In this document: one piece after another, positions 1-64,000 of the stretch
How the letters are laid out: every line of letters begins with the position of its first letter
How positions within the stretch are numbered: the stretch's first letter is position 1
Source: Geotoga petraea
GTDB taxonomy: Bacteria > Thermotogota > Thermotogae > Petrotogales > Petrotogaceae
Length of the DNA: 64,000 bases
Assembly (NCBI RefSeq): GCF_900102615.1
Contig: NZ_FMYV01000002.1
Span: forward strand, 1-64,000
Direction: 5' to 3'
The notes under the pieces: model-generated
Told to the model about the DNA's origin: nothing
The model's input: the letters and a program-made list of their open reading frames with translations, nothing else
The model's database searches: none
Program-made: the position numbers and the translations under genes

Positions 1-114
1 CTTGCTACTCAAAAAGCCACAAAAAAATGGACAGCCAGATACAATAATTGGAACCTCATTATAGCTGAACTGTCCATTGTTTTCGAAGATAGACTTAAAG
101 ACTATATCTTCTAA
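1..114 (+). CDS. IS256-family transposase, C-terminal 37 residues (partial)
   Basis: The first frame is open from base 1 and ends at a TAA at 112-114. It encodes 37 residues containing KKWTARYNNWN and then LSIVFEDRL. This matches the typical IS256-family (MULE-type DDE) transposase tail, in which KKWT, a conserved NW and a terminal F-E-x-R-L are characteristic. The catalytic DDE residues lie upstream of the window, so whether the copy is intact cannot be judged. The reading frame shows no disruption in the visible part. Confidence 0.8.
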   Translation, partial: LATQKATKKWTARYNNWNLIIAELSIVFEDRLKDYIF

Positions 115-294
115 TCCTAATCTAAAAACTTAATAATACTTATTCTAAGCAGTTTTCACTGTTAATATACTATCATTTTGCTTTGTGTATTTTTTATGAG
201 TTTTAGAGTTATAATTTTAGTAGTTTCTTGTTTTAATTTTTTGTTGGGACGTTTTTTGTCATTTTTCATTTGTTTTTTACTACCAATTTGGTGT

Positions 295-320
295 TTTTAC
301 ACAATTTATTTTACAGACTC
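295..320 (-). repeat. IS256 right terminal inverted repeat
   Basis: This is a 26-bp stretch that, read on the minus strand, begins gagtctgtaaaataaattgtgt. It is similar to the known IS256 terminal repeat, which starts GATAAAGTCCGTATAATTGTGT. The conserved part is the inner ATTGTGTAAAA block. It marks the probable outer boundary of the element. Confidence 0.6.
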
Positions 321-332
321 CTTTAGTTTATA

Positions 333-632
333 TTAGACATATGTAATTTCATTCCTTATGGAGTCAGAAACACTTTTTATTCTTATTTGTTCTAATCCTT
401 TTTCAGTTATAACGTCAACATTTTTCCCTAATTTTTCTTCTAAGAAATCAATTAATTCAAAATATTTAAGACCTATAGGTTTTTCAAATTTAATTATCAA
501 ATCTATATCACTATTATCTGTTTGGGTGTTTTTAGAATAAGAACCAAAAATACCAATTTTTGATATTCCATATTTATTTTTGATAAATGAAATATTATCT
601 CTTAATATACTGATGATTTTATACTTATCCAT
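333..632 (-). CDS. MNT-family minimal nucleotidyltransferase, possibly an orphan MntA-type antitoxin
   Basis: This 99-residue protein has the polymerase-beta-type minimal nucleotidyltransferase signature. It shows GS, ten residues, then DID (GSYSKNTQTDNSDID), with a third acidic position near VDVIT. Proteins of this size usually pair with a HEPN RNase as MNT/HEPN toxin-antitoxin modules, where they AMPylate the toxin. No HEPN gene is present on either side: upstream is the metal ATPase, and downstream the IS256 end begins 12 bp after the stop. I chose the ATG at 632, six bases after AGGAGGTG; a GTG three codons further upstream sits inside that Shine-Dalgarno and is unlikely. A TATAAT-like box lies at 662-667. 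Confidence 0.85.
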   Translation of the reverse strand: MDKYKIISILRDNISFIKNKYGISKIGIFGSYSKNTQTDNSDIDLIIKFEKPIGLKYFELIDFLEEKLGKNVDVITEKGLEQIRIKSVSDSIRNEITYV

Positions 633-692
633 TAAAATCACCTCCTGATTATTTTTATAAAATTATACCATATATAATACTCTCTCGAATTA

Positions 693-2741
693 TTAATATT
701 TTATTCTTAAAGAATTGAAAATTGCAAGTAGAGCAACTCCCACATCTGCAAATATCGCTTGCCACATGTTTGCATTTCCGGTAGCTCCTAAGGATAGAAA
801 GACTATTTTTATTAAAAGTATGAATACAATATTTTGCCAGATGATTTTTGATGTTTTTTTGGATATTTTTATTGAATCTATTATTTTGTTTATTTTGTCA
901 TCCATGATTACAACATCCGATGCTTCTATTGCAGCATCTGACCCTAGACCACCCATGGATATTCCAACATCTGATCGGGTTAAAACTGGTGCATCGTTTA
1001 TTCCATCTCCTACAAAGGCAGTTGTTTTGTTTCCTAGTTCTTTTTCAAGAATATTCACTTTGTCATTTGGTAGAAGTTCTGAATGGTATGAGTCTATATT
1101 TAGTTCTTTTGCTATATGTTTTGCGGATATTTCGTTATCACCAGTCAGCATTATTGTTTTTATTTGATTTTTGTTTAAATAGTTAATAGTTTCTTTTGCT
1201 TCTTTTCTTATTTTGTCTGAAATAACAAAATATCCAGCAAATAAATTGTTTATTGCAATATATATTATAGTTCCAAAATCGTCTGATTTTTCATATTTTA
1301 TATTATGTTTTTTCATGATTTTTTCATTGCCTATTATTATTTTTTTATCTTCTATTTCTGAAATTATTCCATGTCCAGATATGTCTTCGTTGGATTTAAT
1401 TTTATCTGTTTTAATTTTATCTTTATATAACTTTTTTATAGATAGAGCTATTGGGTGATTTGAATGTTCTTCTGAATAAGCTGCGTATTTTATTATTTCT
1501 TCTTTTGTGAAATCATTTTTTGTTATGATTTTGTTTACTTCAAAAACACCGTGTGTTAAAGTACCTGTTTTATCAAAAACTATTTTTTGTATATTTTTAA
1601 GAGCTTCGAGATAGTTCCCGCCTTTAACAAGAACTCCTTTTTTTGAAAGAGTACCGATTCCAGCGAAATACCCAAGAGGTATTGATACAACTAAAGCACA
1701 AGGACAAGATATTACTAAGAATAAAAGTCCTCTGTAGAACCATTCTGAAAAATTCCCTATAAATAAAGGTGGAATAAACGCTAGTGCAATAGCAGAGAAT
1801 ACGACAATTGGTGTGTAGATTTTTGAGAATTTTGTTATAAACTTTTCAGTTTTTGCTTTTTTAGAAGCTGCATTCTCTACCATATCCAATATTTTTGATA
1901 CAGTTGATTCTGAGTATGGTTTAGTTACTTGGACTTTTATTGTATGTGAAAGGTTTATGTATCCACTCAATATTTCTTCGCTCTTTTTTAGAGTTTTTGG
2001 TTTTGATTCACCAGTTAAAGCAGTTGTGTTTACCTTTGTTTCTTTGTCTAATATTATTCCGTCCACAGGTACTTTTTCCCCTGGTTTTACCAATATAACA
2101 TCGTTTATTTTTAGCTCTTCTGGAGATAATGTTTTTATACTATGGCCATCTATAAGGTTAGCGTGATCAGGGCGGATATCCATCAAAGAAGCTATTGATT
2201 TTCTTGAATTATCCACAGCTATTGATTGAAAAAGCTCACCTATTTCGTAAAATATCATAACTCCGGCAGCTTCGGGGATTTCGTTTATACCGATGGCTCC
2301 GATTGTTGCTATTGTCATTAGAAAATTTTCGTCGAAAAAGTTTCCATTTATTATATTTTTTATTGCTTTGAAAACTACAGTATAACCAGATAGTATATAA
2401 GAAGATAAAAATAAATAAGTAGAAACTTCTCTATTTATGAAAATCCATCCAAGTATAAAAAGAATTGCAGAGATAGAAAATTTTATAATTTTCATTTTTA
2501 TCTCTTTGTTGTTTGATTTGATTTTATCTTCTTTTCTGTATACTTTCACATCTGGTTCGTATTTATTTACTATCTTTTTGATTTCATCTAACTCATCATT
2601 TTCAGATTCAACGGTAACTGTTTTAGTAACAAAATTAAGGTTTGCATTTTTAACAGTATCTATATTTTTTATGTTTTCTTCTATTTTAGTTGCGCAGTTA
2701 GCACAATCAAGGCCATCGAGTTTAATAATTTGTTTAGGCAT
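693..2741 (-). CDS. zntA: Heavy-metal translocating P-type ATPase (Zn/Cd/Pb type)
   Basis: This 682-residue P1B ATPase is predicted to export divalent metal ions across the inner membrane. An N-terminal heavy-metal-associated domain carries C13-x2-C16. It is followed by about eight membrane helices. The CPC metal-site motif lies in the sixth helix near residue 347, the phosphorylation motif DKTGTLT near 389, and the hinge GDGINDAPVL near the C-terminus. The CPC motif plus the Asp-rich last helix region (ADVGVALLAIFNSLR) fits the P1B-2 Zn/Cd/Pb subgroup better than Cu ATPases. It is monocistronic. An SmtB/CadC-like palindrome overlaps its promoter, so metal-responsive derepression is likely, but no ArsR/SmtB gene is visible nearby. 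Confidence 0.93.
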   Translation of the reverse strand: MPKQIIKLDGLDCANCATKIEENIKNIDTVKNANLNFVTKTVTVESENDELDEIKKIVNKYEPDVKVYRKEDKIKSNNKEIKMKIIKFSISAILFILGWIFINREVSTYLFLSSYILSGYTVVFKAIKNIINGNFFDENFLMTIATIGAIGINEIPEAAGVMIFYEIGELFQSIAVDNSRKSIASLMDIRPDHANLIDGHSIKTLSPEELKINDVILVKPGEKVPVDGIILDKETKVNTTALTGESKPKTLKKSEEILSGYINLSHTIKVQVTKPYSESTVSKILDMVENAASKKAKTEKFITKFSKIYTPIVVFSAIALAFIPPLFIGNFSEWFYRGLLFLVISCPCALVVSIPLGYFAGIGTLSKKGVLVKGGNYLEALKNIQKIVFDKTGTLTHGVFEVNKIITKNDFTKEEIIKYAAYSEEHSNHPIALSIKKLYKDKIKTDKIKSNEDISGHGIISEIEDKKIIIGNEKIMKKHNIKYEKSDDFGTIIYIAINNLFAGYFVISDKIRKEAKETINYLNKNQIKTIMLTGDNEISAKHIAKELNIDSYHSELLPNDKVNILEKELGNKTTAFVGDGINDAPVLTRSDVGISMGGLGSDAAIEASDVVIMDDKINKIIDSIKISKKTSKIIWQNIVFILLIKIVFLSLGATGNANMWQAIFADVGVALLAIFNSLRIKY

Positions 2742-2754
2742 ATTTTTACCTCCT

Positions 2755-2792
2755 TATAATTATATATGAACAAATATTCATATATAATTATA
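2755..2792 (-). promoter_or_regulatory. SmtB/CadC-like operator upstream of zntA
   Basis: This is a perfect inverted repeat with 16-bp arms (2755-2770 and 2777-2792) around the spacer caaata. Its core, TGAACAAATATTCA, matches the ArsR/SmtB-family metal-sensor operator pattern TGAACA-n2-TATTCA. The outer arm overlaps the predicted minus-strand -10 box at 2787-2792. A bound repressor would therefore occlude RNA polymerase and be released by Zn, Cd or Pb. This is inferred from symmetry and location. Confidence 0.75.
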
Positions 2793-2816
2793 TAATAAGT
2801 TTACCAGGTAAGTCAA
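2787..2816 (-). promoter_or_regulatory. zntA promoter
   Basis: On the minus strand the -35 box TTGACT is at 2816-2811, followed by an 18-bp spacer and a -10 box TATAAT at 2792-2787. The Shine-Dalgarno AAGGAGG and the ATG at 2741 follow. Confidence 0.65.
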
Positions 2817-2822
2817 ATGATT

Positions 2823-2870
2823 TGATATAATCTTTATAGGAGATTATTTTTATGATTTGTAAATAGTATG
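2823..2870 (+). promoter_or_regulatory. Plus-strand extended -10 promoter and ribosome site leading to a 4-codon ORF
   Basis: TGATATAAT at 2823-2831 is an extended -10 element pointing away from zntA. After it comes ataggaga and then ATG ATT TGT AAA TAG. The reading frame closes after four codons, so no protein is made here now. This looks like the promoter and ribosome site of a lost divergent gene. The MITE-like repeat begins about 50 bp further on. Confidence 0.35.
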
Positions 2871-2916
2871 AAGTATGTCCGATGAAAAAATATTGCTAAA
2901 TAACTATGCTCTCTGT

Positions 2917-3052
2917 CATTTCGACTAAGCGGTAGCGCATGGAGAAATCTGAACAGTAAATTTCACTTCATGAAATTAAGTTTCTAAAACCTTGAACAAT
3001 TTTCTACGAAAATTTATATTTGTTAGACCTTTCGGCAAGCTCAGGGTGACAT
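2917..3052. repeat. MITE-like intergenic repeat, GC-richer than its surroundings
   Basis: About 136 bp begin tgtcatttcgactaagcgg and end ggcaagctcagggtgaca. The ends form an imperfect inverted repeat starting tgtca. The GC content is clearly higher than flanking DNA and there is no coding frame. Similar 'tgtcatttcgac ... ctgagcttgccgaa' sequences are common as dispersed REP/MITE-like repeats in several bacterial phyla. Only one copy is seen in this window. Confidence 0.5.
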
Positions 3053-3067
3053 TTGTTCATTATTCTT

Positions 3068-3616
3068 TTAAATTTCAATAGAAATATCTTCAATTTTTCT
3101 CTTCCAGATCATATGGTGAGCGTTTTTTCCCCAATAGTTTTTTTCAACAATTGTAGGTTCACCAAGTTTTTTTGTCCAATGGTCTCTAGCTTTTTTATAA
3201 CCACTATCCAAACAGAATTCTTCTATTCCTCTTGCCATCATTGAAAGGATAATTGAGTTGAACAGTTTTTTGCCTATTGACTTTCCTTGGTATTCTGGAA
3301 GTACGTAAACAGTTGCCAACTCCCAAATATCTTTATATTCATTATTTGTAATTTTATTTATTAGATCGTTGCTTTTTCCAAAAGAGACAGTACCAACTAT
3401 TTTGTTATCTTTTTTTGCGATAAGAAAATATCTTTCTCTTCCATTTGTTTGGAAATCTTTTTTCAAAGATTGTTTTTTTGATACTATTTCTTCTTTCATT
3501 CCCTGTTCGTCTTCTTTGATGCCTTCATCTTTAAAAGCTTTTTTAATTGTGGTTTCAAACAGTTCTAAAATCTCTTTTTCATCTTCTTTTTTTGGCCTGG
3601 TTATTTTCATTGTCAT
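3068..3616 (-). CDS. GNAT-family N-acetyltransferase
   Basis: This 182-residue protein has the GNAT acetyl-CoA-binding core. Beta4 is ATVYVLPEYQ, followed by the pyrophosphate-binding motif A (YQGKSIGKKLFNS), matching Q/R-x-x-G-x-G/A. The N-terminus (ITRPKKEDEKEILELFE) is the usual first strand and helix. The substrate is unknown. The start ATG follows GGGGGATGAAAT. It lies downstream of bioY on the same strand but is separated from it by a terminator hairpin (3654-3678), so it is probably transcribed separately. Confidence 0.8.
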   Translation of the reverse strand: MTMKITRPKKEDEKEILELFETTIKKAFKDEGIKEDEQGMKEEIVSKKQSLKKDFQTNGRERYFLIAKKDNKIVGTVSFGKSNDLINKITNNEYKDIWELATVYVLPEYQGKSIGKKLFNSIILSMMARGIEEFCLDSGYKKARDHWTKKLGEPTIVEKNYWGKNAHHMIWKRKIEDISIEI

Positions 3617-3653
3617 ATTTCATCCCCCTTATCCAGTATATTTTAGCATAAAA

Positions 3654-3678
3654 AACTCAGGCTTAATCAGCCTGAGTT
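3654..3678 (-). terminator. Rho-independent terminator of bioY
   Basis: A perfect 10-bp stem (aactcaggct / agcctgagtt) encloses a 5-nt loop and is followed on the minus strand by a run of six Ts. The last codons of bioY lie within the stem. Confidence 0.85.
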
Positions 3679-4169
3679 AAGTTTATATATCTATTTAAAA
3701 TTTTGAATGTAATAAATGCTAAGATGAGTTTTGCTATATCAAACCATATAAATGTTGGTACAAGTATGCTTACTGTTTTCATAATATCGTTCCCAGTTGA
3801 AATCATAAACCAAAATATACCAAATGAATATATTATTATCAGTTCTAAAAGAATAAGGATTATATTTGGTACTTTCTTAATATACATAACCAATGAAGCT
3901 GCTAAAAAACCAATAAGGAAACCTCCTGTTGGACCAAGAATTATTCCAATTCCTCCAGTGAAATTTGAAAAAACTGGTAATCCAATTGCACCAAGAACCA
4001 GGTACAGCAACAAAATTTTCCAAGAATCTTTTTGAAATATCAGAGAAATCAAAAATATTCCAAATGTTTGTAGCGTTATTGGAACTCCAATTGGTAAAGG
4101 GATACTGATCCAAGAAAATATAACCAATAAAGATGTAAAAATAGCGAAATAAGCTGTTTTGTTTTTCAT
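3663..4169 (-). CDS. bioY: BioY, biotin ECF transporter substrate-binding subunit
   Basis: This is a small membrane protein of about 168 residues with six predicted helices. BioY features include the N-terminal helix, then LPIGVPITLQTFGIFL, then GAIGLPVFSNFTGGIGIILGPTGGFLIGF. BioY is the S-component that binds biotin; it normally works with a shared EcfT/EcfA1/EcfA2 module, which is not in this window. I prefer the ATG at 4169, five bases after GGAGG, over an ATG four codons upstream that overlaps that ribosome site. No BirA-type operator was recognised upstream. Confidence 0.92.
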   Translation of the reverse strand: MKNKTAYFAIFTSLLVIFSWISIPLPIGVPITLQTFGIFLISLIFQKDSWKILLLYLVLGAIGLPVFSNFTGGIGIILGPTGGFLIGFLAASLVMYIKKVPNIILILLELIIIYSFGIFWFMISTGNDIMKTVSILVPTFIWFDIAKLILAFITFKILNRYINLTQAD

Positions 4170-4238
4170 TATAGCCTCCATTTATATTTAATAATATACT
4201 ACTAAATATAAATGTAACAATAATATATTTATTTATAA

Positions 4239-4760
4239 TTAAGAAAAAATGAACATTCCCACAAGGGCACTCCCAAGGATTATGTAAATTGGATCTAATT
4301 TAGTCTTCATAAATAAGAACAAAGCAAGGGAAGCTATTATTCCGCTGAAAATATCTCTTTCTGAAATAACAGGGTTAAGTACAGATATAAAAGTAACTGA
4401 AATAAGTATAATTGTTCCGTATTTTAGGGCTTGAGTAACTCTCTTTTTATCTATTTTTAGTTTATGAATTATATATCTTGCTAAAAAGAATAAAAGTATC
4501 GGTGGAATTATGAGAAAAAGGTTGTTTAAAAATGCACCAAAAAAGCCATATTTTAAATACCCAACATATGTTGCAACATTCACAGCAACCGGTCCAGGTG
4601 TCATTTGTGCAATAGAGATAGCTTCTTGAAGGGCTTTTTCGGTTAATAACTCATTATCCAATATCTGTTGCTTTATTATTCCAAGGGATGCCCAACCACC
4701 TCCAAAAGAGATGAATCCCAATTTGAAGAAAATAAAGATCATTTTAATCATTTTTATCAT
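4239..4760 (-). CDS. Chromate transporter, half-size subunit B
   Basis: This 173-residue CHR-family membrane protein carries the signature FGGGWASLGII near the N-terminus and MTPGPVAVNVATYVGY after the first helix. It is the second of two half-size CHR proteins; short-chain CHR proteins act as heterodimers in the families studied. It overlaps the 3' end of the partner gene (4744-5274) by 17 bp, implying translational coupling. The substrate could be chromate/sulfate or another anion; family membership is clear, specificity is not. Confidence 0.88.
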   Translation of the reverse strand: MIKMIKMIFIFFKLGFISFGGGWASLGIIKQQILDNELLTEKALQEAISIAQMTPGPVAVNVATYVGYLKYGFFGAFLNNLFLIIPPILLFFLARYIIHKLKIDKKRVTQALKYGTIILISVTFISVLNPVISERDIFSGIIASLALFLFMKTKLDPIYIILGSALVGMFIFS

Positions 4761-5274
4761 AACCTTTGTTTGTCAAATAGAAGAAAAGTATTGATAAGAA
4801 GAATATTAATATGGTGAAATCAGAATAAAAAAAGATGGCTATTATTGCGAGAACTATAACTAAAATATTGTAAAATTTAAACTTTGTACCCTTTATAATT
4901 TGTATTAATAGACCTGCAATCATGCCTATTAAAGAGGCATAAGCCCCTTTTATAAACCCTGAAACATAAGGGTTATCTGAATATTGTTTTAGAATAGAGG
5001 ATATTAAAACTATACCGAAAAAAGGCGGGGTAAGAACGGCTATAGAAGAAACAATAGCTCCTTTGACTCCGTTTATTTGCTTACCGGAAAGCCAAGCCAA
5101 ATTAAAAGCGATTGGCCCTGGTAAAGATTGGGCCAGCACTAATATTTTTTCAAATTGGTCTTTTTCTAATAAATTAGAAGAAGAGAGGCTTTTCATCATG
5201 ACAGGAACCATAGCATATCCGCCACCAAGTGTTAAAGCAGATATTCTAAAGAATATAAAAAATAACTTTAGCAA
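4744..5274 (-). CDS. Chromate transporter, half-size subunit A
   Basis: This 176-residue CHR-family protein carries LGGGYAMVPVMM near the N-terminus and LPGPIAFNLAWLSG. It is the first gene of the CHR pair and starts at TTG (5274), nine bases after AGAGGAG. The Shine-Dalgarno lies at the very end of the upstream yitT gene, so all three genes are probably co-transcribed. The two subunits share the duplicated topology expected of a heterodimer. Confidence 0.88.
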   Translation of the reverse strand: MLKLFFIFFRISALTLGGGYAMVPVMMKSLSSSNLLEKDQFEKILVLAQSLPGPIAFNLAWLSGKQINGVKGAIVSSIAVLTPPFFGIVLISSILKQYSDNPYVSGFIKGAYASLIGMIAGLLIQIIKGTKFKFYNILVIVLAIIAIFFYSDFTILIFFLSILFFYLTNKGYDKND

Positions 5275-5279
5275 CTATT

Positions 5280-6143
5280 TTAACTCCTCTTCTTTTTTCT
5301 TTTCATTGTTTCAAACCCTTCTCCGTAGACACCCATAGAATTAGAAATAGATGTAAATGCTTTTTCATCAGTTTCGTGAACTATTCCAAGAACCCAAGGA
5401 ATTTCATTTTTTCTTACTATTACCATTACAATATTCTTATCTTTATTAGTGTACCATCCTTTCCCATTCAGAATAGTTACACCACGTCTTAATTCTTTTC
5501 CCAATCTTTCTGATATTTTATCATATTCATCTGAAATAATGAATATTTGTGCTGATTGTTTTCTACCTTCGATCACCATATCTATAGAATAAGCAGCTAT
5601 AGCCATTGCGACAAAGCCGTAAATAATAGTCTCAAGTGATTGAAAAACCATATAGGAACTACCTATTATAACAACATCCATCATAAAAAGTAATCTACCT
5701 GGAGCTATATCTCTAAATTTTGATATTATAAGAGCTATTAAGTCCGTTCCCCCAGAACTGGCCCCTTGATAAAAGAAGATACCAACCCCAGCACCAGCTA
5801 AAAATCCCCCAAGGACGGTAGCCATGAAAGCATCGTTTACAAGAGGTTCTGTTATTAAAGATTGAAACAATAGCATCGCTCCAGAAGAAAGAAATATTCC
5901 GTAAATAGTTTTTATACCAAAGTGTGCACCAATTAATCTTATGGCAATTAGAATCAACACTGCGTTTGATACAGCAAGGGTTACACCAACAGGAATACCC
6001 ATTGAATAATAAAGAATAGTGCCAATACCACTGAATCCTCCACCAACTATTTTAGAAGGTATAAGAAAAGCAGTCCATCCCAAAGAATTGATAATTATTC
6101 CAACGGTAATTAAAAAATAAGATTTTATGGTTTTGAAAGTCAA
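5280..6143 (-). CDS. YitT-family membrane protein (DUF161 plus C-terminal DUF2179)
   Basis: This 287-residue protein has five to six N-terminal membrane helices with the family motif SSGGTDLIALIISK. The C-terminal soluble domain resembles DUF2179 (ITVL.GKGWYTN.DKNIVMVIVRKNEI). The function of YitT proteins is not established; a transporter or channel role is usually assumed. The start is TTG at 6143, six bases after GGAGG. It leads the yitT-chrA-chrB run on the minus strand and is divergent from deoD. Confidence 0.85.
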   Translation of the reverse strand: MTFKTIKSYFLITVGIIINSLGWTAFLIPSKIVGGGFSGIGTILYYSMGIPVGVTLAVSNAVLILIAIRLIGAHFGIKTIYGIFLSSGAMLLFQSLITEPLVNDAFMATVLGGFLAGAGVGIFFYQGASSGGTDLIALIISKFRDIAPGRLLFMMDVVIIGSSYMVFQSLETIIYGFVAMAIAAYSIDMVIEGRKQSAQIFIISDEYDKISERLGKELRRGVTILNGKGWYTNKDKNIVMVIVRKNEIPWVLGIVHETDEKAFTSISNSMGVYGEGFETMKRKKKRS

Positions 6144-6330
6144 GGTTAGCCTCCTTTTTATATTAATTTTAGATATAACTATAATAAGAGAATATAATTA
6201 AGTATTAGTTATTATTAAATGTTGTTTATATTACGAGTTTAAAATGTAATAACTCCTTTTTTTAATATTCAAAAATATACTATAATATATAATATGTAAG
6301 AGATAAATAAAGATTTAAGGAGGTTTTTTT

Positions 6331-7044
6331 ATGATACCAACGCCACATATTGAAGTAGACAAAAAGGGAGTTATTGCTGATACAGTTATAATGCCAGGCG
6401 ATCCTTTGAGGGCAAAATTTATAGCCGAAAATTTTTTAGAAGATCCAAAATTATTCAACAAAGTAAGAAACATGTTTGGATATACTGGCACTTACAAAGG
6501 TAAAAAAATTAGTGTCATGGGGAGCGGAATGGGAATGCCAAGTATTGGCATTTATTCTTATGAACTTTTTAAATTTTACGATGTAAAAAACATAGTTAGA
6601 GTAGGTTCTTGTGGGGCTTACACAGATGACGTTAAACTTTACGATGTTATTTTAGCTGAAGCTGCTTACAGTGAATCTTCTTTTGCAGAAGCAATGGCAG
6701 GTATAAAAGAAGATACTTTGAAACCATCTGCTGAATTAAACAAAAAGTTGGAAGAAGCTGCAAAATCTTTAAATATAGATATAACAAAAGGGACAATTCA
6801 TAGTTCTGACGTTTTCTATAGAGTTAATTCTGATGATTATAAGAAGATATATAAAGAACACAATGCATTGGCTGTAGAGATGGAATCTTTTGCATTATTT
6901 GCAAATGCACAAGTTACAGGGAAAAGCGCTGCTTGTCTTTTAACTGTTTCAGATTCTCTTGTTACTAAAGAAGCTACAACAAGCGAAGAAAGAATGAAAT
7001 CATTTACAAATATGATGAAAATTGCATTAGAAATGGCTGAATAA
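6331..7044 (+). CDS. deoD: Purine-nucleoside phosphorylase, DeoD type
   Basis: This 237-residue protein has the normal length for hexameric bacterial DeoD. It catalyses phosphorolysis of purine (deoxy)nucleosides for salvage in the cytoplasm. Visible motifs are MPGDPLRAKFIAENFL (phosphate site), SGMGMPSIGIYSYEL, RVGSCGAY, VEMESFALF (ribose/base contact) and the late SDSLV aspartate. A strong AGGAGG precedes the ATG, and a TATAAT-rich stretch upstream (about 6279-6295) is the likely -10. A terminator follows at 7086-7128, so the gene is monocistronic. Confidence 0.95.
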   Translation: MIPTPHIEVDKKGVIADTVIMPGDPLRAKFIAENFLEDPKLFNKVRNMFGYTGTYKGKKISVMGSGMGMPSIGIYSYELFKFYDVKNIVRVGSCGAYTDDVKLYDVILAEAAYSESSFAEAMAGIKEDTLKPSAELNKKLEEAAKSLNIDITKGTIHSSDVFYRVNSDDYKKIYKEHNALAVEMESFALFANAQVTGKSAACLLTVSDSLVTKEATTSEERMKSFTNMMKIALEMAE

Positions 7045-7085
7045 ATAAAAATTACAAAAAATAAATAAAAGTTATAAGCAATTAG

Positions 7086-7128
7086 GTGCTTGGTTTCTGA
7101 ACTTAAAAGAAGCCAAGCATCTCTTTTT
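7086..7128 (+). terminator. Terminator of deoD
   Basis: The arms gtgcttgg and ccaagcat, with extra pairing toward the loop, are followed by tctcttttt. The element lies about 40 bp after the deoD stop. Confidence 0.7.
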
Positions 7129-7187
7129 AAAATATAGTAAGTTTTAAATTGTTTTTATATTAACTTATATAAATACTAATATGTTCA

Positions 7188-7196
7188 TGATATAAT
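7188..7196 (+). promoter_or_regulatory. Extended -10 promoter of the dehydrogenase-queA run
   Basis: TGATATAAT matches the extended -10 (TGnTATAAT), about 36 bp before the dehydrogenase start. No clear -35 was seen, as is common for extended -10 promoters. Confidence 0.5.
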
Positions 7197-7231
7197 AAAA
7201 TGATAAATCAGATAAATTTAGGAGGGATATG

Positions 7232-8191
7232 ATGAAGGTTTCAGTTACATATAAAATACCTGAAAAAGGAATTGAATTTTTGAAGAAAAATTATGATGTA
7301 TGGGTTAATACAGAAGAGAGAAATTTGTCCAAAGAAGAATTAAAAAAAGTCGCTTCTGAGTCCGATGCCATGATTACTTTGCTCAGTGACAAAATAGATG
7401 AAGAAGTAATCGAAGTTGGAAAAGGTAAACTGAAAATAATTTCTAATTATGCTGTTGGTTATAACAACATAGATGTAAAAAGTGCCAGCAAAAACGGAAT
7501 AGTTGTTACCAACACACCAGATGTGTTGACTGAAACTACTGCCGACCTTGCTTGGGCATTGATGATGTCAGCTGCAAGAAGAATTGTTGAAGCGGATAAA
7601 TTTGTAAGAGAAGGAAATTTTGTCGGTTGGAAACCAGAATTGCTTATGGGACAGGATATATTTGGTAAAACATTGGGAGTTATAGGCCTTGGCCGAATAG
7701 GGCTCGCAGTTGCTAAAAGGGCAAAAGGTTTTAACATGAAAGTTTTATACAATAAAAGAACTCCCTTATCAAAAGAAAAGGAAGAAGAGTATGGAATTAG
7801 ATATGCTGAAATAGACGAGATTTTAGAAAATTCTGATTTTGTATCTTTAAATGTACCGCTTACTCCTGAAACAGATCACTTGCTCAACAAAGAGAATTTA
7901 GACAAGATGAAAAGTAACTCTGTATTGGTCAACACATCAAGAGGTAAAGTCATAGACGAAGCTTACTTAGCAGAGAAGTTGGAAAAGAAAGAAATCGCTG
8001 CTGCTGGTTTGGATGTATTTGAGTTTGAACCAGAAGTCAATGAAAAGCTTCTAAAATTGGACAATGTTGTAGTGGCTCCTCATATTGGTAGTGCAACAAA
8101 AGAAACAAGAGATGAGATGTCTATGATGGTTGCAAAAGATATAGATGCCGTTTTATCTGGAAAAGAAGCTAAAAATGTTGTAAAAGGTTGA
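7232..8191 (+). CDS. D-2-hydroxyacid dehydrogenase (glyoxylate/hydroxypyruvate reductase type)
   Basis: This protein of about 319 residues has the two-domain fold of NAD(P)-dependent D-2-hydroxyacid dehydrogenases. The Rossmann motif is GVIGLGRIGLAVAKR, the catalytic Arg lies in NTSRGKVIDE, a conserved Glu follows, and the catalytic His is in APHIGSAT. NYAVGYNNID is typical of the GyaR/GhrB group that reduces glyoxylate or hydroxypyruvate. Two ATGs are adjacent; I prefer the second (7232) for spacing from GGAGGG. It is first in the run with tsaE, ychF, the NYN gene and queA. The tsaE reading frame follows directly in the same frame after a single TGA. Confidence 0.9.
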   Translation: MKVSVTYKIPEKGIEFLKKNYDVWVNTEERNLSKEELKKVASESDAMITLLSDKIDEEVIEVGKGKLKIISNYAVGYNNIDVKSASKNGIVVTNTPDVLTETTADLAWALMMSAARRIVEADKFVREGNFVGWKPELLMGQDIFGKTLGVIGLGRIGLAVAKRAKGFNMKVLYNKRTPLSKEKEEEYGIRYAEIDEILENSDFVSLNVPLTPETDHLLNKENLDKMKSNSVLVNTSRGKVIDEAYLAEKLEKKEIAAAGLDVFEFEPEVNEKLLKLDNVVVAPHIGSATKETRDEMSMMVAKDIDAVLSGKEAKNVVKG

Positions 8192-8203
8192 GGGGGAAGA
8201 GCT

Positions 8204-8665
8204 ATTTTAGAATTTAAAAATATTGATGAGTTAAAGTTATCAAAAATAGCAAAAGCTCTTTCAGATAATCTTGAAAATGGGCATGTCATTTTATTATACG
8301 GAGATCTTGGAACAGGAAAAACAACTTTTTCAAAATATTTTATAGGCAGCAGGGTAAAAAACTCAACAGTAACTTCTCCAACTTTTGCAATTGAAAACAT
8401 TTATGGTGAAAACCCCAGAATACATCATATTGACTTATACAGAATACAGGATCCTTACGAAATCGAATATATTGACCTTTTCTCGGATAAAAATGATATA
8501 TATTTAATTGAATGGGCCGATTATTTGGATTATTTAAAACCAGATAAAAATATTGAAATATGGATAGATTATTCTAAAGCCGATATTACCAAAAGAGATT
8601 TAAAGATTAAAATAAATGATGAAATCGATATATACGATTCGATAACCCAGGAGGTAGAAGGATGA
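8204..8665 (+). CDS. tsaE: TsaE, tRNA t6A biosynthesis ATPase, probable ATT start
   Basis: This ORF of about 153 residues encodes TsaE, which works with TsaB, TsaC and TsaD to make threonylcarbamoyl-adenosine at tRNA position 37. The P-loop GDLGTGKTTF is at residues 33-42, followed by TSPTFAIENIY, HIDLYRI and IEWADYLDYL, all family hallmarks. No ATG, GTG or TTG lies in frame between the preceding TGA (8189-8191) and the P-loop. The best start is ATT at 8204, seven bases after GAGGGGG. The length from there matches the family. It overlaps ychF by four bases (ATGA). tsaD also lies in this window, at 20703-21695. Confidence 0.9.
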   Translation: MLEFKNIDELKLSKIAKALSDNLENGHVILLYGDLGTGKTTFSKYFIGSRVKNSTVTSPTFAIENIYGENPRIHHIDLYRIQDPYEIEYIDLFSDKNDIYLIEWADYLDYLKPDKNIEIWIDYSKADITKRDLKIKINDEIDIYDSITQEVEG

Positions 8666-9741
8666 AAATAGGAATTTTTGGATTGCCCATGAGTGGAAAA
8701 ACCACTATTTTTTCTCTGCTTACAGAGCAAGATTACGATCCAAGCTACAAATCAGATGCAGAAGAAAAAGTAGCTCTCGTAAAAGATGAAAGGATAACGA
8801 ACCTTTCAAAGATGTACAATCCCAAAAAAACAACTTATGCAACCATAAATTTGGTGGATATACCAAGCTTTGATTCAAAAGCAGATGCAAAAGAAAAATC
8901 AAGAATACTCCAAATGATTCAGAATGTAGATGCAATGGTTTTGGTTTTAAGAGCTTTTGAGAATGAGCAAGTGCCGTTTCCAGAAGAAAACGAAACTCCC
9001 TTAAAACAGTTAAATACTTTGATTTCTGAAATGATTTTTAGAGATATTGAAGTTGTAGAAAATAGAATCGAAAGGTTAAACAATTCTATAAAGAAAAATA
9101 AGGCTTCAAAAGAAGAACAAAAAGAGTATGAGATCATAACGAAAATTAGCGAAGTTTTGAACGAAGAAAAGTTTGCCAAAGATGTAGAGCTTTCAGATGA
9201 TGAGGAAAAATTAATATCTTCTTTATCTCTATTCACTTTAAAGCCAATGATAGTCGTTGTAAACGTAGATGAAGACCAATTTATGAACGATGATTATGAC
9301 GGAAAAGAAGAAGTTCTTGATATAGTTAAGCGTTTAGATTTAGCTTATTTGGAAATTTCTGGAAAGATAGAAGCTGACATAAACGGATTAGATGAAGAAG
9401 AAAAGAAAGAATTTATGGAAGAGTTGAACATAAAAAGTCCTGGTATAGATAGGTTATCTAAAGTTGTTTACGACCATATAGGGCTAATTTCTTACTTTAC
9501 CGTGGGAGAAGATGAAGTCCGAGCTTGGACAATAAAGAAAAACACAAATATGAAAGAAGCAGCAGGAGCCATTCATACTGCACTTTCTAAAAATTTTATA
9601 AAAGCTCAAGTTATGAAATACAAAGATTTGATTGAGTACAAGTCAGAACAAACTCTTAAGGATAAAGGGCTGGTAAAGTTGGCTGGAAAAGACGAAATTG
9701 TTGAAGATGGTGACATTTTAGAAATAAGGGCTAATCCATAA
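8662..9741 (+). CDS. ychF: YchF/Ola1-family P-loop ATPase
   Basis: This 359-residue OBG-family protein has a P-loop (GLPMSGKTTIF), switch II region VDIPS, a coiled-coil insertion around residues 120-170 rich in E and K, and a C-terminal TGS domain (SEQTLKDKGLVKLAGK...VEDGDILEI). YchF proteins prefer ATP over GTP and associate with ribosomes. VDIPS in place of the usual DIAG and divergent G-motifs suggest a lineage variant, and overall similarity to classical YchF is moderate. It overlaps tsaE by four bases, and its stop shares a base with the next ATG (TAATG). Confidence 0.8.
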   Translation: MKIGIFGLPMSGKTTIFSLLTEQDYDPSYKSDAEEKVALVKDERITNLSKMYNPKKTTYATINLVDIPSFDSKADAKEKSRILQMIQNVDAMVLVLRAFENEQVPFPEENETPLKQLNTLISEMIFRDIEVVENRIERLNNSIKKNKASKEEQKEYEIITKISEVLNEEKFAKDVELSDDEEKLISSLSLFTLKPMIVVVNVDEDQFMNDDYDGKEEVLDIVKRLDLAYLEISGKIEADINGLDEEEKKEFMEELNIKSPGIDRLSKVVYDHIGLISYFTVGEDEVRAWTIKKNTNMKEAAGAIHTALSKNFIKAQVMKYKDLIEYKSEQTLKDKGLVKLAGKDEIVEDGDILEIRANP

Positions 9742-10736
9742 TGTCAATCAACACCATTAACAATATTTTAAACGAAAAAGAGTTTGAAACACATAGACAA
9801 AAAATGAAAAATATGGTAAATAGAGCTAAAACTGTTTTAAAAAACCCCAAAACATTAAATGATAGAAAAATGTTTTGGGTTTTTAGGGTTTTGGGCAGAG
9901 ACGCTGAAAGGAAAATAGTTAGAAAACACATAAATGATTTTCAGTTTCTTTTGATGCATATTTTAAAAAAACCTTCTGATAATAGGTTTAAAGATCTACA
10001 AAATTTTTATAAGCTAAAAGATGAAACCATTCAGACCTTGAAATTTATATTGTATCCACAAAAGTATCCGCCTGGAAATTACAACAAATATCTAAAAAAG
10101 TTTGGTGTAGAATTCTATGATTCAAAAGTGATACTGAAGAAATTTAAATTCAAAGATTACACAGATCTATATGCACTTATGAACTATGTTCCTTTAGACA
10201 AAAAGAGCCCTTTTATTCAAGAATTTTTAGACGAGATTTTGTCAATAGATGTTTTGGAAACCAAGAAGTCTTACTACAGAAAGCTAAAAGAAATTTTTGT
10301 AGCTTTTGATGATTACGAAAAACAGTTGCTGAATTTGCAATTGAAGAATATATCTTTTTACCATTATAAACTTATTAATAGTTCAAATCCTAAAGGAATA
10401 ATCATTGACGGAAGTAATGTTATAAGATATGAAAATAGAAATAAGATAGATTTGTTATTGGATATGATGGATTCACTTTATGTCGACGAATTGGTGTTTT
10501 TCCCGGCAGTTATAGTTTTTGATAAAAACATCGAATACCATTTAGATTATGAAGATAGGGAAATATTAAAAAAGTTGTCTGAAAAGAAGAGAGTCTATTA
10601 CAATTCTCCCGCTGACGAGCTTATAACCTATCTTTCTAATAAAATGGATTATTATATGATATCTAATGATAAATTTAGTGAGTACCAATTCGATAAAAAC
10701 AAGTTATTCGATATACGGAGGTTTGTTAATGTATAA
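9741..10736 (+). CDS. Protein with C-terminal NYN/Zc3h12a-like (PIN-fold) nuclease domain
   Basis: This 331-residue protein is not a standard annotated family as far as I can recognise. The N-terminal 210 residues are helical, basic and unassigned. From about residue 217 the sequence resembles an NYN/PIN-fold nuclease. It shows IIIDGSNVIRYEN (catalytic Asp near 223), then VIVFDKN, SPADELITYLS (acidic pair near 291) and YMISNDKFSEY (SND near 309). These follow the DGxN, DE and SND order of the Zc3h12a/YacP-like group. It is coupled to ychF (TAATG) and overlaps queA by eight bases. An RNA-processing or decay role is plausible but inferred. Confidence 0.7.
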   Translation: MSINTINNILNEKEFETHRQKMKNMVNRAKTVLKNPKTLNDRKMFWVFRVLGRDAERKIVRKHINDFQFLLMHILKKPSDNRFKDLQNFYKLKDETIQTLKFILYPQKYPPGNYNKYLKKFGVEFYDSKVILKKFKFKDYTDLYALMNYVPLDKKSPFIQEFLDEILSIDVLETKKSYYRKLKEIFVAFDDYEKQLLNLQLKNISFYHYKLINSSNPKGIIIDGSNVIRYENRNKIDLLLDMMDSLYVDELVFFPAVIVFDKNIEYHLDYEDREILKKLSEKKRVYYNSPADELITYLSNKMDYYMISNDKFSEYQFDKNKLFDIRRFVNV

Positions 10737-11739
10737 GATAAGTGATTATGACTATGATTTACCAAAAGAGATGATAGCCCAAACTCCGGCTGAACCAAGA
10801 GATAAGTGTAAATTGATGGTTTTAGACAAAAAAACAGGGGATATAGAGCATAAGATTTTTAAAGATGTGATAGATTATTTAGAACCAGGCGATGTTTTGG
10901 TTGTTAACAATACAAAAGTCATCCCAGCAAGGATTTATGGTCAAAAAACAACTGGTGCAAAGGTTGAAATACTCTTGTTAGAAAAAACAGATGAGAAAAA
11001 CAGTTGGAAATGTCTTGTTAAGCCAGGTGGAAAAATAAAAGTGAATACAGAAATTCTCTTTTCTGAAAAGCTAACAGGTATTGTAACACACCATAATAAC
11101 GACGGTTCAAGGATAATCGAATTTGTTGGTGAAGATATTTGGAACGAGATTAACAGAATTGGTGAAACACCTCTTCCACCTTATATAACGAAAAAAATAG
11201 ATGATGACAGCAAATACCAAACGAAATATGCAAAAAAGGAGGGAGCTGTTGCAGCCCCAACCGCTGGATTACACTTTACAGAAGAGTTGCTTCAAAAGAT
11301 AAGAGATAAGGGAATTCAAATAGAAGAAGTAACCTTGCACGTGGGGCTGGGGACTTTTAGGCCTATAGATGTAGAAGATATTAGAGATCATAAAATTCAT
11401 GAAGAGTTTTACGAAGTGAAACAAGAAACTTATGAAAAAATAAAAAAAGCAAAAAAAGAAGGCAACAATATAGTAGCCGTAGGTACTACAGTTGTTAGGA
11501 CTTTAGAATCAATAGCTCTTGATGATAAATTAATGGGGAAAACAGGGATTTACATTTATCCACCTTATAAATTTAAAATTGTGGATAAACTCATTACAAA
11601 TTTTCATCTGCCAAAATCATCATTACTACTTCTTGTTTCAGCGTTTTCGGACAAAGAGATAATAATGAAATCGTACGAAGAAGCCAAAAAAGAGAATTAC
11701 AGATTTTTTTCATTTGGAGATGCAATGTTATTAAAATAA
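10729..11739 (+). CDS. queA: tRNA preQ1(34) S-adenosylmethionine ribosyltransferase-isomerase
   Basis: This 336-residue QueA transfers the ribosyl part of SAM to preQ1 in tRNA, the penultimate step of queuosine synthesis. Motifs are DYDLPKEMIAQTPAEPRD at the N-terminus, VVNNTKVIPARIYG, AAPTAGLHFTEELL, THVGLGTFRP-like VTLHVGLGTFRPI, and TNFHLPKSSLLLLVSAF. I chose the ATG at 10729, seven bases after GGAGG; upstream in-frame codons lie inside the preceding gene. It is the last gene of the run starting at 7232, and a short pseudogene fragment follows. Confidence 0.95.
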   Translation: MYKISDYDYDLPKEMIAQTPAEPRDKCKLMVLDKKTGDIEHKIFKDVIDYLEPGDVLVVNNTKVIPARIYGQKTTGAKVEILLLEKTDEKNSWKCLVKPGGKIKVNTEILFSEKLTGIVTHHNNDGSRIIEFVGEDIWNEINRIGETPLPPYITKKIDDDSKYQTKYAKKEGAVAAPTAGLHFTEELLQKIRDKGIQIEEVTLHVGLGTFRPIDVEDIRDHKIHEEFYEVKQETYEKIKKAKKEGNNIVAVGTTVVRTLESIALDDKLMGKTGIYIYPPYKFKIVDKLITNFHLPKSSLLLLVSAFSDKEIIMKSYEEAKKENYRFFSFGDAMLLK

Positions 11740-11769
11740 AAGTGGGGGAAAAATGAGTTTGTGGGGTAG

Positions 11770-11874
11770 AGTGTTTCAAAAATACTATTTAACATGTCAT
11801 GGATATTAACAGTGCCTGCAGCAGCGGTAGTCAGTTATGTCATGTTTTTAGTTTTCAACAGTTTTATTATATAA
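11770..11874 (+). pseudogene. Remnant resembling the C-terminus of a PiT-family phosphate transporter
   Basis: After an in-frame TAG (11767-11769) the frame encodes about 34 residues with VSKILFNMSWILTVPAAAVV and then SYVMFLVF. That looks like the last membrane helix of a Pit inorganic phosphate permease, which typically ends with WILT-P-AA-. No upstream Pit sequence exists here, since queA ends 30 bp before. It therefore appears to be a decayed tail left by a deletion. A short overlapping ORF starting at 11753 is not convincing. Confidence 0.4.
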
Positions 11875-11915
11875 TATAGAGATATTGACTTTTTATCTCA
11901 GAGGGAGATTTTTTT

Positions 11916-14900
11916 ATGGAATATACAATTGTAAAAAAATTAAATCAAAATATAAATTTTACTGACTTCTTAATACTCATAGAAGGAAAATTTTATAGAT
12001 TAAGAAGACTTGGCGATATTCATTATTTGGATATAGAACTTTTATCCAAACACGAAAATGAATTCAGAAAACTTAATTCATCAGGAATACTGTTTCCTGA
12101 AATTATAGATCTTAATAAAGAAGAACCAGAACTATACTATCCATATTTTCATGAAGGCAAAATAGATTTGAAAGAAGATATAACAGTTAGTTTTACTTCT
12201 TTTTTAATTAAAAATTTCGACAATTTTATACACAACATTAATTTTGCTCCAAACTGTATTGATTTGGAAGATTTTTATGTTGACGATAAAAAGAATTATT
12301 TTTATATTGCACCAATTTTTAAAAACCTCACAAAACAAAATATTTTTAATTTGAAAGACAATAATGAAGAAAGTTTGATTATAGTTCTTCAAAATATTTT
12401 TAATTATTTAAAAGATATGAATGTTGATAGTAAATTAAAAGACTTTTTTACACATATCTCTTCAAAAAAAGTAGTTTGTGTATCTGACATGAATAAATAC
12501 TTTGAAAGTTTTTTTGAATATAACAACGAGATTAATATAAGACAGCCATATTATATAGGTAGGTCCGATTTAATGGATAAAGTGGCCAAAGAGATTAAAA
12601 AAAAGTCTATGTCAAAATTCTTGATTTATGGTAAACAGAGAGTAGGTAAAACGAGTTTTATAAGAAATATTTCCAATAAATTGAAAACATTGGGGAATTT
12701 CACCATATTTAACGCCAGAACTCTTGATGATTTAGATAAAGAGCTTTCTAAATATGTTAATATAGATTCTAAGCAAAAAAGTGTTGAGCTTAGTATTCTT
12801 GAAAAAATTTATCAATTACAGGAAAGCGACAAAAAAAATATAGTCATAATTATTGACGACTACCAAGAAGTTCAAGAAGACTTTATCAATTTCATTGATT
12901 TGAGTTCTAAAGCCAATTTCTCTTTGAACTTCAATTTGGTCATAATTACACATGATGCTAATTTGAGAGAAAAAGATATTTTTGAGGAGTTTAATAAGAT
13001 CAAAATAGATAAGTTTGGATTTTCAGAAGTTGAAGAAATGATTTCTTCTATGATGAGTAAAGAATTCGTTCAAAAAAATCAGTCTTTTATTGAAAATATA
13101 TATCATTCTTCAGCAGGCTTACCAGGAAACATAGAAGAACTGATAAATGAATTGTATTTTAATGGATACATTTATTTTAAAAATGGTGAATGGTACGTGG
13201 ATAGCGAGAATATGAAAATGACCAATTTCAACGACTTTGTAAGCCTCAAGCTGAAAAATATTAAAAAAGAAATAAAAAAAGATATATCCGAGCTTTCTTT
13301 GTTGGGAAATTCTTTCACATCTTCTGATATAAAAATTCTTTCAGCTATTACAGAAAAAAACTACGACTTAGAAGAAATATTGTCTACTAAAATAATTCAA
13401 AAAGAAAACAGCTATTACAGATTTTTCAACAGAGAATACTGGGAGCAGTTTCACAGTAAGTTCGATAAACAAGCCTTGGAAAAATACCATTGCCATTTAT
13501 ACGAAAAAACTTACAGCTTTCAGAAGAAAATCTGGCATCTTAGACAAGTTGGAAAAGAAAAGCAGATTGTTCATGATTATATCAAAAGGATAAAGGATGC
13601 TTACAACAACTGGTCAAATATAGACATAATCCAAAAATCATATGAAGAAATAGATAACATGGGAATAAAAAGTGACACAATTTTTATATACTTCATAAAA
13701 TATTTGATCTTTTCTGGAAATTTCTCAAAAGCTAAAAAGTATCTGAAATATATAGATAAAAGATGGATGAACTATTATAGATTGAGAATTTTGGCAGAAG
13801 TAGAACCAGAAAAAACTATAGATGAAATAAATATTTTGTTGAAAGAAACCAAAAATCCTTTTGAAATTTTCTACTTAAAAATAATCAAGGGAAATATCCT
13901 TGTTAATTCAAAGAAAGAAGATTTTAAATCGGTAATGACTTTAAAGAACGAAATACAGGTTCTTTATGAAAAGTATAAAAATAACTTGGCATTTGTTGAT
14001 TTGTACTTGTCTTTTGCAACAGATTATGGATATTATTTGCAATCCATAAACAGGAAAGAGTCTCAGATAAATAATAGTGAGGCACTTGCTATAGCAAAAA
14101 ATTGGAATTTAAAAAAGCATATATTAAACATATCGCTTTTAATGGCTCATGATTATTTGGACAATTCTTATATGTATGAGAGCTTGACAGAAGAAGCAAT
14201 TTCGCTTTCTAAGAGCTCAAACGATTTAAGCAAATTACCTGAAATATATATGAATAAAGCTTATATGCATTTATATAAAGGTAATATAGATGATTTCTTC
14301 ATGAATATAAATGAATCCATAAAATACTCCAATATCTTGAACAACAAATTAGTTGAATTAAGATGCTATGGTTTTAAGGCTTTTTACTATTTTTATATTG
14401 ACGATATGGAGAACATATTTTCACAAATTAAAATTATAGAGAGTTTTATGGATATTAAAAATAAACGACTACACAATCGTGCTAATTACTACTATTATTA
14501 CATTAGTTCTCTTTACTATTTGAGACTTAAAGACAAACAAAAGATATATGATATTATTAATGTGATAAATGAGTCTTATCCAGAATTGAATCATATAAAC
14601 ATATTGAACAAAGTATTCGTTTCTAACGATCCAGATTACATAATAGAAAACACAGAAGAACTTTTTAAAAATCAGATAAATCTTGAAGAAATGATATACC
14701 TTTTAAATGAAAAATTTTTAATGAATAAAGAATTAAAAGGTCTTTTTATTACTAAAACAGTTGACCTAATTAAGCTTCTAAAAGACAATGGGTACAGGCT
14801 AAGCCTTTCTATATTGTATGAAGGTATATCCAACTTTTTTTTAGTACAAAAAGAATATCTGAAATCTTTTAAATATTTTAGACTTGCCATTATAAATTTT

Positions 14901-15884
14901 AGAAATCTTGGTTTAATTGAAAAAGTGAAGAAATTAGAAGAAGAGTTCTACAATGTTATTAAGAACAACTCTTCTATATTATTGTACGATGATGGGGAAA
15001 AGAAAATTAAAAATCATTTTTATGATGATATAATAAATGTATCTATTATGATAATTTCTTTGGACAATATACAGGAAATTTTGGATAAAACATTGAACTT
15101 TTTGAAGAACAAGTTCCCCGTTAAGAGCGTGTTCCTTAGGGTTGAGACTGATATGTTTGAATCTCAATCTTCTACATCCTACGATTTCTTAGTACCTTCA
15201 GAAGAAGTCTTTTCAATAGAGCCATTGGGAATTTTTTACGTTTCCAAATATAACGATTTTATTATAAAGTACTATATGAGAAACGAAAATTTGATGATAA
15301 ATTTGAATTACTTTGAGAGCATTTTTGATACCATTATATTGTTGGACGAATATTTATCTGCAACGTTGAGCAGAATTATCTATCAACAAAATAGTATCAA
15401 AGACTATCTTACAGGTGCTTATTCAAGAAGATACCTTTATTTGAGATTGGAAGAAGAATATCTAAAATCTTTAAGAGAAGATTCTCGTTTTGCTGTTGCA
15501 ATGTTTGATTTGGATGATTTCAAAAAAGTCAATGACACCTATGGCCATAAAGAAGGAGATAGGGTGTTAAAACTCTTTGTAGACACCATAAATCAAAATA
15601 TTAGAAATTTGGATATTTTGGGTAGGTATGGTGGAGAAGAATTTGTTTTAATCCTTCCAAAAATTACTTTTGAAGAGGCGTTAACCGTGCTGGAAAGAAT
15701 CAAAGGAAAGGTAAAAGAAAACTCAAAAAAATTTTTGGGTTATGAAATTACTACTTCTATAGGTATTTGTAGTTCAAGATATATAAAAAATAACGATTAT
15801 AAGAAAATAATCGCGTTTGCAGACGAAGCGTTGTATAATTCAAAAAATACTGGTAAAGACAAAATCACAGTTTATAAAGAATAA
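11916..15884 (+). CDS. Large STAND-like ATPase with helical repeats and C-terminal GGDEF diguanylate cyclase
   Basis: This is a 1322-residue multidomain signalling protein. Residues 1-200 are an unassigned region that faintly resembles a degenerate protein-kinase fold. An ATPase follows with Walker A GKQRVGKTS (239-247) and Walker B IVIIIDDYQEV (about 308-318). A long helical, probably TPR-like region spans about 500-980, then a GAF-like stretch near 1000-1150. The C-terminal GGDEF domain has its active site RYGGEEF at about 1237-1243 and the inhibitory RxxD site RNLD five residues before it, so it should make cyclic-di-GMP with product inhibition. There is no signal peptide or membrane segment, so it is cytoplasmic. 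It resembles MalT/PknK-like sensors fused to a cyclase; the input signal is unknown. Confidence 0.8.
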   Translation: MEYTIVKKLNQNINFTDFLILIEGKFYRLRRLGDIHYLDIELLSKHENEFRKLNSSGILFPEIIDLNKEEPELYYPYFHEGKIDLKEDITVSFTSFLIKNFDNFIHNINFAPNCIDLEDFYVDDKKNYFYIAPIFKNLTKQNIFNLKDNNEESLIIVLQNIFNYLKDMNVDSKLKDFFTHISSKKVVCVSDMNKYFESFFEYNNEINIRQPYYIGRSDLMDKVAKEIKKKSMSKFLIYGKQRVGKTSFIRNISNKLKTLGNFTIFNARTLDDLDKELSKYVNIDSKQKSVELSILEKIYQLQESDKKNIVIIIDDYQEVQEDFINFIDLSSKANFSLNFNLVIITHDANLREKDIFEEFNKIKIDKFGFSEVEEMISSMMSKEFVQKNQSFIENIYHSSAGLPGNIEELINELYFNGYIYFKNGEWYVDSENMKMTNFNDFVSLKLKNIKKEIKKDISELSLLGNSFTSSDIKILSAITEKNYDLEEILSTKIIQKENSYYRFFNREYWEQFHSKFDKQALEKYHCHLYEKTYSFQKKIWHLRQVGKEKQIVHDYIKRIKDAYNNWSNIDIIQKSYEEIDNMGIKSDTIFIYFIKYLIFSGNFSKAKKYLKYIDKRWMNYYRLRILAEVEPEKTIDEINILLKETKNPFEIFYLKIIKGNILVNSKKEDFKSVMTLKNEIQVLYEKYKNNLAFVDLYLSFATDYGYYLQSINRKESQINNSEALAIAKNWNLKKHILNISLLMAHDYLDNSYMYESLTEEAISLSKSSNDLSKLPEIYMNKAYMHLYKGNIDDFFMNINESIKYSNILNNKLVELRCYGFKAFYYFYIDDMENIFSQIKIIESFMDIKNKRLHNRANYYYYYISSLYYLRLKDKQKIYDIINVINESYPELNHINILNKVFVSNDPDYIIENTEELFKNQINLEEMIYLLNEKFLMNKELKGLFITKTVDLIKLLKDNGYRLSLSILYEGISNFFLVQKEYLKSFKYFRLAIINFRNLGLIEKVKKLEEEFYNVIKNNSSILLYDDGEKKIKNHFYDDIINVSIMIISLDNIQEILDKTLNFLKNKFPVKSVFLRVETDMFESQSSTSYDFLVPSEEVFSIEPLGIFYVSKYNDFIIKYYMRNENLMINLNYFESIFDTIILLDEYLSATLSRIIYQQNSIKDYLTGAYSRRYLYLRLEEEYLKSLREDSRFAVAMFDLDDFKKVNDTYGHKEGDRVLKLFVDTINQNIRNLDILGRYGGEEFVLILPKITFEEALTVLERIKGKVKENSKKFLGYEITTSIGICSSRYIKNNDYKKIIAFADEALYNSKNTGKDKITVYKE

Positions 15885-15907
15885 TTTTTGAAAGGTGTTT
15901 TATTTAT

Positions 15908-16735
15908 ATGAAACTTATTGATTTGCACGTACATTCTACCCATTCTGATGGTTCTTTTTCAGTGGATAGTTTGATCAAAAAAGCTAAAAACATGGGAATA
16001 CAACTTTTTTCTATAACCGATCATGATACTATTACTTCCCAATATGAAGCTGTAGAATTATCCTCAGAATTAGGATTAAATTATATACCTGGAGTTGAGA
16101 TAAATGTAGTCTATCCACAGCTCATGGACATATTGGGATATGGGATAGATATTTATGATGAAGAACTAATTGAATTCTTAGATAGAATTAAATTGTTTAG
16201 AAAGTTGAGAAATAAGAAAATGGTAGAGCTGCTGGAGGAAGAGGGGTTCAACATATCATTTGATGAACTTGAAGAAAAGTATGATTCTACTACCATAGGA
16301 AGACCGCACATAGCAAGAATTCTTATACAAAAGGGTTATGGAAATTCTGTTTCCCAATTAATGAATGGCCTTCTTTCGAGAGATAGAAAATGTTTTGTGG
16401 AGAGAATTAGATATTCACCAAAAGAAAGTATCGAGATGATTAAAAAGGCTGGCGGCAAAGCGATATTAGCACATCCTGCAAAATTAAGAATACAAAACAC
16501 TCAATTAGAAAAATTGTTAGATGAGCTGAAACATTACGGATTAGATGGAATGGAAGTCATGCATTACAGTCATAGTTTGGAATATTCAAGATATTTATAT
16601 GAATTGGCTAATAGAAAAAATTTATTAGTATCTTATGGTTCAGATTATCATGGGTTTAATAAACCATTTGTTAATATGAGTTATTCTATAAATGAAAATA
16701 CTTTCGATGAAATTGAATGGGGATTAAAGAATTAA
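15908..16735 (+). CDS. PHP-domain phosphoesterase (RNase AM / 3',5'-nucleoside bisphosphate phosphatase type)
   Basis: This 275-residue protein has the PHP metal site. It shows DLHVHSTHSDGSF (HxH) at residues 4-16, ITDHDTI, GVEIN, then AHPAK and GSDYHG near the end. Proteins with this arrangement hydrolyse nucleoside 3',5'-bisphosphates or trim RNA 5' ends (YciV/RNase AM family). The exact substrate is inferred. The ATG lies about 10 bases after AAAGGTG, 23 bp after the GGDEF gene, so both may be co-transcribed. Confidence 0.85.
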   Translation: MKLIDLHVHSTHSDGSFSVDSLIKKAKNMGIQLFSITDHDTITSQYEAVELSSELGLNYIPGVEINVVYPQLMDILGYGIDIYDEELIEFLDRIKLFRKLRNKKMVELLEEEGFNISFDELEEKYDSTTIGRPHIARILIQKGYGNSVSQLMNGLLSRDRKCFVERIRYSPKESIEMIKKAGGKAILAHPAKLRIQNTQLEKLLDELKHYGLDGMEVMHYSHSLEYSRYLYELANRKNLLVSYGSDYHGFNKPFVNMSYSINENTFDEIEWGLKN

Positions 16736-16788
16736 AGTTTATTAACCGATATAAAATATGATGATGATTATCCAAGGAGGGGTGAACT

Positions 16789-17157
16789 ATGGAAATCAAG
16801 GATGTTAATTCCAACTATGTTCAACAGTCTCAACTGCAACATGGGAAAGCAGTTGTAGCAAAAGAGCAAAAGCCTGCGGACGCTAATGACTTTAAAAAAT
16901 CTAATGAAGAAATTGAGAACAAACAAGTTGATATGGACAAGATCACTGATGTTCTCAAAAATAAATTAGATAAAATTCAAAAGCTATTCACGGGTGAAGC
17001 AAGATTCGAAGTGAACAGGGAAGCTGATATGATTGTTGTAAAAATCATTAATAAAGAAACAGAAGAAGTAGTGAGACAAATACCTTCTGAGGTTTCTGTT
17101 AAGCTTGCTAAAGCATTAAATGATTTAGAGGGGATATTATTTGATGAAGAGGCTTGA
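16789..17157 (+). CDS. flaG: Flagellar protein FlaG
   Basis: This 122-residue protein has a variable N-terminal half and the conserved FlaG core. The core shows LTGEARFEVNREADMIVVKIINKETEEVVRQIPSE-like features, here KLFTGEARFEV, DMIVVKI and VRQIPSEVSVKLAKAL. FlaG affects flagellar filament length in several bacteria. No other flagellar gene is visible in this window, so it is separated from the usual fliD-fliS neighbourhood. A strong AAGGAGGGG precedes the ATG, and a bidirectional terminator follows the stop. Confidence 0.9.
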   Translation: MEIKDVNSNYVQQSQLQHGKAVVAKEQKPADANDFKKSNEEIENKQVDMDKITDVLKNKLDKIQKLFTGEARFEVNREADMIVVKIINKETEEVVRQIPSEVSVKLAKALNDLEGILFDEEA

Positions 17158-17163
17158 TAAAAT

Positions 17164-17194
17164 AAAAAGCGAATTTATATTAAATTCGCTTTTT
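17164..17194. terminator. Bidirectional terminator between flaG and dus
   Basis: A perfect 14-bp stem (aaaaagcgaattta / taaattcgcttttt) with a 3-nt loop and U-rich tracts on both sides. The last codons of dus lie within the stem. Confidence 0.85.
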
Positions 17195-18088
17195 ATTTTT
17201 GTCAATAAGTTCATCCATATATTCAATTACATCTTTCTCACTTTTCAAAGATGACAGCTTTTTTCTTTGTTCTTTTGCACCATAAATTCCCTTGGTATAC
17301 GCCACTAAAAACTTTTTGAACTTGTTTATTGCTATGACCTCTTCGTATTCTTTAACCATAAGACTCAAATGTTTTAAAGTTGTTTCGTATATTTCGCCTA
17401 TAGTTGGAGCTGTGTTGTTGAAAATCCAAGGGTTCCCAATAGCGCCTCGGGCTATAACCATAAAATCTACATTTTGTTCGTTAAAATAATAATCAATATC
17501 TTTTTGAGTGAAGATATCCCCAGAAGCACCCAAGGGAGAAAAATTTAGTTTTTTAAAATAATCTTTTCTTGCATTTCCAGAATAAAACTCTTCACGAGTT
17601 CTTCCGTGTATGATTATGTAGTCCGGTTGAGACTCATTCAAAGAGTGTACAATGTTTTCAACGTTGTTTTCTTCATAACCGACTCTTATTTTGACTCCAA
17701 CGGGAACATCAACCTGCGACTTAACTGCGTAGATGATCTCCTTGAGTCGTTCTAAGTCTTTCAATAGAGCAGCTCCTGCACCCCTTCTTACTACTTTTTT
17801 CACCGGGCAACCAGCGTTAATATCTATCCATTCTGCTTTATCCTTTAGAAGTCGTGCTGAATCAGAAAAATTCTTGGGTTCATGACCGAATAATTGAACT
17901 CCAATATTTTTTTCATCTTCTCTGGGCAAATATTTGTAAGTTTTTTTAATTCCTTGAGCCAATGCATCAGAAGAAATCATTTCTGTAAAAGTAAAATCGG
18001 CACCAAATTCTTTCGCTATTTTTCTAAATGGGTAGTCTGAATAATCAGCCAAAGGGGCCAGACCAACTTTGTTTTTCAAAAAGAACAT
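17180..18088 (-). CDS. dus: tRNA dihydrouridine synthase
   Basis: This 302-residue FMN-dependent Dus-family protein reduces uridines in tRNA D-loops. Motifs are GLAPLADYSDYPFRKI at the N-terminus, FTEMISSDAL, the active-site cysteine in DINAGCPVKKVVRRGAGAA, KIRVGYEE, and IIHGRTREEFYSG. The subgroup (DusB versus others) cannot be fixed by eye. GAGAGGTG precedes the ATG. It is monocistronic between two terminators. Confidence 0.92.
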   Translation of the reverse strand: MFFLKNKVGLAPLADYSDYPFRKIAKEFGADFTFTEMISSDALAQGIKKTYKYLPREDEKNIGVQLFGHEPKNFSDSARLLKDKAEWIDINAGCPVKKVVRRGAGAALLKDLERLKEIIYAVKSQVDVPVGVKIRVGYEENNVENIVHSLNESQPDYIIIHGRTREEFYSGNARKDYFKKLNFSPLGASGDIFTQKDIDYYFNEQNVDFMVIARGAIGNPWIFNNTAPTIGEIYETTLKHLSLMVKEYEEVIAINKFKKFLVAYTKGIYGAKEQRKKLSSLKSEKDVIEYMDELIDKNKKRI

Positions 18089-18118
18089 ACTACACCTCTC
18101 ATATAACTTTATTAAAAA

Positions 18119-18142
18119 ACCCTCTTATAATTATAAGAGGGT
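18119..18142 (-). terminator. Terminator of the secreted amylase gene
   Basis: A 12-bp perfect arm (accctcttataa / ttataagagggt) is followed on the minus strand by six Ts (gttttttaat). Confidence 0.8.
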
Positions 18143-18149
18143 AATATTT

Positions 18150-20657
18150 TTATTTTATTTCAATTATTAAATCATCCATAATTTTTGGTGAATTTTCGTC
18201 TCCGCCACCAAAAGACCATTGTTGTGCTTCTGGAGACATAGGCCTCAAAACAGCTTCAATTCCATCATAATCATAAGTTGTTATATAAAATTTCCATCCA
18301 GAAAGATCGTTGGTATTTAGAACACTATAAGGTATTGAAAATGTTATTTCACTCAGCTGTTTATTTACATCAGCAGTAGGTGAAGGAGTTATCCCTTCTC
18401 CAAGTCTTTCTTCTGAAGCATCGTTGGTGTTGTGGAGTGTTATTCCCCAACCAGTGGCGTATATTTCATAATTCCAGTCCATTCCTTCAGGCATTTTTGC
18501 GTTTTGATTTGGTAATATTTTCATCCCTTCTTGATCTGGATCATCTATAAATATTTGGAAAGTAACATGGTCAAAACCCTTTGAAGGAGACCAGTTGTCA
18601 GTTACTTCTCTCATTTTCATAGTCAATTTCAACAATTGCCCTACTTTTGAAAGTTTGGCTCCAGTTATATCCATCTGTCTTTTGAATGTCAAATCTTTTG
18701 GATATGTATAATTACCATTAGGACCGTTGTCATCACCTATAGGATCCGAAACTGATATTATTTCAACAGAAGGTATATCGACTTCAAATTCGTAAGTATC
18801 TGAGTAATTTGAGTAAATAGGAATTTTGCCATAAGCTTTAACAAAAACAGTATGTTTACCAGGAGTGAAATCTGCTATGTTGATCGCTGCCTGCCAATCT
18901 TCATTTTCTTTCATATTAAGCTCAACTTCTTTATATGCCTGCTCTTTTCCATCTATTATTATTTTAAGTTTTTTAGAATTCGATGCAGTACCTGTTATAA
19001 TAAAGTTTTCTTTAAAAGAGTTTTTTTCATATAAATTTGTTATTTCAGCTTTTATTTCATTTTCTTTAATACTTTTTGTCGCGTTAGTTATTTCATAGAT
19101 ACCAAAAGAGCTTCCATTTAATAAAAGGTTGAATTCGCCTTCATAAGTAATTGGTTTATCTATAACATTCATCAAATAAACCGGTTCTAAGACTGTACCT
19201 TTTTCATAACCTAAGTCTATTCCAGTTGCATATTTTCTTTTTGAATTTGTATTTATCATTATTAGATAGTCTTTTTCACCTTTAATCGAATAGATTAATG
19301 GTCCTGGGCCAAGATTATCTGAGTATAAAACATCTATCTTTCCATTTCTGAACGTTGGATGATTGTCTCTTAATTCATTTAATTCTTTTATGTATTTGAA
19401 CATTGGAGCTGATGTGTCAAAATGATCTATTCCACCAGCTTGAAAGCCTTCTGCAAACATAGTTGCTCTTGTTTCAATGAACGATTGTTCTGTCCCATAA
19501 TAAACGGTTGGTATACCTGGAATTGTATATATAATACCCAGCGCTTGTTTAACAGAATTTATATTTGAGTTTTTCAAAAATCTATCCATATCGTGATTGT
19601 CTATAAAAGTAACAAGAGTAGAAGGATCGAAAATTTCTTGCCTTTGTTCTAATCTGTATCCTATATAGTTGGTTGGTTTCCCTTCTTTAAAAACTCTTTT
19701 CAGTTCTGTTTGTAATGGAAAATCAAGCATAGAATTATATCCATAATCATAATATTTTGCTATTTCTTTTTCTCCGTAGTTTTCGTAAGGGTTGCTTCCT
19801 ATCCAGGCTTCTCCATAAACAAGAAAGTTTTCTTTAGAGTTTTTCTCCGCTACTTCAAAAACACCTTCTTCTCCATTCAAAAATTCTCTCCAGAATTCTG
19901 GTTCAACATATTTTGCGGTATCAATTCTAAAACCATCAATCCCCGCATAATCTATCCAGTATGTGTGTGAATCTTTTAACACTTTAATTACTTCAGGGTT
20001 TTCAGTGTTAATATCATCAAGTTCGTTGTAAGCTGTGTTATAAACATCTGGATTTTCAACTTCAGTTGCCCAATGAAAAGCATTAACTTTTCTCTGTTCT
20101 GGATCATTGTAATCAAAATTATTAAACGGATATTGTACTGGTTTTCCTGGAACGAGTTTATCATTCACAACATAATTTCCATCAACTAACTCAAAATAAT
20201 TAGCAGTATGGTTAGTAACAATATCTTGTATAACTTTTATGTCTCTTTTATGGGCTTCTTCGACAAATTTTTTGTATAACTCTTCGTTACCAAAGTGCTC
20301 ATCAATTTTTTTGAAATCTCGAGCCCAGTAGCCATGATAACCACCGTAATTAGTCCAGCCGTCCCACCATTGATTTGCAATTGGTGGAGTCAACCATATT
20401 GCGGTGAATCCCATTTCTTTAATGTAATCCAATCTGTCAATTAGGCCTTGAATATCTCCCCCATTATATTTCGAGTTTACTATTCCAAAGTCTATTCCAC
20501 TTTTTGTTTGGACGTCATTCGAAGGGTCACCATTTTCAAATCTGTCGATCATGATGAAATAAATTTTTTCATTACTCCAATCAGCAGCATTTAATGTAGT
20601 CACTGCAATAATCAATAAAAATGAAAACGTTGCCACAATTTTCAAAAAATTTTTCAT
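18150..20657 (-). CDS. Secreted GH13 alpha-amylase-family protein with C-terminal glucodextranase-like domain
   Basis: This 835-residue protein has an N-terminal signal peptide (MKNFLKIVATFSFLLIIAVT, cleavage after about residue 24). The GH13 barrel shows DIVTNHT, the nucleophile in GFRIDTAKY (near 244), the acid in YGEAWIG (near 282) and the third acid in FIDNHD (near 356). A beta-domain and an Ig-like linker follow. The last 200 residues (DPIGDDNGPNGNYTYP...) resemble the glucodextranase C-terminal carbohydrate-binding-like domain seen on secreted amylases and pullulanases. It probably cleaves starch-type glucans outside the inner membrane, feeding the glucan phosphorylase at 35945. Confidence 0.92.
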   Translation of the reverse strand: MKNFLKIVATFSFLLIIAVTTLNAADWSNEKIYFIMIDRFENGDPSNDVQTKSGIDFGIVNSKYNGGDIQGLIDRLDYIKEMGFTAIWLTPPIANQWWDGWTNYGGYHGYWARDFKKIDEHFGNEELYKKFVEEAHKRDIKVIQDIVTNHTANYFELVDGNYVVNDKLVPGKPVQYPFNNFDYNDPEQRKVNAFHWATEVENPDVYNTAYNELDDINTENPEVIKVLKDSHTYWIDYAGIDGFRIDTAKYVEPEFWREFLNGEEGVFEVAEKNSKENFLVYGEAWIGSNPYENYGEKEIAKYYDYGYNSMLDFPLQTELKRVFKEGKPTNYIGYRLEQRQEIFDPSTLVTFIDNHDMDRFLKNSNINSVKQALGIIYTIPGIPTVYYGTEQSFIETRATMFAEGFQAGGIDHFDTSAPMFKYIKELNELRDNHPTFRNGKIDVLYSDNLGPGPLIYSIKGEKDYLIMINTNSKRKYATGIDLGYEKGTVLEPVYLMNVIDKPITYEGEFNLLLNGSSFGIYEITNATKSIKENEIKAEITNLYEKNSFKENFIITGTASNSKKLKIIIDGKEQAYKEVELNMKENEDWQAAINIADFTPGKHTVFVKAYGKIPIYSNYSDTYEFEVDIPSVEIISVSDPIGDDNGPNGNYTYPKDLTFKRQMDITGAKLSKVGQLLKLTMKMREVTDNWSPSKGFDHVTFQIFIDDPDQEGMKILPNQNAKMPEGMDWNYEIYATGWGITLHNTNDASEERLGEGITPSPTADVNKQLSEITFSIPYSVLNTNDLSGWKFYITTYDYDGIEAVLRPMSPEAQQWSFGGGDENSPKIMDDLIIEIK

Positions 20658-20687
20658 TTTCTAACCCCCATTAATTGATTTGATAAT

Positions 20688-20696
20688 ATTATATCA
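20688..20696 (-). promoter_or_regulatory. Extended -10 promoter of the amylase gene
   Basis: On the minus strand TGATATAAT lies about 31 bp before the amylase ATG, embedded in ATTTTTTTGATATAAT. The same 16-base block occurs upstream of the glucan phosphorylase gene. Confidence 0.5.
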
Positions 20697-20702
20697 AAAA
20701 AA

Positions 20703-21695
20703 TTATAATTCTTTTAATGCCAAATTTGGTATAGCATCCAAATCAAAATCAGAAAAATCATTTCTTATGTATTTCTCATAACCCGCTCTAGCAATCATTG
20801 CGGCGTTATCTGTACAATATTTCATTTCTGGTAAGTAGATATCAAATTCTTTATAATCATTAAGTTTTTCTCTTAATGTAGAATTTGCTGCAACACCACC
20901 AGCTATCACTATTTTCTTTCTGTTATTTATTTTTGCATATTTAACAGTTTTATGAATCAGAGTACTCACAAGTGATTCCTGAAAAGATGCAGCTATATCT
21001 TCTATCTTTGCTTCAGGATTATCTTTTTTAAAATAAAGTACAGAGGTTTTTAAACCAGAAAATGAAAAATCATATCCCTTGTTGAAAAGAGGCTTTGGAA
21101 ATTTATAAATTTTCTTGCCGACTTTTGCCAGCTTATCTATAATAGGACCTCCTGGATAGCCAAGTTCAAGCATCCTTGCAACTTTATCAAAAGCTTCTCC
21201 TGCAGCATCATCTTTTGTTTGTCCAACAATTTCAAAATCCATATAATCTTTGGTATCCAAGATCATAGTATGGCCACCAGAGACTAAAAGAGTTACAAAA
21301 GGTGGTTTTAAATCTGGAGAGGAAAGAAAATTGGCATAAATATGTCCCATTAAATGGTTTACACCAATTAATGGGATATTTAAATTTAATGATAATGCTT
21401 TTGCAAAATTCAAACCAATTAATAATGCCCCAACAAGACCAGGACCTTTAGTTACAGCAATTGCATTAATATCTTTTAATTCAATTTTAGCTTCTTTAAG
21501 AGCTTCTTTAGTAATATTGTTCAAAAATTTTATATGTTTTCTGGCTGCTATTTCGGGAACAACTCCCCCAAAAACTTTGTGTATATTTATTTGAGAAAGA
21601 ACAATATTTGATAAAATTTTATTTTTACCTTGTAGAATACAAACAGCTGTCTCATCACATGATGTTTCTATTGATAAGATTATTGGGTCATTCAT
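20703..21695 (-). CDS. tsaD: tRNA N6-adenosine threonylcarbamoyltransferase
   Basis: This 330-residue TsaD (Kae1/Qri7 family) is the catalytic subunit that transfers the threonylcarbamoyl group to A37 of ANN-decoding tRNAs. Motifs are SIETSCDETAVCIL, GGVVPEIAARKHIKFL (metal-binding His), TKGPGLVGALLIG, GVNHLMGHIYA, LVSGGHTMIL and IAGGVAANSTLRE. It is 16 bp downstream of clpX on the same strand and probably co-transcribed. GGAAGG precedes the ATG. Confidence 0.96.
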   Translation of the reverse strand: MNDPIILSIETSCDETAVCILQGKNKILSNIVLSQINIHKVFGGVVPEIAARKHIKFLNNITKEALKEAKIELKDINAIAVTKGPGLVGALLIGLNFAKALSLNLNIPLIGVNHLMGHIYANFLSSPDLKPPFVTLLVSGGHTMILDTKDYMDFEIVGQTKDDAAGEAFDKVARMLELGYPGGPIIDKLAKVGKKIYKFPKPLFNKGYDFSFSGLKTSVLYFKKDNPEAKIEDIAASFQESLVSTLIHKTVKYAKINNRKKIVIAGGVAANSTLREKLNDYKEFDIYLPEMKYCTDNAAMIARAGYEKYIRNDFSDFDLDAIPNLALKEL

Positions 21696-21711
21696 CTGAA
21701 CCTTCCTTTGT

Positions 21712-22953
21712 TTAAGCAGTTTTTTTATATTTTTTTATAACTTCTTTTTCGCCTCTTACTACTTCCTCGTCTATAATTATTTCATCTATTTCATCTTTTA
21801 AATCTGGTGCTTCATACATTATGTCAAGGGTTATATCTTCAAAAACACTTTTCAAACCCCTTGCACCAGTTCCTCTTTTTAATGCATTTTTTGCAATTTC
21901 GTATAAAGCTTCGTCAGTAATTGTGAGTTTTATACCATCTAAATCAAGTAATGCTTCATATTGCTTAAGTATTGCATTTTTAGGCTCTTTTATAATAGTC
22001 ACGAGATCTTCTTCGTTTAAATCAGAAAGAGTTGAAACTACAGGAAATCTTCCAACAAATTCTGGTATCATGCCATAATGAACCAAGTCATCTGGTGTTA
22101 CCTTTTTTAGTATTTCTCCATCTCTAACTTTTTCTTTAGATTTTATCTCGGCTCCAAATCCAAGAGAAGAAGTCTCAGTTCTTTGTTTTATTAGATCAAC
22201 TAATCCATCAAAAGCTCCACCGGCTATGAATAGAATTTTTGATGTATCTACTTTTATAAACTCTTGATAAGGATGCTTTCTCCCACCTTGTGGCGGAATG
22301 TTTGCAATAGTTCCTTCAACAATTTTTAGCAACGATTGTTGAACTCCTTCACCAGAAACATCTCTGGTAATAGATGGGTTAGAAGATTTTCTGGTGATTT
22401 TATCAATTTCATCTATATATATAATACCCTGTTCTGCTTTTTCAACATCAAAATCAGCTGATTGTAAAAGTCTTAAAATTATATTTTCTACATCATCTCC
22501 CACATAACCAGCTTCGGTTAAGGGAGTAGCATCTGCGATAGCAAAAGGAACTTCTAAAATATCTGCTAATGTTTTTGCGATTAAAGTTTTACCAACTCCA
22601 GTTGGCCCAAGCATTAATACATTCGATTTTTCTAAGTCAACGTCTTTTAGTTTGTGAGATGAAAATATTCTCTTATAATGGTTATAAACTGCCACTGAAA
22701 TTGATTTTTTTGCACTTTCTTGTCCTATGATATATTGATCCAAGTACTCTTTTATTTTACTGGGTGTTGGAAGTTTAAATTCTTTCTTTTGTTCTTTTCC
22801 TTCTTTAGTATTATTCTTATGTTTGTTTTCTTCAATCAAGTCATCAAAAAGCTCAACACACTCGTCACAGATGTATATTCCGTTTGGACCTGCGATTAAA
22901 GCATCGGCTTCAGACTGTGGTTTCCCACAAAATGAACACTCTTTATTACTCAT
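21712..22953 (-). CDS. clpX: ATP-dependent Clp protease ATP-binding subunit ClpX
   Basis: This 413-residue hexameric unfoldase delivers substrates to ClpP. The N-terminal zinc-binding domain has C6, C9, C29 and C32. The AAA+ domain shows Walker A GPTGVGKT, Walker [11 protein letters not shown], and the pore and ClpP-interaction regions ([18 protein letters not shown]). It has family-typical length and no defects. clpP is not in the window. AGGAGG precedes the ATG, and tsaD follows in the same operon. Confidence 0.97.
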
Positions 22954-23048
22954 TAAAAAATTCCTCCTATATTGGGTTATTTGTCTTTACAATAAAATAT
23001 ACTAACATCTTTTATGTAATATTTAATAACAAATACTTTACAAAAGAG

Positions 23049-23945
23049 TTATTCACCCAATAGACTAATATATTTATCTCCAGAATCGCAACCTATAGTC
23101 ACAATTCTTTTATTTTCACCTAAAATGTCTGCTGCTTTTATTGCAGCTGCTACGTTTGCACCGCTTGAAATACCCAAGAAAAGGCCTTCTTCTTTAGCTA
23201 ATCTTTTTGTCATTTCATAAGCTTCTTCATCTGTTATTTTTATAGGTTCATCCAATAAAGATAATTCCAAGTTACCGGGTATAAATCCAGCTCCTATTCC
23301 CTGAATTTTATGTTTTCCAGGTTGGTTGCCTGAAATAACAGAAGAATTAGCAGGTTCAACAGGGAAAATTTTTATGCATTCTTGAAAAGTTTTTCTTAAA
23401 ACTTTTCCAACGCCTGTTATGGTTCCGCCTGTGCCAACTCCAGCCACAAATGCATCAACGTTGAAATCCATTTGTTTTAGAATTTCTGGCCCTGTAGTAT
23501 ATTCGTGAGCTTTAGGATTTGAAGGGTTGTCAAATTGATTTGGCATAAATGCGTTGTATTTTTTCTGCAATTCTTCAGCTTTTTCAATTGCCCCTTTCAT
23601 CCCTTTATCTGCTGGAGTTAATATTAATTCTGCTCCCAATAATTTTAAAATTTGTCTTCTTTCAACACTCATACTTTCTGGCATTGTAAGATATATTTTA
23701 TACCCTTTACTTCTGGCTATAGCTGCAAGAGCTATTCCAGTGTTCCCAGATGTTGGTTCTACTATTATCTTTTGATGATCCCCTAATTGTCCCTTGATTT
23801 CAGCGTCTTTGATCATAAAATAAGCTGGTCTATCTTTAACACTACCAGCAGGATTGTTTTTTTCTAATTTGATAAAAACTCTTCCTGGTTCTATAATATT
23901 CGATAAAGTTACTATTGGAGTGTTTCCTATTGCTGATTCAATCAT
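23049..23945 (-). CDS. cysK: Cysteine synthase (O-acetylserine sulfhydrylase)
   Basis: This 298-residue PLP enzyme forms L-cysteine from O-acetylserine and sulfide. The PLP lysine sits in GSVKDRPAYFMI, the substrate loop is EPTSGNTGIALA, the phosphate loop is VGTGGTITGVG, and the C-terminus has GISSGANVAAAIK. It lies 15 bp after cysE on the same strand, forming a compact cysteine operon. No T-box was recognised upstream. Confidence 0.96.
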   Translation of the reverse strand: MIESAIGNTPIVTLSNIIEPGRVFIKLEKNNPAGSVKDRPAYFMIKDAEIKGQLGDHQKIIVEPTSGNTGIALAAIARSKGYKIYLTMPESMSVERRQILKLLGAELILTPADKGMKGAIEKAEELQKKYNAFMPNQFDNPSNPKAHEYTTGPEILKQMDFNVDAFVAGVGTGGTITGVGKVLRKTFQECIKIFPVEPANSSVISGNQPGKHKIQGIGAGFIPGNLELSLLDEPIKITDEEAYEMTKRLAKEEGLFLGISSGANVAAAIKAADILGENKRIVTIGCDSGDKYISLLGE

Positions 23946-23960
23946 AGTTATAACCTCCTA

Positions 23961-24569
23961 TTAGATTACGAAATCGTTGTTTATCTTTTTATTCATATCT
24001 ATGAATTTATAAGATGGGCAATTGAACTTTTTGATTTTTGCTGGTATTCCAACTGCAACTGATTTTGGTGGAATATCCATTAAAACAACACTATTTGATC
24101 CTATCACTGAATCATCACCTATAATAATGGGTCCAAGGATTTTCGCACCAGCCCCAATCATGACATTTTTCCCAACTTCTGGGTGCCTTTTCCCTTTTGT
24201 GACATTTTTTGCACCTAAAGTTGCTCCATGGTAAATTAAAGTTCCAGAACCAACTTTTGCAGTTTCTCCAATCACTATACCAAATCCATGGTCAAGAACT
24301 ATCCCTGGGTCTAATTCTGCAGAAGGATGAATGTCTACATGGTGAAAAATTTTGCTGAATACGTAAATAAAATATCCTAAGAATTTCATCTTGTGTGCGT
24401 TAAAAAAATGTGCAAATCTATAAGATATTAGAGCATGATAAGCTATTGATGTGAAAAAAACAAACCAACTTGAAGTAGCAGTTGGATCTTTTTTCAAAAA
24501 CATATTCATATCTTGTTTTAAAGATTTAAAAATATTTATAAATTCAATAAAAACATTTGCTTTTTTCAT
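23961..24569 (-). CDS. cysE: Serine O-acetyltransferase
   Basis: This 202-residue protein of the short EpsC-like CysE type acetylates serine for CysK. The helical N-terminus is followed by a left-handed beta-helix with hexapeptide repeats. HHVDIHPSAELDPGIVLDHG contains the catalytic His/Asp region, and GETAKVGSGTLIYHGATLG, KRHPEVGKNVMIGAGAKILG follow. It is first gene of the cysE-cysK pair. A perfect 38-bp palindrome lies about 50 bp upstream of its start. Confidence 0.95.
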   Translation of the reverse strand: MKKANVFIEFINIFKSLKQDMNMFLKKDPTATSSWFVFFTSIAYHALISYRFAHFFNAHKMKFLGYFIYVFSKIFHHVDIHPSAELDPGIVLDHGFGIVIGETAKVGSGTLIYHGATLGAKNVTKGKRHPEVGKNVMIGAGAKILGPIIIGDDSVIGSNSVVLMDIPPKSVAVGIPAKIKKFNCPSYKFIDMNKKINNDFVI

Positions 24570-24615
24570 ACAATTCCCCCTTTAGAAAATAGGATAAATA
24601 TTGTCGTAATATAGA

Positions 24616-24653
24616 ATAATATAAACAGTTGCAATTGCAACTGTTTATATTAT
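24616..24653. promoter_or_regulatory. Perfect 38-bp palindrome between the DMT exporter and cysE
   Basis: The 19-bp arms ataatataaacagttgcaa / ttgcaactgtttatattat have no unpaired centre. It lies about 47 bp upstream of cysE and 43 bp downstream of the DMT gene stop. It could be a transcription-factor operator for cysE, or a terminator whose folded loop is aatt and whose 3' side is tttatatt. The lack of a clean T-tract makes an operator at least as likely. Confidence 0.5.
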
Positions 24654-24696
24654 ATATGATTTTGTTTTCGAAAATAATATGATTATATTCATTTTG

Positions 24697-25575
24697 TTAA
24701 AATTTCTTTTCAGCTATGTAAGTTCCTGATATGATTAAAATTGCGCCTATTAGGGTAAAGGCATTTGGAAAATTTTTAAGTATTAATGAATCTGCAATTA
24801 GCGTTACAACAGGTATAAAGTAAATTCCGTTCATAGTAGTTTGTGATCCAGCCATCTTCACAGAATAATTCCAAAATATATAGCCAATCGCTGAACATAA
24901 AATTCCTAAAAACAAGAGAGAAATTATGACGTTAGGTTGTAACCAGGTATTGTAAACCATCCCCATATCAGTTTTTAAAAATTCAAAAATTGCAAAAGGA
25001 GCAAAAAATATAGCTCCTAAAAGAGTCATATCCCTTGTTATAATCAAATTTGAATGATTATTATGTAGTTTTTCAAGGTAAATAGTGTAAACTATCCAAC
25101 TGAATACTGGAATCATCATCATTAAATCACCGATAGGATTCAATTTTAGTATATATTTTCCATTTAAAACAAGCAAAGTAACGCCGGTAAAAGCAATAAG
25201 AGTTCCCAAATATCTGATTTTATTAGATAATTTTCTTTTTATAATATCATTTACTAAAAGAAAAAATATTGGTGTAGAAGATATTATAAGAGAACTGTTG
25301 CTTGGTGTTGTATAAATCAATGCTGTGTTCTCGAATATGAAATAGGCTGTAATTCCAAAAAAACCGGACATAACCAAATAAAAGAAATCTTTTTTAGAAT
25401 ATTTAACATTTTTTCTCACCAAAATCATTAAGAATATTGATGCGATTATAAACCTAATGAACCCAGCAATAATTGGTGGAATAAATTGAACAACAACAGA
25501 AGTAGCAACAAAAGATATCCCCCATAAAATAACAGTTATAGATAAAAAAATTAGCCCTTTTGTCCTATTTTGCAT
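24697..25575 (-). CDS. DMT-superfamily (EamA) transporter
   Basis: This 292-residue integral membrane protein has ten predicted helices in two EamA repeats. Markers are ITVILWGISFVATSVVV, NTALIYTTPSNSSLIISSTPIF in repeat 1 and GILCSAIGYIFWNYSVKM in repeat 2. Family members export amino acids or other small metabolites; the substrate is unknown here. The start lies 11 bp after the stop of the clamp-like gene, so it may be read from the ruvC-polC transcript. Confidence 0.88.
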   Translation of the reverse strand: MQNRTKGLIFLSITVILWGISFVATSVVVQFIPPIIAGFIRFIIASIFLMILVRKNVKYSKKDFFYLVMSGFFGITAYFIFENTALIYTTPSNSSLIISSTPIFFLLVNDIIKRKLSNKIRYLGTLIAFTGVTLLVLNGKYILKLNPIGDLMMMIPVFSWIVYTIYLEKLHNNHSNLIITRDMTLLGAIFFAPFAIFEFLKTDMGMVYNTWLQPNVIISLLFLGILCSAIGYIFWNYSVKMAGSQTTMNGIYFIPVVTLIADSLILKNFPNAFTLIGAILIISGTYIAEKKF

Positions 25576-25586
25576 TTAGCACCTCA

Positions 25587-26645
25587 CTACTTTGAAATTT
25601 TTTGAATCTGAAATATAGCTAATTTCTTACTTTTAAGATCGGAAATTATTAATTTAGATTCTGTTATTTTAAAAAGAAGGTTTTCAGGCATCCTTGTTAA
25701 TATAGATCTCAACTTTCTTATATGAATTTGTACCAAATATTTGTGTTCAGTTTTTATATCAAGTTTCCAAGAAAGATGAGAATCATTTTCTTCTTTGTAA
25801 ATGTAAGAACCGTTAGTACTCAAAACGATGAACGCTACGTTGTTTTTTTTGAAAGAAATATACATTTTGTCCAAGGCTTTTTTAATCTGATCTGATTTGA
25901 TCCTTAATTCCTCTATTATTTTGAATGTTTCAAGTTTTAAAACATCATTGTAGTATTTTTGAGTACATAAGTTTATTATCACGCCAGGAGCTAATAACAC
26001 TAATTTATTTTTTTTAACACCAATCGAAATTTTAGAATCTTTTCTTAATTTTTTTAATGATTTTACCACATGTCTTATGGTTACGTAGGGTATAGATAGA
26101 GAAAAATCTTTTTTTGATTCTGAAAATTCAGATTCTATGTAATAATAATCAGATACATAGCTGAATTTTATCATTTTACTTCTTGTGAATATGTTTATAA
26201 GGTCGTCTTCATTAGCAGATGCTGATACGAAATCAATCTTTTTTATTAAATCGTTGAGGGAATCTATGCTTAAACTATCAAATTCTTTTATTACAGATGG
26301 GACAGAAGACTCTTTCTTAATTTCAGTCGATAAGTTCATCTCCTCAAATGTAAATAGCACGTGATCTTTGTTTATAGCTATTTTTACTATTTCTTCAGAT
26401 TTTTTATTTTTACCCCTGGTTAAGCCTTTTAAATATTGTATAGGTATTATCGCAACACCTTCAAAAGGTAAAAAGTCCCTTGTAAAATTCATCACCATAC
26501 TTCCACAATTGTCAGAAGCATAAATTTTGAGGCCATTATCGTAAAAGAAGTACGCATTTCTTGTGGAAGGTTCTATAGTTCCACAAAAATTATCGAGAAA
26601 TTCAGTTACTTTATTCAAATGTGAAAAAGTGACATAACCTTCCAT
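25587..26645 (-). CDS. Divergent DNA sliding-clamp-like (DnaN-fold) protein coupled to PolC
   Basis: This 352-residue protein matches three consecutive clamp domains in pattern. Domain 1 (1-110) shows NGLKIYASDNCGSMVMNF, then EGVAIIPIQYLKGL, then an EIVKIAI strand. Domain 2 (120-235) shows SLNDLIKKIDFVSASANED, IPYVTIRHVVKSLKKL, ISIGVKKNKLVL. Domain 3 (240-352) shows IKSDQIKKALDKM, IHIRKLRSILTRMPENLLFKI. These follow the order of DnaN domain strands and helices, but sequence identity to standard DnaN is low. The gene starts two bases after the polC stop, with its Shine-Dalgarno inside polC. It may be a second clamp or an accessory clamp for PolC. The ordinary dnaN is not in this window. Confidence 0.65.
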   Translation of the reverse strand: MEGYVTFSHLNKVTEFLDNFCGTIEPSTRNAYFFYDNGLKIYASDNCGSMVMNFTRDFLPFEGVAIIPIQYLKGLTRGKNKKSEEIVKIAINKDHVLFTFEEMNLSTEIKKESSVPSVIKEFDSLSIDSLNDLIKKIDFVSASANEDDLINIFTRSKMIKFSYVSDYYYIESEFSESKKDFSLSIPYVTIRHVVKSLKKLRKDSKISIGVKKNKLVLLAPGVIINLCTQKYYNDVLKLETFKIIEELRIKSDQIKKALDKMYISFKKNNVAFIVLSTNGSYIYKEENDSHLSWKLDIKTEHKYLVQIHIRKLRSILTRMPENLLFKITESKLIISDLKSKKLAIFQIQKISK

Positions 26646-26647
26646 CT

Positions 26648-29600
26648 TTATCCTCCAAATAACGACATTTGATTTTTATCAGGCAATCCATTAAGAATTC
26701 CAAGTTCTTTCAAAACTTCGGTGTTGGATTTATTAACATTTGTTCTCGCTACCAGTTCTTCGATTGATTGAAATTTACCATTTTTCCTATCTTCAATTAT
26801 ACTTTCAGCGGCTTTTTCACCAAGGTTTGGTACTGTTATAAATGGTATCAAAAGACCATTGTTTTGAATTAGAAAGTTTTTTGAATGAGATTTGTATAAA
26901 TCAACATTATAAAATTTGTAACCTCTCAAAATCATTTCATACGCTATTTCCAAAACAGTTCTTTCTCTTTTTAATTTTATGTCTCTTTCACCTTTTATTT
27001 CCATAAGGCGTCTTTTAATAGAATTTTTCCCTTTTAAAATAACTGGCAAATTAAATTCATCTCCTTTAACTGAGAAGTATGTTGCATAAAAAGCCAAAGG
27101 CTTGTGAACTTTGAACCAAGCTATCCTAAATGCCATGCTAACATACGCAGCAGCATGGGCTTTTGGGAATAGGTATGTAATTATTTTACAAGAGTCTAAA
27201 AACCATTTTGGAACATTTAAGTCTTTCATTAGTTTTTCGTCTTCTTCAGATAAACTTTTACCTTTTCTTACCTTTTCCATTATGAAGAAAGACTTTTTAG
27301 GGTCTGCACCTTTATGAATCAAATAGTTCATAATATCGTCTCTACACGAGATAACCTCGTTTAATGTTGCGTCCCCTCTATCTATTATATTTTTAGCATT
27401 TCCTGTCCAAACATTTGTGCCATGAGACAATCCCGATATTCTTACTAATTCTGCAAAAGTACTTGGTTTTGTATCTTCCAACATTCTTCTAACAAAGTTC
27501 GTTCCAAATTCCGGAATACCAAGAGCTCCAACTGTTGTGTCCAATTCAGACTTTAAATCTATTTTCAAAGCTTTTGTGCTTGAAAAAATGGACATGGTTT
27601 CTTTGTCATCCATTGGTATTTTTAATGCATCTATACCAGTTAAATCTTCCAACATCTTTATAAATGTAGGATCGTCATGTCCTAATGCATCAAGTTTTAC
27701 TAAATCATCGTGAATAACGTGATAATCAAAATGCGTTGTTTGAATATCGGATTTTGTGTCGTTAGCAGGATATTGTATAGGGGTGAAATCAAAAACTTCG
27801 AATTCTTTTGGAACAATCATTAATCCACCTGGATGTTGCCCAGTGGTTCTCTTTACGCCAGTTATAGCATTTGCTATTCTTTGTTGCTCACATTGTCTAA
27901 CAAAATCAGTTGTTTCAGCATATTTTCGGGCGTATTCCAAAGCAGTTTTTTCAGCAACAGTCGATATTGTACCTGCTTTAAAAACGTGGTCTTCTCCAAA
28001 CATCTTTTCAACATATTTATGAGCCCTTGATTGGTATTCTCCCGAGAAATTTAAATCGATATCTGGGACTTTGTCCCCTTCAAACCCCATGAAAGTTTCA
28101 AATAATATATCTTGTCCATTTTTTATCATTTTTTCATTACAATCATCGCATATTTTATCGGGCAAATCATAACCAGAACCATATTCTCCTTCAGTAAAAA
28201 ATATTGATTTTTTACATTTTGGGCAAATATAGTGAGGTGGCATTGGATTTACCTCTGTTATTCCCATTAAGTAAGCAACCAAAGAAGATCCTACAGAACC
28301 TCTTGAACCTACAAGATATCCATCTTCATTTGATTTTTTAACTATTCTTTCAGCCATAAGGTATAAGACTGCATAACCATGTTTTATAATTGAATCAAGT
28401 TCTCTTTCAATTCTTTTTTCTATAATTTCTGGTAGTTTTTCACCATATATTTCGTGAGCTTTCTTATAAGTTTTTTCCCTTACTTCGGTATCCGCATTTT
28501 CAATATTAGGTGGATTTAGCTTTTTTTTAAGTGGAACTATATCTTCGATTTTTTCTGCAATGAGATTTGGATTATCTATTACTATTTGTTTTGCAACAGC
28601 TTCATCTTCGAATATTTCCATGGCATTCTTTAACATTTCATCAGTTGTTCTCATATGTCTGTTAGAATAGTACACTTTTTTCTTATCTGCAACTTTTAAG
28701 GCGTGTCTAAACTTCATGTCTTCTTTATCAAGATAATGTGCATTTGACACCATAACAACAGGTTTATCCAACTCTTTTCCAATTTCGTATATAGTGCGAT
28801 ACATTTCTATTATTCTTTCTTTCGATAGATCGTCCCTGGTTTCAACTGTATCAATTGGCATTATTTCGAGGTAATCAAAGAATTTAGCTATTTCTTTTAG
28901 TTCATCTTTTGTTGCTCCTCTTATGAAAGCATCTGATAATTCTCCGTTTTCACACCCCGAACCAATTAGTAGCCCTTCTCTCATTTTTTCTAGTTCACTT
29001 TTTAAAATCCTTGGATGAACATAAAAATATTTTATATGAGCATTTGAAACTAATTTATATGAATTTTTAAGGCCAACTTTATTTTTTATCAATATTGTCA
29101 TATGTTTTGCAAAAATTCTCTTATAATCTATGAATTTTTTTAATTTATCCAAATCAGATAATCTTTTTATTCCTCTGTTAGAAGCCATATCCAGTAATTT
29201 TATAAATACAAGGGCTGTAACATGTGCATCTTCATCAGCCCTATGATGGTTGAAATCACTTAAGCCTAAAGCTTTTACAACTTTATCTAATGAAAATCTT
29301 TTTATAGTTAAAAGAGATTTAGCCATTGAAAGAGTATCAATATAGGTTTGTTCGAAAACCCTGTTGTATAATTTTGAAACCCAAGATCTCAAAAACCTAA
29401 AATCAAATATAGCGTTGTGTGCTACGAGTACAGCTCCTTCTATAAAATCCAAAAATTTAGGTAGTACTTCTTCTATAGGGGGCTTGTCATTCAACATTTC
29501 TTGAGTTATTCCCGTTATTTCAGTTGTTATTTCTGGAATATTTTCTTTAGGTTTTATCAAAGAATGAAATTTATCAATTATTTCACCGTCTTTAACTTTT

Positions 29601-30823
29601 GCTGCTCCAATTTCAATAATTTCATTAATATCTGGTTGAGTACCAGTTGTTTCAAAATCAAAAACCACGTATTCTGTATCTTTTATGCTTTGCTCTCCAT
29701 TTCCGAAAATATTTATAATATCAATATATTCATCTACTACATCACCTTCTAAACCAAAAATCGGTTTAATACCTTCTTTTGTAGCAATATCATAAAATTG
29801 AGGTATGTTTTGAATTGCTCCATGATCTGTAATGGCAACAGCTTTCTGTCCCCATTCTTTAACTCTTTTTATGATATCCTTAACTTCCATTATTCCATCC
29901 ATTTGACTCAAATTTGAATGGCAATGAAGTTCGACTCTCTTTTCTTCTGATTCATCTTTTACAGATAATTCTGGTTTAATTTTTTTTAAGTTAAAAGGTT
30001 TTATTGCAAAATCGTTCATAAAATTATCATAAAACAAAGATCCTTCAGCTATTATATGATCTCCAACTTTGATGTTTTTATGCAGAATTTCGCCTTTATC
30101 GAAGAAGTGTTTTACTACTATAGAATCTTTTTTGTCGGTAATAAAAATAGTGCTAATATTTGACTTTTCATTGTAATCTTTGAAAAATACTTGTCCTTTA
30201 ACGACTAAAATACTCCCTTCAACTGTCGGTACATTATCCAAGTCAATGGGGATTTTTTTAAAGTCTCTTCCAAGAATGACATCACCTTTTTTATTTATAT
30301 TGTTACTATTTTTCTTTTTATCGATTTTCTGATTTTCAGTAGTTTCATAAGTATCAAAGCTCATATAATCATGCCCAAAAGTATCATCAAAATCTGGTTT
30401 CAATGTGTTATCCATTTCTAATAAAAACTCAGCTTTAATTCCACAATGTCTGACTATTAAATCTTGAAGTATGTTTTTTGAGCTTCTCATTTTATTTATA
30501 ACCAATTTAGAATGTGATTTGAATATAAGAACATCGCCTTTCAATTCAGGTAAAAGCAAGCTCAAATAATCGTCTAATTCATGGCCTATGATGATCTTCT
30601 GCCAATTATTGACTATAAATTCAAGGTCATTATCACCAATAGGTTCTATTTCGACGGTTCTTTTAAGATTTCTCATGAAAAACTTTTTCAGTGAAGATTC
30701 TAAACTTTCGTTGAAGTTGTTTTTGATCTTTATCTTTACTGTAGATTCTGTAGTTTCAACTTCTCCATCGATATCGAATGGTACATATCCAATATATTCC
30801 ATAAAATACTCTTTTATAGTCAT
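26648..30823 (-). CDS. polC: DNA polymerase III subunit alpha, PolC type
   Basis: This is a replicative polymerase of about 1391 residues. Domain order is an OB domain, a PHP domain (VELHCHSNLSQMDG near 300) interrupted by a DnaQ-like 3'-5' exonuclease (VVFDFETTGTQPDINEIIEIG near 386), then the C-family polymerase core with the catalytic PDIDLNFSGEYQ near 920, and a helix-hairpin-helix tail. The C-terminus NQMSLFGG contains a QxSLF clamp-binding motif. I chose the ATG at 30823, seven bases after GAGGTG; it shares one base with the ruvC stop. The upstream in-frame extension lies within ruvC. A clamp-like gene follows immediately. Confidence 0.96.
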   Translation of the reverse strand: MTIKEYFMEYIGYVPFDIDGEVETTESTVKIKIKNNFNESLESSLKKFFMRNLKRTVEIEPIGDNDLEFIVNNWQKIIIGHELDDYLSLLLPELKGDVLIFKSHSKLVINKMRSSKNILQDLIVRHCGIKAEFLLEMDNTLKPDFDDTFGHDYMSFDTYETTENQKIDKKKNSNNINKKGDVILGRDFKKIPIDLDNVPTVEGSILVVKGQVFFKDYNEKSNISTIFITDKKDSIVVKHFFDKGEILHKNIKVGDHIIAEGSLFYDNFMNDFAIKPFNLKKIKPELSVKDESEEKRVELHCHSNLSQMDGIMEVKDIIKRVKEWGQKAVAITDHGAIQNIPQFYDIATKEGIKPIFGLEGDVVDEYIDIINIFGNGEQSIKDTEYVVFDFETTGTQPDINEIIEIGAAKVKDGEIIDKFHSLIKPKENIPEITTEITGITQEMLNDKPPIEEVLPKFLDFIEGAVLVAHNAIFDFRFLRSWVSKLYNRVFEQTYIDTLSMAKSLLTIKRFSLDKVVKALGLSDFNHHRADEDAHVTALVFIKLLDMASNRGIKRLSDLDKLKKFIDYKRIFAKHMTILIKNKVGLKNSYKLVSNAHIKYFYVHPRILKSELEKMREGLLIGSGCENGELSDAFIRGATKDELKEIAKFFDYLEIMPIDTVETRDDLSKERIIEMYRTIYEIGKELDKPVVMVSNAHYLDKEDMKFRHALKVADKKKVYYSNRHMRTTDEMLKNAMEIFEDEAVAKQIVIDNPNLIAEKIEDIVPLKKKLNPPNIENADTEVREKTYKKAHEIYGEKLPEIIEKRIERELDSIIKHGYAVLYLMAERIVKKSNEDGYLVGSRGSVGSSLVAYLMGITEVNPMPPHYICPKCKKSIFFTEGEYGSGYDLPDKICDDCNEKMIKNGQDILFETFMGFEGDKVPDIDLNFSGEYQSRAHKYVEKMFGEDHVFKAGTISTVAEKTALEYARKYAETTDFVRQCEQQRIANAITGVKRTTGQHPGGLMIVPKEFEVFDFTPIQYPANDTKSDIQTTHFDYHVIHDDLVKLDALGHDDPTFIKMLEDLTGIDALKIPMDDKETMSIFSSTKALKIDLKSELDTTVGALGIPEFGTNFVRRMLEDTKPSTFAELVRISGLSHGTNVWTGNAKNIIDRGDATLNEVISCRDDIMNYLIHKGADPKKSFFIMEKVRKGKSLSEEDEKLMKDLNVPKWFLDSCKIITYLFPKAHAAAYVSMAFRIAWFKVHKPLAFYATYFSVKGDEFNLPVILKGKNSIKRRLMEIKGERDIKLKRERTVLEIAYEMILRGYKFYNVDLYKSHSKNFLIQNNGLLIPFITVPNLGEKAAESIIEDRKNGKFQSIEELVARTNVNKSNTEVLKELGILNGLPDKNQMSLFGG

Positions 30824-31299
30824 TAAATAACACCTCTGAAATTCCCGTGACAAAAAGCAGCTGCCAATGCATCTGCTGCATCATCAGGGGTGGGATTTTT
30901 TTTCAAGTTCAACAATAACTTTAAAGTTCTGGCAACTTGTCCTTTTTCTGCTCTGCCATAACCAGTTACAGCCTGTTTTATTTGAAACGGGGTATATTCA
31001 TAAATCGGTATTTTGTTTTCAACGAGGGCTACTAATATGACACCTCGGGCTTCACCGACTTGTATCGCTGTAGTTACGTTTCTAAAGAAAAATAAATCTT
31101 CCACGGAAGATTCATCTGGATTGTATTTTTCTATTAATGTTGTTATTTTTTGCTTTATTTCATACAGTCTCAAAGGAAGTTCCTTGTCCTTATCAGTATA
31201 TATTACACCAAAATCAATAGTTTTAAACTTGTTTCCTATTTTATCCAATACTCCATAGCCAATTTTGCCATATCCTGGGTCAATTCCTAATATTCTCAT
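30823..31299 (-). CDS. ruvC: Crossover junction endodeoxyribonuclease RuvC
   Basis: This 158-residue Holliday-junction resolvase has LGIDPGYGKIGYGVLD (catalytic Asp7), SVEDLFFFRN (Glu), and PDDAADALAAAFCHG (C-terminal acidic pair). It is normal length. It is the first gene of the ruvC-polC-clamp-like unit and overlaps polC by one base (TAATG). The ATG at 31299 follows AGGAGTG. Confidence 0.96.
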   Translation of the reverse strand: MRILGIDPGYGKIGYGVLDKIGNKFKTIDFGVIYTDKDKELPLRLYEIKQKITTLIEKYNPDESSVEDLFFFRNVTTAIQVGEARGVILVALVENKIPIYEYTPFQIKQAVTGYGRAEKGQVARTLKLLLNLKKNPTPDDAADALAAAFCHGNFRGVI

Positions 31300-31393
31300 T
31301 AAAACACTCCTAAGTAAGTAGACACATCTTTTTATATACTAACATTTTATTATATAATGATATAAGAGTATATTCAATTAAGGAGGAGTAAAG

Positions 31394-32629
31394 ATGATAG
31401 AATACCTAAAAGAAAGAAGAAGAAAACTATTTTATTCAATGGATGATAAATCGGTAATGGTGATTTTTTCAGGTGTTGCACCGTACAAGTCCAAAGATGA
31501 AAAATATCAATTCACGCCAAATAAAAATTTTCTTTATTTAACAGGGTTAGACAAAGAAAATATGGTTTTACTTGTTCAAAAAAATGGGGAAAAAATAACA
31601 GAATCACTATACATTGAAAAAGATGATCCCCAAATTGCAAAATGGGTTGGCCACAAAATGTCAGCTGAAAAGGCAAAAAAAATTTCTGGGATAAAAGATA
31701 TAAAATATATTAACGATTTTGAAAAAGATCTTGGTATGGTGATGAACCAAAAATTTGAAAAAATTTATTTAGATCTGGAAAAACAAAGCTGGAATGACCC
31801 CATTACAACTATCTCATTAGAACTTGCAAAAGATATAAAAGGCAAATATCCAAGTATGAGAATAAAAAATATCTACCATCAAATAGCAGATTTAAGGATT
31901 ATAAAAGATAAAAAAGAGATAGAAAACATAAAAAGAGCTATTAGCATTACTAAAAATGGTATTTATAATATGCTGAAACATATGAAACCAGGAATGAAAG
32001 AAAATGAAATAGAAGCTTTCTTTGATTTTGTTCTTAAGCAAAGTGGTGTAAGAGACTATGCCTTTAAAACAATTGCTGCTTCAGGTAAAAATGCAGCCAT
32101 CCTTCATTATGAAGACAATAATGCCGAAACCAAAGATGGAGATATGATCCTTTTCGACCTTGGTGCTCAGTGGAACTATTATTCTGCAGACGTTTCAAGA
32201 ACATTTCCTTTGAATGGTAAATTTACAGAAAGGCAAAAAGAAGTTTATACAGTTGTTTTAGAAACTATGAAAGAAGTTGAAAATTCAGCGAAACCAGGAG
32301 TTTCTTTGAAAGAACTACACGAATTATCTAAGAAAAAGTTATCTGAAGGTGCTATAAAATTAGGATTGATTGAAAAAGAAGAAGATATTTTTGAATACTA
32401 TTTTCATTCTATTGGGCATTTTATGGGTATGGATACACATGATGTAGGAGATAGAGAAGCTGTTTTAGAGCCAGGCATGGTTATCACAAATGAACCAGGA
32501 TTGTATATACCCGAAGAAAACATAGGAGTTAGAATAGAAGATGATCTTTTGATCACCGAAAACGGTTGTGAAAATCTTTCTAAAGATATAATTAAAGAAA
32601 TAGACGAAATAGAAAATTTTATGAAATAG
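31394..32629 (+). CDS. pepP: Xaa-Pro aminopeptidase (M24B)
   Basis: This 411-residue protein removes N-terminal residues ahead of proline. An N-terminal creatinase-like domain contains FTPNKNFLYLTGLD. The C-terminal pita-bread fold carries the metal ligands: ILFDLGAQWNYYSADVSRTFP (two Asp), FHSIGHFMGMDTHDVGD (His), ITNEPGLYIP (Glu) and GVRIEDDLLIT (Glu). It is cytoplasmic with no signal peptide. AAGGAGGAG precedes the ATG. A TATAAT-TGATATAA stretch near 31353-31366 is the likely promoter, divergent from ruvC. Confidence 0.93.
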   Translation: MIEYLKERRRKLFYSMDDKSVMVIFSGVAPYKSKDEKYQFTPNKNFLYLTGLDKENMVLLVQKNGEKITESLYIEKDDPQIAKWVGHKMSAEKAKKISGIKDIKYINDFEKDLGMVMNQKFEKIYLDLEKQSWNDPITTISLELAKDIKGKYPSMRIKNIYHQIADLRIIKDKKEIENIKRAISITKNGIYNMLKHMKPGMKENEIEAFFDFVLKQSGVRDYAFKTIAASGKNAAILHYEDNNAETKDGDMILFDLGAQWNYYSADVSRTFPLNGKFTERQKEVYTVVLETMKEVENSAKPGVSLKELHELSKKKLSEGAIKLGLIEKEEDIFEYYFHSIGHFMGMDTHDVGDREAVLEPGMVITNEPGLYIPEENIGVRIEDDLLITENGCENLSKDIIKEIDEIENFMK

Positions 32630-32824
32630 TTTTGATATATTAATTTTGGTAAAAAATAGAATTATTGATTATTTTTAGAGAAAAAGCTTTTATTTATTGG
32701 AATAATTCCTCTTTTTTACTTAATAAAAATTTAACTATACTACAAGATATAGATGTGATATCATATATGATGTGTATATATAGTTATTGTTTTTCGGTTA
32801 GCTTATTAAAGGAGGATTTATTTC
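32630..32824. other. 195-bp intergenic region upstream of nrdJ
   Basis: The region is AT-rich with no gene. I see TA-rich blocks (acaagatatagatgt at about 32741, gtgtatatatag at about 32772) that only weakly resemble NrdR boxes. It is too short, and lacks the conserved elements, for a cobalamin riboswitch. A strong AAAGGAGG precedes nrdJ. Confidence 0.4.
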
Positions 32825-35332
32825 ATGGAAAGAGTTATAAACAAATATTTGAATGTAAAACCTTCAAAAAACGCAAATACAATTTTGAAAGATAGGTATT
32901 TGATGAAAGATGGACAAGGTAGATACTTGGAAGAAACTTGGGACGATGTCAGTAAAAGAGTTGCCAGACATGTTGCTTCAGCAGAAGTCAAATATACTAA
33001 AGATGTTAAAGAAATTCAAGAGATTGAGAAAAAATATTATAATATGATCAAATCAAGGATCTTTTTACCTAATAGCCCGACAATTTTTAATTCAGGGAAG
33101 GCAATGCCTTTAGAGCTTTTTAAAAAAGAAGCTAAGGATATGGGTTTTGATGATTATAAAAAAATATTTGACTCAAAGAGTAAACATAACATGCTTTCTG
33201 CTTGCTTTGTTGTTCCTATGGATGATTCAATGGACGGAATTTTTGAAGCTGTAAAACAATCTGCTATGATTATGAAATATGGTGGAGGCGTAGGATATGA
33301 CTTTTCAGTTTTAAGACCTAAAGGAACTTCTATAGCTGGGACAGGGGGCAAATCATCAGGGCCTATTAGCTTTATGCATGTATTTAACACTTCTGCTTCT
33401 ACCATTGAGCAAGGTGGAGCAAGAAGAGCTGCACAAATGGCGGTTATGAAATACGATCATCCAGATGTTTTGGACTTTATTAATTCTAAAAAAGATAATG
33501 ATGGTAATAGTGTACTAAATTATTTCAATATTTCTATAAATATAGATGATGTGAATAATTTCAAAAATAAGTTGAAAAATGATGAAGAAATAACACTTGA
33601 ACATCCAGAATCTGATAAAACTGCAAAATTAAATGCAAAAGAATATTTAAGAAAAATTAGTGAAAATGCTTGGAAATCTGGAGATCCTGGTTTGCTATTT
33701 TTAGGAAAACACAATCATTATTATGCAATGGGGCACGAAACTCCTGTTCAAGCAACAAACCCTTGTGGTGAAGAACCTCTTCCGCCATTTGGAAGCTGTA
33801 ATTTAGGTTCTATAGATATAGCCAAATTAATAGACTTTGTGGACATTGGAAATCCAAAAGACAGAAATTTGGATATTTTTGAAGACATAGTATATTGGGC
33901 TTCAAGATTTTTAGATGATGTTATTGATATGAATGTTTATCCCTTGCCTCAAATAGATGAAATATCTAAAAATCAGAGGTTTATTGGTCTTGGTATAATG
34001 GGGCTTGCAGATGCTTTATACAAAAAATCTTTAGCTTATAATTCAGTAGAAGGAAGAAAGTTTATGGCTAAAGTTACAGCATCATTGGCTTATTTTTCGC
34101 ACGTTGCCAGTTCAAAATTGGCTGAAAAAAGGGGCAATTTCCCAGACTTTAAAAAATCAAAATATCCAAAAGGATTCATACCAATGCCGCTTTTAGAAGA
34201 TGATTTTGATGAAGATATAAAATTATGGAATCAAAAACTCAGAGATCATTTTTTGAATACAGCTATTAAATATAAGAGGAATGTTCAAACTAACACAGTA
34301 GCACCAACAGGTTCTATTTCTAATTTGGCAGATACTTCATCTGGAATTGAACCAAATTTTATGCTTGCTTATATAAGATATATGACTGATAAAGAAGGCA
34401 ACAGAGTCCCTCTACCGTATATCAATTCAATTTTGGTAGATAAAATGGGTGATGATTTAACAGAAGACTTGGAAGCTGAGATTATAGAACAAGGAAGTTT
34501 GACAAACATTAAAAATGTATCAGATGAATACAAAAAAATTTTTGTTACATCCATGGACATAAGCGCTGAAGATCATCTTTTAGCTCAACACGTTATTCAG
34601 AGCTATTTAGATGCTTCATGTTCTAAAACAATTAACATGAAAAAAGAAATTACTGTTGATGAAGTGTACAATATATATGAGAAAGCGCTTGATTTAAATA
34701 TAAAAGGCATAACCATCTACAGGGATGGAAGCTTACAAACTCAAGTACTTGAGAAGAATAAAGATAAAAAAGAAGACAAAAAAGTCACTTTCTTTGTTTT
34801 AGATGAAAAACATAAGCTAAGGGCAAGGCCAAGAAAAGAAACTCTAAGAAGTGTTACAAGAAAATTCAAGTTTGACGATAGTACTATTTACATAACACTT
34901 TCTTTTGATGACAACGGAGAGGCCATTGAAGTTTTCTTGTCTGATGGGACAGAGACAACTGAGATAATAGGAAGATTATCTTCTATCGCTTTAAGGGCAG
35001 GAGTCTCATCAGATGAAATAATTGAACAACTAAAGAAAGTTAAAGGTGGTTATTGTAAGAATTTGGCCGAAGAAGTTAAAAAAGCCATCGAAGATTTTGC
35101 AGAACTCTGGAAAGAAGAAGTAGATTCATACGAGGTATATAAAACAGGTAAACCAAAAACAAAAGAAGAGATAGAAAAATTTGTCCATGTTAATGATCTT
35201 AAATATGAGAAAGGTGTTTACATAGATTCTGAGGGAAATACATATTGCCCAAGTTGTTTGAACAAGAATTCTTTGATAATGGAATCGGGTTGTACTTCTT
35301 GTAAGACTTGTGGCTGGTCTAAATGTTCTTAA
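32825..35332 (+). CDS. nrdJ: Adenosylcobalamin-dependent ribonucleotide reductase (class II)
   Basis: This 835-residue enzyme reduces ribonucleotides using B12, without a separate radical subunit. Motifs are NSPTIFNSG, SACFVVPMDDSMDGI, MKYGGGVGYDFS, NPCGEEPLPPFGSCNLGS (active-site cysteine and Glu), and APTGSISNLADTSSGIEPNF. The C-terminus carries a zinc-ribbon-like pair ending CKTCGWSKCS, whose cysteines relay electrons. No N-terminal ATP-cone is seen. It is followed 15 bp later by an acidic unknown protein, probably in the same operon. Confidence 0.96.
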   Translation: MERVINKYLNVKPSKNANTILKDRYLMKDGQGRYLEETWDDVSKRVARHVASAEVKYTKDVKEIQEIEKKYYNMIKSRIFLPNSPTIFNSGKAMPLELFKKEAKDMGFDDYKKIFDSKSKHNMLSACFVVPMDDSMDGIFEAVKQSAMIMKYGGGVGYDFSVLRPKGTSIAGTGGKSSGPISFMHVFNTSASTIEQGGARRAAQMAVMKYDHPDVLDFINSKKDNDGNSVLNYFNISINIDDVNNFKNKLKNDEEITLEHPESDKTAKLNAKEYLRKISENAWKSGDPGLLFLGKHNHYYAMGHETPVQATNPCGEEPLPPFGSCNLGSIDIAKLIDFVDIGNPKDRNLDIFEDIVYWASRFLDDVIDMNVYPLPQIDEISKNQRFIGLGIMGLADALYKKSLAYNSVEGRKFMAKVTASLAYFSHVASSKLAEKRGNFPDFKKSKYPKGFIPMPLLEDDFDEDIKLWNQKLRDHFLNTAIKYKRNVQTNTVAPTGSISNLADTSSGIEPNFMLAYIRYMTDKEGNRVPLPYINSILVDKMGDDLTEDLEAEIIEQGSLTNIKNVSDEYKKIFVTSMDISAEDHLLAQHVIQSYLDASCSKTINMKKEITVDEVYNIYEKALDLNIKGITIYRDGSLQTQVLEKNKDKKEDKKVTFFVLDEKHKLRARPRKETLRSVTRKFKFDDSTIYITLSFDDNGEAIEVFLSDGTETTEIIGRLSSIALRAGVSSDEIIEQLKKVKGGYCKNLAEEVKKAIEDFAELWKEEVDSYEVYKTGKPKTKEEIEKFVHVNDLKYEKGVYIDSEGNTYCPSCLNKNSLIMESGCTSCKTCGWSKCS

Positions 35333-35347
35333 AATTGGAGGAGAATA

Positions 35348-35893
35348 ATGAGTGAAGAATTTAAAGGTTATAAAAAGTTTCACGACACTTTTTTAAACAA
35401 CGTGAAAGAAGAAGGGTTTTTACACGATGACCACATTCATCCAGTATTTTTACTTTGGATGAGTTTTGATAATGAAGAAAAGAAAGAAGAGTTTTTGAAT
35501 TTTGTTAAAAAAAATGATCCTGATTATGAAAAAGAATTGAGAGAATACATGGATTACTATGATATAGAAACCAACATTATCCCAATATATTTCCCTTTCG
35601 AAGTTGATTCAGAAGAAGAACTTAAAAACTTGAGCTTATTTTTACACGACATAGCTCAAATCTCTAAAGTACACGCCTATTCGGTTCTTTCTGAAGTTGC
35701 GATGGATGATGATGAAGGCAAAACAGAAGAAGAATTAGATTATCTTCCTTCGATTTTTACTGAAGCTCCGGATGGAAGTTGTTATATGAGTGTTTTAGAC
35801 TATGAATCAGGCGAGCAGATAGATGATTATTCAGGTGAATATGAAAAAGATAACGAATACATAGCAGGTTTGAGGTTTCCAATCTTTGAATAA
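35348..35893 (+). CDS. Acidic hypothetical protein encoded with nrdJ
   Basis: This 181-residue protein is rich in Asp and Glu and has no membrane segment or signal peptide. I do not recognise a family. Notable blocks are DDHIHPVFLLWMSF, YDIETNIIPIYFPFEVDSEEEL, and a C-terminal GSCYMSVLDYESGEQIDDYSG. It begins 15 bp after nrdJ behind GGAGGAG, and both end at a strong terminator (35893-35936). Co-transcription suggests some link to nucleotide reduction, but that rests only on position. Confidence 0.75.
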   Translation: MSEEFKGYKKFHDTFLNNVKEEGFLHDDHIHPVFLLWMSFDNEEKKEEFLNFVKKNDPDYEKELREYMDYYDIETNIIPIYFPFEVDSEEELKNLSLFLHDIAQISKVHAYSVLSEVAMDDDEGKTEEELDYLPSIFTEAPDGSCYMSVLDYESGEQIDDYSGEYEKDNEYIAGLRFPIFE

Positions 35894-35936
35894 TAAAAAC
35901 GACCTTTCAAATTTTAGTTTGAAAGGTCGTTTTTAT
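35893..35936. terminator. Bidirectional terminator between the nrdJ operon and glgP
   Basis: A 19-bp near-continuous perfect stem (centre gacctttcaaa / tttgaaaggtc) with a 6-nt loop and T-runs on both strands. It serves the converging nrdJ and glgP units. Confidence 0.88.
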
Positions 35937-35944
35937 TTTATTGA

Positions 35945-38512
35945 TTAAAATGCCGGGTGTTTAACTAATCCCATTAAATAATTTTTATGTGGCATGTATG
36001 GATGGCTTGCAGAAATTCTGACATTGTAGCCATAGTATCCTCTTTCATCAATTTCAAATGATCCTTTAAAAATATAGGTGTCTTTTTGTGCTTCTTTAAT
36101 GAGTTTCATTTTAAATGTTTTTAAATTAGTAACTTCGTTTTCTTGAATTCTTGCCAACACAATTTCCGGATCAATTGAATCAGGTCCAATTCCTGGTAAA
36201 TAAACTTCTGCTTCTATATTTAATTCTTTACCCACTTCTAATTGTTCATCGGTATTATGTTCGGTTAATACTTTAATCTTAATTGACTGCCAATTTCTTT
36301 CCAATAAATCTCTCCAATGAGCAAAATCTTTTGTAACTCTGAATCCATCTTTATTAAACTTATTTCCTTGCTCCGCAGCGGGCATGTACAATTTTTGAGT
36401 GTATTCCTTAACCATTCTTGATGTATTGAAGAATTCAGCAACAGAAGAAATAGAATTTTTCATTATTTTTACCCATTTTGATTTATCTTCTGAGTAATAA
36501 GTTGGTATAATTTCATTTTCTAAGGTATTGTATATGGAAACACTATCTATTCTATCTTGTAAGTCGGTATCTTCATAATCTCTATTATCACCTATGGCCC
36601 AACCATTTTTATTTTTTTCTTCACCATTGTATCCTTCTACCCACCAACCGTCAAGAACTGAGAAATTCATAGCTCCGTTCATTCCAGCTTTTTCTCCAGA
36701 AGTACCAGAAGCTTCATGAGGTCTCCTTGGGTTGTTCAACCAGATGTCTACCCCTGAAACAAGATGTCTAGCCATATTCATATCATAATTCTCTAAAATT
36801 ATTATTTTGTCTTTAAATTGAGGCATTCTTGAAATTTCATAAATTCTTTTTATTAATTCCTGTCCTGGTTTATCCGCTGGATGTGCTTTACCAGCAAAAA
36901 CTATTTGAACTGGTTTTTCAGGGTTGTTTAAAATTTTTTCCAATCTTTCCAAGTCTCTAAATATCAAAGTAGCTCTCTTATAAGTTGCAAATCTTCTTGC
37001 AAATCCAATTGTTAGGATATTTTTATCTCCTATTGTTTTGATTTCTTGTAATTGCTCAACAGTTTCACCATGTCTGGCTCTTTGAGCTTTTACTCTTTCA
37101 TGTATGAAGTCAACTAATTTTCCTTTTAATTCAACGTGGGTATTCCATAATTTTTCATCAGGGATTTTGTCTATTTTTGCCCACATGTCTGGATCATCTA
37201 ATTCAGAAACCCAATTTTTGTTTAATTCTTCAGCAAAAAGATCTTGTAACTCTTTTGCAATCCAAGTTTCACTGTGAACTCCATTGGTTACGTGAGATAT
37301 AGGTACTTCTACAGCCTCAAGGCCATCCCAAACATGTTTCCAAAGGCCTCTTGATACTTTTCCGTGAAGTTCAGAAACTCCATTTGCTCTACCAGCCATT
37401 TTTAAGGCTAAAATAGTCATTGAAAAAGCTTGAGATCCATCAGGCCTTTGTTCTCTACCAAGGTCAAAAAATTCATCTCTGGTCGCTTCTAATGTTGGCC
37501 AATAATCACTAAAATATTTTTCTATTAAATTAAAATCAAAGGTATCATTTCCTGCTGGAACTGGAGTGTGTGTTGTGAATACTGAACCAGCTCTCGTTGC
37601 TTCTAAGGCTTCTTTGAAAGTTAGATTTTCTTGTTGAACATATTCTTTTACCCTTTCAAGTCCCAAGAAAGCTGCGTGGCCTTCATTCATATGCCAAACG
37701 GAAGGGTTTATTCCCATCTCTCTTAAAACTCTAACACCAGCTATGCCAAGGAGCATTTCTTGTTTGATTCTCATTTCATGGTCTCCACCATACAATCTAT
37801 GAGTTAGTTTTCTATCTTCTGGATCATTTTGTTTTATATCTGTGTCTAATAAATATAAAGATACTCTTCCAACATTTAATTTCCAAACTTTTACATATAC
37901 AGATCTCCCTAATATCTTGATGTTAACGTATAGTTCGTCTCCGTTAGAATCTTTTGCAGGTTCTACTGGAAAATTTGAAAAATCAAATTTTTCATAATGT
38001 GATTGTTGTTGCCCATTTTTATCTATTTGTTGAATAAAATAGCCCTCTCTGTATAAAAATCCTACAGCAACAAAAGGCAATCCTAAATCACTTGCTGATT
38101 TAACATGATCTCCTGCCAAAATACCTAATCCACCAGAATAGATTGGTAAAGATTCATGAATACCGTATTCTGCACAAAAATATGCAATTTCTCCCTGTGG
38201 ATAGTCTTTGTGGGTTGCATTGAACCATGTGTTTTTTTCATTGAGGTATTGATTAAATTTTTTCATCACTTTTTCATATTTTTCAAAAAACTTTTTATTA
38301 TTTGATTTTGCTTCAAGCTTTTTTTGACTCACTTGTTTTAAAAAAATTACTGGATTTCTGTTTACTTTTTTCCATAAATCAGAATCAATTTCCTCAAAAA
38401 GTTCTTGAGAGTCATAATTCCAAGTCCACCACATATTTTTTGATAAATCTTTTAATCCTTTGATTTTCTCTGGTAAACTTGGGACCACTGTAACTTTGTT
38501 TAAAAAATCCAT
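35945..38512 (-). CDS. glgP: Alpha-glucan phosphorylase
   Basis: This protein of about 855 residues belongs to the short bacterial/archaeal phosphorylase group seen in Thermotoga. It releases glucose-1-phosphate from alpha-1,4-glucans. Motifs are NMWWTWNYDSQELF, EYGIHESLPIYSGGLGILAGDH, WHMNEGHAAFLGLER, and the PLP lysine in GTSGEKAGMNGAMNFSVLDG (near 607). The start ATG at 38512 follows GGAGGGAGGATATCCT; an in-frame TTG six codons upstream lies in that ribosome site. It complements the secreted amylase at 18150. Confidence 0.95.
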   Translation of the reverse strand: MDFLNKVTVVPSLPEKIKGLKDLSKNMWWTWNYDSQELFEEIDSDLWKKVNRNPVIFLKQVSQKKLEAKSNNKKFFEKYEKVMKKFNQYLNEKNTWFNATHKDYPQGEIAYFCAEYGIHESLPIYSGGLGILAGDHVKSASDLGLPFVAVGFLYREGYFIQQIDKNGQQQSHYEKFDFSNFPVEPAKDSNGDELYVNIKILGRSVYVKVWKLNVGRVSLYLLDTDIKQNDPEDRKLTHRLYGGDHEMRIKQEMLLGIAGVRVLREMGINPSVWHMNEGHAAFLGLERVKEYVQQENLTFKEALEATRAGSVFTTHTPVPAGNDTFDFNLIEKYFSDYWPTLEATRDEFFDLGREQRPDGSQAFSMTILALKMAGRANGVSELHGKVSRGLWKHVWDGLEAVEVPISHVTNGVHSETWIAKELQDLFAEELNKNWVSELDDPDMWAKIDKIPDEKLWNTHVELKGKLVDFIHERVKAQRARHGETVEQLQEIKTIGDKNILTIGFARRFATYKRATLIFRDLERLEKILNNPEKPVQIVFAGKAHPADKPGQELIKRIYEISRMPQFKDKIIILENYDMNMARHLVSGVDIWLNNPRRPHEASGTSGEKAGMNGAMNFSVLDGWWVEGYNGEEKNKNGWAIGDNRDYEDTDLQDRIDSVSIYNTLENEIIPTYYSEDKSKWVKIMKNSISSVAEFFNTSRMVKEYTQKLYMPAAEQGNKFNKDGFRVTKDFAHWRDLLERNWQSIKIKVLTEHNTDEQLEVGKELNIEAEVYLPGIGPDSIDPEIVLARIQENEVTNLKTFKMKLIKEAQKDTYIFKGSFEIDERGYYGYNVRISASHPYMPHKNYLMGLVKHPAF

Positions 38513-38559
38513 AGGATATCCTCCCTCCAAATAATTACTCTATGAATATCTTTCAATAC

Positions 38560-38568
38560 ATTATATCA
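38560..38568 (-). promoter_or_regulatory. Extended -10 promoter of glgP
   Basis: TGATATAAT on the minus strand, about 48 bp before the glgP ATG. The preceding bases (attttttTGATATAAT) are the same as upstream of the amylase gene. Confidence 0.5.
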
Positions 38569-38603
38569 AAAAAATAGTGAAAATCAAGTTAATACAGAGA
38601 TAA

Positions 38604-39140
38604 TTAAACGTTATCGTAAATATATACCCCTTCTTCAGGATATTCATCGATTTCAGCCATTTTCACTTCTACTGCTTCATTGTCTTTCGATGTAGGAAGA
38701 TTTTTCCCAATAAAATTAGCTTTTATAGGGAACTCTCTATGTCCTCTATCTACTAATACAAGCAATTCTATTTGACTAGGCCTTCCTCTTGAAATAATTG
38801 CATCCATTGCAGCTCTAATTGTTCTTCCGGTAAAAAGAACATCATCTACTAATATTACAATTTTATTGTTTACATTAATATTAAATTCTGAAGTATCCGT
38901 ATCAGATTTTTTTTCATCATCTCTAAAAGGAGTAACGTCTAATTTAATAACGGGTACTTCAAAATTTTCAATTTTAATCAAATTTTCTTTTATTCTTTCA
39001 GCAATGAACGCCCCTCGAGTTTTTATTCCAGCTAAAATTACGTTTTCAACGCCTTTATGTTTTTCTGTTATTTCATGGGAAAGTCGCATGAGTGTTCTTT
39101 TAATGTCTTTTTCTTCCATAATTTTCTTTTTTATATTCAT
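38604..39140 (-). CDS. pyrR: PyrR bifunctional protein (pyr regulator / uracil phosphoribosyltransferase)
   Basis: This 178-residue phosphoribosyltransferase-fold protein has the PRPP motif VILVDDVLFTGRTIRAAMDA, plus RGHREFPIKANFIGKNLPTS typical of PyrR. PyrR binds pyr mRNA leaders in response to UMP and also has weak UPRTase activity. No pyr biosynthetic genes are present around it. It has its own promoter (39171-39199). AAAGGAGAG precedes the ATG. Confidence 0.94.
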   Translation of the reverse strand: MNIKKKIMEEKDIKRTLMRLSHEITEKHKGVENVILAGIKTRGAFIAERIKENLIKIENFEVPVIKLDVTPFRDDEKKSDTDTSEFNINVNNKIVILVDDVLFTGRTIRAAMDAIISRGRPSQIELLVLVDRGHREFPIKANFIGKNLPTSKDNEAVEVKMAEIDEYPEEGVYIYDNV

Positions 39141-39170
39141 AATATTCTCTCCTTTTCTTCATGTATATTG

Positions 39171-39199
39171 ATAATATCACTAATGTTATTTTAATTCAA
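39171..39199 (-). promoter_or_regulatory. pyrR promoter
   Basis: Minus strand: -35 TTGAAT at 39199-39194, a 17-bp spacer, -10 TATTAT at 39176-39171 preceded by TGA (extended -10). The upstream terminator hairpin ends just before the -35. Confidence 0.6.
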
Positions 39200-39200
39200 A

Positions 39201-39226
39201 TAAAAAGGCCTCATATAAATGAGGCC
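39201..39226 (-). terminator. Terminator of the DUF1858 gene
   Basis: An 8-bp stem (ggcctcat / atgaggcc) with loop ataa is followed on the minus strand by TTTTTATT. Confidence 0.8.
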
Positions 39227-39231
39227 AAAGT

Positions 39232-39459
39232 TTATTGATTTTCTTCTATTAATTTTTCTATGTAGTTTATATCATCAACAATATTATTTAATTTATTTAA
39301 AGCTAAATTAAGGTTGATGCCTTTTTTTTGACAACTATCTTCTAAGGTGTCCATCTTCGTACAACAAATATCAAATCCAAATTTAGTTATTTGTTTAAAA
39401 AGTTTGTCATCTTTTTCCATTATTTCCTTTAAGGACATATCTTTAGTTAGGTATTCCAT
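39232..39459 (-). CDS. DUF1858 / ScdA-N-like small cysteine protein
   Basis: This 75-residue protein fits the DUF1858 pattern. An opening MEYLTKDMSLKEIMEKD is followed by a helix ending in GFDICCTKMDTLEDSCQKKGI and then a leucine-rich helix. The family often carries a CxxC or single cysteine near the first helix and is found alone or fused to redox and hybrid-cluster proteins. The three cysteines (two adjacent, one 10 residues later) may bind metal or persulfide. An unusual GC-tract palindrome (39474-39506) sits directly upstream, between promoter and ribosome site. Function unknown. Confidence 0.8.
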   Translation of the reverse strand: MEYLTKDMSLKEIMEKDDKLFKQITKFGFDICCTKMDTLEDSCQKKGINLNLALNKLNNIVDDINYIEKLIEENQ

Positions 39460-39473
39460 AATAAAACCTCCTT

Positions 39474-39506
39474 ATTATTTTACCCCCCACAGGGGGGTAA
39501 AATAAT
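39474..39506 (-). promoter_or_regulatory. CsoR/CstR-type operator upstream of the DUF1858 gene
   Basis: Perfect 15-bp arms (attattttacccccc / ggggggtaaaataat) surround a 3-nt centre. Paired C6/G6 tracts bounded by TA and AT-rich flanks are the known operator style of CsoR-family regulators (Cu sensor CsoR, persulfide sensor CstR, RcnR). It lies about 14 bp before the start codon and just downstream of a predicted -10 (TATACT, 39515-39510), a repressing position. No CsoR-family gene is in the window. Confidence 0.6.
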
Positions 39507-39544
39507 TTTAGTATATAAAAGTTAATATAAAGTTAAAATAATAT

Positions 39545-39579
39545 AAAAAAAGACAGATCTAAAAAGATCTGTCTTTTTT
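39545..39579 (-). terminator. Terminator of the rlmD run
   Basis: A 15-bp stem (aaaaaagacagatct / agatctgtctttttt) with loop aaaa and T-runs both ways. On the minus strand it follows the rlmD stop. Confidence 0.85.
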
Positions 39580-39610
39580 AAGAAGTTATTATTCTGTAAA
39601 TTTTATCACT

Positions 39611-40927
39611 TTATTTTTCTAATATAACTATCGTTTCGACATGAAAAGTGTTAGGAAACATGTCAAAAGATTTTATAGATTTGATTTTAAAACCTTTTTC
39701 TGTTAAACCTTTTAAATCTCTAGCAAGTGTTGAAGGATCACAAGATATGTAAATGAGAGAATTATTTACTTTTTTTGATAGCAGTTCCACTCCATTTTTA
39801 CCTAAACCGGCTCTTGGTGGATCTATTATGATATAATCAAAATTATTTTTTGATTTATTGAGGAATTGAATAGCATCTGCAACGTAAAAAGTGGCGTTTT
39901 TTAAAAAGTTTATATTCTTGTTTGCATTTGCAGCTTTTATGGAAATTTTTGAAAATTCGACCCCTTTAACATCTTTAAATAGAGGAGAAAAATACACTGA
40001 AAATAACCCTACACCACAATATAGATCTAATAAGCTTTTATTATCTGTTTTTTTCGGTTTTAAATAATCTAAAATATGTTTCAACATTTTAGAAGTTATT
40101 TCATAGTTTGTTTGGAAAAAGGAAGTTGGTGGAATTTGATAAGTGAACCCATCAAATTCTTCTATTAAAACGCCTTCTCCTTTCCAGGTTTTGTAAGGGC
40201 CTCTTAATTTAACTTTGTCAGAAGAATTCATAACGTGAATTATTGAGTCAACAGGTAATTTTCTTAGTTCTGATTTGAGTTCATTTTCGTTTGGTACGTT
40301 TTCACTGTTTGTAACTATGATGAGCATTGTTTTATTTTGAGAAAATGATTTTCTTAAAATAATATGTTTTATAACCCCTTTTTTAGTTTGATAATTATAA
40401 ACAGGTATTTTTAAAGTGTTGATAATTCCTTTTACCTTGTTTCTCACCTTATCAAATATGTTTGGGGAAATTGGACAATTTTCTATATCAAGTATTTTTG
40501 ATGAATTTTTTTCATTCAAACCAATTTTCAATTCCTCTTCTTTTGAAACTGAAAATTCCATTTTATTTCTATATTGATATTGTAATAATGAAGGCTCTAT
40601 CGAATCAATATCCATATCGATTTTTGCTATTCTTCTTAACTGTTCTTTTACTATGTTTTGTTTAGCCTCTATTTGTTTGTCGTATTTATAGTTTATCCAT
40701 TGACAACCACCACATTTTGGAAAGTGGTTACACACGGATGAAACTCTATCTTTTGATTGTTTGACAACTTTTTTAGTTTTTCCAAAAACAATGTTTTTAG
40801 TGTTTTTTAGAATATCAATCTCAACTATTTCATCTGGATAGGCGTTTTCTATCATATATGTTTTCCCGTCTTTAAATCCCAAACCATAACCACCGTTTAT
40901 CAATTTTTCTATATTAAGTTGTTCCAT
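39611..40927 (-). CDS. rlmD: 23S rRNA (uracil-C5)-methyltransferase, RlmD/TrmA family
   Basis: This protein of about 438 residues has an N-terminal TRAM domain (INGGYGLGF). An iron-sulfur motif follows (VCNHFPKCGGCQWINY plus a later Cys in IENCPI). The C-terminal SAM-methyltransferase shows LLDLYCGVGLFSVYF, IIDPPRAGLG and the catalytic YISCDPSTLARDL. It methylates uridine in rRNA; the exact position (1939 or 747) is not determinable here. I chose the ATG at 40927, eight bases after AAAGGTGG; the upstream in-frame GTG lies inside that site. It is the last gene of the run from 43433. Confidence 0.9.
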   Translation of the reverse strand: MEQLNIEKLINGGYGLGFKDGKTYMIENAYPDEIVEIDILKNTKNIVFGKTKKVVKQSKDRVSSVCNHFPKCGGCQWINYKYDKQIEAKQNIVKEQLRRIAKIDMDIDSIEPSLLQYQYRNKMEFSVSKEEELKIGLNEKNSSKILDIENCPISPNIFDKVRNKVKGIINTLKIPVYNYQTKKGVIKHIILRKSFSQNKTMLIIVTNSENVPNENELKSELRKLPVDSIIHVMNSSDKVKLRGPYKTWKGEGVLIEEFDGFTYQIPPTSFFQTNYEITSKMLKHILDYLKPKKTDNKSLLDLYCGVGLFSVYFSPLFKDVKGVEFSKISIKAANANKNINFLKNATFYVADAIQFLNKSKNNFDYIIIDPPRAGLGKNGVELLSKKVNNSLIYISCDPSTLARDLKGLTEKGFKIKSIKSFDMFPNTFHVETIVILEK

Positions 40928-40945
40928 TACAAAAACCACCTTTGT

Positions 40946-41503
40946 TTAGAATAGATATGGATTTTCTTCTAAAATCCTTTCTATATTTGTTTCTTCCATA
41001 TGACCTGGATGAATTATAATATTTTTGTCTTTTGTCTTAAAAATTTTCTTTATTTTTTCTATGGAGTTTTCCAATTTATATTGATCACCACTTGGCAAAT
41101 CAGTTCTTCCTACAGAATTATAAAAAACGGTGTCTCCAGAAAAAATATGATTATTCATAAAAATTAAAACACTACCTTCTGTATGTCCTGGGGTATGGAT
41201 AGTTTCAAATGCATCTTGTATGTCATATAAATTTTCCCTTATTTCAATTGGAGCACCAATTATTTTGGATAAGTTAATTTCTGCGTTTTTAATCATTTCA
41301 AAATCTCCAGGGTGAAGGTATATTTTATCATAATTTAACTCGTTTAACCCCAATAGATGATCAAAGTGAGCATGAGTTAGTATGACATCAACTTTATTTT
41401 TTATGTGTTTCCCGATTCCAATCCCTGGATCTACGACATATTTATTATCAATTATATAAGAATTTGTTCCATATTGCTCGGTTACTATTTTTTGTACTTT
41501 CAT
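40946..41503 (-). CDS. MBL-fold metallo-hydrolase (glyoxalase II-like)
   Basis: This 185-residue protein has the dinuclear-metal motif LTHAHFDHLLG (HxHxDH), later TPGHTEGSVLIF, FSGDTVF and HPGHME. The compact size matches hydroxyacylglutathione hydrolase-like enzymes that cleave thioesters such as bacillithiol or lactoyl adducts; the substrate is unproven. The ATG at 41503 follows AAGGGAG, and the upstream in-frame extension overlaps the MATE gene. Confidence 0.88.
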   Translation of the reverse strand: MKVQKIVTEQYGTNSYIIDNKYVVDPGIGIGKHIKNKVDVILTHAHFDHLLGLNELNYDKIYLHPGDFEMIKNAEINLSKIIGAPIEIRENLYDIQDAFETIHTPGHTEGSVLIFMNNHIFSGDTVFYNSVGRTDLPSGDQYKLENSIEKIKKIFKTKDKNIIIHPGHMEETNIERILEENPYLF

Positions 41504-41516
41504 TAAATCAGCTCCC

Positions 41517-42857
41517 TTATATTGTATCAACAATATTTCTTGCCCACTTTTGCGAGTAATATCTTTTCATAAAAATAAAGGCTTTTACCATTTCTTCGAT
41601 TAGAGAGATAGTGTATACTATTGGGAAAGACCAACCTATTACTAAGCCACTTATTGCTACCAGAGGAATGCCTATGCCCCACAATGTTCCAACTTCAACA
41701 AAAAAAGAAAATTTTGTATCGCCCCCAGCTCTTAAAATTCCCACTACATTCATAAGATTCATCGTTCTGACGGGTATGGAAAAAGCGGCTATTAAAAGAG
41801 ACGTCAATATAAGTTTTTCAACTTCTTGAGAAACATTAAATAACAAAACTATGTATTTTGAAGACAAAATGATTGCAAATCCAACAAAAAATGAAATGAT
41901 AAAATTCAGTCTTAATAATTTTCTTGCTGTTAAAATCGCTTCTTCTATATGGTCAGAACCAAGGTGTTTTCCAATTAAAATTGCCGTCGCATTTGAAAGA
42001 GCAATTAATATTGTAAAAGCAATATTTTCAATAGTTTCCATAACATTCCTTGCTGCTATTATATTAGTTCCCATATGAGCATAAACGATTGAGTATGTAG
42101 TCATTCCCAACCCCCAAAAGAATTCTTGTCCAATTGTGGAAATAGTATAACTAAAAAAATATTTTATAAACTTAAGGTCTAAAGCTTTTATATGATAAAT
42201 TTTAAATAAGCCAGGATGATTTATTTTTAGCATTATAATAATTAAAATAAATAACTGTAGGATTCTCGAAATTAGAGTCCCAATGGCTGCACCTTTCACT
42301 CCCATTGTGGGGAATCCAAACTTTCCAAATATCAAAATATAGTTTAGAAAGATATTAGTACCCATTGCTATTAAACTTGAGTACATAGGGATTACAGTTT
42401 TTTCTGTACTTTTTAAACACGCTTCAAAAGAAAAAACAAGAGCCATGACTGGAAAAGTTAAAGCTATTATGCTAAGATACTCTATACCTATTAAAACTAC
42501 TGTATGATCAGGAGTAAAAATTCCCATTACCTTATCAGTGAAAAAGAATGATGGTATAAAAAAAATGATAGAGAACAGAATTGACAAACCAGTTATTAAA
42601 GATGTTGTTTTTGATATATTAAACTCATCTCTTTTACCCCAATATTGTGAAAGAAATATAGCTCCCCCACTAACTAATCCAAATAATAACAAGTTGAATA
42701 AAAAGAAAATCTTGTTAGATAATCCCACTGCTGCAATACTGTTTTCTCCCAATTGGCCTATCATAAGTGTGTCAACGAAATTAACACTTGTTGAAATAAA
42801 CTGTTGAACAGCAACAGGCAAAGCTATTGTAAGGGTAGTTTTATAAAATTTATTCAT
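41517..42857 (-). CDS. MATE-family efflux transporter
   Basis: This 446-residue protein has 12 predicted helices and the MATE signature in both halves. Half 1 shows ALPVAVQQFISTSVNFVDTLMIGQLGENSIAAVGLS; half 2 shows the counterpart with TISTIGQEFFWGLGMTTYSIVYAHMGT. Such proteins export cationic compounds in exchange for Na+ or H+. It lies nine bases after the preceding hypothetical gene and 13 before the next. The Shine-Dalgarno (AAGGCG) is weak, consistent with translational coupling. Confidence 0.92.
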   Translation of the reverse strand: MNKFYKTTLTIALPVAVQQFISTSVNFVDTLMIGQLGENSIAAVGLSNKIFFLFNLLLFGLVSGGAIFLSQYWGKRDEFNISKTTSLITGLSILFSIIFFIPSFFFTDKVMGIFTPDHTVVLIGIEYLSIIALTFPVMALVFSFEACLKSTEKTVIPMYSSLIAMGTNIFLNYILIFGKFGFPTMGVKGAAIGTLISRILQLFILIIIMLKINHPGLFKIYHIKALDLKFIKYFFSYTISTIGQEFFWGLGMTTYSIVYAHMGTNIIAARNVMETIENIAFTILIALSNATAILIGKHLGSDHIEEAILTARKLLRLNFIISFFVGFAIILSSKYIVLLFNVSQEVEKLILTSLLIAAFSIPVRTMNLMNVVGILRAGGDTKFSFFVEVGTLWGIGIPLVAISGLVIGWSFPIVYTISLIEEMVKAFIFMKRYYSQKWARNIVDTI

Positions 42858-42866
42858 TTTATCGCC

Positions 42867-43433
42867 TTATATTATTTTATCATTGATATAATGATTTTTA
42901 AAATAAGTATCTAAATATTTCATTACTTTGTCAAAATTTCCAGTTTTTAATTTTTCCCATTCTTTGCCTTTTTGTATGAATAAAGAACAATCTTTGAAAT
43001 CATTATCGTAAATGTTTACTCTAAAAATGTCATCAATATAGAAATCAAAATAGATTCGTCCAAACCTTGCTTTAGCTTCAAAATCTTTGTTTGATATATA
43101 ATGGCATTTTGATTCTACATATCTATAAATTCCTCTATTTAATCTTTTTATTTGATCACTTGTGAAAAGAATTGTCTTACTTGTTTTATTATTTTCATCA
43201 AAATAGTTTAATATTTCTTTTAAAGTCCCTTTTGAGATTAACGACCAATTTTTTCCTTCTTTTATAAAAAGCATACAGGTTTCATCTAATGTAGAAATTT
43301 TACATATTGTTTCGTTGCTATCGTCTTTTAAATAGTAGTTATTCTTTCTTTTTAATATGTTGGATAATTTTTTTTTGGTTTTAATATTTTTAAAAATATC
43401 AGCTATAGAATTTCTAATGTCTTTGTTTTGCAA
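42867..43433 (-). CDS. Hypothetical protein with an internal domain duplication
   Basis: This protein of about 188 residues belongs to no family I recognise. Two halves resemble each other. Half 1 has ICKISTLDETCMLFIKEGKNW followed by KGTLKEILNYFDEN. Half 2 has FRVNIYDNDFKDCSLFIQKGKEW followed by TGNFDKVMKYLDTYF. Each looks like a beta-hairpin-rich unit ending in an amphipathic helix. The N-terminus is basic, with no signal or membrane segment. The start is TTG at 43433, six bases after GGGGGAG. It is the first gene of the MATE-metallohydrolase-rlmD run. Confidence 0.7.
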   Translation of the reverse strand: MQNKDIRNSIADIFKNIKTKKKLSNILKRKNNYYLKDDSNETICKISTLDETCMLFIKEGKNWSLISKGTLKEILNYFDENNKTSKTILFTSDQIKRLNRGIYRYVESKCHYISNKDFEAKARFGRIYFDFYIDDIFRVNIYDNDFKDCSLFIQKGKEWEKLKTGNFDKVMKYLDTYFKNHYINDKII

Positions 43434-43541
43434 AATAAACTCCCCCAAAAATTATAAATTATTATTATATAATACTTTATAAATGTAAATTTCAATTGTA
43501 TTATAAGATAAAAAACGCTAAAATATATCTATAAAATAAAA

Positions 43542-43590
43542 ACTTAACATACAATTTTTAATAAATGTTCAAAATTGCTTATTGTTAAGT
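43542..43590 (+). promoter_or_regulatory. Interrupted inverted repeat upstream of the MFS gene
   Basis: Outer arms acttaaca (43542-43549) and tgttaagt (43583-43590) and inner arms caatttt and aaaattg nest in one imperfect stem-loop, 51 bp before the start codon. It could be an operator or a structured mRNA leader. No known motif was recognised. Confidence 0.35.
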
Positions 43591-43640
43591 ACATCTCATT
43601 ATTTTAGAATAGTTTCGAAAAAATAAGGAAGGTGAATTTA

Positions 43641-44765
43641 TTGACTCAAAAAAAGACCAGGAATATCTTGTTGTTTATAATGGTAATTACTTCAATGATA
43701 CCAAATTTCATACCTCCATTGATGAAATATTTTCAGTTAAACTACGATATTACAATTTCTCAATCATCAGCATTACCTCTTCTTAATTCAGCTGGTGCTA
43801 TGTTTTCAAATATATTTGGAGGATTTCTTTTATCAAAAATTCACTTTCGAAAATATTTTTTATTTTCATATCTATTGGGTATTGTGGGAATGTTCTTGTT
43901 TGCATATTCTAAATCTTTTGTATTATTATCATTATCAGGATTTATTCTGGGCGTGTCCGTGAGTTCAACTATATTGGTTTTAACCGCTATATTTACACAT
44001 TTTGAGGATGATTTACAAAATTATGGTTTTTTTCATGGCATGTTTGGATTTGGGGGAATAATATCCCCTATAATAATTGGATTTTTTTTAAATAGAGATT
44101 TTTCTCCACAATATTTATTGATATTTCATGCTTTTATAATGGCTATCATAGGTTTTATTGTTTATAAAAAAGCGATATTTGAAAACAAAGAATACGATCC
44201 AATTCATTTTTCTGAGATACCTAATATAATGGGGAAGAAGATGATAATAATTCCAATAATTATTTTTTTGTTATACGCAGGAACAGAAAAAGGAATTGTT
44301 ACTTGGAGTTCAAATCTTTTTGTTGATGGATTTGAATACAGTCAAGGTTTTTCCGCGTTTTTGATTTCATTGCTTTGGATATTTTTTACACTTGCAAGGC
44401 TTATTACAGATACAATAAGTAAGAGAATTGGAGAGATAAAACTTGTAATCTTAACTTCTTTTTCAGCTTTAGTTTCTTTAATAATGCTTTTATCCTTTCA
44501 AAATTGGATATTTTATATTTTTTTAGGATTGTTTTTGGGGCCTATTTTTCCAGCACTTCAAAAAGCTTCAAATCGAAATATCCCAAAACGAGAGATATCT
44601 TTATTCAGTGGAATAATGTATTTTTCAACTGGCATAGGTGGAATAGCAGTTACATATTTTATGGGCTTATTAGGAGATTACGCCATTAGAGCTGCATATA
44701 TAATACCGATATTTACAATTTTAATAATTGCATTTTTAAGCAGAACATTAAAAAAGAGCGGATGA
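43641..44765 (+). CDS. Major facilitator superfamily transporter
   Basis: This protein of about 374 residues has 12 predicted helices of the FucP/GlcP-like sugar/MFS type. Examples are SIPLLNSAGAMFSN-like ALPLLNSAGAMFSNIFGGFLL, HGMFGFGGIISPIIIG after helix 4, and GLFLGPIFPALQKASNRNIP in the second half. The HG-x-x-G-x-G motif suggests a sugar or related organic solute. The start is TTG at 43641, six bases after GGAAGGTG; an in-frame GTG upstream lies inside the ribosome site. The stop lies inside a terminator hairpin. Confidence 0.85.
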   Translation: MTQKKTRNILLFIMVITSMIPNFIPPLMKYFQLNYDITISQSSALPLLNSAGAMFSNIFGGFLLSKIHFRKYFLFSYLLGIVGMFLFAYSKSFVLLSLSGFILGVSVSSTILVLTAIFTHFEDDLQNYGFFHGMFGFGGIISPIIIGFFLNRDFSPQYLLIFHAFIMAIIGFIVYKKAIFENKEYDPIHFSEIPNIMGKKMIIIPIIIFLLYAGTEKGIVTWSSNLFVDGFEYSQGFSAFLISLLWIFFTLARLITDTISKRIGEIKLVILTSFSALVSLIMLLSFQNWIFYIFLGLFLGPIFPALQKASNRNIPKREISLFSGIMYFSTGIGGIAVTYFMGLLGDYAIRAAYIIPIFTILIIAFLSRTLKKSG

Positions 44766-44781
44766 ATTATCATCCGCTCTT
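44754..44781 (-). terminator. Terminator of the opuA operon, overlapping the MFS stop
   Basis: A 12-bp stem (aagagcggatga / tcatccgctctt) with a 4-nt loop; on the minus strand it is followed by a T-run. It lies 17 bp after the opuAC stop and contains the MFS TGA. Confidence 0.8.
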
Positions 44782-44798
44782 GACATATCAAAAATAAA

Positions 44799-45632
44799 TT
44801 ATTTATTAGGAATCCATTTTTCAACAATATCCATATGTTCTTCTTTCCATTGTCTTGCTGCTTCTTCAGGGTTGTTGCTGTCGGCTATAACTCCCATTAA
44901 ACTTCCTAATTCAGATTCTGTCATAAAGAAATGAGTAAAGAATTGTGCAACTTCTGGCATGTCAATTATGAAGTTTCTTCTTGCAATAGAATGAATATTT
45001 TCTACAGCACCGTAAACGCCTTCAGGATCTTCTAAGAATTTAACGTCAAATCTTGCAAACATCCAATGTGGTGACCATCCTGTTACAACCACCCATTCGT
45101 CGTTGTCAATTGCGTCTGCCAATGTTGCTGTCATAACTGGTCCTGAACTTTCTCTTAATTCAAGCTCTAAATCGTATGCATCGATAGCTCTTTCAGTTGC
45201 TGCCATTATGCCTGCACCTGAGTCTATTCCTACTATTTGTGAATCGAATTTTTCTTTAACAGAATTCAGTTCTGTTATTGAGTCAATATTAACGTATGTT
45301 GGTACAACTAAACCGATTCTTGCACCTTTAAAATTATATCCTAAGTCTGTTAGCTCGTCACCAAATTGGTTCATGTAACTTTCATGAGTAATTGGTAGCC
45401 AGCCATCCATGAATACATCTTGGTCGCCTTGAGCTAATGAAGCGTAAACTAATCCAGGATCTGCCATAGTATCTTCTACTTCATATCCCATTTCATCTAC
45501 TAAAATAACTTTTGCCAAGTTTGTCATTGCGATACCTTCTGCCCAATTAACATAAGCAATCTTAACTGTACCTGCAGCAAAAATAGCAATACTTAAAACT
45601 AAAACACTTAATAATACCAATAACTTTTTCAT
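44799..45632 (-). CDS. opuAC: Glycine betaine ABC transporter substrate-binding protein
   Basis: This protein of about 277 residues has a signal peptide (MKKLLVLLSVLVLSIAIFAA) and an OpuAC-type periplasmic fold. It shows VKIAYVNWAEGIAMTNLAKV, VFMDGWLPITH (tryptophan of the aromatic cage), GIDSGAGIMAATE and VVTGWSPHWMFARF. No lipobox cysteine follows the signal, consistent with a periplasmic, outer-membraned cell. It is third gene of the opuA operon. I chose the ATG at 45632, seven bases after GGAGG. Confidence 0.93.
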   Translation of the reverse strand: MKKLLVLLSVLVLSIAIFAAGTVKIAYVNWAEGIAMTNLAKVILVDEMGYEVEDTMADPGLVYASLAQGDQDVFMDGWLPITHESYMNQFGDELTDLGYNFKGARIGLVVPTYVNIDSITELNSVKEKFDSQIVGIDSGAGIMAATERAIDAYDLELELRESSGPVMTATLADAIDNDEWVVVTGWSPHWMFARFDVKFLEDPEGVYGAVENIHSIARRNFIIDMPEVAQFFTHFFMTESELGSLMGVIADSNNPEEAARQWKEEHMDIVEKWIPNK

Positions 45633-45643
45633 CAAAATCCCTC

Positions 45644-46468
45644 CTATTTATTATTTTTTCCTAAAGCTTGTGTAATTCTATCTAATACCATTGCTAAAAT
45701 AACAACGGCTATACCACTTTCAAAACCTAAGCCAATTTTGTATTGTGTGATTCCGTTTAATACTTGTTTACCTAATCCTCCAGCTCCAATCATTGCTGAA
45801 ATAACAACCATTGATAGTGCGAGCATTATTGTTTGGTTTATACCTGCAAAAATAGTCGGAGTTGCTATAGGTAATTCAACTTTAAAAAGTTTTTGCATTG
45901 GGGTTGCACCAAATGAATCACTTGCTTCTACTACTTCTTGGGGAACTTGCCTTATAGCAAGATTAGTGAATCTTACTGCTGGGGGCATTGAGAATATAAC
46001 TGTTGCCACCGCACCAGGCACCTTACCCAAACCAAAGAATAGAACAGCTGGTATGAGGTAAACAAATGCTGGTAAAGTCTGCATAAAGTCCAATACAGGT
46101 CTGATAAAATTGAAGAATCCATCACTTTTGGATGCCCATATGCCTGCTGGTATTCCAATTATCAATGCAATAACAGTAGCTGATACAACCAAAGCAAATG
46201 TATCCATGGTTTCTGGCCACAAATTCATGTTGTATATTACCCAGAGCCCAACAGCTGTAAAAATAGCTACTCCTCTACTGGCGATTTTCCAGGCTATCAA
46301 AGCTAATATAATTAAAGTTACATACCAAGGTAACCAACCGAAAAATCCTTCAAGATTTTCTATAAAGAAATTTATGAATGCTTCAACTCCGTCAAAAAAG
46401 ACTCCCCAATTATCTTTTAGCCAATTAACTATTATCTCAAAAAAATATCCTATTTTTAAATCTATCAT
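45644..46468 (-). CDS. opuAB: Glycine betaine ABC transporter permease
   Basis: This 274-residue protein has an N-terminal extension and five to six helices. It carries FALVVSATVIALIIGIPAGIWASKSDG, the LDFMQTLPAFVYLIPAVLFFGLGKVPG block and the EAA coupling loop (EASDSFGATPMQKLFKVELPIATPTIFAG). It forms the membrane channel with OpuAA. It lies one base after the opuAA stop and 11 bp before opuAC. Confidence 0.94.
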   Translation of the reverse strand: MIDLKIGYFFEIIVNWLKDNWGVFFDGVEAFINFFIENLEGFFGWLPWYVTLIILALIAWKIASRGVAIFTAVGLWVIYNMNLWPETMDTFALVVSATVIALIIGIPAGIWASKSDGFFNFIRPVLDFMQTLPAFVYLIPAVLFFGLGKVPGAVATVIFSMPPAVRFTNLAIRQVPQEVVEASDSFGATPMQKLFKVELPIATPTIFAGINQTIMLALSMVVISAMIGAGGLGKQVLNGITQYKIGLGFESGIAVVILAMVLDRITQALGKNNK

Positions 46469-46469
46469 A

Positions 46470-47666
46470 TTAGTTTACCTCCCCTAAGATTCCTGAAAGG
46501 ACAGAAACTTTAACTATTATTCCTAATAATTTGTTTTCTTCATCTACAACTGCTATTGGATGATTGTAGTCAATGTGAAGGGGTAATATATCCATAATCG
46601 ATGTGTCAGGGCTTACTTTTTTAATTTCTGATATAATAGGTTTTAAATCTTGTTTACCTTCTTCTACATATTTTAAAGCATCTTCTATAGTAACTATCCC
46701 ATGTAAAGTTCTATCTCTATCTGTAACTACTATACTATCAATACCTGCTTTTCTCATTTTTCTGACAGCTATTCTTGGGGTGTCTTTAACAAAAGCCCTA
46801 TCGATAGGCTTTTTCATTATATTTTCTGCTGTTATTACTTTAGTTCTATCTACATCTTGTACAAATTCTTCTACATATTTTGTTGATGGGTTTGTAAGAA
46901 TTTCTTCTCCAGTCCCAATTTGGTCAATATGACCATCTTTCATAATTGCAATTCTGTCACCCAATTTCAATGCTTCATCTAAATCATGTGTTATGAAAAT
47001 AATAGTTTTGTGTAGTTTTTCTTGAAGCTCTAATAGTTGGTCTTGCATGTCTCTCCTTATTAATGGGTCCAAAGCACTAAATGCTTCGTCCATTAATAAA
47101 ATGTCTGGATCAGTCGCAAGTGCTCTCGCTAATCCAACTCTTTGTTGCATTCCTCCACTTAGTTCTTTTGGATATTGTTCTTCATATCCTTTTAATCCAA
47201 CCATATCCAACGCTTCATAAGCTTTTTTTCTTCTCTCTTCCTTTTCAACTTTTTGAACTTCTAACCCAAATTGAACATTTTCAGAAACTGTTTTATGAGG
47301 AAATAATGCAAAATTTTGGAAGACCATGTTCATTTTGTGCCTTCGGATATCTCTTAATTTTTCTTTATTAGCTGTAAGAACATTTTCTCCGTCTACATAT
47401 ATTTCACCTGAAGTAGGCTCAATAAGTCTGTTTAAACATCTAATTAAAGTTGATTTACCAGAGCCTGATAGCCCCATAACTACAAATATCTCTTTGTTTT
47501 TAACGTTAAATGATACTTTATTTACACCGATTGTATTACCAGTTTTATTTAAAATTTCATCTTTAGACATACCCTTTTCCAACAAAGGAATAACTTTTTT
47601 AGGATTATTTCCGAATATTTTAATTACATTTTTTACCACCATTTTGTAACCATTATCTTCGGCCAT
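46470..47666 (-). CDS. opuAA: Glycine betaine ABC transporter ATPase with CBS domains
   Basis: This protein of about 398 residues has Walker [18 protein letters not shown], signature [15 protein letters not shown] and Walker [14 protein letters not shown], all standard for ProV/OpuAA. Two C-terminal CBS domains follow ([33 protein letters not shown]). In OpuA systems these act as ionic-strength sensors that gate transport. Two ATGs are adjacent; the second (47666) has better spacing from GGAGG. It leads the osmoprotectant operon. Confidence 0.95.
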
Positions 47667-47669
47667 CAT

Positions 47670-48258
47670 ATACCTCCCTTAACTAAAAAATTATTGATCA
47701 TAAGACTTCGGTCATGAATCAAATTTTTTAAGTTGATTTATTTTTATTTTATTGATAATTTTTGTCTTATAGAAAGAAGAAAATGAGAAAAGAAGCTTTT
47801 TGTATGTAAACAATCTAAATCGTACTTAATAAAGCAAGATCAATTAATATCCCTATTTTCATAATACATTATTTAGTTTAATATACTATTAATAAAATTT
47901 TGAATGTCGTTAGTATTAAAATATGTAAGTATATGGATTATGAATTAAAGAAATATAATATTAACAAAATAATTTTTTAATTTAATAATTTTCTCATAAA
48001 AGCTATTTATTGCTTTAGATACGTTGAAAGTTAAAGATGTAAAGTAAAAAAATTATGTGAAATAAATAGTAACAGAATAAAAATAAAATAGTAATTATTA
48101 ACAAAAATGAATTCATTTAGACAATAAAAAATAAAAAAATCTTTACTTAATAATTTATAATTTTTAGTAATTTTTAAGATATATAGTATGTATCGATTAA
48201 ATGTGTTATACTAATACTAAAGGAAATCCAAACATATAAGATAAAGCAAGGTGAAAGC
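47670..48258. other. 589-bp gene-free AT-rich region between opuA and the SLC13 gene
   Basis: I see no ORF with a credible ribosome site, no RNA gene signature and no strong repeat. The region must hold the divergent promoters of opuA (minus) and the SLC13 gene (plus). A TATACT at about 48211-48216 is a possible plus-strand -10. A short gac-ttcg-gtc hairpin at 47703-47713 lies in the opuA leader. Its length and extreme AT content suggest complex control or decayed sequence. Confidence 0.4.
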
Positions 48259-49545
48259 ATGCAACAAATAATATCAATTTTAGTTTTTTTGATAACTTTA
48301 ATTTTGATTGTATCTCATAAGATAAACCGTACTATTGCGGCTATGTTGGGAGCTACATTATTAATAATTTTCAATATATTTCCAACACAGATGTATCCCT
48401 TTGAACATTATCTTGATTTCAATACCATATTCCTTTTACTTGGGATGATGGTTTTTGTTAATGCTATCAAAAAAAGTAAAATCTTTACTTTTTTTGGAAT
48501 TAAGGCTCTTTCTTACTTTGGGAAAAATGGAGTTTGGCTTTTCCTAATACTTACGGCTTTAGTAGCTATTACTTCTTCAATAATTGACAATGTAACAACA
48601 ATTCTTATTTTTATTCCTATAACTCTTGCTATAACAGATACACTAAAAATAGATTATTTCCCATATATTCTTGGGGAAATTATGGCTTCCAATATAGGTG
48701 GAGCGTCAACAATTATTGGAGACCCACCAAATATTATGATTGCTTCTGCAGCTAATTTTTCATTTAGTGAGTTTTTTGGAGTAATGTTTCCAGTAGCTGT
48801 TTTTAATTTAATATCTATGGATATTCTTCTTATTTTCATCTTCCGAAAACAGCTTATTAAAAAGTTTCAAGCAGAAATTATAAATAATATGAATAAATCC
48901 AAGATAATAGAAGATAAGAAAAGGTTTAGGCTTTCTTTAATTTTACTTATAACTGTAATAATAGCTTTTATTTTTCAACATCAACTTGGAGTTGAAAGTT
49001 CTATAATAGCTTTATTTGCTGGTTTTTTTGCTCTTTTGATAATGGAACCGAACGACATACAAAATACTATAAAAGAGGTAGAATGGGAAAGTATTTTATT
49101 TTTCATTGGATTGTTCGTAGTTACTGGAGGACTTGAAGAAACTGGAGTTTTGAATGAGCTATCTATGATGCTTGTTGATTTTGCAGGTAGATCTGCTCAG
49201 TTGTTTTCAAGTTTTCTTATTGTAACTTCGGGTATATTGTCTGGATTTGTAGACAATATTCCTTATACAGCAACTATGATTCCCGTAGTAGCTAATTTAA
49301 AAAGTATTAACCCTGAAGTTTTTACCAGTCTAAACCCTCAGTGGTATTCTTTGGCTTTAGGAGCTTGTTTGGGGGGCAACTTAACTCCAATCGGAGCATC
49401 TGCAAATATTATTGGAATTGCACTGATAAAGCAATTTAAAGGAGATAATATTTCTTTTAAAAAGTTCTTCTTTTATGGTTTTATGATTACGCTTATGACT
49501 CTTTTTATTTCCACAATTTATATTAATATAAGGTACTTTTTCTGA
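48259..49545 (+). CDS. SLC13/ArsB/NhaD-superfamily ion transporter
   Basis: This 428-residue protein has 10 to 11 helices and the ion-transporter-superfamily pattern. ITSSIIDNVTTILIFIPITLA is followed by EIMASNIGGASTIIGDPPNIMI. In the second half come SGILSGFVDNIPYTATMIPV and GACLGGNLTPIGASANIIG. The paired inverted-repeat hairpins (DNVT and DNIP) are typical of ArsB/NhaD-like carriers. The substrate (Na+/H+, arsenite or a dicarboxylate) is undetermined; NhaD-like sodium exchange would suit a halotolerant cell. The next gene begins 11 bp later. Confidence 0.85.
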   Translation: MQQIISILVFLITLILIVSHKINRTIAAMLGATLLIIFNIFPTQMYPFEHYLDFNTIFLLLGMMVFVNAIKKSKIFTFFGIKALSYFGKNGVWLFLILTALVAITSSIIDNVTTILIFIPITLAITDTLKIDYFPYILGEIMASNIGGASTIIGDPPNIMIASAANFSFSEFFGVMFPVAVFNLISMDILLIFIFRKQLIKKFQAEIINNMNKSKIIEDKKRFRLSLILLITVIIAFIFQHQLGVESSIIALFAGFFALLIMEPNDIQNTIKEVEWESILFFIGLFVVTGGLEETGVLNELSMMLVDFAGRSAQLFSSFLIVTSGILSGFVDNIPYTATMIPVVANLKSINPEVFTSLNPQWYSLALGACLGGNLTPIGASANIIGIALIKQFKGDNISFKKFFFYGFMITLMTLFISTIYINIRYFF

Positions 49546-49556
49546 AGGTGATTATC

Positions 49557-51515
49557 TTGAGTAGACAAAAAATTTCTATTAAAACTATTTTATTTGGAAG
49601 TTTTATCATTATACTGTCGATATTATTTACAATAATATTATTATTTAACAACATATATCAAGAAAATCAGATGGAAATACAAAGAGAACTTATTTTAAAA
49701 AATGCAGTAATGCATGCTTATACTCTGGCCGAAATTAAGTATGATGCTGTTTTGAATCGTGATTTAGATGAAGAAATGGCTAAAGAGCATGTCAAAGAAG
49801 CTTTATTAGGAGAAAAACTTGAAGATGGTACAAGAACTATGGACTCTAACTATTCACTTGGAGAAAATGGATATTTTATTATATATTCCAGTGAAGGTGA
49901 AGAAATAGCCCATCCAAGGTTAGAAGGCCAAAACGTTTATAATGTCACAGACTCGTTAGATGATTCAGTTTATATAGTTCAAGAACAGATAGAGTTGGCA
50001 AAAAACAAAGGTGAAGGTTATTATTATTATAACTGGGAATATCCTAATAACCCTGAAATAATTGGAAAGAAAATATGCTATGTTAAATATTTTCAACCTT
50101 GGGATTGGGTGATAGTAGCTACAACATATGAGAAAGATTTAAAGGTTTATTTTGAGGAGAGTAAAAAGTCATTTTTATATACAGCTATTTTGATAGTTTT
50201 AATTATTATCCCTTTGGTTTCCTATATTTATAAAAAAATAACAAACCCATTGTTTAAATTGAATAGAAAAATGCAACATTTTTCAAACAACATGGAAGTT
50301 CCCAATATAGATTGCAGTACAAAAATAAAAGAAATTTCGGAAATTGAAAGCTCTTTTAATAATTTAAGTGAGGAACTTTTAGCTTACATCGAAGAGCTTC
50401 AAGGGCTTAACGAAGAAATAGAGAATTTAAATTCAGAAAACAGTGCGATAATAGATAAGATGAACCTTTTGTTGGATGAAACTTCTGATATACTTGATTT
50501 TGATAATGAAAAAGATTTCTTAAAAGAAGTTTTTGATAATTTGTACAGTTTAATACCAGAGGCTTATTCTGGAGTTTTAAGCGTTTTAGAAGATGGAAGA
50601 GTTAAATACATATCATCAAAAAATCTAGATATAGAAAAATTAAATGCTTTAAACCTAAAAACAGATGAATACATAACTTATAATAATGTTTTCACATCAA
50701 AAAATACAAAAACTGTTAAACAAGATGCTTTATCAGAAGAAAAAAATAACTCTTTAAATAGCTTACTTAGTAAAAAAAATGAGTCTCTCTATATTCCTAT
50801 AAATGGAAATAATAAACAGGTTGGTAACTTAATTTTTCACACAACAGGAAATGATGTTTTCAGCAAAGAGTCTTTTAGAATAGCAGTTTACTATTCGAAA
50901 CTCATAAGTTTATTCTTGAAATTTGAAGATATGAATGAATTTCAAAATAATGTTCAAAGACAGATAATAATATCTTTAATCAAAATGATGGAATACCATG
51001 ACACATATACAAAAGGACATTCTCAGAATGTAGCCAATTTAGCAGAGGATTTCAGTAGATTTTTAGGTTATGATAAAGAGTTTTTGAACAGGATTTATTG
51101 GGCTGGTATGGTTCATGATGTTGGTAAAATAATTATTCCACAAGACATTTTAAATAAGCCAGGGAAGTTAACTTATGAAGAGTATGAGTTGATAAAAAAT
51201 CACCCTGTTTATTCATTCGAGGTCTTGAATGAGATTGATAATTTAAAAGACATATCTTATATAGTAAAACACCACCACGAAAGAATAGATGGGAAAGGTT
51301 ATCCAGATAACCTAAAAGATAAAGAAATCCCAATAGAATCTAAAATATTATGCTTGGTTGATACTTGGGATGCTATGACAAGAAATAGATCGTATAGAAA
51401 AGCTTTAAGTATAGACTCCGCTAAAAAAGAGTTAATAAAAAATAAAAATAAGCAATTTGATTCAAAATTAGTAGATTATTTTTTGGAATATATTAAAAGT
51501 AATGAGCCACTTTAA
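49557..51515 (+). CDS. Membrane sensor with Cache-type domain and HD-GYP phosphodiesterase
   Basis: This protein of about 652 residues has an N-terminal helix, an extracytoplasmic single-Cache region (GENGYFIIYSSEGEEIAHPRL, then YYNWEYPNNPEIIGKKICYV), a second helix near 210, a HAMP-like segment, a coiled coil, a GAF-like region and a C-terminal HD-GYP domain. The HD-GYP shows VHDVGKI near 519 and HHHERIDGKGYP near 572-583, all catalytic residues present. It should hydrolyse cyclic-di-GMP in response to an external ligand. The start is TTG at 49557, six bases after AAGGTG. Its TAA falls in the loop of the following terminator. Confidence 0.9.
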   Translation: MSRQKISIKTILFGSFIIILSILFTIILLFNNIYQENQMEIQRELILKNAVMHAYTLAEIKYDAVLNRDLDEEMAKEHVKEALLGEKLEDGTRTMDSNYSLGENGYFIIYSSEGEEIAHPRLEGQNVYNVTDSLDDSVYIVQEQIELAKNKGEGYYYYNWEYPNNPEIIGKKICYVKYFQPWDWVIVATTYEKDLKVYFEESKKSFLYTAILIVLIIIPLVSYIYKKITNPLFKLNRKMQHFSNNMEVPNIDCSTKIKEISEIESSFNNLSEELLAYIEELQGLNEEIENLNSENSAIIDKMNLLLDETSDILDFDNEKDFLKEVFDNLYSLIPEAYSGVLSVLEDGRVKYISSKNLDIEKLNALNLKTDEYITYNNVFTSKNTKTVKQDALSEEKNNSLNSLLSKKNESLYIPINGNNKQVGNLIFHTTGNDVFSKESFRIAVYYSKLISLFLKFEDMNEFQNNVQRQIIISLIKMMEYHDTYTKGHSQNVANLAEDFSRFLGYDKEFLNRIYWAGMVHDVGKIIIPQDILNKPGKLTYEEYELIKNHPVYSFEVLNEIDNLKDISYIVKHHHERIDGKGYPDNLKDKEIPIESKILCLVDTWDAMTRNRSYRKALSIDSAKKELIKNKNKQFDSKLVDYFLEYIKSNEPL

Positions 51516-51530
51516 GGCTCATTACTTTTA
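51494..51530. terminator. Bidirectional terminator overlapping the HD-GYP stop codon
   Basis: A 15-bp perfect stem (taaaagtaatgagcc / ggctcattactttta) with loop actttaa. The upstream gene's TAA is in the loop. T-runs on both sides serve the convergent HD-GYP and MscS genes. Confidence 0.87.
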
Positions 51531-52412
51531 TTTTTTATATATTCTGTATGTTGGATAAGCTAATTCTATGTCTTCGTGCTTTTCAAATTCGTTCAGAATA
51601 GATTCCCATATTTTCATGTCCATTTTTCTCCTATCTCTTGGATTACAGTAGTATCTCATAGTCAAAAGAACTCCTGAGTCTAAAACTGTTGTAAAAACAT
51701 CAGGTTTGAAATTAGAATTATCTATAAAGTATTTCTTTGCGCTTATCTTAAACTGGTCAGAAGTATTTTCATAAAATTCTTTAAAATGAAGTTTCAAAAT
51801 ATTCAAAAGAATTTCTTTTGCCTTTTTCCAATCAGATTCAAAAGTTATTAAGACTTTATTCTCTTGGAATATAAAACTGAAACCAATATCATAATTTGAT
51901 AATGTTTTATCAAAAATAAATTTATTTGGGACGTGCAAGAGCCTTCCAGAGTGTTGATCTGCGTCAACCCAGTTACCTATTTCCATTATAGTGAAATTAA
52001 ATATCCTTATGTCTACTACATCACCTTTATGGTCATCAATTTCAATTCTGTCTCCGATACTAAAAGGAGATCTCCATAAAATGAATATCCATCCAGCTAT
52101 ATTAACAATTAAATCTTTCAAAGCTATAGCCAAACCAGCAGAAAAAAGGCCTAAAAAGGTAGAAAAACCTTGAAATCCATTAAACCAAATTCTAATCAAA
52201 ACAATAAATGATATTCCGTATAACAAATAATTAATTCCTTTTTCAATGTTATATTTTAATTTAATAGTTTTAACATTTTTTTCTATAACTTTATCTATCA
52301 CTGCTTTTGATAAAAATATTATAACAAACAAAAGTATGGTAGAAAAAATATTAGCACTTATTTCTGTAGGAACACCAACATTAGTTTCAAGATAATTATA
52401 GAAAACGTCCAT
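51528..52412 (-). CDS. Small-conductance mechanosensitive ion channel (MscS family)
   Basis: This 294-residue protein has three to four N-terminal helices. A pore helix with small residues follows (LGLFSAGLAIALKDLIVNIAGWIFI), then the MscS beta-domain (FSIGDRIEIDDHKGDVVDIRIFNFTIMEI, VPNKFIFDKTLSNYD) and an alpha/beta C-terminus. It relieves hypo-osmotic pressure. Position between two HD-GYP genes may be incidental. An extended -10 TGATATAAT lies at 52442-52434 on the minus strand. Confidence 0.92.
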   Translation of the reverse strand: MDVFYNYLETNVGVPTEISANIFSTILLFVIIFLSKAVIDKVIEKNVKTIKLKYNIEKGINYLLYGISFIVLIRIWFNGFQGFSTFLGLFSAGLAIALKDLIVNIAGWIFILWRSPFSIGDRIEIDDHKGDVVDIRIFNFTIMEIGNWVDADQHSGRLLHVPNKFIFDKTLSNYDIGFSFIFQENKVLITFESDWKKAKEILLNILKLHFKEFYENTSDQFKISAKKYFIDNSNFKPDVFTTVLDSGVLLTMRYYCNPRDRRKMDMKIWESILNEFEKHEDIELAYPTYRIYKK

Positions 52413-52433
52413 AATATCATCCCCTTTAGGAAT

Positions 52434-52442
52434 ATTATATCA
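52434..52442 (-). promoter_or_regulatory. Extended -10 promoter of the MscS gene
   Basis: TGATATAAT on the minus strand, 22-30 bp before the start ATG. The Shine-Dalgarno AAAGGGG follows. Confidence 0.5.
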
Positions 52443-52467
52443 AATAACTTTGTAGAGATTATAAAAA

Positions 52468-52476
52468 TGATATAAT
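52468..52476 (+). promoter_or_regulatory. Extended -10 promoter of the second HD-GYP gene
   Basis: TGATATAAT, 34 bp before the ATG at 52510. It is divergent from the MscS promoter, about 25 bp away. Confidence 0.5.
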
Positions 52477-52509
52477 TAACTATATATAAAATCAAAAAGA
52501 GGTTTTATC

Positions 52510-54735
52510 ATGACTTTAAAAAAATTTATAGAATCAAAAGTATTAAAAATAAATGTAATATTAATTGTAAGCTTTTTCCTGATAATTATGTCTTTGATCT
52601 TTTTTTTTATAATTAGGAATGAAAGATTGGAGAAATCAAACATAAATACTTTTTTAAACTATTTATCTATAAAAACAGATCAAATTTTTATCAAATCTGA
52701 AGAATACTACAATAAATTGTTAGAAAAAAGTTTGAATGATTATTATAATAACAATTTTCCAAATATAGCCTATCTAATAGATGATATAAAGTTTAAAGTT
52801 AAAGAATCAGAAGTGGATCTAAAAGTTGAAGATATAAATTACTATTTTATAAATGAGAATGGAATAATTTATGAATCTGATTATCAACAAGATATAGGCG
52901 TTGATATATCAAATACATCTTTGTTATGGGAAAAACTAAACCAAATTGAACCTGGAGAAGTTTACCTCGATTCTATAGCAGAAGAAGTTCGAACTGGTAG
53001 AAATAGACTCTACGCTTATTTGAATTTGGATAATGGGCACTACTTTGAAATTGGAATATCTTTTAAAAATATATCTGAAGTTTATGAAGAGTTAGTGAAA
53101 GAATTGAATTTTCGAATTTCAGATATATCAATTTATAATTCTTATTATATCTCATTGTTTGAAAATGTAGAACCAACAGAAGAGATGAAAAATAATTTTA
53201 AAAGATCAATCGAAAATAATTCTATAGTAATTAATAATGGTGTCTTAAAAGATGATTATTATTACACTATAGAATCAGATTATGGATACAAATACATAAG
53301 TTTTACTGTTAAAAACGATCAAATTATAATTTTTCTATTTTTTATAATTTTATCGTTTATTTTACTTTTAGTTTATCTTAATACTTTAAGGAACAGAATT
53401 AATAAAAATATAAATTTGTTGAGTAATGTTGTTTCAGATATTGCAAAAGACATGACTTTCTTTAACAAAGATAGTAATTCGGAATTAAATTATGAGCATA
53501 CTGGTATTAATGAAATAGATACTATTTCTAAAAGATATTTAGATTTAACAAAAGAGATAAACTCAAGCTTTGAAGTTTTAAAGATTATGAATGAACAACT
53601 TGAAGGATACTATAGAAATAACGAACTTCTAATTGAGAGAATGAATAAACTAACAAAAATTGTTACAGAGTTCAAAAATTATAAGAAAGAAGATGAAATA
53701 TTTTCAGAAGTTTTTAATTTATTATTTGATTTTATACCTGAATCAGATACAGGTATATTAATTAGATCTGACGAAGAATATATAAGAGTTGTAGATGCTA
53801 AAGGATATGAAATTGAAAAAATAAATAATTTGAAAATAGTTTCAGACAAATATTTGAGTTTAGATACTATTACTATAATACAAGGGAACAATCAAGAAAC
53901 AAGAACTACAAAATATTCTGATATACCAAAAGAAAAATATGAAGAACTGAAAAGTCTTATTTATCGCGTAGAATACTCTCTTTACATACCTATTATTTCA
54001 AATTATAAAAGATATGGAGCGATTATTTTAAATATAATAGAAAAGGATAAAGAGTTTACTGAAGAAACCATAAAGTTTGCTCATTTCTTTTATGAAATTA
54101 TAGATCTTTACTTATCAACAAAAAATTATGGAGATGATATTAGGGTATCCTATAAAAATTTTGCTAATAAACTTGCAACTGTTGCAGAGGCTCATGATCA
54201 AGTAACTGGAAACCATATTTTAAGAGTTGGAAAGCTGTCTTCTTTTATTGCCGATAAACTTGGTTTAGATAATGAAAAAATATTAGAAATTGAAGATTTT
54301 GCACCTCTTCACGATATAGGAAAAATTTTTGTTCCAAGCTCTATTTTAATAAAAGAAGGAAAGTTAACTAACGAAGAATGGGAAATAATGAAAAAACATA
54401 CTGTATATGCAAAAAAACTACTGGAGGGCGATGAAAAGTTCAAGGTTGCTTTGAATATAGCGCTTTACCACCATGAAAAGTACAATGGTACAGGATATCC
54501 AAATGGTCTCAAAGAAGATGAAATACCTATAGAAGCTCAGATCGTTGCTGTTGTTGATGTATATGATGCTTTGAGGTCAAAAAGGCCTTATAAAGAACCT
54601 TATAGCCATAAAAAGGCAATGGAGATAATTTTTAGTGATGGAGATAGGACAAATAAAAAACACTTTAATCCGAATATATTAGATATAATAAAAGAACAAG
54701 AAAATAGTATTAAAGATCTTTGGGACAGCTTTTAA
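52510..54735 (+). CDS. Membrane sensor with HD-GYP phosphodiesterase
   Basis: This 741-residue protein has two N-terminal membrane helices (18-36 and about 276-298) flanking a Cache-like extracytoplasmic domain. A linker and coiled coil, a GAF-like domain (about 400-530) and a C-terminal HD-GYP follow. The HD-GYP has PLHDIGKIFVP near 598-608 and LYHHEKYNGTGYPNGLK near 651-667. It has the same architecture as the protein at 49557, so the two are probably paralogues sensing different signals. GAGG precedes the ATG. Confidence 0.9.
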   Translation: MTLKKFIESKVLKINVILIVSFFLIIMSLIFFFIIRNERLEKSNINTFLNYLSIKTDQIFIKSEEYYNKLLEKSLNDYYNNNFPNIAYLIDDIKFKVKESEVDLKVEDINYYFINENGIIYESDYQQDIGVDISNTSLLWEKLNQIEPGEVYLDSIAEEVRTGRNRLYAYLNLDNGHYFEIGISFKNISEVYEELVKELNFRISDISIYNSYYISLFENVEPTEEMKNNFKRSIENNSIVINNGVLKDDYYYTIESDYGYKYISFTVKNDQIIIFLFFIILSFILLLVYLNTLRNRINKNINLLSNVVSDIAKDMTFFNKDSNSELNYEHTGINEIDTISKRYLDLTKEINSSFEVLKIMNEQLEGYYRNNELLIERMNKLTKIVTEFKNYKKEDEIFSEVFNLLFDFIPESDTGILIRSDEEYIRVVDAKGYEIEKINNLKIVSDKYLSLDTITIIQGNNQETRTTKYSDIPKEKYEELKSLIYRVEYSLYIPIISNYKRYGAIILNIIEKDKEFTEETIKFAHFFYEIIDLYLSTKNYGDDIRVSYKNFANKLATVAEAHDQVTGNHILRVGKLSSFIADKLGLDNEKILEIEDFAPLHDIGKIFVPSSILIKEGKLTNEEWEIMKKHTVYAKKLLEGDEKFKVALNIALYHHEKYNGTGYPNGLKEDEIPIEAQIVAVVDVYDALRSKRPYKEPYSHKKAMEIIFSDGDRTNKKHFNPNILDIIKEQENSIKDLWDSF

Positions 54736-54738
54736 AAA

Positions 54739-54763
54739 ATTGGAGCCATTTAAGGCTCCAATT
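54739..54763 (-). terminator. Terminator of hcp (shared with the HD-GYP gene)
   Basis: A 10-bp stem (aattggagcc / ggctccaatt) with a 6-nt loop. The minus strand has the better T-run (six Ts), following hcp. Confidence 0.78.
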
Positions 54764-54774
54764 GTTATAGTTTC

Positions 54775-56439
54775 TTATTTTGTCATGGTTTCTATATCTT
54801 CTTCTACAGAATTTATTGTTGAAAGTTCAAATTTTTCAATAACAACTTTTGCAACATTTTCTGATAAGAATGCTGGAAGTTTAGGTCCTAATTTTATTCC
54901 TTTTACTCCCAAGTACAATAAAGCTAATAATACGGTAACAGCTTTTTGTTCGTACCAAGCTATATTGTATTCTATTGGTAAATCATTTATATCATCCAAT
55001 TCAAAAGCTTCTTTTAATTTAAGTGCTGTGACTGCTAATGAGTATGAATCATTACATTGACCTGCATCTAATACTCTTGGTATACCACCTATATCGCCAA
55101 GATCTAATTTGTTGTATCTGTATTTTGCACAACCAGCTGTTAAAATTACATTGTCTTTTGGTAATTGAGATGCAAAGTCCGTGTAGTAATCTCTTTCTTT
55201 ACGTCTGCCATCACATCCAGCCATTACAAAGAATTTCTTTATATCCCCATTTTTAATTGCATCAATTACTTTGTCGGTAACTTGGGCTATTTGGTTGTGA
55301 GCAAACCCTATTGTTAATTCTTTTCCGTCTCTTTCAGGTAAATCTCCAATTTCTTTTGCTTTTTCTATTACAGCTGAGAAATCTTTTGGTTTTCCGTCAG
55401 CTCTATTTGGAATATGAGTAACATCATCAAATCCTACTAAACCAGTTGTAAATACTCTATCTTTGTAGCTTTCTTTTGGAGGGACAAGACAATTAGTAGT
55501 CATTAATATTGGACCACCGAAATCTTCGAACTCTTCTTTTTGTCTCCACCAAGATCCTCCCCAATTACCTGCTAAGTGTTTATATTTTTTTAACTCTGGG
55601 TACGCATTTGCTGGAAGCATTTCTCCATGTGTATAAACTTTTATTCCAGTTCCCTCTGTCTGTTTTAAAAGTTCTTCTAAGTCTAAAAGATCGTGACCAG
55701 AAATTAAAATACCAGGTGCTTTATGTGTTCCTGTAAATACTTTAGTTATTTCAGGATTTCCATAAGTCTTTGTATTAGCTTCATCCAACAGTGCCATAAC
55801 ATCAACAGCAATTTTTCCTGTTTCATTAACAAGAGAAATTAGTTCATCAACTGTAATATCTGTTCTAAGTGTTTCAGTTAATCCTTTTTCAATAAAATTC
55901 AAAATGTCATCGTTAGAAAAGTTTAACACATAAGCATGGTCTGCGTATGCAGCTATACCTTTTATACCATAAGTTACAAATTCTTTTAATGATTTTATAT
56001 CTTCATTCTCTTTTGCATGAACTCCTACTTCTGAACCTTTTAACTCATATATTTCAGTTCCACCCTTTTTATTCCATGTTGCTGCTTCTGGGACGTCTTC
56101 AGAAAAAGGTGAACCATTTTTTTCTTCGTATTTTCTTAAAAATTCCTCTTTAACTTCATCTCTAAATCTTAAAGCTTTTTCTATATATTCTGTAATTCTT
56201 TTTGCTGAGAAATTGGCGTTTGTTATTGTCGAAAATAAACCTTCAGCTACATAAAGATCTTTTTCTTCATCAACAATACCAATATCTTTTCCTTTTTGTA
56301 GCCAGTATGATAGACCCTTTAATGACCAAATTAACATATCCTGTAAATTTGCTACATCTGCTGGTTTTCCACACATACCAACAACTGTACAACCTTCATT
56401 TTTCGCTGCTTCCTCACATTGATAACAAAACATGTTCAT
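54775..56439 (-). CDS. hcp: Hydroxylamine reductase / hybrid-cluster protein
   Basis: This 554-residue hybrid-cluster protein has an N-terminal [21 protein letters not shown] (Cys 5, 8, 17, 23) in the spacing of strict anaerobes. Further cluster ligands lie in TNCLVPP, AGCDGRR and [10 protein letters not shown]. Hcp reduces nitric oxide and hydroxylamine and protects against nitrosative stress. It lies 21 bp after the DUF438 gene and is probably co-transcribed with it. AGGTG precedes the ATG. Confidence 0.96.
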
Positions 56440-56460
56440 AAAAACACCTCCACAAAATTA

Positions 56461-57651
56461 TTATTTTTCATCATAAATTCTTTTTTCTCCTTCAATTTCT
56501 TGAATGGGTTTTATATCTTGAGTAATTTCTACAGTACCTAAATATTCTCCATCTGTATTTCTAACTGCAAAATATCTTATATATACAAAATTATCTCCCA
56601 ATTTTATCCAAAAATCAGCGTTATCTCTTTCTCCAGATTTGAAATCAGAAACAATCTTTTCAACAATATCAACAGATTTTTGAGGGTGACAATTATGCAC
56701 CTTTCTTCCAATGATGGCTCTACTTCTTGGAAAGAATCTTTCCTTTCCTTCAGAAAAATATTTAACTCTATCATTAGCATCTACAAACGTTATATCAAAA
56801 GGTATTGTATTCAAAATACTCATTAATTCTTCTGCACTAAAAGAACCACTAGGTAATTTTATTCCTTCAGAGTTAACTTCTGTTACTTCATCTTTTTTTA
56901 TATCAAGTTTTTCTGGTTTGTGAGCTATGTATTTAAAATCATCAAACTGATTTCTAACTTCGTACCACTCTTGTTCTTCTAGAAGTTTTAAAGCAGTAGG
57001 AAATAATACAGAATGTTCTTTATAAATGTGGTTTGCAAACATTTCATTTAATACAACTATCTTTTTTAATAAATCATCGTTTAATGATTTCATTTCTCTT
57101 TTGTCTAAAATACTTTTTATTTCTTTTATTAATTCTCTTAATTGATCATGTTCTTTCCACATTATTGCAGGGGGTTGTTCTATCCCATATTTTTCTAAAT
57201 ATGGGAATAGAACGTTTTCTTCTTTGATAAAATAATTTTCAGCATCTGTAATATCTTCAAGGGTTTTTCCAAGAGTTTTTAATTTATTAAAATCTAAATC
57301 AGCTTTATTTGAGATAATTTCTTTAGTTATTTTTCTTAAATCATCTGATTTTTCTAACAAAAAATCATGTTCTTTCATCAAAATATCAATTGGATGCCAA
57401 GCAGGAACATTTATATCTTCTTGTTTTATGTAATCTCTAAAAAGTTCTAAATGTACATCACAAACTGATTGTATATCATCAACATTTATAGATTCGTTTT
57501 CAATTAATTCTTGTTCAACTTTAGCTATTTCATCTGCTGAGAGATTACTTATAGCTTCTTTTAGCTCTTTTCTGATACTATCTGTATTATCTTTTTTGGA
57601 TCTTATAATTAGATCCTTTAAATAATCTTTTTTATTAAACAATTCGCTCAT
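56461..57651 (-). CDS. DUF438 / hemerythrin-like / PAS domain protein
   Basis: This protein of about 396 residues has an N-terminal DUF438 helical domain (KDYLKDLIIRSKK...ISNLSADEIAKVEQEL). A hemerythrin HHE region follows, with iron-ligand style histidines (LMKEHDFLL, YFIKEENVLFPYLE, MWKEHDQLRELI, ANHIYKEHSVLFPTAL). The C-terminal PAS is VTFVDANDRVKYFSEG. The order matches a family linked to NO or oxygen sensing in anaerobes. I chose the ATG at 57651, nine bases after AGGAGG; the upstream extension would cross the promoter and operator. It is the first gene of the unit with hcp. Confidence 0.92.
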   Translation of the reverse strand: MSELFNKKDYLKDLIIRSKKDNTDSIRKELKEAISNLSADEIAKVEQELIENESINVDDIQSVCDVHLELFRDYIKQEDINVPAWHPIDILMKEHDFLLEKSDDLRKITKEIISNKADLDFNKLKTLGKTLEDITDAENYFIKEENVLFPYLEKYGIEQPPAIMWKEHDQLRELIKEIKSILDKREMKSLNDDLLKKIVVLNEMFANHIYKEHSVLFPTALKLLEEQEWYEVRNQFDDFKYIAHKPEKLDIKKDEVTEVNSEGIKLPSGSFSAEELMSILNTIPFDITFVDANDRVKYFSEGKERFFPRSRAIIGRKVHNCHPQKSVDIVEKIVSDFKSGERDNADFWIKLGDNFVYIRYFAVRNTDGEYLGTVEITQDIKPIQEIEGEKRIYDEK

Positions 57652-57691
57652 TTTGTTATTCCTCCTAAAGTTATTTATAATCTTCACTAAT

Positions 57692-57697
57692 ATAATA
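57692..57697 (-). promoter_or_regulatory. -10 box of the DUF438-hcp unit
   Basis: TATTAT on the minus strand, predicting a start near 57685. No good -35 is present, and the Crp/Fnr palindrome is centred 41.5 bp upstream of that start. This is the class II activator arrangement. Confidence 0.5.
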
Positions 57698-57718
57698 AAA
57701 TATTTATTCAAATAAGTC

Positions 57719-57734
57719 GGTAACATATGTTACC
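57719..57734. promoter_or_regulatory. Crp/Fnr-type operator between DUF438-hcp and the regulator gene
   Basis: GGTAACATATGTTACC is a perfect 16-bp palindrome between the divergent Crp/Fnr gene and the DUF438-hcp unit. Its position suggests activation of hcp and autoregulation of the regulator. Confidence 0.65.
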
Positions 57735-57737
57735 ATG

Positions 57738-57766
57738 TTTAAAATATCCGACAATTATAGTATAAT
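57738..57766 (+). promoter_or_regulatory. Promoter of the Crp/Fnr gene
   Basis: -35 TTTAAA (57738-57743), a 17-bp spacer, -10 TATAAT (57761-57766). The transcript would start near 57773, just before the GGAGGTGG ribosome site. Confidence 0.55.
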
Positions 57767-57787
57767 TTGGTTTGGGAGGTGGTTTAA

Positions 57788-58474
57788 ATTCATCCAGTAT
57801 TGAATCAGGTATCAAAAATACCATTATTTAAAAATTTAACTGTAGAAGAGATAAAGTCATTAACTTTGGATAATTCTTTCAAATCTGTCGATTTTGAAAA
57901 AGATAGTATTATAAAAAGCCGAGGAGAAAAACTTGATCATTTAATGGTTCTTCTTTTTGGGGAAGTAAAAACTCAAATGTCTGATTTTAACGGTAAAGTT
58001 ATTCAAATTGAAAGATTAAAGTCACCAACGATGCTTGCCATTGGTTTTGTATTTCAAACAAACAATATTTTACCAGTTGATATAATAACAACTAAAAAAA
58101 GTAGTGTGTTGTTTATAAAAAAAGATACTTTAATAGAATTTTCTTGTAAAAAGAAAAAATTTTTAGAAAATCTATTGAATCATATTGGTGGAAAGATGAA
58201 TTTTCTTTCTCAAAAACTATGGATAACCTCTTTGAAAACTATAAGAGAAAAAATATTATTTTATTTACTTCAACTATATAATCAAAACAATCATAAAGAA
58301 AGATTCGAAATGCCAGTAAAAATTGAAGAATTATCCCTATTATTTGGAGTAACTCGCCCATCTTTATCAAGAGCTTTATCAGAATTAGAAAAAGAAGATT
58401 TTTTTAGAAGGAATGGAAAAATTATTGTTTTGAATATTAATAAATTGAAAGAAAAAGATTATAATATGATATAA
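57788..58474 (+). CDS. Crp/Fnr-family transcriptional regulator, probable ATT start
   Basis: This protein of about 228 residues has an N-terminal cyclic-nucleotide-binding-like barrel (IPLFKNLTVEEIKSL, GEKLDHLMVLLFGEVK) and a C-terminal winged helix (IEELSLLFGVTRPSLSRALSELEKE). No conserved cysteine cluster like FNR is seen, so a heme- or ligand-sensing HcpR/DNR type is possible. An in-frame TAA lies at 57785-57787. The only start with correct spacing from GGAGGTGG (57775-57782) is ATT at 57788; the next candidate, TTG at 57800, is 20 bases from it. It is divergent from hcp and likely its regulator. Confidence 0.85.
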   Translation: MHPVLNQVSKIPLFKNLTVEEIKSLTLDNSFKSVDFEKDSIIKSRGEKLDHLMVLLFGEVKTQMSDFNGKVIQIERLKSPTMLAIGFVFQTNNILPVDIITTKKSSVLFIKKDTLIEFSCKKKKFLENLLNHIGGKMNFLSQKLWITSLKTIREKILFYLLQLYNQNNHKERFEMPVKIEELSLLFGVTRPSLSRALSELEKEDFFRRNGKIIVLNINKLKEKDYNMI

Positions 58475-58475
58475 T
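58467..58475 (+). promoter_or_regulatory. Extended -10 promoter of the barrel-like protein gene
   Basis: TGATATAAT overlaps the regulator's stop codon, 37-45 bp before the ATG at 58513. Confidence 0.5.
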
Positions 58476-58512
58476 TAAAATGGTTTTAAAAATTAATATA
58501 GAGGTGATAATT

Positions 58513-59373
58513 ATGAAAAAAACCATTTTATTTACAACTCTAATGTTATTGATTTCTTTGTTGTCATTTTCAACCTTAATAAATGAGGAAGGGAATGTTT
58601 ATAACCTAAATCTTGAATATGAAAATGGGTGGGTAAAAGTATTAAGTCATACTCTACAATTTGGAGGAAATGGAACTAATTTTGACTTTGTGGAACAAGG
58701 TGGACAAGATATACTATTTCCATTTGAAAGGTTTACCGCAGATTTAGAACTGTTTGATAAACATCATGTAGTTTTCTTATATCAACCATTAACTGTAGAG
58801 ACAAAAGTTCAGCAAAGAGATGATTTGGTTTTTAATGATACAACATTTGCTTCAACAACTAATGCGGATTCTGTTTTGAATGTTAAATACGGTTTTCCAT
58901 TTTGGAGAGTTTCATATTTATATGATTTTTTAGAAAATGAAGATTACTATTTATCAGCGGGATTATCATTACAACTAAGAAATGCTTCTATTATTTTTGA
59001 AAATTACGATGGTAGCAAAGTTACAGTTAACCAGAACTTAGGACCAGTTCCTATAATTAAAATTAAGGCTGCATATTTCTTTGATAATGGAATTTATTTA
59101 GAAACTGATGCCGACGGATTTTATGCAAGTAGCGCTTTTATAAATGGTGCTGATTTTAATTTCGAAGGATCTGTTTTCGATATTTCGGGTAGAGTTGGGT
59201 TTGAATTAAAAGATTCTTTGAATACATTTATAAATATTAGATATTTGGGTGGCACAGCAAATGGTACTTCTCAATATGAAAGTACTAGATGGAGTGAATC
59301 TGGTCAATCAGAAAATTATACTTCAAATATTTTAAATACTGCTACTTTCACACTTGGTTTTGAAATTAAATAA
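58513..59373 (+). CDS. Secreted protein, probable outer-membrane beta-barrel
   Basis: This protein of about 286 residues has a signal peptide (MKKTILFTTLMLLISLLSF). It is mostly alternating hydrophobic/polar strands with aromatic girdle residues (VLNVKYGFPFWRVSYLYDF, YLSAGLSLQLRNASIIF) and a final strand TFTLGFEIK. This suggests a small outer-membrane barrel of about ten strands. I recognise no family. GAGGTG lies before the ATG; an in-frame ATG 11 codons upstream has no ribosome site. It ends at a UUCG-loop terminator. Confidence 0.75.
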   Translation: MKKTILFTTLMLLISLLSFSTLINEEGNVYNLNLEYENGWVKVLSHTLQFGGNGTNFDFVEQGGQDILFPFERFTADLELFDKHHVVFLYQPLTVETKVQQRDDLVFNDTTFASTTNADSVLNVKYGFPFWRVSYLYDFLENEDYYLSAGLSLQLRNASIIFENYDGSKVTVNQNLGPVPIIKIKAAYFFDNGIYLETDADGFYASSAFINGADFNFEGSVFDISGRVGFELKDSLNTFINIRYLGGTANGTSQYESTRWSESGQSENYTSNILNTATFTLGFEIK

Positions 59374-59393
59374 TTTAATAATACAAAAAATAT

Positions 59394-59421
59394 AGGTGAG
59401 CTTTCGAGCTCACCTTTTTTA
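59394..59421 (+). terminator. Terminator of the barrel-like protein gene
   Basis: Stem aggtgagct / agctcacct closed by a ttcg tetraloop and followed by six Ts. Confidence 0.88.
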
Positions 59422-59540
59422 TTTATAAACTTAAAAATATTAATATAAATACTTAAAAAGCATATAAACAATAAATAAATTTAATAAAATATAGAAAAAA
59501 ATAAAATTATTTAATATAATAATTAAAATTATTGAATTAT
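59422..59540. other. AT-rich spacer upstream of the microprotein promoter
   Basis: About 120 bp of nearly pure A/T sequence with no gene. It may serve as an UP-element-like region for the consensus promoter that follows. Confidence 0.4.
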
Positions 59541-59543
59541 CAC

Positions 59544-59572
59544 TTGACAAATAAAAAATATAGGTATATAAT
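59544..59572 (+). promoter_or_regulatory. Perfect consensus sigma-70-type promoter of the microprotein operon
   Basis: -35 TTGACA (59544-59549), a 17-bp spacer, -10 TATAAT (59567-59572). It is the only fully consensus promoter I found in the window, preceded by an A/T-rich stretch. Start predicted near 59579. Confidence 0.85.
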
Positions 59573-59578
59573 AATAAT

Positions 59579-59619
59579 GAAATTAAAAATATTAAGCAGA
59601 AAATTAAAAATATTAAACA
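59579..59619 (+). repeat. Tandem direct repeat in the 5' leader of the microprotein operon
   Basis: Two adjacent copies, gaaattaaaaatattaagca (59579-59598) and gaaaattaaaaatattaaaca (59599-59619), differ at about two positions. They begin at the predicted transcription start. Confidence 0.6.
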
Positions 59620-59662
59620 AAAACTTATTTATGATATTAAAAAATCAAAAGGAGGAAATGAA

Positions 59663-59767
59663 ATGATGAGAAAACAGTTTATAAGAAAAGACTTTATGAA
59701 GAATTCTTTTGACAGACTTGCTGAGGAAAATTTAGAGGTATTACAACATAGTATGAGAATATTTTAA
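59663..59767 (+). CDS. Microprotein A of a three-gene tandem family (34 aa)
   Basis: This 34-residue protein begins MMRKQFIRKDFMKNSFDRL and ends MRIF. GGAGG lies seven bases before the ATG. It shares the block NSFDRLAEEN, then a hydrophobic-xx-hydrophobic-Q pattern and a C-terminal F with microprotein B. The N-terminus is basic and the middle acidic; a single amphipathic helix is likely. There is no signal peptide or membrane helix. It is too short for default gene callers. No function is known to me. Confidence 0.8.
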   Translation: MMRKQFIRKDFMKNSFDRLAEENLEVLQHSMRIF

Positions 59768-59779
59768 GGAGGGAATGAC

Positions 59780-59884
59780 ATGTTTAGAAAAAATGATTTG
59801 AGAAGAGATTTATTTGAAAATTCTTTTGACAGACTTGCTGAAGAAAATATTAAAGTACTCCAAGAGAGTTATAAACTATTTTAA
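59780..59884 (+). CDS. Microprotein B of the tandem family (34 aa)
   Basis: This 34-residue protein begins MFRKNDLRRDLFENSFDRL and ends SYKLF. It is 12 bases after A's stop, with AAGGAGGG before the ATG. A and B have the same length and share NSFDRLAEEN exactly. The nucleotide differences fall mainly in third positions within that block, indicating selection on the protein. Likely co-translated with A. Confidence 0.8.
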   Translation: MFRKNDLRRDLFENSFDRLAEENIKVLQESYKLF

Positions 59885-59902
59885 AAATAGGGGGGATGGG
59901 AT

Positions 59903-60016
59903 ATGATTATAAAAAGAAAAAACAAGGCTAGATCGTACTACGCTGGATTTGATAGATTGGACAATGAATTGAATAAAATTTGGATGGAAAATTCAAGAAG
60001 AATAAAGAATATATAA
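59903..60016 (+). CDS. Microprotein C of the tandem family (37 aa)
   Basis: This 37-residue protein begins MIIKRKNKARSYYAGFDRL and ends RRIKNI. The core GFDRLDNELNKIW aligns with SFDRLAEEN-xxVLQ of A and B, keeping F-D-R-L and the acidic stretch. It starts 18 bases after B's stop behind AGGGGGG. It is more basic overall than A and B. The terminator at 60039-60075 ends the unit. Confidence 0.78.
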   Translation: MIIKRKNKARSYYAGFDRLDNELNKIWMENSRRIKNI

Positions 60017-60038
60017 GTAAATATATTCTCACCCAAAA

Positions 60039-60075
60039 AAAAGAAGACATCTTTATAAGCAAGATGTCTTCTTTT
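60039..60075. terminator. Bidirectional terminator after the microprotein operon
   Basis: A 15-bp perfect stem (aaaagaagacatctt / aagatgtcttctttt) with a 7-nt loop; A/T-runs on both sides. It serves the microproteins and the convergent alanyl-tRNA editing gene. Confidence 0.88.
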
Positions 60076-60077
60076 CT

Positions 60078-61163
60078 TTATATAAGGTCAATAATATTTT
60101 CAAAAGAAATATTTCCTTTGATTTGTCCATTATTTTTTCCTCCGCCACCTTTGGTGGAGTGTTCATTATTTATAGATTTAATTAGGGTTCCAACATTGAC
60201 TGAATCAGATTGGATTTTATAAGTGTCATTATCTTTCAAAATGAAAATAAAATTTTCTTTATCAAAATTTTTATAAACATATTCGAAAGATTCATCTTCT
60301 TTTTCAAGATAGAAAATATTAATATTATTAACTATTTTAAAAGGTTCAAGATTTTTTATTAAATTATTTGCTTTGTAAGAATATAGATTATCAAGTTCTT
60401 TTTTTTGAATATCGTTTTCTTCAATGATTTTAGTAATTTTAGAAACGAAATCTTCTTTGTTTGTGTTTAGAATAGTTCCTAGTTCATTTAATATGGATTC
60501 ACTACTTTTTAAATAATTAAGAACTCTTTCACCAGCAAGAAAATAAATTCTCATATAACCATTTTTAATATTTTCAGTTTTTATTATTTTTATCATGTTT
60601 ATTTCTAATGTATTTTTTACATGAAAACCACCACAAGCAGAGGCATCTAAGTTTTCGATGTAAATAACTCTAATATCTTCAGTAATTTTTTCTGAAATAT
60701 CTTTCCTCAGGGATAAATTTTCTGCTTCAGATCTATCATAATTCTTTTCATAGACATCGAGATTTTCATTAACTTTCTCATTTGATATGTCTTCAATCTT
60801 ATTGATTAAATCTCCAGATATTCTTTTGTCAATATCTATAGTTGAGTATTCTTCAGACATTCTAAATCCAACTGTATTTAGACCATATGAATCTTTCATT
60901 ATTGCAGAAATTATATGTTGAGCGGTATGTTGTTTTGAAATATCTTTTTGATTGTTCTTATCTAATTTTATTTGATTTTCTCCAACATTTAATTCTCTAT
61001 CTACTAATATATAGTTTTCATCAACATATTTTATATTTGCTTTATCTATTTGTCCTCGGTCTCCTAATTGACCGCCTTTTCCATCTGGATATAAGGGGTT
61101 TTTTTCTACAAATATTTTGTAATTATTTTTTTCTTTTTCCACTTTTAATATATTAACAATCAT
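60078..61163 (-). CDS. Alanyl-tRNA editing protein (AlaX-type, with DHHA1 domain)
   Basis: This 361-residue stand-alone relative of the AlaRS editing domain hydrolyses Ser- or Gly-tRNA(Ala). Zinc/editing ligands are HTAQH near residue 79 and CGGFHV (C and H) near 180. NPLYPDGKGGQLGDRG matches the AlaRS editing start. The C-terminus has the DHHA1-like glycine-rich STKGGGGKNNGQIKG. The length matches the long AlaX-L group. It is the last gene of a minus-strand run. Confidence 0.9.
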   Translation of the reverse strand: MIVNILKVEKEKNNYKIFVEKNPLYPDGKGGQLGDRGQIDKANIKYVDENYILVDRELNVGENQIKLDKNNQKDISKQHTAQHIISAIMKDSYGLNTVGFRMSEEYSTIDIDKRISGDLINKIEDISNEKVNENLDVYEKNYDRSEAENLSLRKDISEKITEDIRVIYIENLDASACGGFHVKNTLEINMIKIIKTENIKNGYMRIYFLAGERVLNYLKSSESILNELGTILNTNKEDFVSKITKIIEENDIQKKELDNLYSYKANNLIKNLEPFKIVNNINIFYLEKEDESFEYVYKNFDKENFIFILKDNDTYKIQSDSVNVGTLIKSINNEHSTKGGGGKNNGQIKGNISFENIIDLI

Positions 61164-61172
61164 AAAATCACC

Positions 61173-62108
61173 CTATTTATTAGTTGTTTTAATGTATTTG
61201 GAATAATTTAAATCAGTAATATCAAAAGCATTACTGATTTTATTTGACCATTTAAGGTTTATTGGGTGTTCTAATTTTGAAGAAATAATAGTTTCAAAAC
61301 CATTTTCTTTAACATATCTCAACAATGTAGATATATTTGACAAGCTAGCCATTTTGCTGATTGAAAAAACAAATCCAGTTGAGTAATCTTTGATTCTATA
61401 AAAATCAAAAATATTATGAAAAGATTCATCCCAATAAACTTTGTATCCCATATTTAAATACTTTTTTGCAATATGTTCTTGACCATATTTAAAAGGTTGT
61501 TCTAAAGTAATGGATATATCTTTTTTTATATTGTTGATGATAAAATCTATTTCATAGGAATTGTATAAGCCAGAAAAATCTACTGTTAAATCTGCATTTT
61601 TATGATTATTTACTATCTCGATTAGTTTTTTAGGGTCAACATATGATTCTACATCGAATTTTATATAAGAACTATCTGAAACGGTATTTTTAGTATTTTC
61701 ATTAATGATTATTCTTTCATAATCATTTTTTTTGTGATGATCGTTAAGATCAAAATAATAATTTTCAAGGTTTATATTATTTTTATTTGAGATATAATCG
61801 TATACTGCTAAAAAAACTGTAGTTTTTGCTGCCATGTCTTTTTTTATTATAGAGTGAACTTTATTTTCAAATTCTAGTATATGGTTTAAATCTTCAAAAT
61901 TTTCTGTAATTTTTCTTAAAGATTCAACTATAGCCATCGAAGTTTTAAAAGTTTCTCCAAATTCTTTGTTTGGTGTTGCAGCACCGATACCTTCTATATT
62001 TTCATTGTCTATAATTTTAAATACAAGGTGTTCTTTCCATTCTTGATCTAAGTTTTTTAAAATACTTCTTTCTTGCCAATAGTAAACATCTCTTTTTCTC
62101 ATATACAA
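61173..62108 (-). CDS. Divergent enolase-superfamily protein
   Basis: This 311-residue protein has the capping and barrel domains of mandelate-racemase/muconate-lactonizing-type enzymes. A YIKFDVE strand aligns with the usual KxK catalytic lysine motif, but the second Lys is replaced by Asp. Metal ligands appear kept: LTVDFSG (Asp), LEQPF (Glu), YWDESF (Asp/Glu). The last catalytic strand reads SISKMASLS. It could be an altered dipeptide epimerase or OSB-synthase relative. No menaquinone or peptidoglycan-recycling genes are adjacent. The start is uncertain between TTG (62108) and ATG two codons later. Confidence 0.7.
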   Translation of the reverse strand: MYMRKRDVYYWQERSILKNLDQEWKEHLVFKIIDNENIEGIGAATPNKEFGETFKTSMAIVESLRKITENFEDLNHILEFENKVHSIIKKDMAAKTTVFLAVYDYISNKNNINLENYYFDLNDHHKKNDYERIIINENTKNTVSDSSYIKFDVESYVDPKKLIEIVNNHKNADLTVDFSGLYNSYEIDFIINNIKKDISITLEQPFKYGQEHIAKKYLNMGYKVYWDESFHNIFDFYRIKDYSTGFVFSISKMASLSNISTLLRYVKENGFETIISSKLEHPINLKWSNKISNAFDITDLNYSKYIKTTNK

Positions 62109-62115
62109 TCAGCCC

Positions 62116-62733
62116 TTATATGTTTTTTAATAATAATAACCATAAAAGTGGAAAAATGTAACCAATTATTGGTGATAGAAAAATTTCTTTTTTTCTAAAT
62201 TTCTCAAAAAGATATTTATAAGTAATTCCTATAATTACAGTTATTATTGCATAAAGGTGCATTTGATTCACTAAAAATATGAATAGGACCATCCTTTCTG
62301 TCATTCCGGTAGTATCTTTTTTTTCTAAAGGAAATATTTTTAAATATCTAAAAAAATAAGTTACTAATCCGGTTACCAATATTAATCCTAAAATATAATA
62401 TTGAAAAGTTAAGCTCAAAAATGAATCCGCAAAAATATTTTTTGTAAAAAAACTGATTACTATGAAAACAAGAATTACAGAAAATTCTTTTAAAGGTGTA
62501 GAATTGATTTTTTTTCTATAAAAATCCCATAAAACATGGATAGCAATACCCAAAGATATTAAAAGAATTCCTGAAAAAGATCCTAAAACGTCAAAACTAA
62601 AAGCTAAAAAAGCTATTACTGCCCAAATAATATGGTATAAAGTGTTGTCTTTTTTATTTAATTTTTCAGAAAAAACATTTGTAAAAGCAAAGTCGCTTAC
62701 AAGGTGAGCTAATAATAAATTTATTGCGAACAT
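62116..62733 (-). CDS. DUF3307-like integral membrane protein
   Basis: This 205-residue protein has five to six helices. The N-terminus (LLLAHLVSDFAFTNVFSEKL) is the DUF3307 hallmark: an His-x-x-x-Asp pattern in the first helix, with H and D repeated later (AIHVLWDFYRKK). Function unknown. GGAGG precedes the ATG. Confidence 0.75.
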   Translation of the reverse strand: MFAINLLLAHLVSDFAFTNVFSEKLNKKDNTLYHIIWAVIAFLAFSFDVLGSFSGILLISLGIAIHVLWDFYRKKINSTPLKEFSVILVFIVISFFTKNIFADSFLSLTFQYYILGLILVTGLVTYFFRYLKIFPLEKKDTTGMTERMVLFIFLVNQMHLYAIITVIIGITYKYLFEKFRKKEIFLSPIIGYIFPLLWLLLLKNI

Positions 62734-62742
62734 GTTTACCTC

Positions 62743-63489
62743 CTAAAGAAAATCTATTTCTCCATTATTTCCCTCTGATATATATAAAGCTTTTTTTAAT
62801 CTTTCCATTATTTCATCTATGGATTCTTGTGGGTCAGAAACTTGAGTTATTCCAAAAGCAAGATTCACATCAAAGTTTATATTTTTTATCTTGGATACCC
62901 TTCTTTTAATTCTTTCACAAGCTATTTCAGCATTTCTCAATTCTGTGTTTGGAAGCATTATTCCAAATTCTTTTCGAGATATTTTCATTACTTCATCAGT
63001 TTTTCTGGTTGATACTTTTATCATTTTTAGTATTTCTTTTACTGTATCATCAATGTTTATGTTAGACAAATAGTTTTTAAATTTGTAAAAATCCATAATA
63101 GATACATAAGCTAAGGAAAAAGAACCGCCATTTCTGTTGATCTTATCTAATTCATTTTGGATTCTTAATTTAAAGGCTCCTTTACTACCTCTTGACATAA
63201 CAAAATAAATTGCATTTTGAATAGAAATTCTGATTAAGTCTTTGTCAAAAGATGAAAGGATAAAACCTATTCCGTCATATTTAAATAATATTTTACTGTT
63301 TATTTCTTCTATATTTTCTTTTACTACAATATGCGGAAAAGAATAATTCAATTCTTCATTGGTTATAGCAAAATCAGAATTAAAAATGTCTTTTTCCTCT
63401 ATAGATATGTTGTTTTCGTTTAGTACCTCTAAAACTATAGGTTTAATTACATGATCGATGTTCAAATAGCATGAATAAATTGATTTCAT
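62743..63489 (-). CDS. Degenerate GGDEF-domain protein
   Basis: In this 248-residue protein the C-terminal half follows the GGDEF fold: FSLAYVSIMDFYKFKNYL for the first strand, then MKISRKEFGIMLPNTELRNAE and VNLAFGITQVSD. The signature GGDEF is replaced by SRKEF, and the metal-binding Asp in the first strand by Ser. It is unlikely to make cyclic-di-GMP and may act as a binding or scaffold protein. The N-terminal 110 residues are unassigned. The gene overlaps the preceding nicotinate phosphoribosyltransferase by one base (TAATG). Confidence 0.8.
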   Translation of the reverse strand: MKSIYSCYLNIDHVIKPIVLEVLNENNISIEEKDIFNSDFAITNEELNYSFPHIVVKENIEEINSKILFKYDGIGFILSSFDKDLIRISIQNAIYFVMSRGSKGAFKLRIQNELDKINRNGGSFSLAYVSIMDFYKFKNYLSNINIDDTVKEILKMIKVSTRKTDEVMKISRKEFGIMLPNTELRNAEIACERIKRRVSKIKNINFDVNLAFGITQVSDPQESIDEIMERLKKALYISEGNNGEIDFL

Positions 63490-64000
63490 TATGCATCATC
63501 CTTTTTGACAGCCCAATACTCTTTTGGAACTTTAGTTAGTCTTGAGTAATCTCCTTTTTCCCTTCCGAATTTGGCACAAGGTTTGTTGTTTACTTCAACA
63601 ATATCTGCTGTAAAATCTACTTTAGTTTTCAATAAGGATGAGCCAACCCCATAAAGATCTACTGGTACATCAAGCATTTCAAATAATTTAATTTTTTCTT
63701 CGTTAAATCCACCAGAAACCATTATTTTTAAATCTTTTAAACCATTTTTATCAAATATTTTTCTTGCCTTCCACACTAATTCTGGATTAACCCCTAATGA
63801 ATTTTTGTCCCTTGGAGTTACCGATTTATCTCTTAATTGTCCTGAAGTATCGAATCTAACACCCCATATTTTGCCTTTACCAGAACCAATTATCTCAGAA
63901 GGGTCTGTGTGTCCTTCAATGAATTTTTCGCCCTTCATATATTCATAAAAATTTTTAATGACGTCAAAGGTAGTTTCGACAACATCATTGTCCCAATCAA
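63489..64000 (-). CDS. pncB: Nicotinate phosphoribosyltransferase, C-terminal part (5' end outside window)
   Basis: The frame is open to the window edge. The visible 170 residues show EGHTDPSEIIGSGKGKIWGV, RFDTSGQLRDKS (variant of the RLDSGDL motif), IMVSGGFNEEKI and YGVGSSLLKTKVDFTADIVE. All are typical of NAPRTase, which makes nicotinate mononucleotide in NAD salvage. An internal ATG at 63938 is not the start, because conserved sequence continues upstream. Confidence 0.88.
   Translation of the reverse strand, partial: DWDNDVVETTFDVIKNFYEYMKGEKFIEGHTDPSEIIGSGKGKIWGVRFDTSGQLRDKSVTPRDKNSLGVNPELVWKARKIFDKNGLKDLKIMVSGGFNEEKIKLFEMLDVPVDLYGVGSSLLKTKVDFTADIVEVNNKPCAKFGREKGDYSRLTKVPKEYWAVKKDDA

Follow-up and report, generated by a model that had tools for sequence, protein, structure and literature searches.

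Genomic context of the gene behind polC

The usual account of replication in bacteria involves a single sliding clamp that serves all clients. In the window, the whole 64,000-nucleotide stretch analysed here, the gene directly behind polC raises the question of whether its product, termed clamp2 below, is a second clamp and, if so, whether it serves PolC or other partners. The source genome belongs to the Thermotogota, a deep-branching phylum rich in hyperthermophiles. The locus comprises the following features.

25587..26645, minus strand: clamp2, second clamp-fold protein (P0001), 352 aa, ATG start
26292..26645, minus strand: domain I of clamp2, residues 1-118 (secondary structure of the predicted model, hhalign)
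25923..26291, minus strand: domain II of clamp2, residues 119-241, without the DnaN pocket motif (model and hhalign)
26043..26087, minus strand: helix and flank of domain II, residues 187-201 (YVTIRHVVKSLKKLR) (model, conservation)
25590..25922, minus strand: domain III of clamp2, residues 242-352 (predicted model, hhalign)
26652..26656, minus strand: GGAGG, likely ribosome-binding site of clamp2 (sequence and spacing)
26648..30823, minus strand: polC, PolC-type DNA polymerase III (NF001688 1702 bits, TIGR01405 1580 bits)
30823..31299, minus strand: ruvC, presumably the Holliday junction resolvase, named after its motif IDPGYGxxGYG

The 352-residue frame given in the preliminary description of this locus is real: on the minus strand it runs from the ATG at 26645 to the stop at 25589-25587, and the protein contains all four motifs quoted there, SDNCGSMVMNF and IPIQYLKGL among them, while the plus-strand reading of 25587-26645 is broken by many stops. 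The ruvC, polC and clamp2 genes form a tight run with ruvC first, and in the genomes G001, G002 and G003 a relative occupies its position. The start of polC was listed as the TTG at 30853, which is probably wrong; the better candidate is the ATG at 30823, which the ruvC stop overlaps in the string TAATG. At the other end of polC, the encoded protein terminates in NQMSLFGG* and thus carries the QMSLF motif described before, and the clamp2 ATG follows after two intervening bases, also as described. The GGAGG upstream of clamp2 falls within the last two PolC codons (Gly-Gly), so that translational coupling of clamp2 to polC appears plausible. A transporter-like ORF, as read by eye, begins 11 bases past clamp2 on the same strand. 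The intergenic segment at 24616-24653 of the window holds an inverted repeat of 17 pairs, and none of the other terminator-like stems in the region reaches this length.

Sequence homology to DnaN

Taken as a single sequence, the window protein matches no clamp model of Pfam or NCBIfam, nor does it match a DnaN profile. Among 36 family members, four match PF00712 (best 1.1e-5) and three match TIGR00663 (best 9.8e-6), counting E values up to 1. The relationship becomes clear with the relatives' profile: a profile of 36 diverse members reaches up to 58.3 bits on 19 canonical DnaN ORFs, 18 of them at E below 1e-3, whereas 40 column-shuffled control profiles reach at most 5.3 bits on DnaN ORFs. Profile-profile comparison by hhalign, with 95 clamp2 and 17 DnaN sequences, gives E 3.9e-15 over 341 columns, and searching the clamp2 profile against PDB sequences recovers beta clamps down to E 8.7e-6.

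The comparison also holds domain by domain, each domain of clamp2 pairing best with its DnaN counterpart. Domain I matches DnaN domain I at E 1.5e-8, followed by domain II at 1.4e-7; domain II matches its counterpart at 1e-5 and domain III at 1.9e-8. Some stretches of PDB sequences had paired clamp2 residues 36-165 with DnaN residues 172-308, yet the diagonal domain matrix dismisses a circular permutation or a shift by one domain as the main alignment. Matches of the window protein to the Pfam TrmB and NCBIfam ShyA models (E 0.014) lie below cut-off, are each confined to one member and were set aside. On sequence grounds, clamp2 is thus a homologue of DnaN, detectable with a profile of its relatives and independently of any structure model.

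Predicted structure of clamp2

The best AlphaFold2 model of clamp2 has a pLDDT of 88.2 and a pTM of 0.84, the other four models averaging pLDDT 86.6, 79.9, 68.8 and 60.5. Over its full chain the model repeats the double beta-alpha-beta-beta-beta unit three times, its strands and helices following one another as in a three-domain clamp. In Foldseek searches bacterial beta clamps rank first (6fvl_B, the E. coli clamp, at E 5.6e-19 and TM 0.81), and 527 PDB chains are matched at E up to 0.001; models of viral clamps likewise match the fold. Superposition with VIA, in line with the structural comparison proposed in the preliminary description, finds all three clamp domains, with Z 27.8 and rmsd 3.1 over 345 aligned residues for the DnaN 6dm6_A, and with Z 26.9 and rmsd 3.6 over 343 aligned residues for the T. 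maritima DnaN 1vpk. The model of a second family member is weaker (pLDDT 72.6, pTM 0.56), with 1vpk still its top match (Z 16.7, rmsd 7.6). The alignments behind both models have six rows each, two of which are fragments. As modelled, clamp2 is a member of the beta-clamp fold superfamily with three tandem domains, and the earlier view of a divergent three-domain protein in DnaN order agrees with the predicted fold, the VIA superpositions and the domain-wise hhalign comparison alike.

Clamp2 accompanies an ordinary DnaN in nearly all Thermotogota genomes

The canonical dnaN of the source genome lies apart from clamp2 (G000, C6:22445-23548, minus strand). Clamp2 is therefore a second clamp-fold protein and not the ordinary DnaN, an identity which the preliminary description had left dependent on finding another dnaN. 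It is not a chance ORF either, since a profile search finds clamp2 in 98 of 103 Thermotogota genomes, corresponding to 78 of the 82 good genomes and 36 of the 38 genera. Within the order of the source genome a single-sequence search already recovers a homologue in 37 of 38 genomes. DnaN itself scores above the curated cut-off in 100 of the 103 genomes, and the PolC model is matched in all 103, over the cut-off in 97. G090, apparently the genome of T. maritima, carries clamp2 as well; the gene there follows a putative alaS and is convergent with a putative hslO. Clamp2 is 23% identical between the source genome and G090, DnaN 42%.

The exceptions are few. No profile match to clamp2 was obtained in G040 and G041 (family f5), G086 and G087 (genus g32) and G064, where the wider profile A6 gives weak matches only, those in G040, G064 and G087 falling on the respective dnaN loci. 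As G064 is also devoid of the ligase-like neighbour gene that G065 has, its clamp2 is probably missing through an assembly gap, while the absence in f5 and g32 may be real. Conversely, several searches found no canonical dnaN in two genomes that bear clamp2, G038 (79% complete) and G039 (93%; loci L096 and L073). Missing contigs are the probable reason in both, the more so in G038 as its PolC ends in QISLF. In Marinitoga lauensis clamp2 is interrupted by frame changes (L108:6001-6932; L157), owing to sequencing error or decay, and G023 looks like the same genome. Additional DnaN-like copies were also seen: G083 has two over the cut-off, G048 has a second one below the cut-off within a 502-aa frame, and the second copy in G020 contains two internal stops.

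Outside the phylum, the search extended to plasmids, to phages and viral contigs and, by two narrow pattern scans, to genome contigs; in view of this scope no restriction of clamp2 to Thermotogota is claimed. Neither tblastn against 50,697 phage records nor two pattern scans of viral contigs returned a relative.

Residues kept and lost

Conservation was assessed in 95 distinct full-length clamp2 sequences, after two fragments had been dropped. First, the residues at the presumed DNA channel are strongly conserved. Gly22, Arg191 and Lys195 are invariant, position 192 is histidine in 90 sequences and arginine in five, and Asp45, Cys227, Cys47 and Arg318 are kept in 93, 91, 90 and 90 sequences, respectively; Gly22, Asp45 and Cys47, together with the likewise conserved Glu25, belong to domain I. 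Judging from the orientation of the clamp fold, Arg191, His192, Lys195 and Arg318 would be located on or beside the helices that line the channel, with Arg191 and Lys195 predicted to face the DNA. The six channel helices carry a net positive charge in all 95 proteins, on average +9.3 versus +1.7 in 17 DnaN sequences, and the mean charge of the whole protein is +5.5 in clamp2 versus -19.4 in DnaN.

Next, the peptide-binding pocket of DnaN has no evident equivalent. The TDGxRL-like turn of domain II ([TS]DGxRL) is present in none of the 95 clamp2 sequences, and a wider pocket pattern, found in seven of nine DnaN proteins, has a single clamp2 match, elsewhere in one protein. The C-terminal MP.R is found in all nine DnaN and in no clamp2. 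Asp172, Arg175, Pro241, Pro362 and Arg364 of the T. maritima DnaN, invariant in 17 DnaN sequences, have variable counterparts in clamp2, as mapped by a profile alignment at 11% identity with reference to E. coli residue numbers. Finally, the counterpart of an acidic segment in DnaN domain III, which we assume to be part of the DnaN dimer contact, averages +0.7 in clamp2 versus -4.5 in DnaN, and since it is not acidic a DnaN-like homodimer is not assured.

Two cysteines form a further conserved element. Cys47 and Cys227, the latter in the last strand of domain II, are both present in 89 of the 95 sequences; three have one of them only, and three have neither, all of these from family f11 (L094, L095 and L129). 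In the clamp fold the two residues could come near each other across the boundary of domains I and II, which is suggestive of a disulfide or a metal-binding pair, albeit not a strict one.

Relation of clamp2 to PolC and DnaE

The preliminary description envisaged a second clamp dedicated to PolC, and its two parts fare differently: the second clamp-fold protein stands, given the separate dnaN, while the dedication through QMSLF does not. A role as the processivity factor of PolC, binding the QMSLF tail, has in its favour that in the order of the source genome clamp2 lies directly behind polC in 30 of 38 genomes compared by eye (14 of 21 in family f1 and 16 of 17 in f2). Seven of the exceptions are all of the genus g4, apparently Marinitoga, and G015 was not assessable. 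The two-base gap and the GGAGG inside polC in the window also agree with such a role. In the 60 clamp2 genomes outside this order, however, the adjacency is seen in none; by eye, and with drafts among these genomes, clamp2 and polC were not found within 30 kb on one contig in any of them. In the 32 clamp2 neighbourhoods that were read, the neighbours outside the order vary and give no functional hint. Adjacency to polC is a trait of one order and does not define the clamp2 family, so that dedication to PolC is not supported. Moreover, the pocket residues with which DnaN is equipped are lost in clamp2, canonical DnaN is present nearly throughout, and PolC keeps its QxSLF end in genomes where no clamp2 was found (QISLF in G041, QFSLF in G086). 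In PMC3919608, QLSLF is given as a near-universal motif of PolC. Altogether, a clamp reserved for PolC is very improbable.

The source genome has a second PolC-like polymerase of about 1,000 aa outside the window (L160:2165-5233 on the plus strand; G000:C2, about 266.7-269.7 kb), apparently without the inserted exonuclease, which ends in SQIPLF and adjoins an endonuclease III-like gene. Second PolC matches of a like kind, below the cut-off, occur in several other f1 genomes, and PMC3919608 mentions one extra PolC without exonuclease in Thermotogae.

A division of labour in which DnaN serves PolC while clamp2 serves the second polymerase, DnaE, might leave its mark on the clamp-binding motif of DnaE, which was compared in 29 sequences (L164-L193) from few lineages. 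Both f5 genomes, in which clamp2 was not found, have QPSLF or QSSLF at the motif site of DnaE, and most other lineages keep only xxFG there, as such a division would suggest. Yet G038 (QEALF), G043 (QRTLF) and G035 (QNSIF) combine clamp2 with a near-canonical motif, family f7 has QQLF or QELF, and G086 is without clamp2 and without the motif alike. In addition, a weak clamp-binding motif is described as general for bacterial DnaE3 in PMC3919608. The sequence evidence for a tie between clamp2 and the loss of the DnaE motif is therefore mixed, and a clamp specific to DnaE appears unlikely.

Discussion

The results are best read as describing a protein of the bacterial beta-clamp superfamily that is distinct from DnaN, ancient, and present phylum-wide as its second member. 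As for its function, the most likely reading, to which we assign a probability of roughly 60%, is that of an ancient auxiliary clamp which encircles or otherwise binds DNA and has partners other than the clients with a QLSLF motif. That the channel is kept and the pocket is not argues for a protein that embraces DNA and has different clients. Two clamp2 protomers, or one together with another subunit, would close, or nearly close, a ring around double-stranded DNA, and the more basic channel may hold the DNA tighter than that of DnaN does. Clients would dock on a surface distinct from the QLSLF pocket, the protein presumably acting as an auxiliary clamp in repair, in recombination or for the second polymerase DnaE. 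In the one order with the conserved gene run, clamp2 is probably translated along with PolC, downstream of ruvC, and would thus be supplied together with the replisome.

The explanations considered here overlap and are not mutually exclusive, and two of them concern the assembly of clamp2. A mixed ring of clamp2 and DnaN, with a single peptide pocket per ring as a parallel to the heteromeric archaeal PCNA, would account for the nearly ubiquitous coexistence of the two proteins, for the missing pocket and for the altered charge of the domain III segment, which leaves a homodimer of the DnaN type in question. The unequal divergence of clamp2 and DnaN between the source genome and G090, in contrast, would not be expected of proteins that share an interface, and in the one dnaN neighbourhood that was read, that of the source genome, no co-localisation with clamp2 was noticed; we consider a mixed ring improbable. 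Alternatively, clamp2 could be a clamp-derived DNA-binding or regulatory protein that forms no ring, for instance a monomer lying along DNA or a clamp-loader decoy. Its unusually basic character, the loss of acidic charge, the altered presumed dimer segment and the lost pocket would all suit such a protein. Nevertheless, the phylum as a whole preserves the three domains, their order and length and the channel residues, and a decoy or open protein would have no need of them, which makes this possibility doubtful.

Compared with known systems, the auxiliary clamp proposed here is closest to DnaN (PF00712/PF02767/PF02768, TIGR00663; T. maritima TM0262, 1vpk), with which it shares the length, the three-domain order, the predicted fold over the whole chain and the basic channel helices. 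It differs from DnaN in an identity of about 11%, in the window protein being without a family-model match, in being a separate gene of the same genomes, in the loss of the pocket residues and the C-terminal MP.R, and in being net basic instead of acidic. Phage-encoded DnaN-like processivity factors (phrog_947) match the G090 clamp2 over residues 1-333 at E 3.1e-6; no match exists to the window protein, however, and the distribution of clamp2 is chromosomal and phylum-wide. Subunits of the 9-1-1 checkpoint clamp and of PCNA have two domains each and assemble into trimers, unlike clamp2 with its three domains per chain in the predicted model. The likeness to 9-1-1 and to the heteromeric PCNA of Sulfolobus (PMC9690074) is one of idea only, namely that a diverged clamp exists alongside the replicative one. 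No description of a second clamp in Thermotogota was found in the open-access literature searched, nor by looking up terms in PMC3919608, PMC3290774, PMC12926913, PMC11139829 and PMC9690074, and none of the family libraries searched contains a model naming the clamp2 family. The fold of clamp2 is thus a known one, of which the family forms a divergent and as yet unnamed branch.

For the phylum, a broader picture may be offered tentatively, at somewhat less than an even chance: Thermotogota cells would maintain two sliding-clamp systems, DnaN for the clients that carry the motif and clamp2, with a surface of its own, for tasks in repair or recombination or for the second polymerase, and clamp2 would be the bacterial analogue of 9-1-1 or heteromeric PCNA. 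Were this true, the traffic of clients at the replication fork could be divided between two rings, and clamp2 and DnaN, the latter with a solved structure, would make a tractable pair for learning what clamps need besides a peptide pocket. Clamp2 would then also be a core gene named for the first time with respect to the family libraries searched.

Follow-up and report, generated by a model that had tools for sequence, protein, structure and literature searches.

The window, a 64-kb stretch of Geotoga petraea DNA, carries three tandem short open reading frames (here called A, B, and C) that are paralogous protein genes of an undescribed microprotein family. The family is apparently confined to the Petrotogaceae as far as we searched, and comparison of the aligned orthologues indicates that it is under purifying selection across genera. 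Our preferred reading of its function, to which we assign a probability of roughly 0.3, is that the products are abundant, trans-acting helical microproteins that would serve under translation-inhibitor or xenobiotic stress, with the ribosome or RNA as the target.

A, B, and C lie on the forward strand behind a −35 hexamer TTGACA (59544 to 59549) and a −10 hexamer TATAAT (59567 to 59572), which were located by a sequence pattern search and are separated by a 17-bp spacer. The ensuing 5′ region (59573 to 59662, about 85 to 90 nt) is AT-rich and essentially unstructured (−2.6 kcal/mol). ORF A (59663 to 59767; 34 aa, MMRKQFIRKDFMKNSFDRLAEENLEVLQHSMRIF) has the Shine-Dalgarno sequence AAGGAGG at 59649 to 59655 and matches the family profile with an E value of 3.9e-11, A itself being part of that profile. 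ORF B (59780 to 59884; 34 aa, MFRKNDLRRDLFENSFDRLAEENIKVLQESYKLF), supported by its translation and a profile match, has the Shine-Dalgarno sequence AAGGAGGG at 59766 to 59773, which overlaps the stop codon of A. ORF C (59903 to 60016; 37 aa, MIIKRKNKARSYYAGFDRLDNELNKIWMENSRRIKNI) follows AGGGGGG at 59889 to 59895, is the family-typical member, and is predicted to be helical throughout. All three Shine-Dalgarno sequences were read directly, and A and B are 59% identical (E = 1.8e-8). A hairpin terminator at 60039 to 60075 (given without strand; folding energy −17.7 kcal/mol, z −6.0) is probably common to A-B-C and the convergent gene downstream of C (60078 to 61163, reverse strand), whose AlaX-like product has a tRNA_SAD domain. 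The upstream gene has its own terminator at 59394 to 59415. The flanking terminators and the convergent neighbor therefore set A-B-C apart as a transcription unit of its own, about 500 nt long, and no exporter gene follows it in the window. All of this bears out the preliminary description, which had reported the three ORFs with their lengths and translations, a strong Shine-Dalgarno sequence before each, their tandem paralogy, a single exact consensus promoter, and a strong terminator at the end.

The upstream gene (58480 to 59373) encodes a 297-aa probable outer-membrane beta-barrel, for which a Pfam search returned no match and which is present in only 4 of the 21 family genomes (G000, G004, G007, and G011). 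Elsewhere in the window, positions 54775 to 58474 hold a prismane-family (hybrid cluster protein) gene, a gene for a DUF438-hemerythrin-PAS protein, and a divergent Crp-type regulator, which together look like a nitrosative-stress cluster.

The promoter of A-B-C is the sole site in the 64 kb that matches the consensus at 12 of 12 positions, where shuffled sequences predict 0.03. Genome-wide, there are 27 exact TTGACA-17-TATAAT sites, compared with 3 for a reversed-pattern control. About 10 of these 27 precede tRNAs, and others precede the genes for L32, S15, ACP, and Hsp20 and a Clp-type ATPase operon, all named by recognizing the N termini of the proteins. The 29-nt window promoter differs at only 2 positions from a tRNA-gene promoter on contig C9 of the same genome; we rejected the idea of a second microprotein behind this near-identical promoter, as it drives the tRNA. 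Near-consensus promoters and strong Shine-Dalgarno sequences are normal in Thermotoga maritima (PMC3636130). Because both are common in Thermotogota, the perfect promoter of the window is less exceptional than it sounds, but it is still rare in its genome. It is fair to infer from its sequence that A-B-C is highly transcribed, since exact promoters otherwise serve genes of the tRNA and ribosomal type.

Promoters at or near the sigma-A consensus characterize the family: those of the microproteins match at 12 of 12 positions in about 10 genomes and at 10 or 11 in most others. A strong Shine-Dalgarno sequence likewise accompanies most copies. In ten genomes of four genera (for example, L112 to L121 and L156), the microprotein start lies 50 to 51 nt beyond the −10 box, and the sequence between them has drifted despite this fixed length. 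Spacers of 19 bp occur in the microprotein promoters of L152 (G000:C9) and of L122 and L157 (G004). We also observed an exact consensus promoter at L182 (G000:C8, near 56400 to 57300) before a small acidic ORF of 45 codons (MDKKKNIVLKAENISEEIYEDIFEQYFDSEEEDIIGGEENEIESK) that precedes a Clp-type ATPase gene.

Searches with single peptides and with a three-peptide profile found no significant orthologue outside the window's genome. A weak match in G008 (E = 0.16) was a 37-aa ORF containing SYYTGFDQLSDEL...ENIRKL, with TTGACA upstream and a GGGGG Shine-Dalgarno sequence, and it is clearly related to C. A two-sequence profile built from C and this relative found members across the Petrotogaceae, most of them new at that step, and it is this search that provides the independent evidence for a family. 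The iterated profile matched 20 of the 21 Petrotogaceae genomes at E values below 1e-4, its values (to 1e-18) being inflated for sequences already in the profile. In the remaining genome, G011, the best match (E = 0.012) is one of three consecutive short ORFs that immediately precede an ABC exporter, and we counted it as a member by inspection and not by score. The profile-searched set comprised 103 Thermotogota genomes, and the 82 outside the Petrotogaceae gave no convincing match. Outside Thermotogota, the search consisted of two pattern scans of genome contigs, the second of which returned one contig from a Thermotogota MAG (L158), equal in length to the contig that carries the G009 match. 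Phages, viral contigs, and plasmids searched with several members yielded no relatives. Two kinds of early match were discarded: one in G038 was a CRISPR-like array read as protein, and those inside large proteins were short, chance-looking FDxLxEE-type helices.

The preliminary description knew of no described family, and Pfam, NCBIfam, PHROGs, and PDB likewise gave no significant match over the domain. The sole PDB match below an E value of 0.001, to a sperm microtubule protein, consists of two 17-residue ENxRR matches with an E value of 8 each alone and was dismissed. In NCBIfam, the first 16 positions of NF040898, an LDCC-motif putative metal-binding miniprotein, align with ORF A (E = 0.089, 12.6 bits against a cutoff of 30); membership was rejected, given that the LDCC motif is absent, A, B, and C have no cysteine, and only 1 of 21 members matches. 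Literature searches on small proteins of Marinitoga, highly expressed Defluviitoga genes, and small peptides of Thermotogae returned no description of the family.

Members are 28 to 41 aa long and share one layout: an initial methionine, a K/R-rich tail whose sequence is itself not conserved, SYYxGFDxL, a short variable linker, and ELxxxxLExxRR. The aligned core reads SYYxGF[D/E/N]x[LIM], a linker varying in length by 1 to 2 residues, and EL-x4-LE-x2-R[R/K], followed by a short C-terminal end. SYY has been lost from A and B, which are divergent paralogues and retain SFDRLAEEN. The FDRL core noted earlier is only part of a longer motif that is best seen in C. Nearly all members carry a net positive charge, mostly +2 to +6, all have a strongly hydrophilic composition (GRAVY −0.5 to −1.6) in which acidic residues (D/E) are conserved, and none has a hydrophobic membrane or signal segment. 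The cores of A, B, and C are significantly amphipathic (P = 0.002 to 0.007), those of many relatives weakly so. AlphaFold (AF2) predicted a single helix over residues 2 to 36 with a mean pLDDT of 80 from an input of only four sequences, and the core contains a variable linker, which makes one rigid helix less likely. The products are probably mostly helical, soluble, and abundant.

Tandem sets are recurrent, with three ORFs in the window, G007, and G011 and two in G010 and G005. The window's genome holds a fourth copy (contig C9, 63686 to 63808) behind TTGACA-19-TATAAT, the spacer of which contains the dyad TAGAGTTTACTCTA. We take this dyad to resemble a MerR-type operator, which suggests that a MerR-type activator may control some microprotein copies. 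At two G004 loci, on C7 (L122) and C18 (L127), family members are accompanied by additional tandem ORFs (MFKIFKKKKVSSLYYDPRENYKYENSYIDVFRLY and MKEKRKNIRVLDRLDINREIVWEFIRHI) that are probably very divergent paralogues.

Tiny ORFs are common in AT-rich DNA, and A, B, and C could in principle be chance ORFs in a strongly transcribed noncoding RNA. Comparison of the orthologues contradicts this for the family as a whole, and we rejected it as very improbable. The peptides are conserved across genera, and codon positions 1 and 2 are 0.81 and 0.83 identical among orthologues versus 0.63 at position 3, showing the third-position drift of coding sequence. Orthologue dN/dS values (NG86) are mostly 0.08 to 0.5, each estimated from few sites, and in most pairs identity falls to about 20 to 60% in the 3′ flanks of these loci. 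Relatives are intact in every searched Petrotogaceae genome, free of the frameshifts or stops that the preliminary description had named as grounds for doubt. Three ORFs in series, each preceded by a Shine-Dalgarno sequence, also speak against chance, as do the profile E values and the absence of any Rfam match in the window. Selection on the protein had previously been argued from A and B; that argument by itself is thin because their dN/dS is 0.70, and the case rests on the orthologues.

We next consider the genes around these loci. Stand-alone units comprise the window, the C9 copy, and loci in G003, G004 (three loci), G006, G007 (the three tandem ORFs), G013, and G001, most with their own promoter and terminator. 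In about 5 of 13 to 14 distinct loci (g3, G008b, g6-MFS, g6-ABC, and G011), the microprotein genes directly precede drug-type exporters of the MFS or ABC class. The g6 genomes have an MFS_1/MFS_3 transporter, and the exporter or next start lies 10 to 17 nt after the microprotein stop. In the g3 genomes, MFS or ABC genes begin about 300 nt after the microprotein, at a locus anchored beside a divergent dus-like gene; in the G008 counterpart, an amidohydrolase-like gene replaces the dus-like gene, and the second G008 copy precedes another MFS gene. Second copies in G010, G013, and G015 precede an ABC exporter, represented in G013 and G015 by a pair of neighboring ABC genes, and the ABC exporter behind the three ORFs of G011 resembles these. 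MFS and ABC-exporter genes number about 24 in a genome, for which we assumed a total of roughly 2,100 genes. On that basis, the binomial probability of such adjacency is about 1e-5 for 4 of 13 loci and 2e-7 for 5 of 13, values that flatter the link because the exporter category was picked after seeing the data. A GC-rich repeat (CCTTAAATGGGTGGGCAGCGGGGCGAAGGGG) and its variants lie between the microprotein and exporter genes of the AT-rich g3 genomes, and the repeat also occurs before other MFS genes (L113, L114, L115, L117, L119, L206, and L207).

Their position as the first cistron before an exporter in several genera raises the question of whether the microproteins bind exporters or the membrane directly, with stand-alone copies serving distant exporters. 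The window's genome has nine ABC_membrane and fourteen MFS_1 matches that could be such distant partners, and the significant amphipathicity of a subset including A, B, and C would suit a membrane contact. However, MFS and ABC exporters differ in fold and do not share an evident binding surface, and the microproteins lack a hydrophobic membrane segment. Orthologous MFS exporters also occur without an adjoining microprotein in five genomes (G000, G001, G004, G011, and G013), so that the exporter does not need the microprotein, and an obligate pairing of the two was rejected. We therefore regard a direct accessory role as unlikely.

The short g6 spacing, the strong constitutive promoters, which suit attenuators, and the precedent of BmrB, a small ORF ahead of the ABC multidrug exporter genes bmrCD in Bacillus subtilis (PMC4191407), raise the alternative that the ORFs are leaders: attenuation or translational coupling would make the exporters behind them respond to their translation and not to their product. 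A regulated gene on the same transcript is present at the g6, g3, G008b, and G011 loci but not in the window, where the neighbor is convergent and the transcript ends at a terminator, as do most stand-alone transcripts. A competing terminator and antiterminator involving the ORF is likewise missing from the unstructured 5′ region of the window.

Three micro-ABC operons of relatives do resemble bmrCD in having an attenuator of the translation-sensing type upstream. In G010, G013, and G015, a leader ORF of 29 to 35 codons lies ahead of the microprotein and ABC genes. Its Shine-Dalgarno region, which reads GGTTATCAC or GGGTATCAC, is able to base-pair with GTGATAACC within the leader, and one more copy of GGTTATCAC belongs to a terminator hairpin with T's after it. 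The competing elements GGTTATCAC, GTGATAACC, and GGGCTATGGTTATCACaCCATAGCCC occur at L153 (reverse strand), L154, and L155, and the three leader peptides have CDNLA[HQ]I in common. A similar hairpin stands at the contig end just upstream of the ORFs of G011. The predicted layout in G010, G013, and G015 is what would be expected of ribosome-sensing attenuation, which has been demonstrated experimentally for bmrCD (PMC4191407), and it looks like a putative translation-inhibitor sensor for the ABC exporter. The sensor there would be a different peptide, which would make the microprotein a regulated cistron. The bmrB ORF itself acts as the sensor and contains the terminator, whereas the microprotein is a separate cistron that comes after both leader and terminator. 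Unlike BmrB, it is conserved in amino acid sequence across genera and often stands without any exporter. The motif K/R-x-K/R causes macrolide stalling; its absence from A and B led us to reject stalling as the reason for the basic tail and further weakens the idea of a leader, which we consider improbable overall.

Tandem sets of two or three short paralogues without a leader, nearly all of them positively charged and several with an adjoining exporter, also recall leaderless bacteriocins such as garvicin KS, which has three peptides and a linked transporter (PMC6412029). The microproteins might accordingly be cargo, that is, leaderless cationic helical peptides secreted as bacteriocins or signals through a neighboring or distant MFS or ABC exporter. 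Their length and lack of a leader or signal fit this class, but their hydrophilic composition with conserved acidic residues does not match the cationic, hydrophobic, or membrane-active composition of leaderless bacteriocins, and they have no sequence similarity to the families searched. The family is present in all searched Petrotogaceae genomes and is not strain specific. No immunity-like gene adjoins the window operon, and linked exporters are found in other genomes only; these exporters have unrelated folds, and more than half of the distinct loci, the window included, lack an adjoining one. Export as cargo thus appears quite unlikely.

We return to an abundant microprotein that acts in trans under translation-inhibitor or xenobiotic stress. 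The products would act as soluble, mostly helical peptides whose conserved core would dock on one conserved partner, with the basic tail making further electrostatic contacts to RNA, the ribosome, or an anionic surface. The common theme would be stress and not a physical exporter partner, because copies precede structurally unrelated exporters and follow predicted attenuators in three genomes. The window triple would be expressed alone, apparently constitutively. We guess at the ribosome, RNA, or some similar shared target because MFS and ABC exporters offer no common fold to one peptide, and the evidence that may point to this particular target consists of the basic tail and the attenuator context. 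A broader version appears somewhat doubtful: a family-wide class, induced together with drug exporters in some species through attenuators that sense translation inhibitors and constitutive elsewhere, might protect or modulate the ribosome or another shared target as the small-protein arm of Petrotogaceae antibiotic tolerance. A precedent is peTrpL of Sinorhizobium, a very small trans-acting peptide in multidrug resistance that is linked to efflux (PMC7298713). It differs in being a trp attenuator leader with a different operon logic, and no sequence relation between the two was seen. Each of the functions offered in the preliminary description (an RNA or ribosome binder, a regulator, or a leaderless signal) could be right; our analysis adds to it the association with exporters in other genomes, an attenuator ahead of certain copies, a fourth copy in the genome, and the three-gene tandems in two other genomes.

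Small ORFs in resistance operons are otherwise known mainly as leader peptides. Should the microproteins prove to target the ribosome or exporters in trans, such operons would gain a new kind of component. The fact that a small-protein family that looks universal in the Petrotogaceae, with a sharp motif, promoters of the stable-RNA class, and repeated association with drug exporters, had gone undescribed suggests that a protein of apparently high abundance can escape annotation throughout a lineage. The microproteins probably do a real job in stress or drug tolerance.
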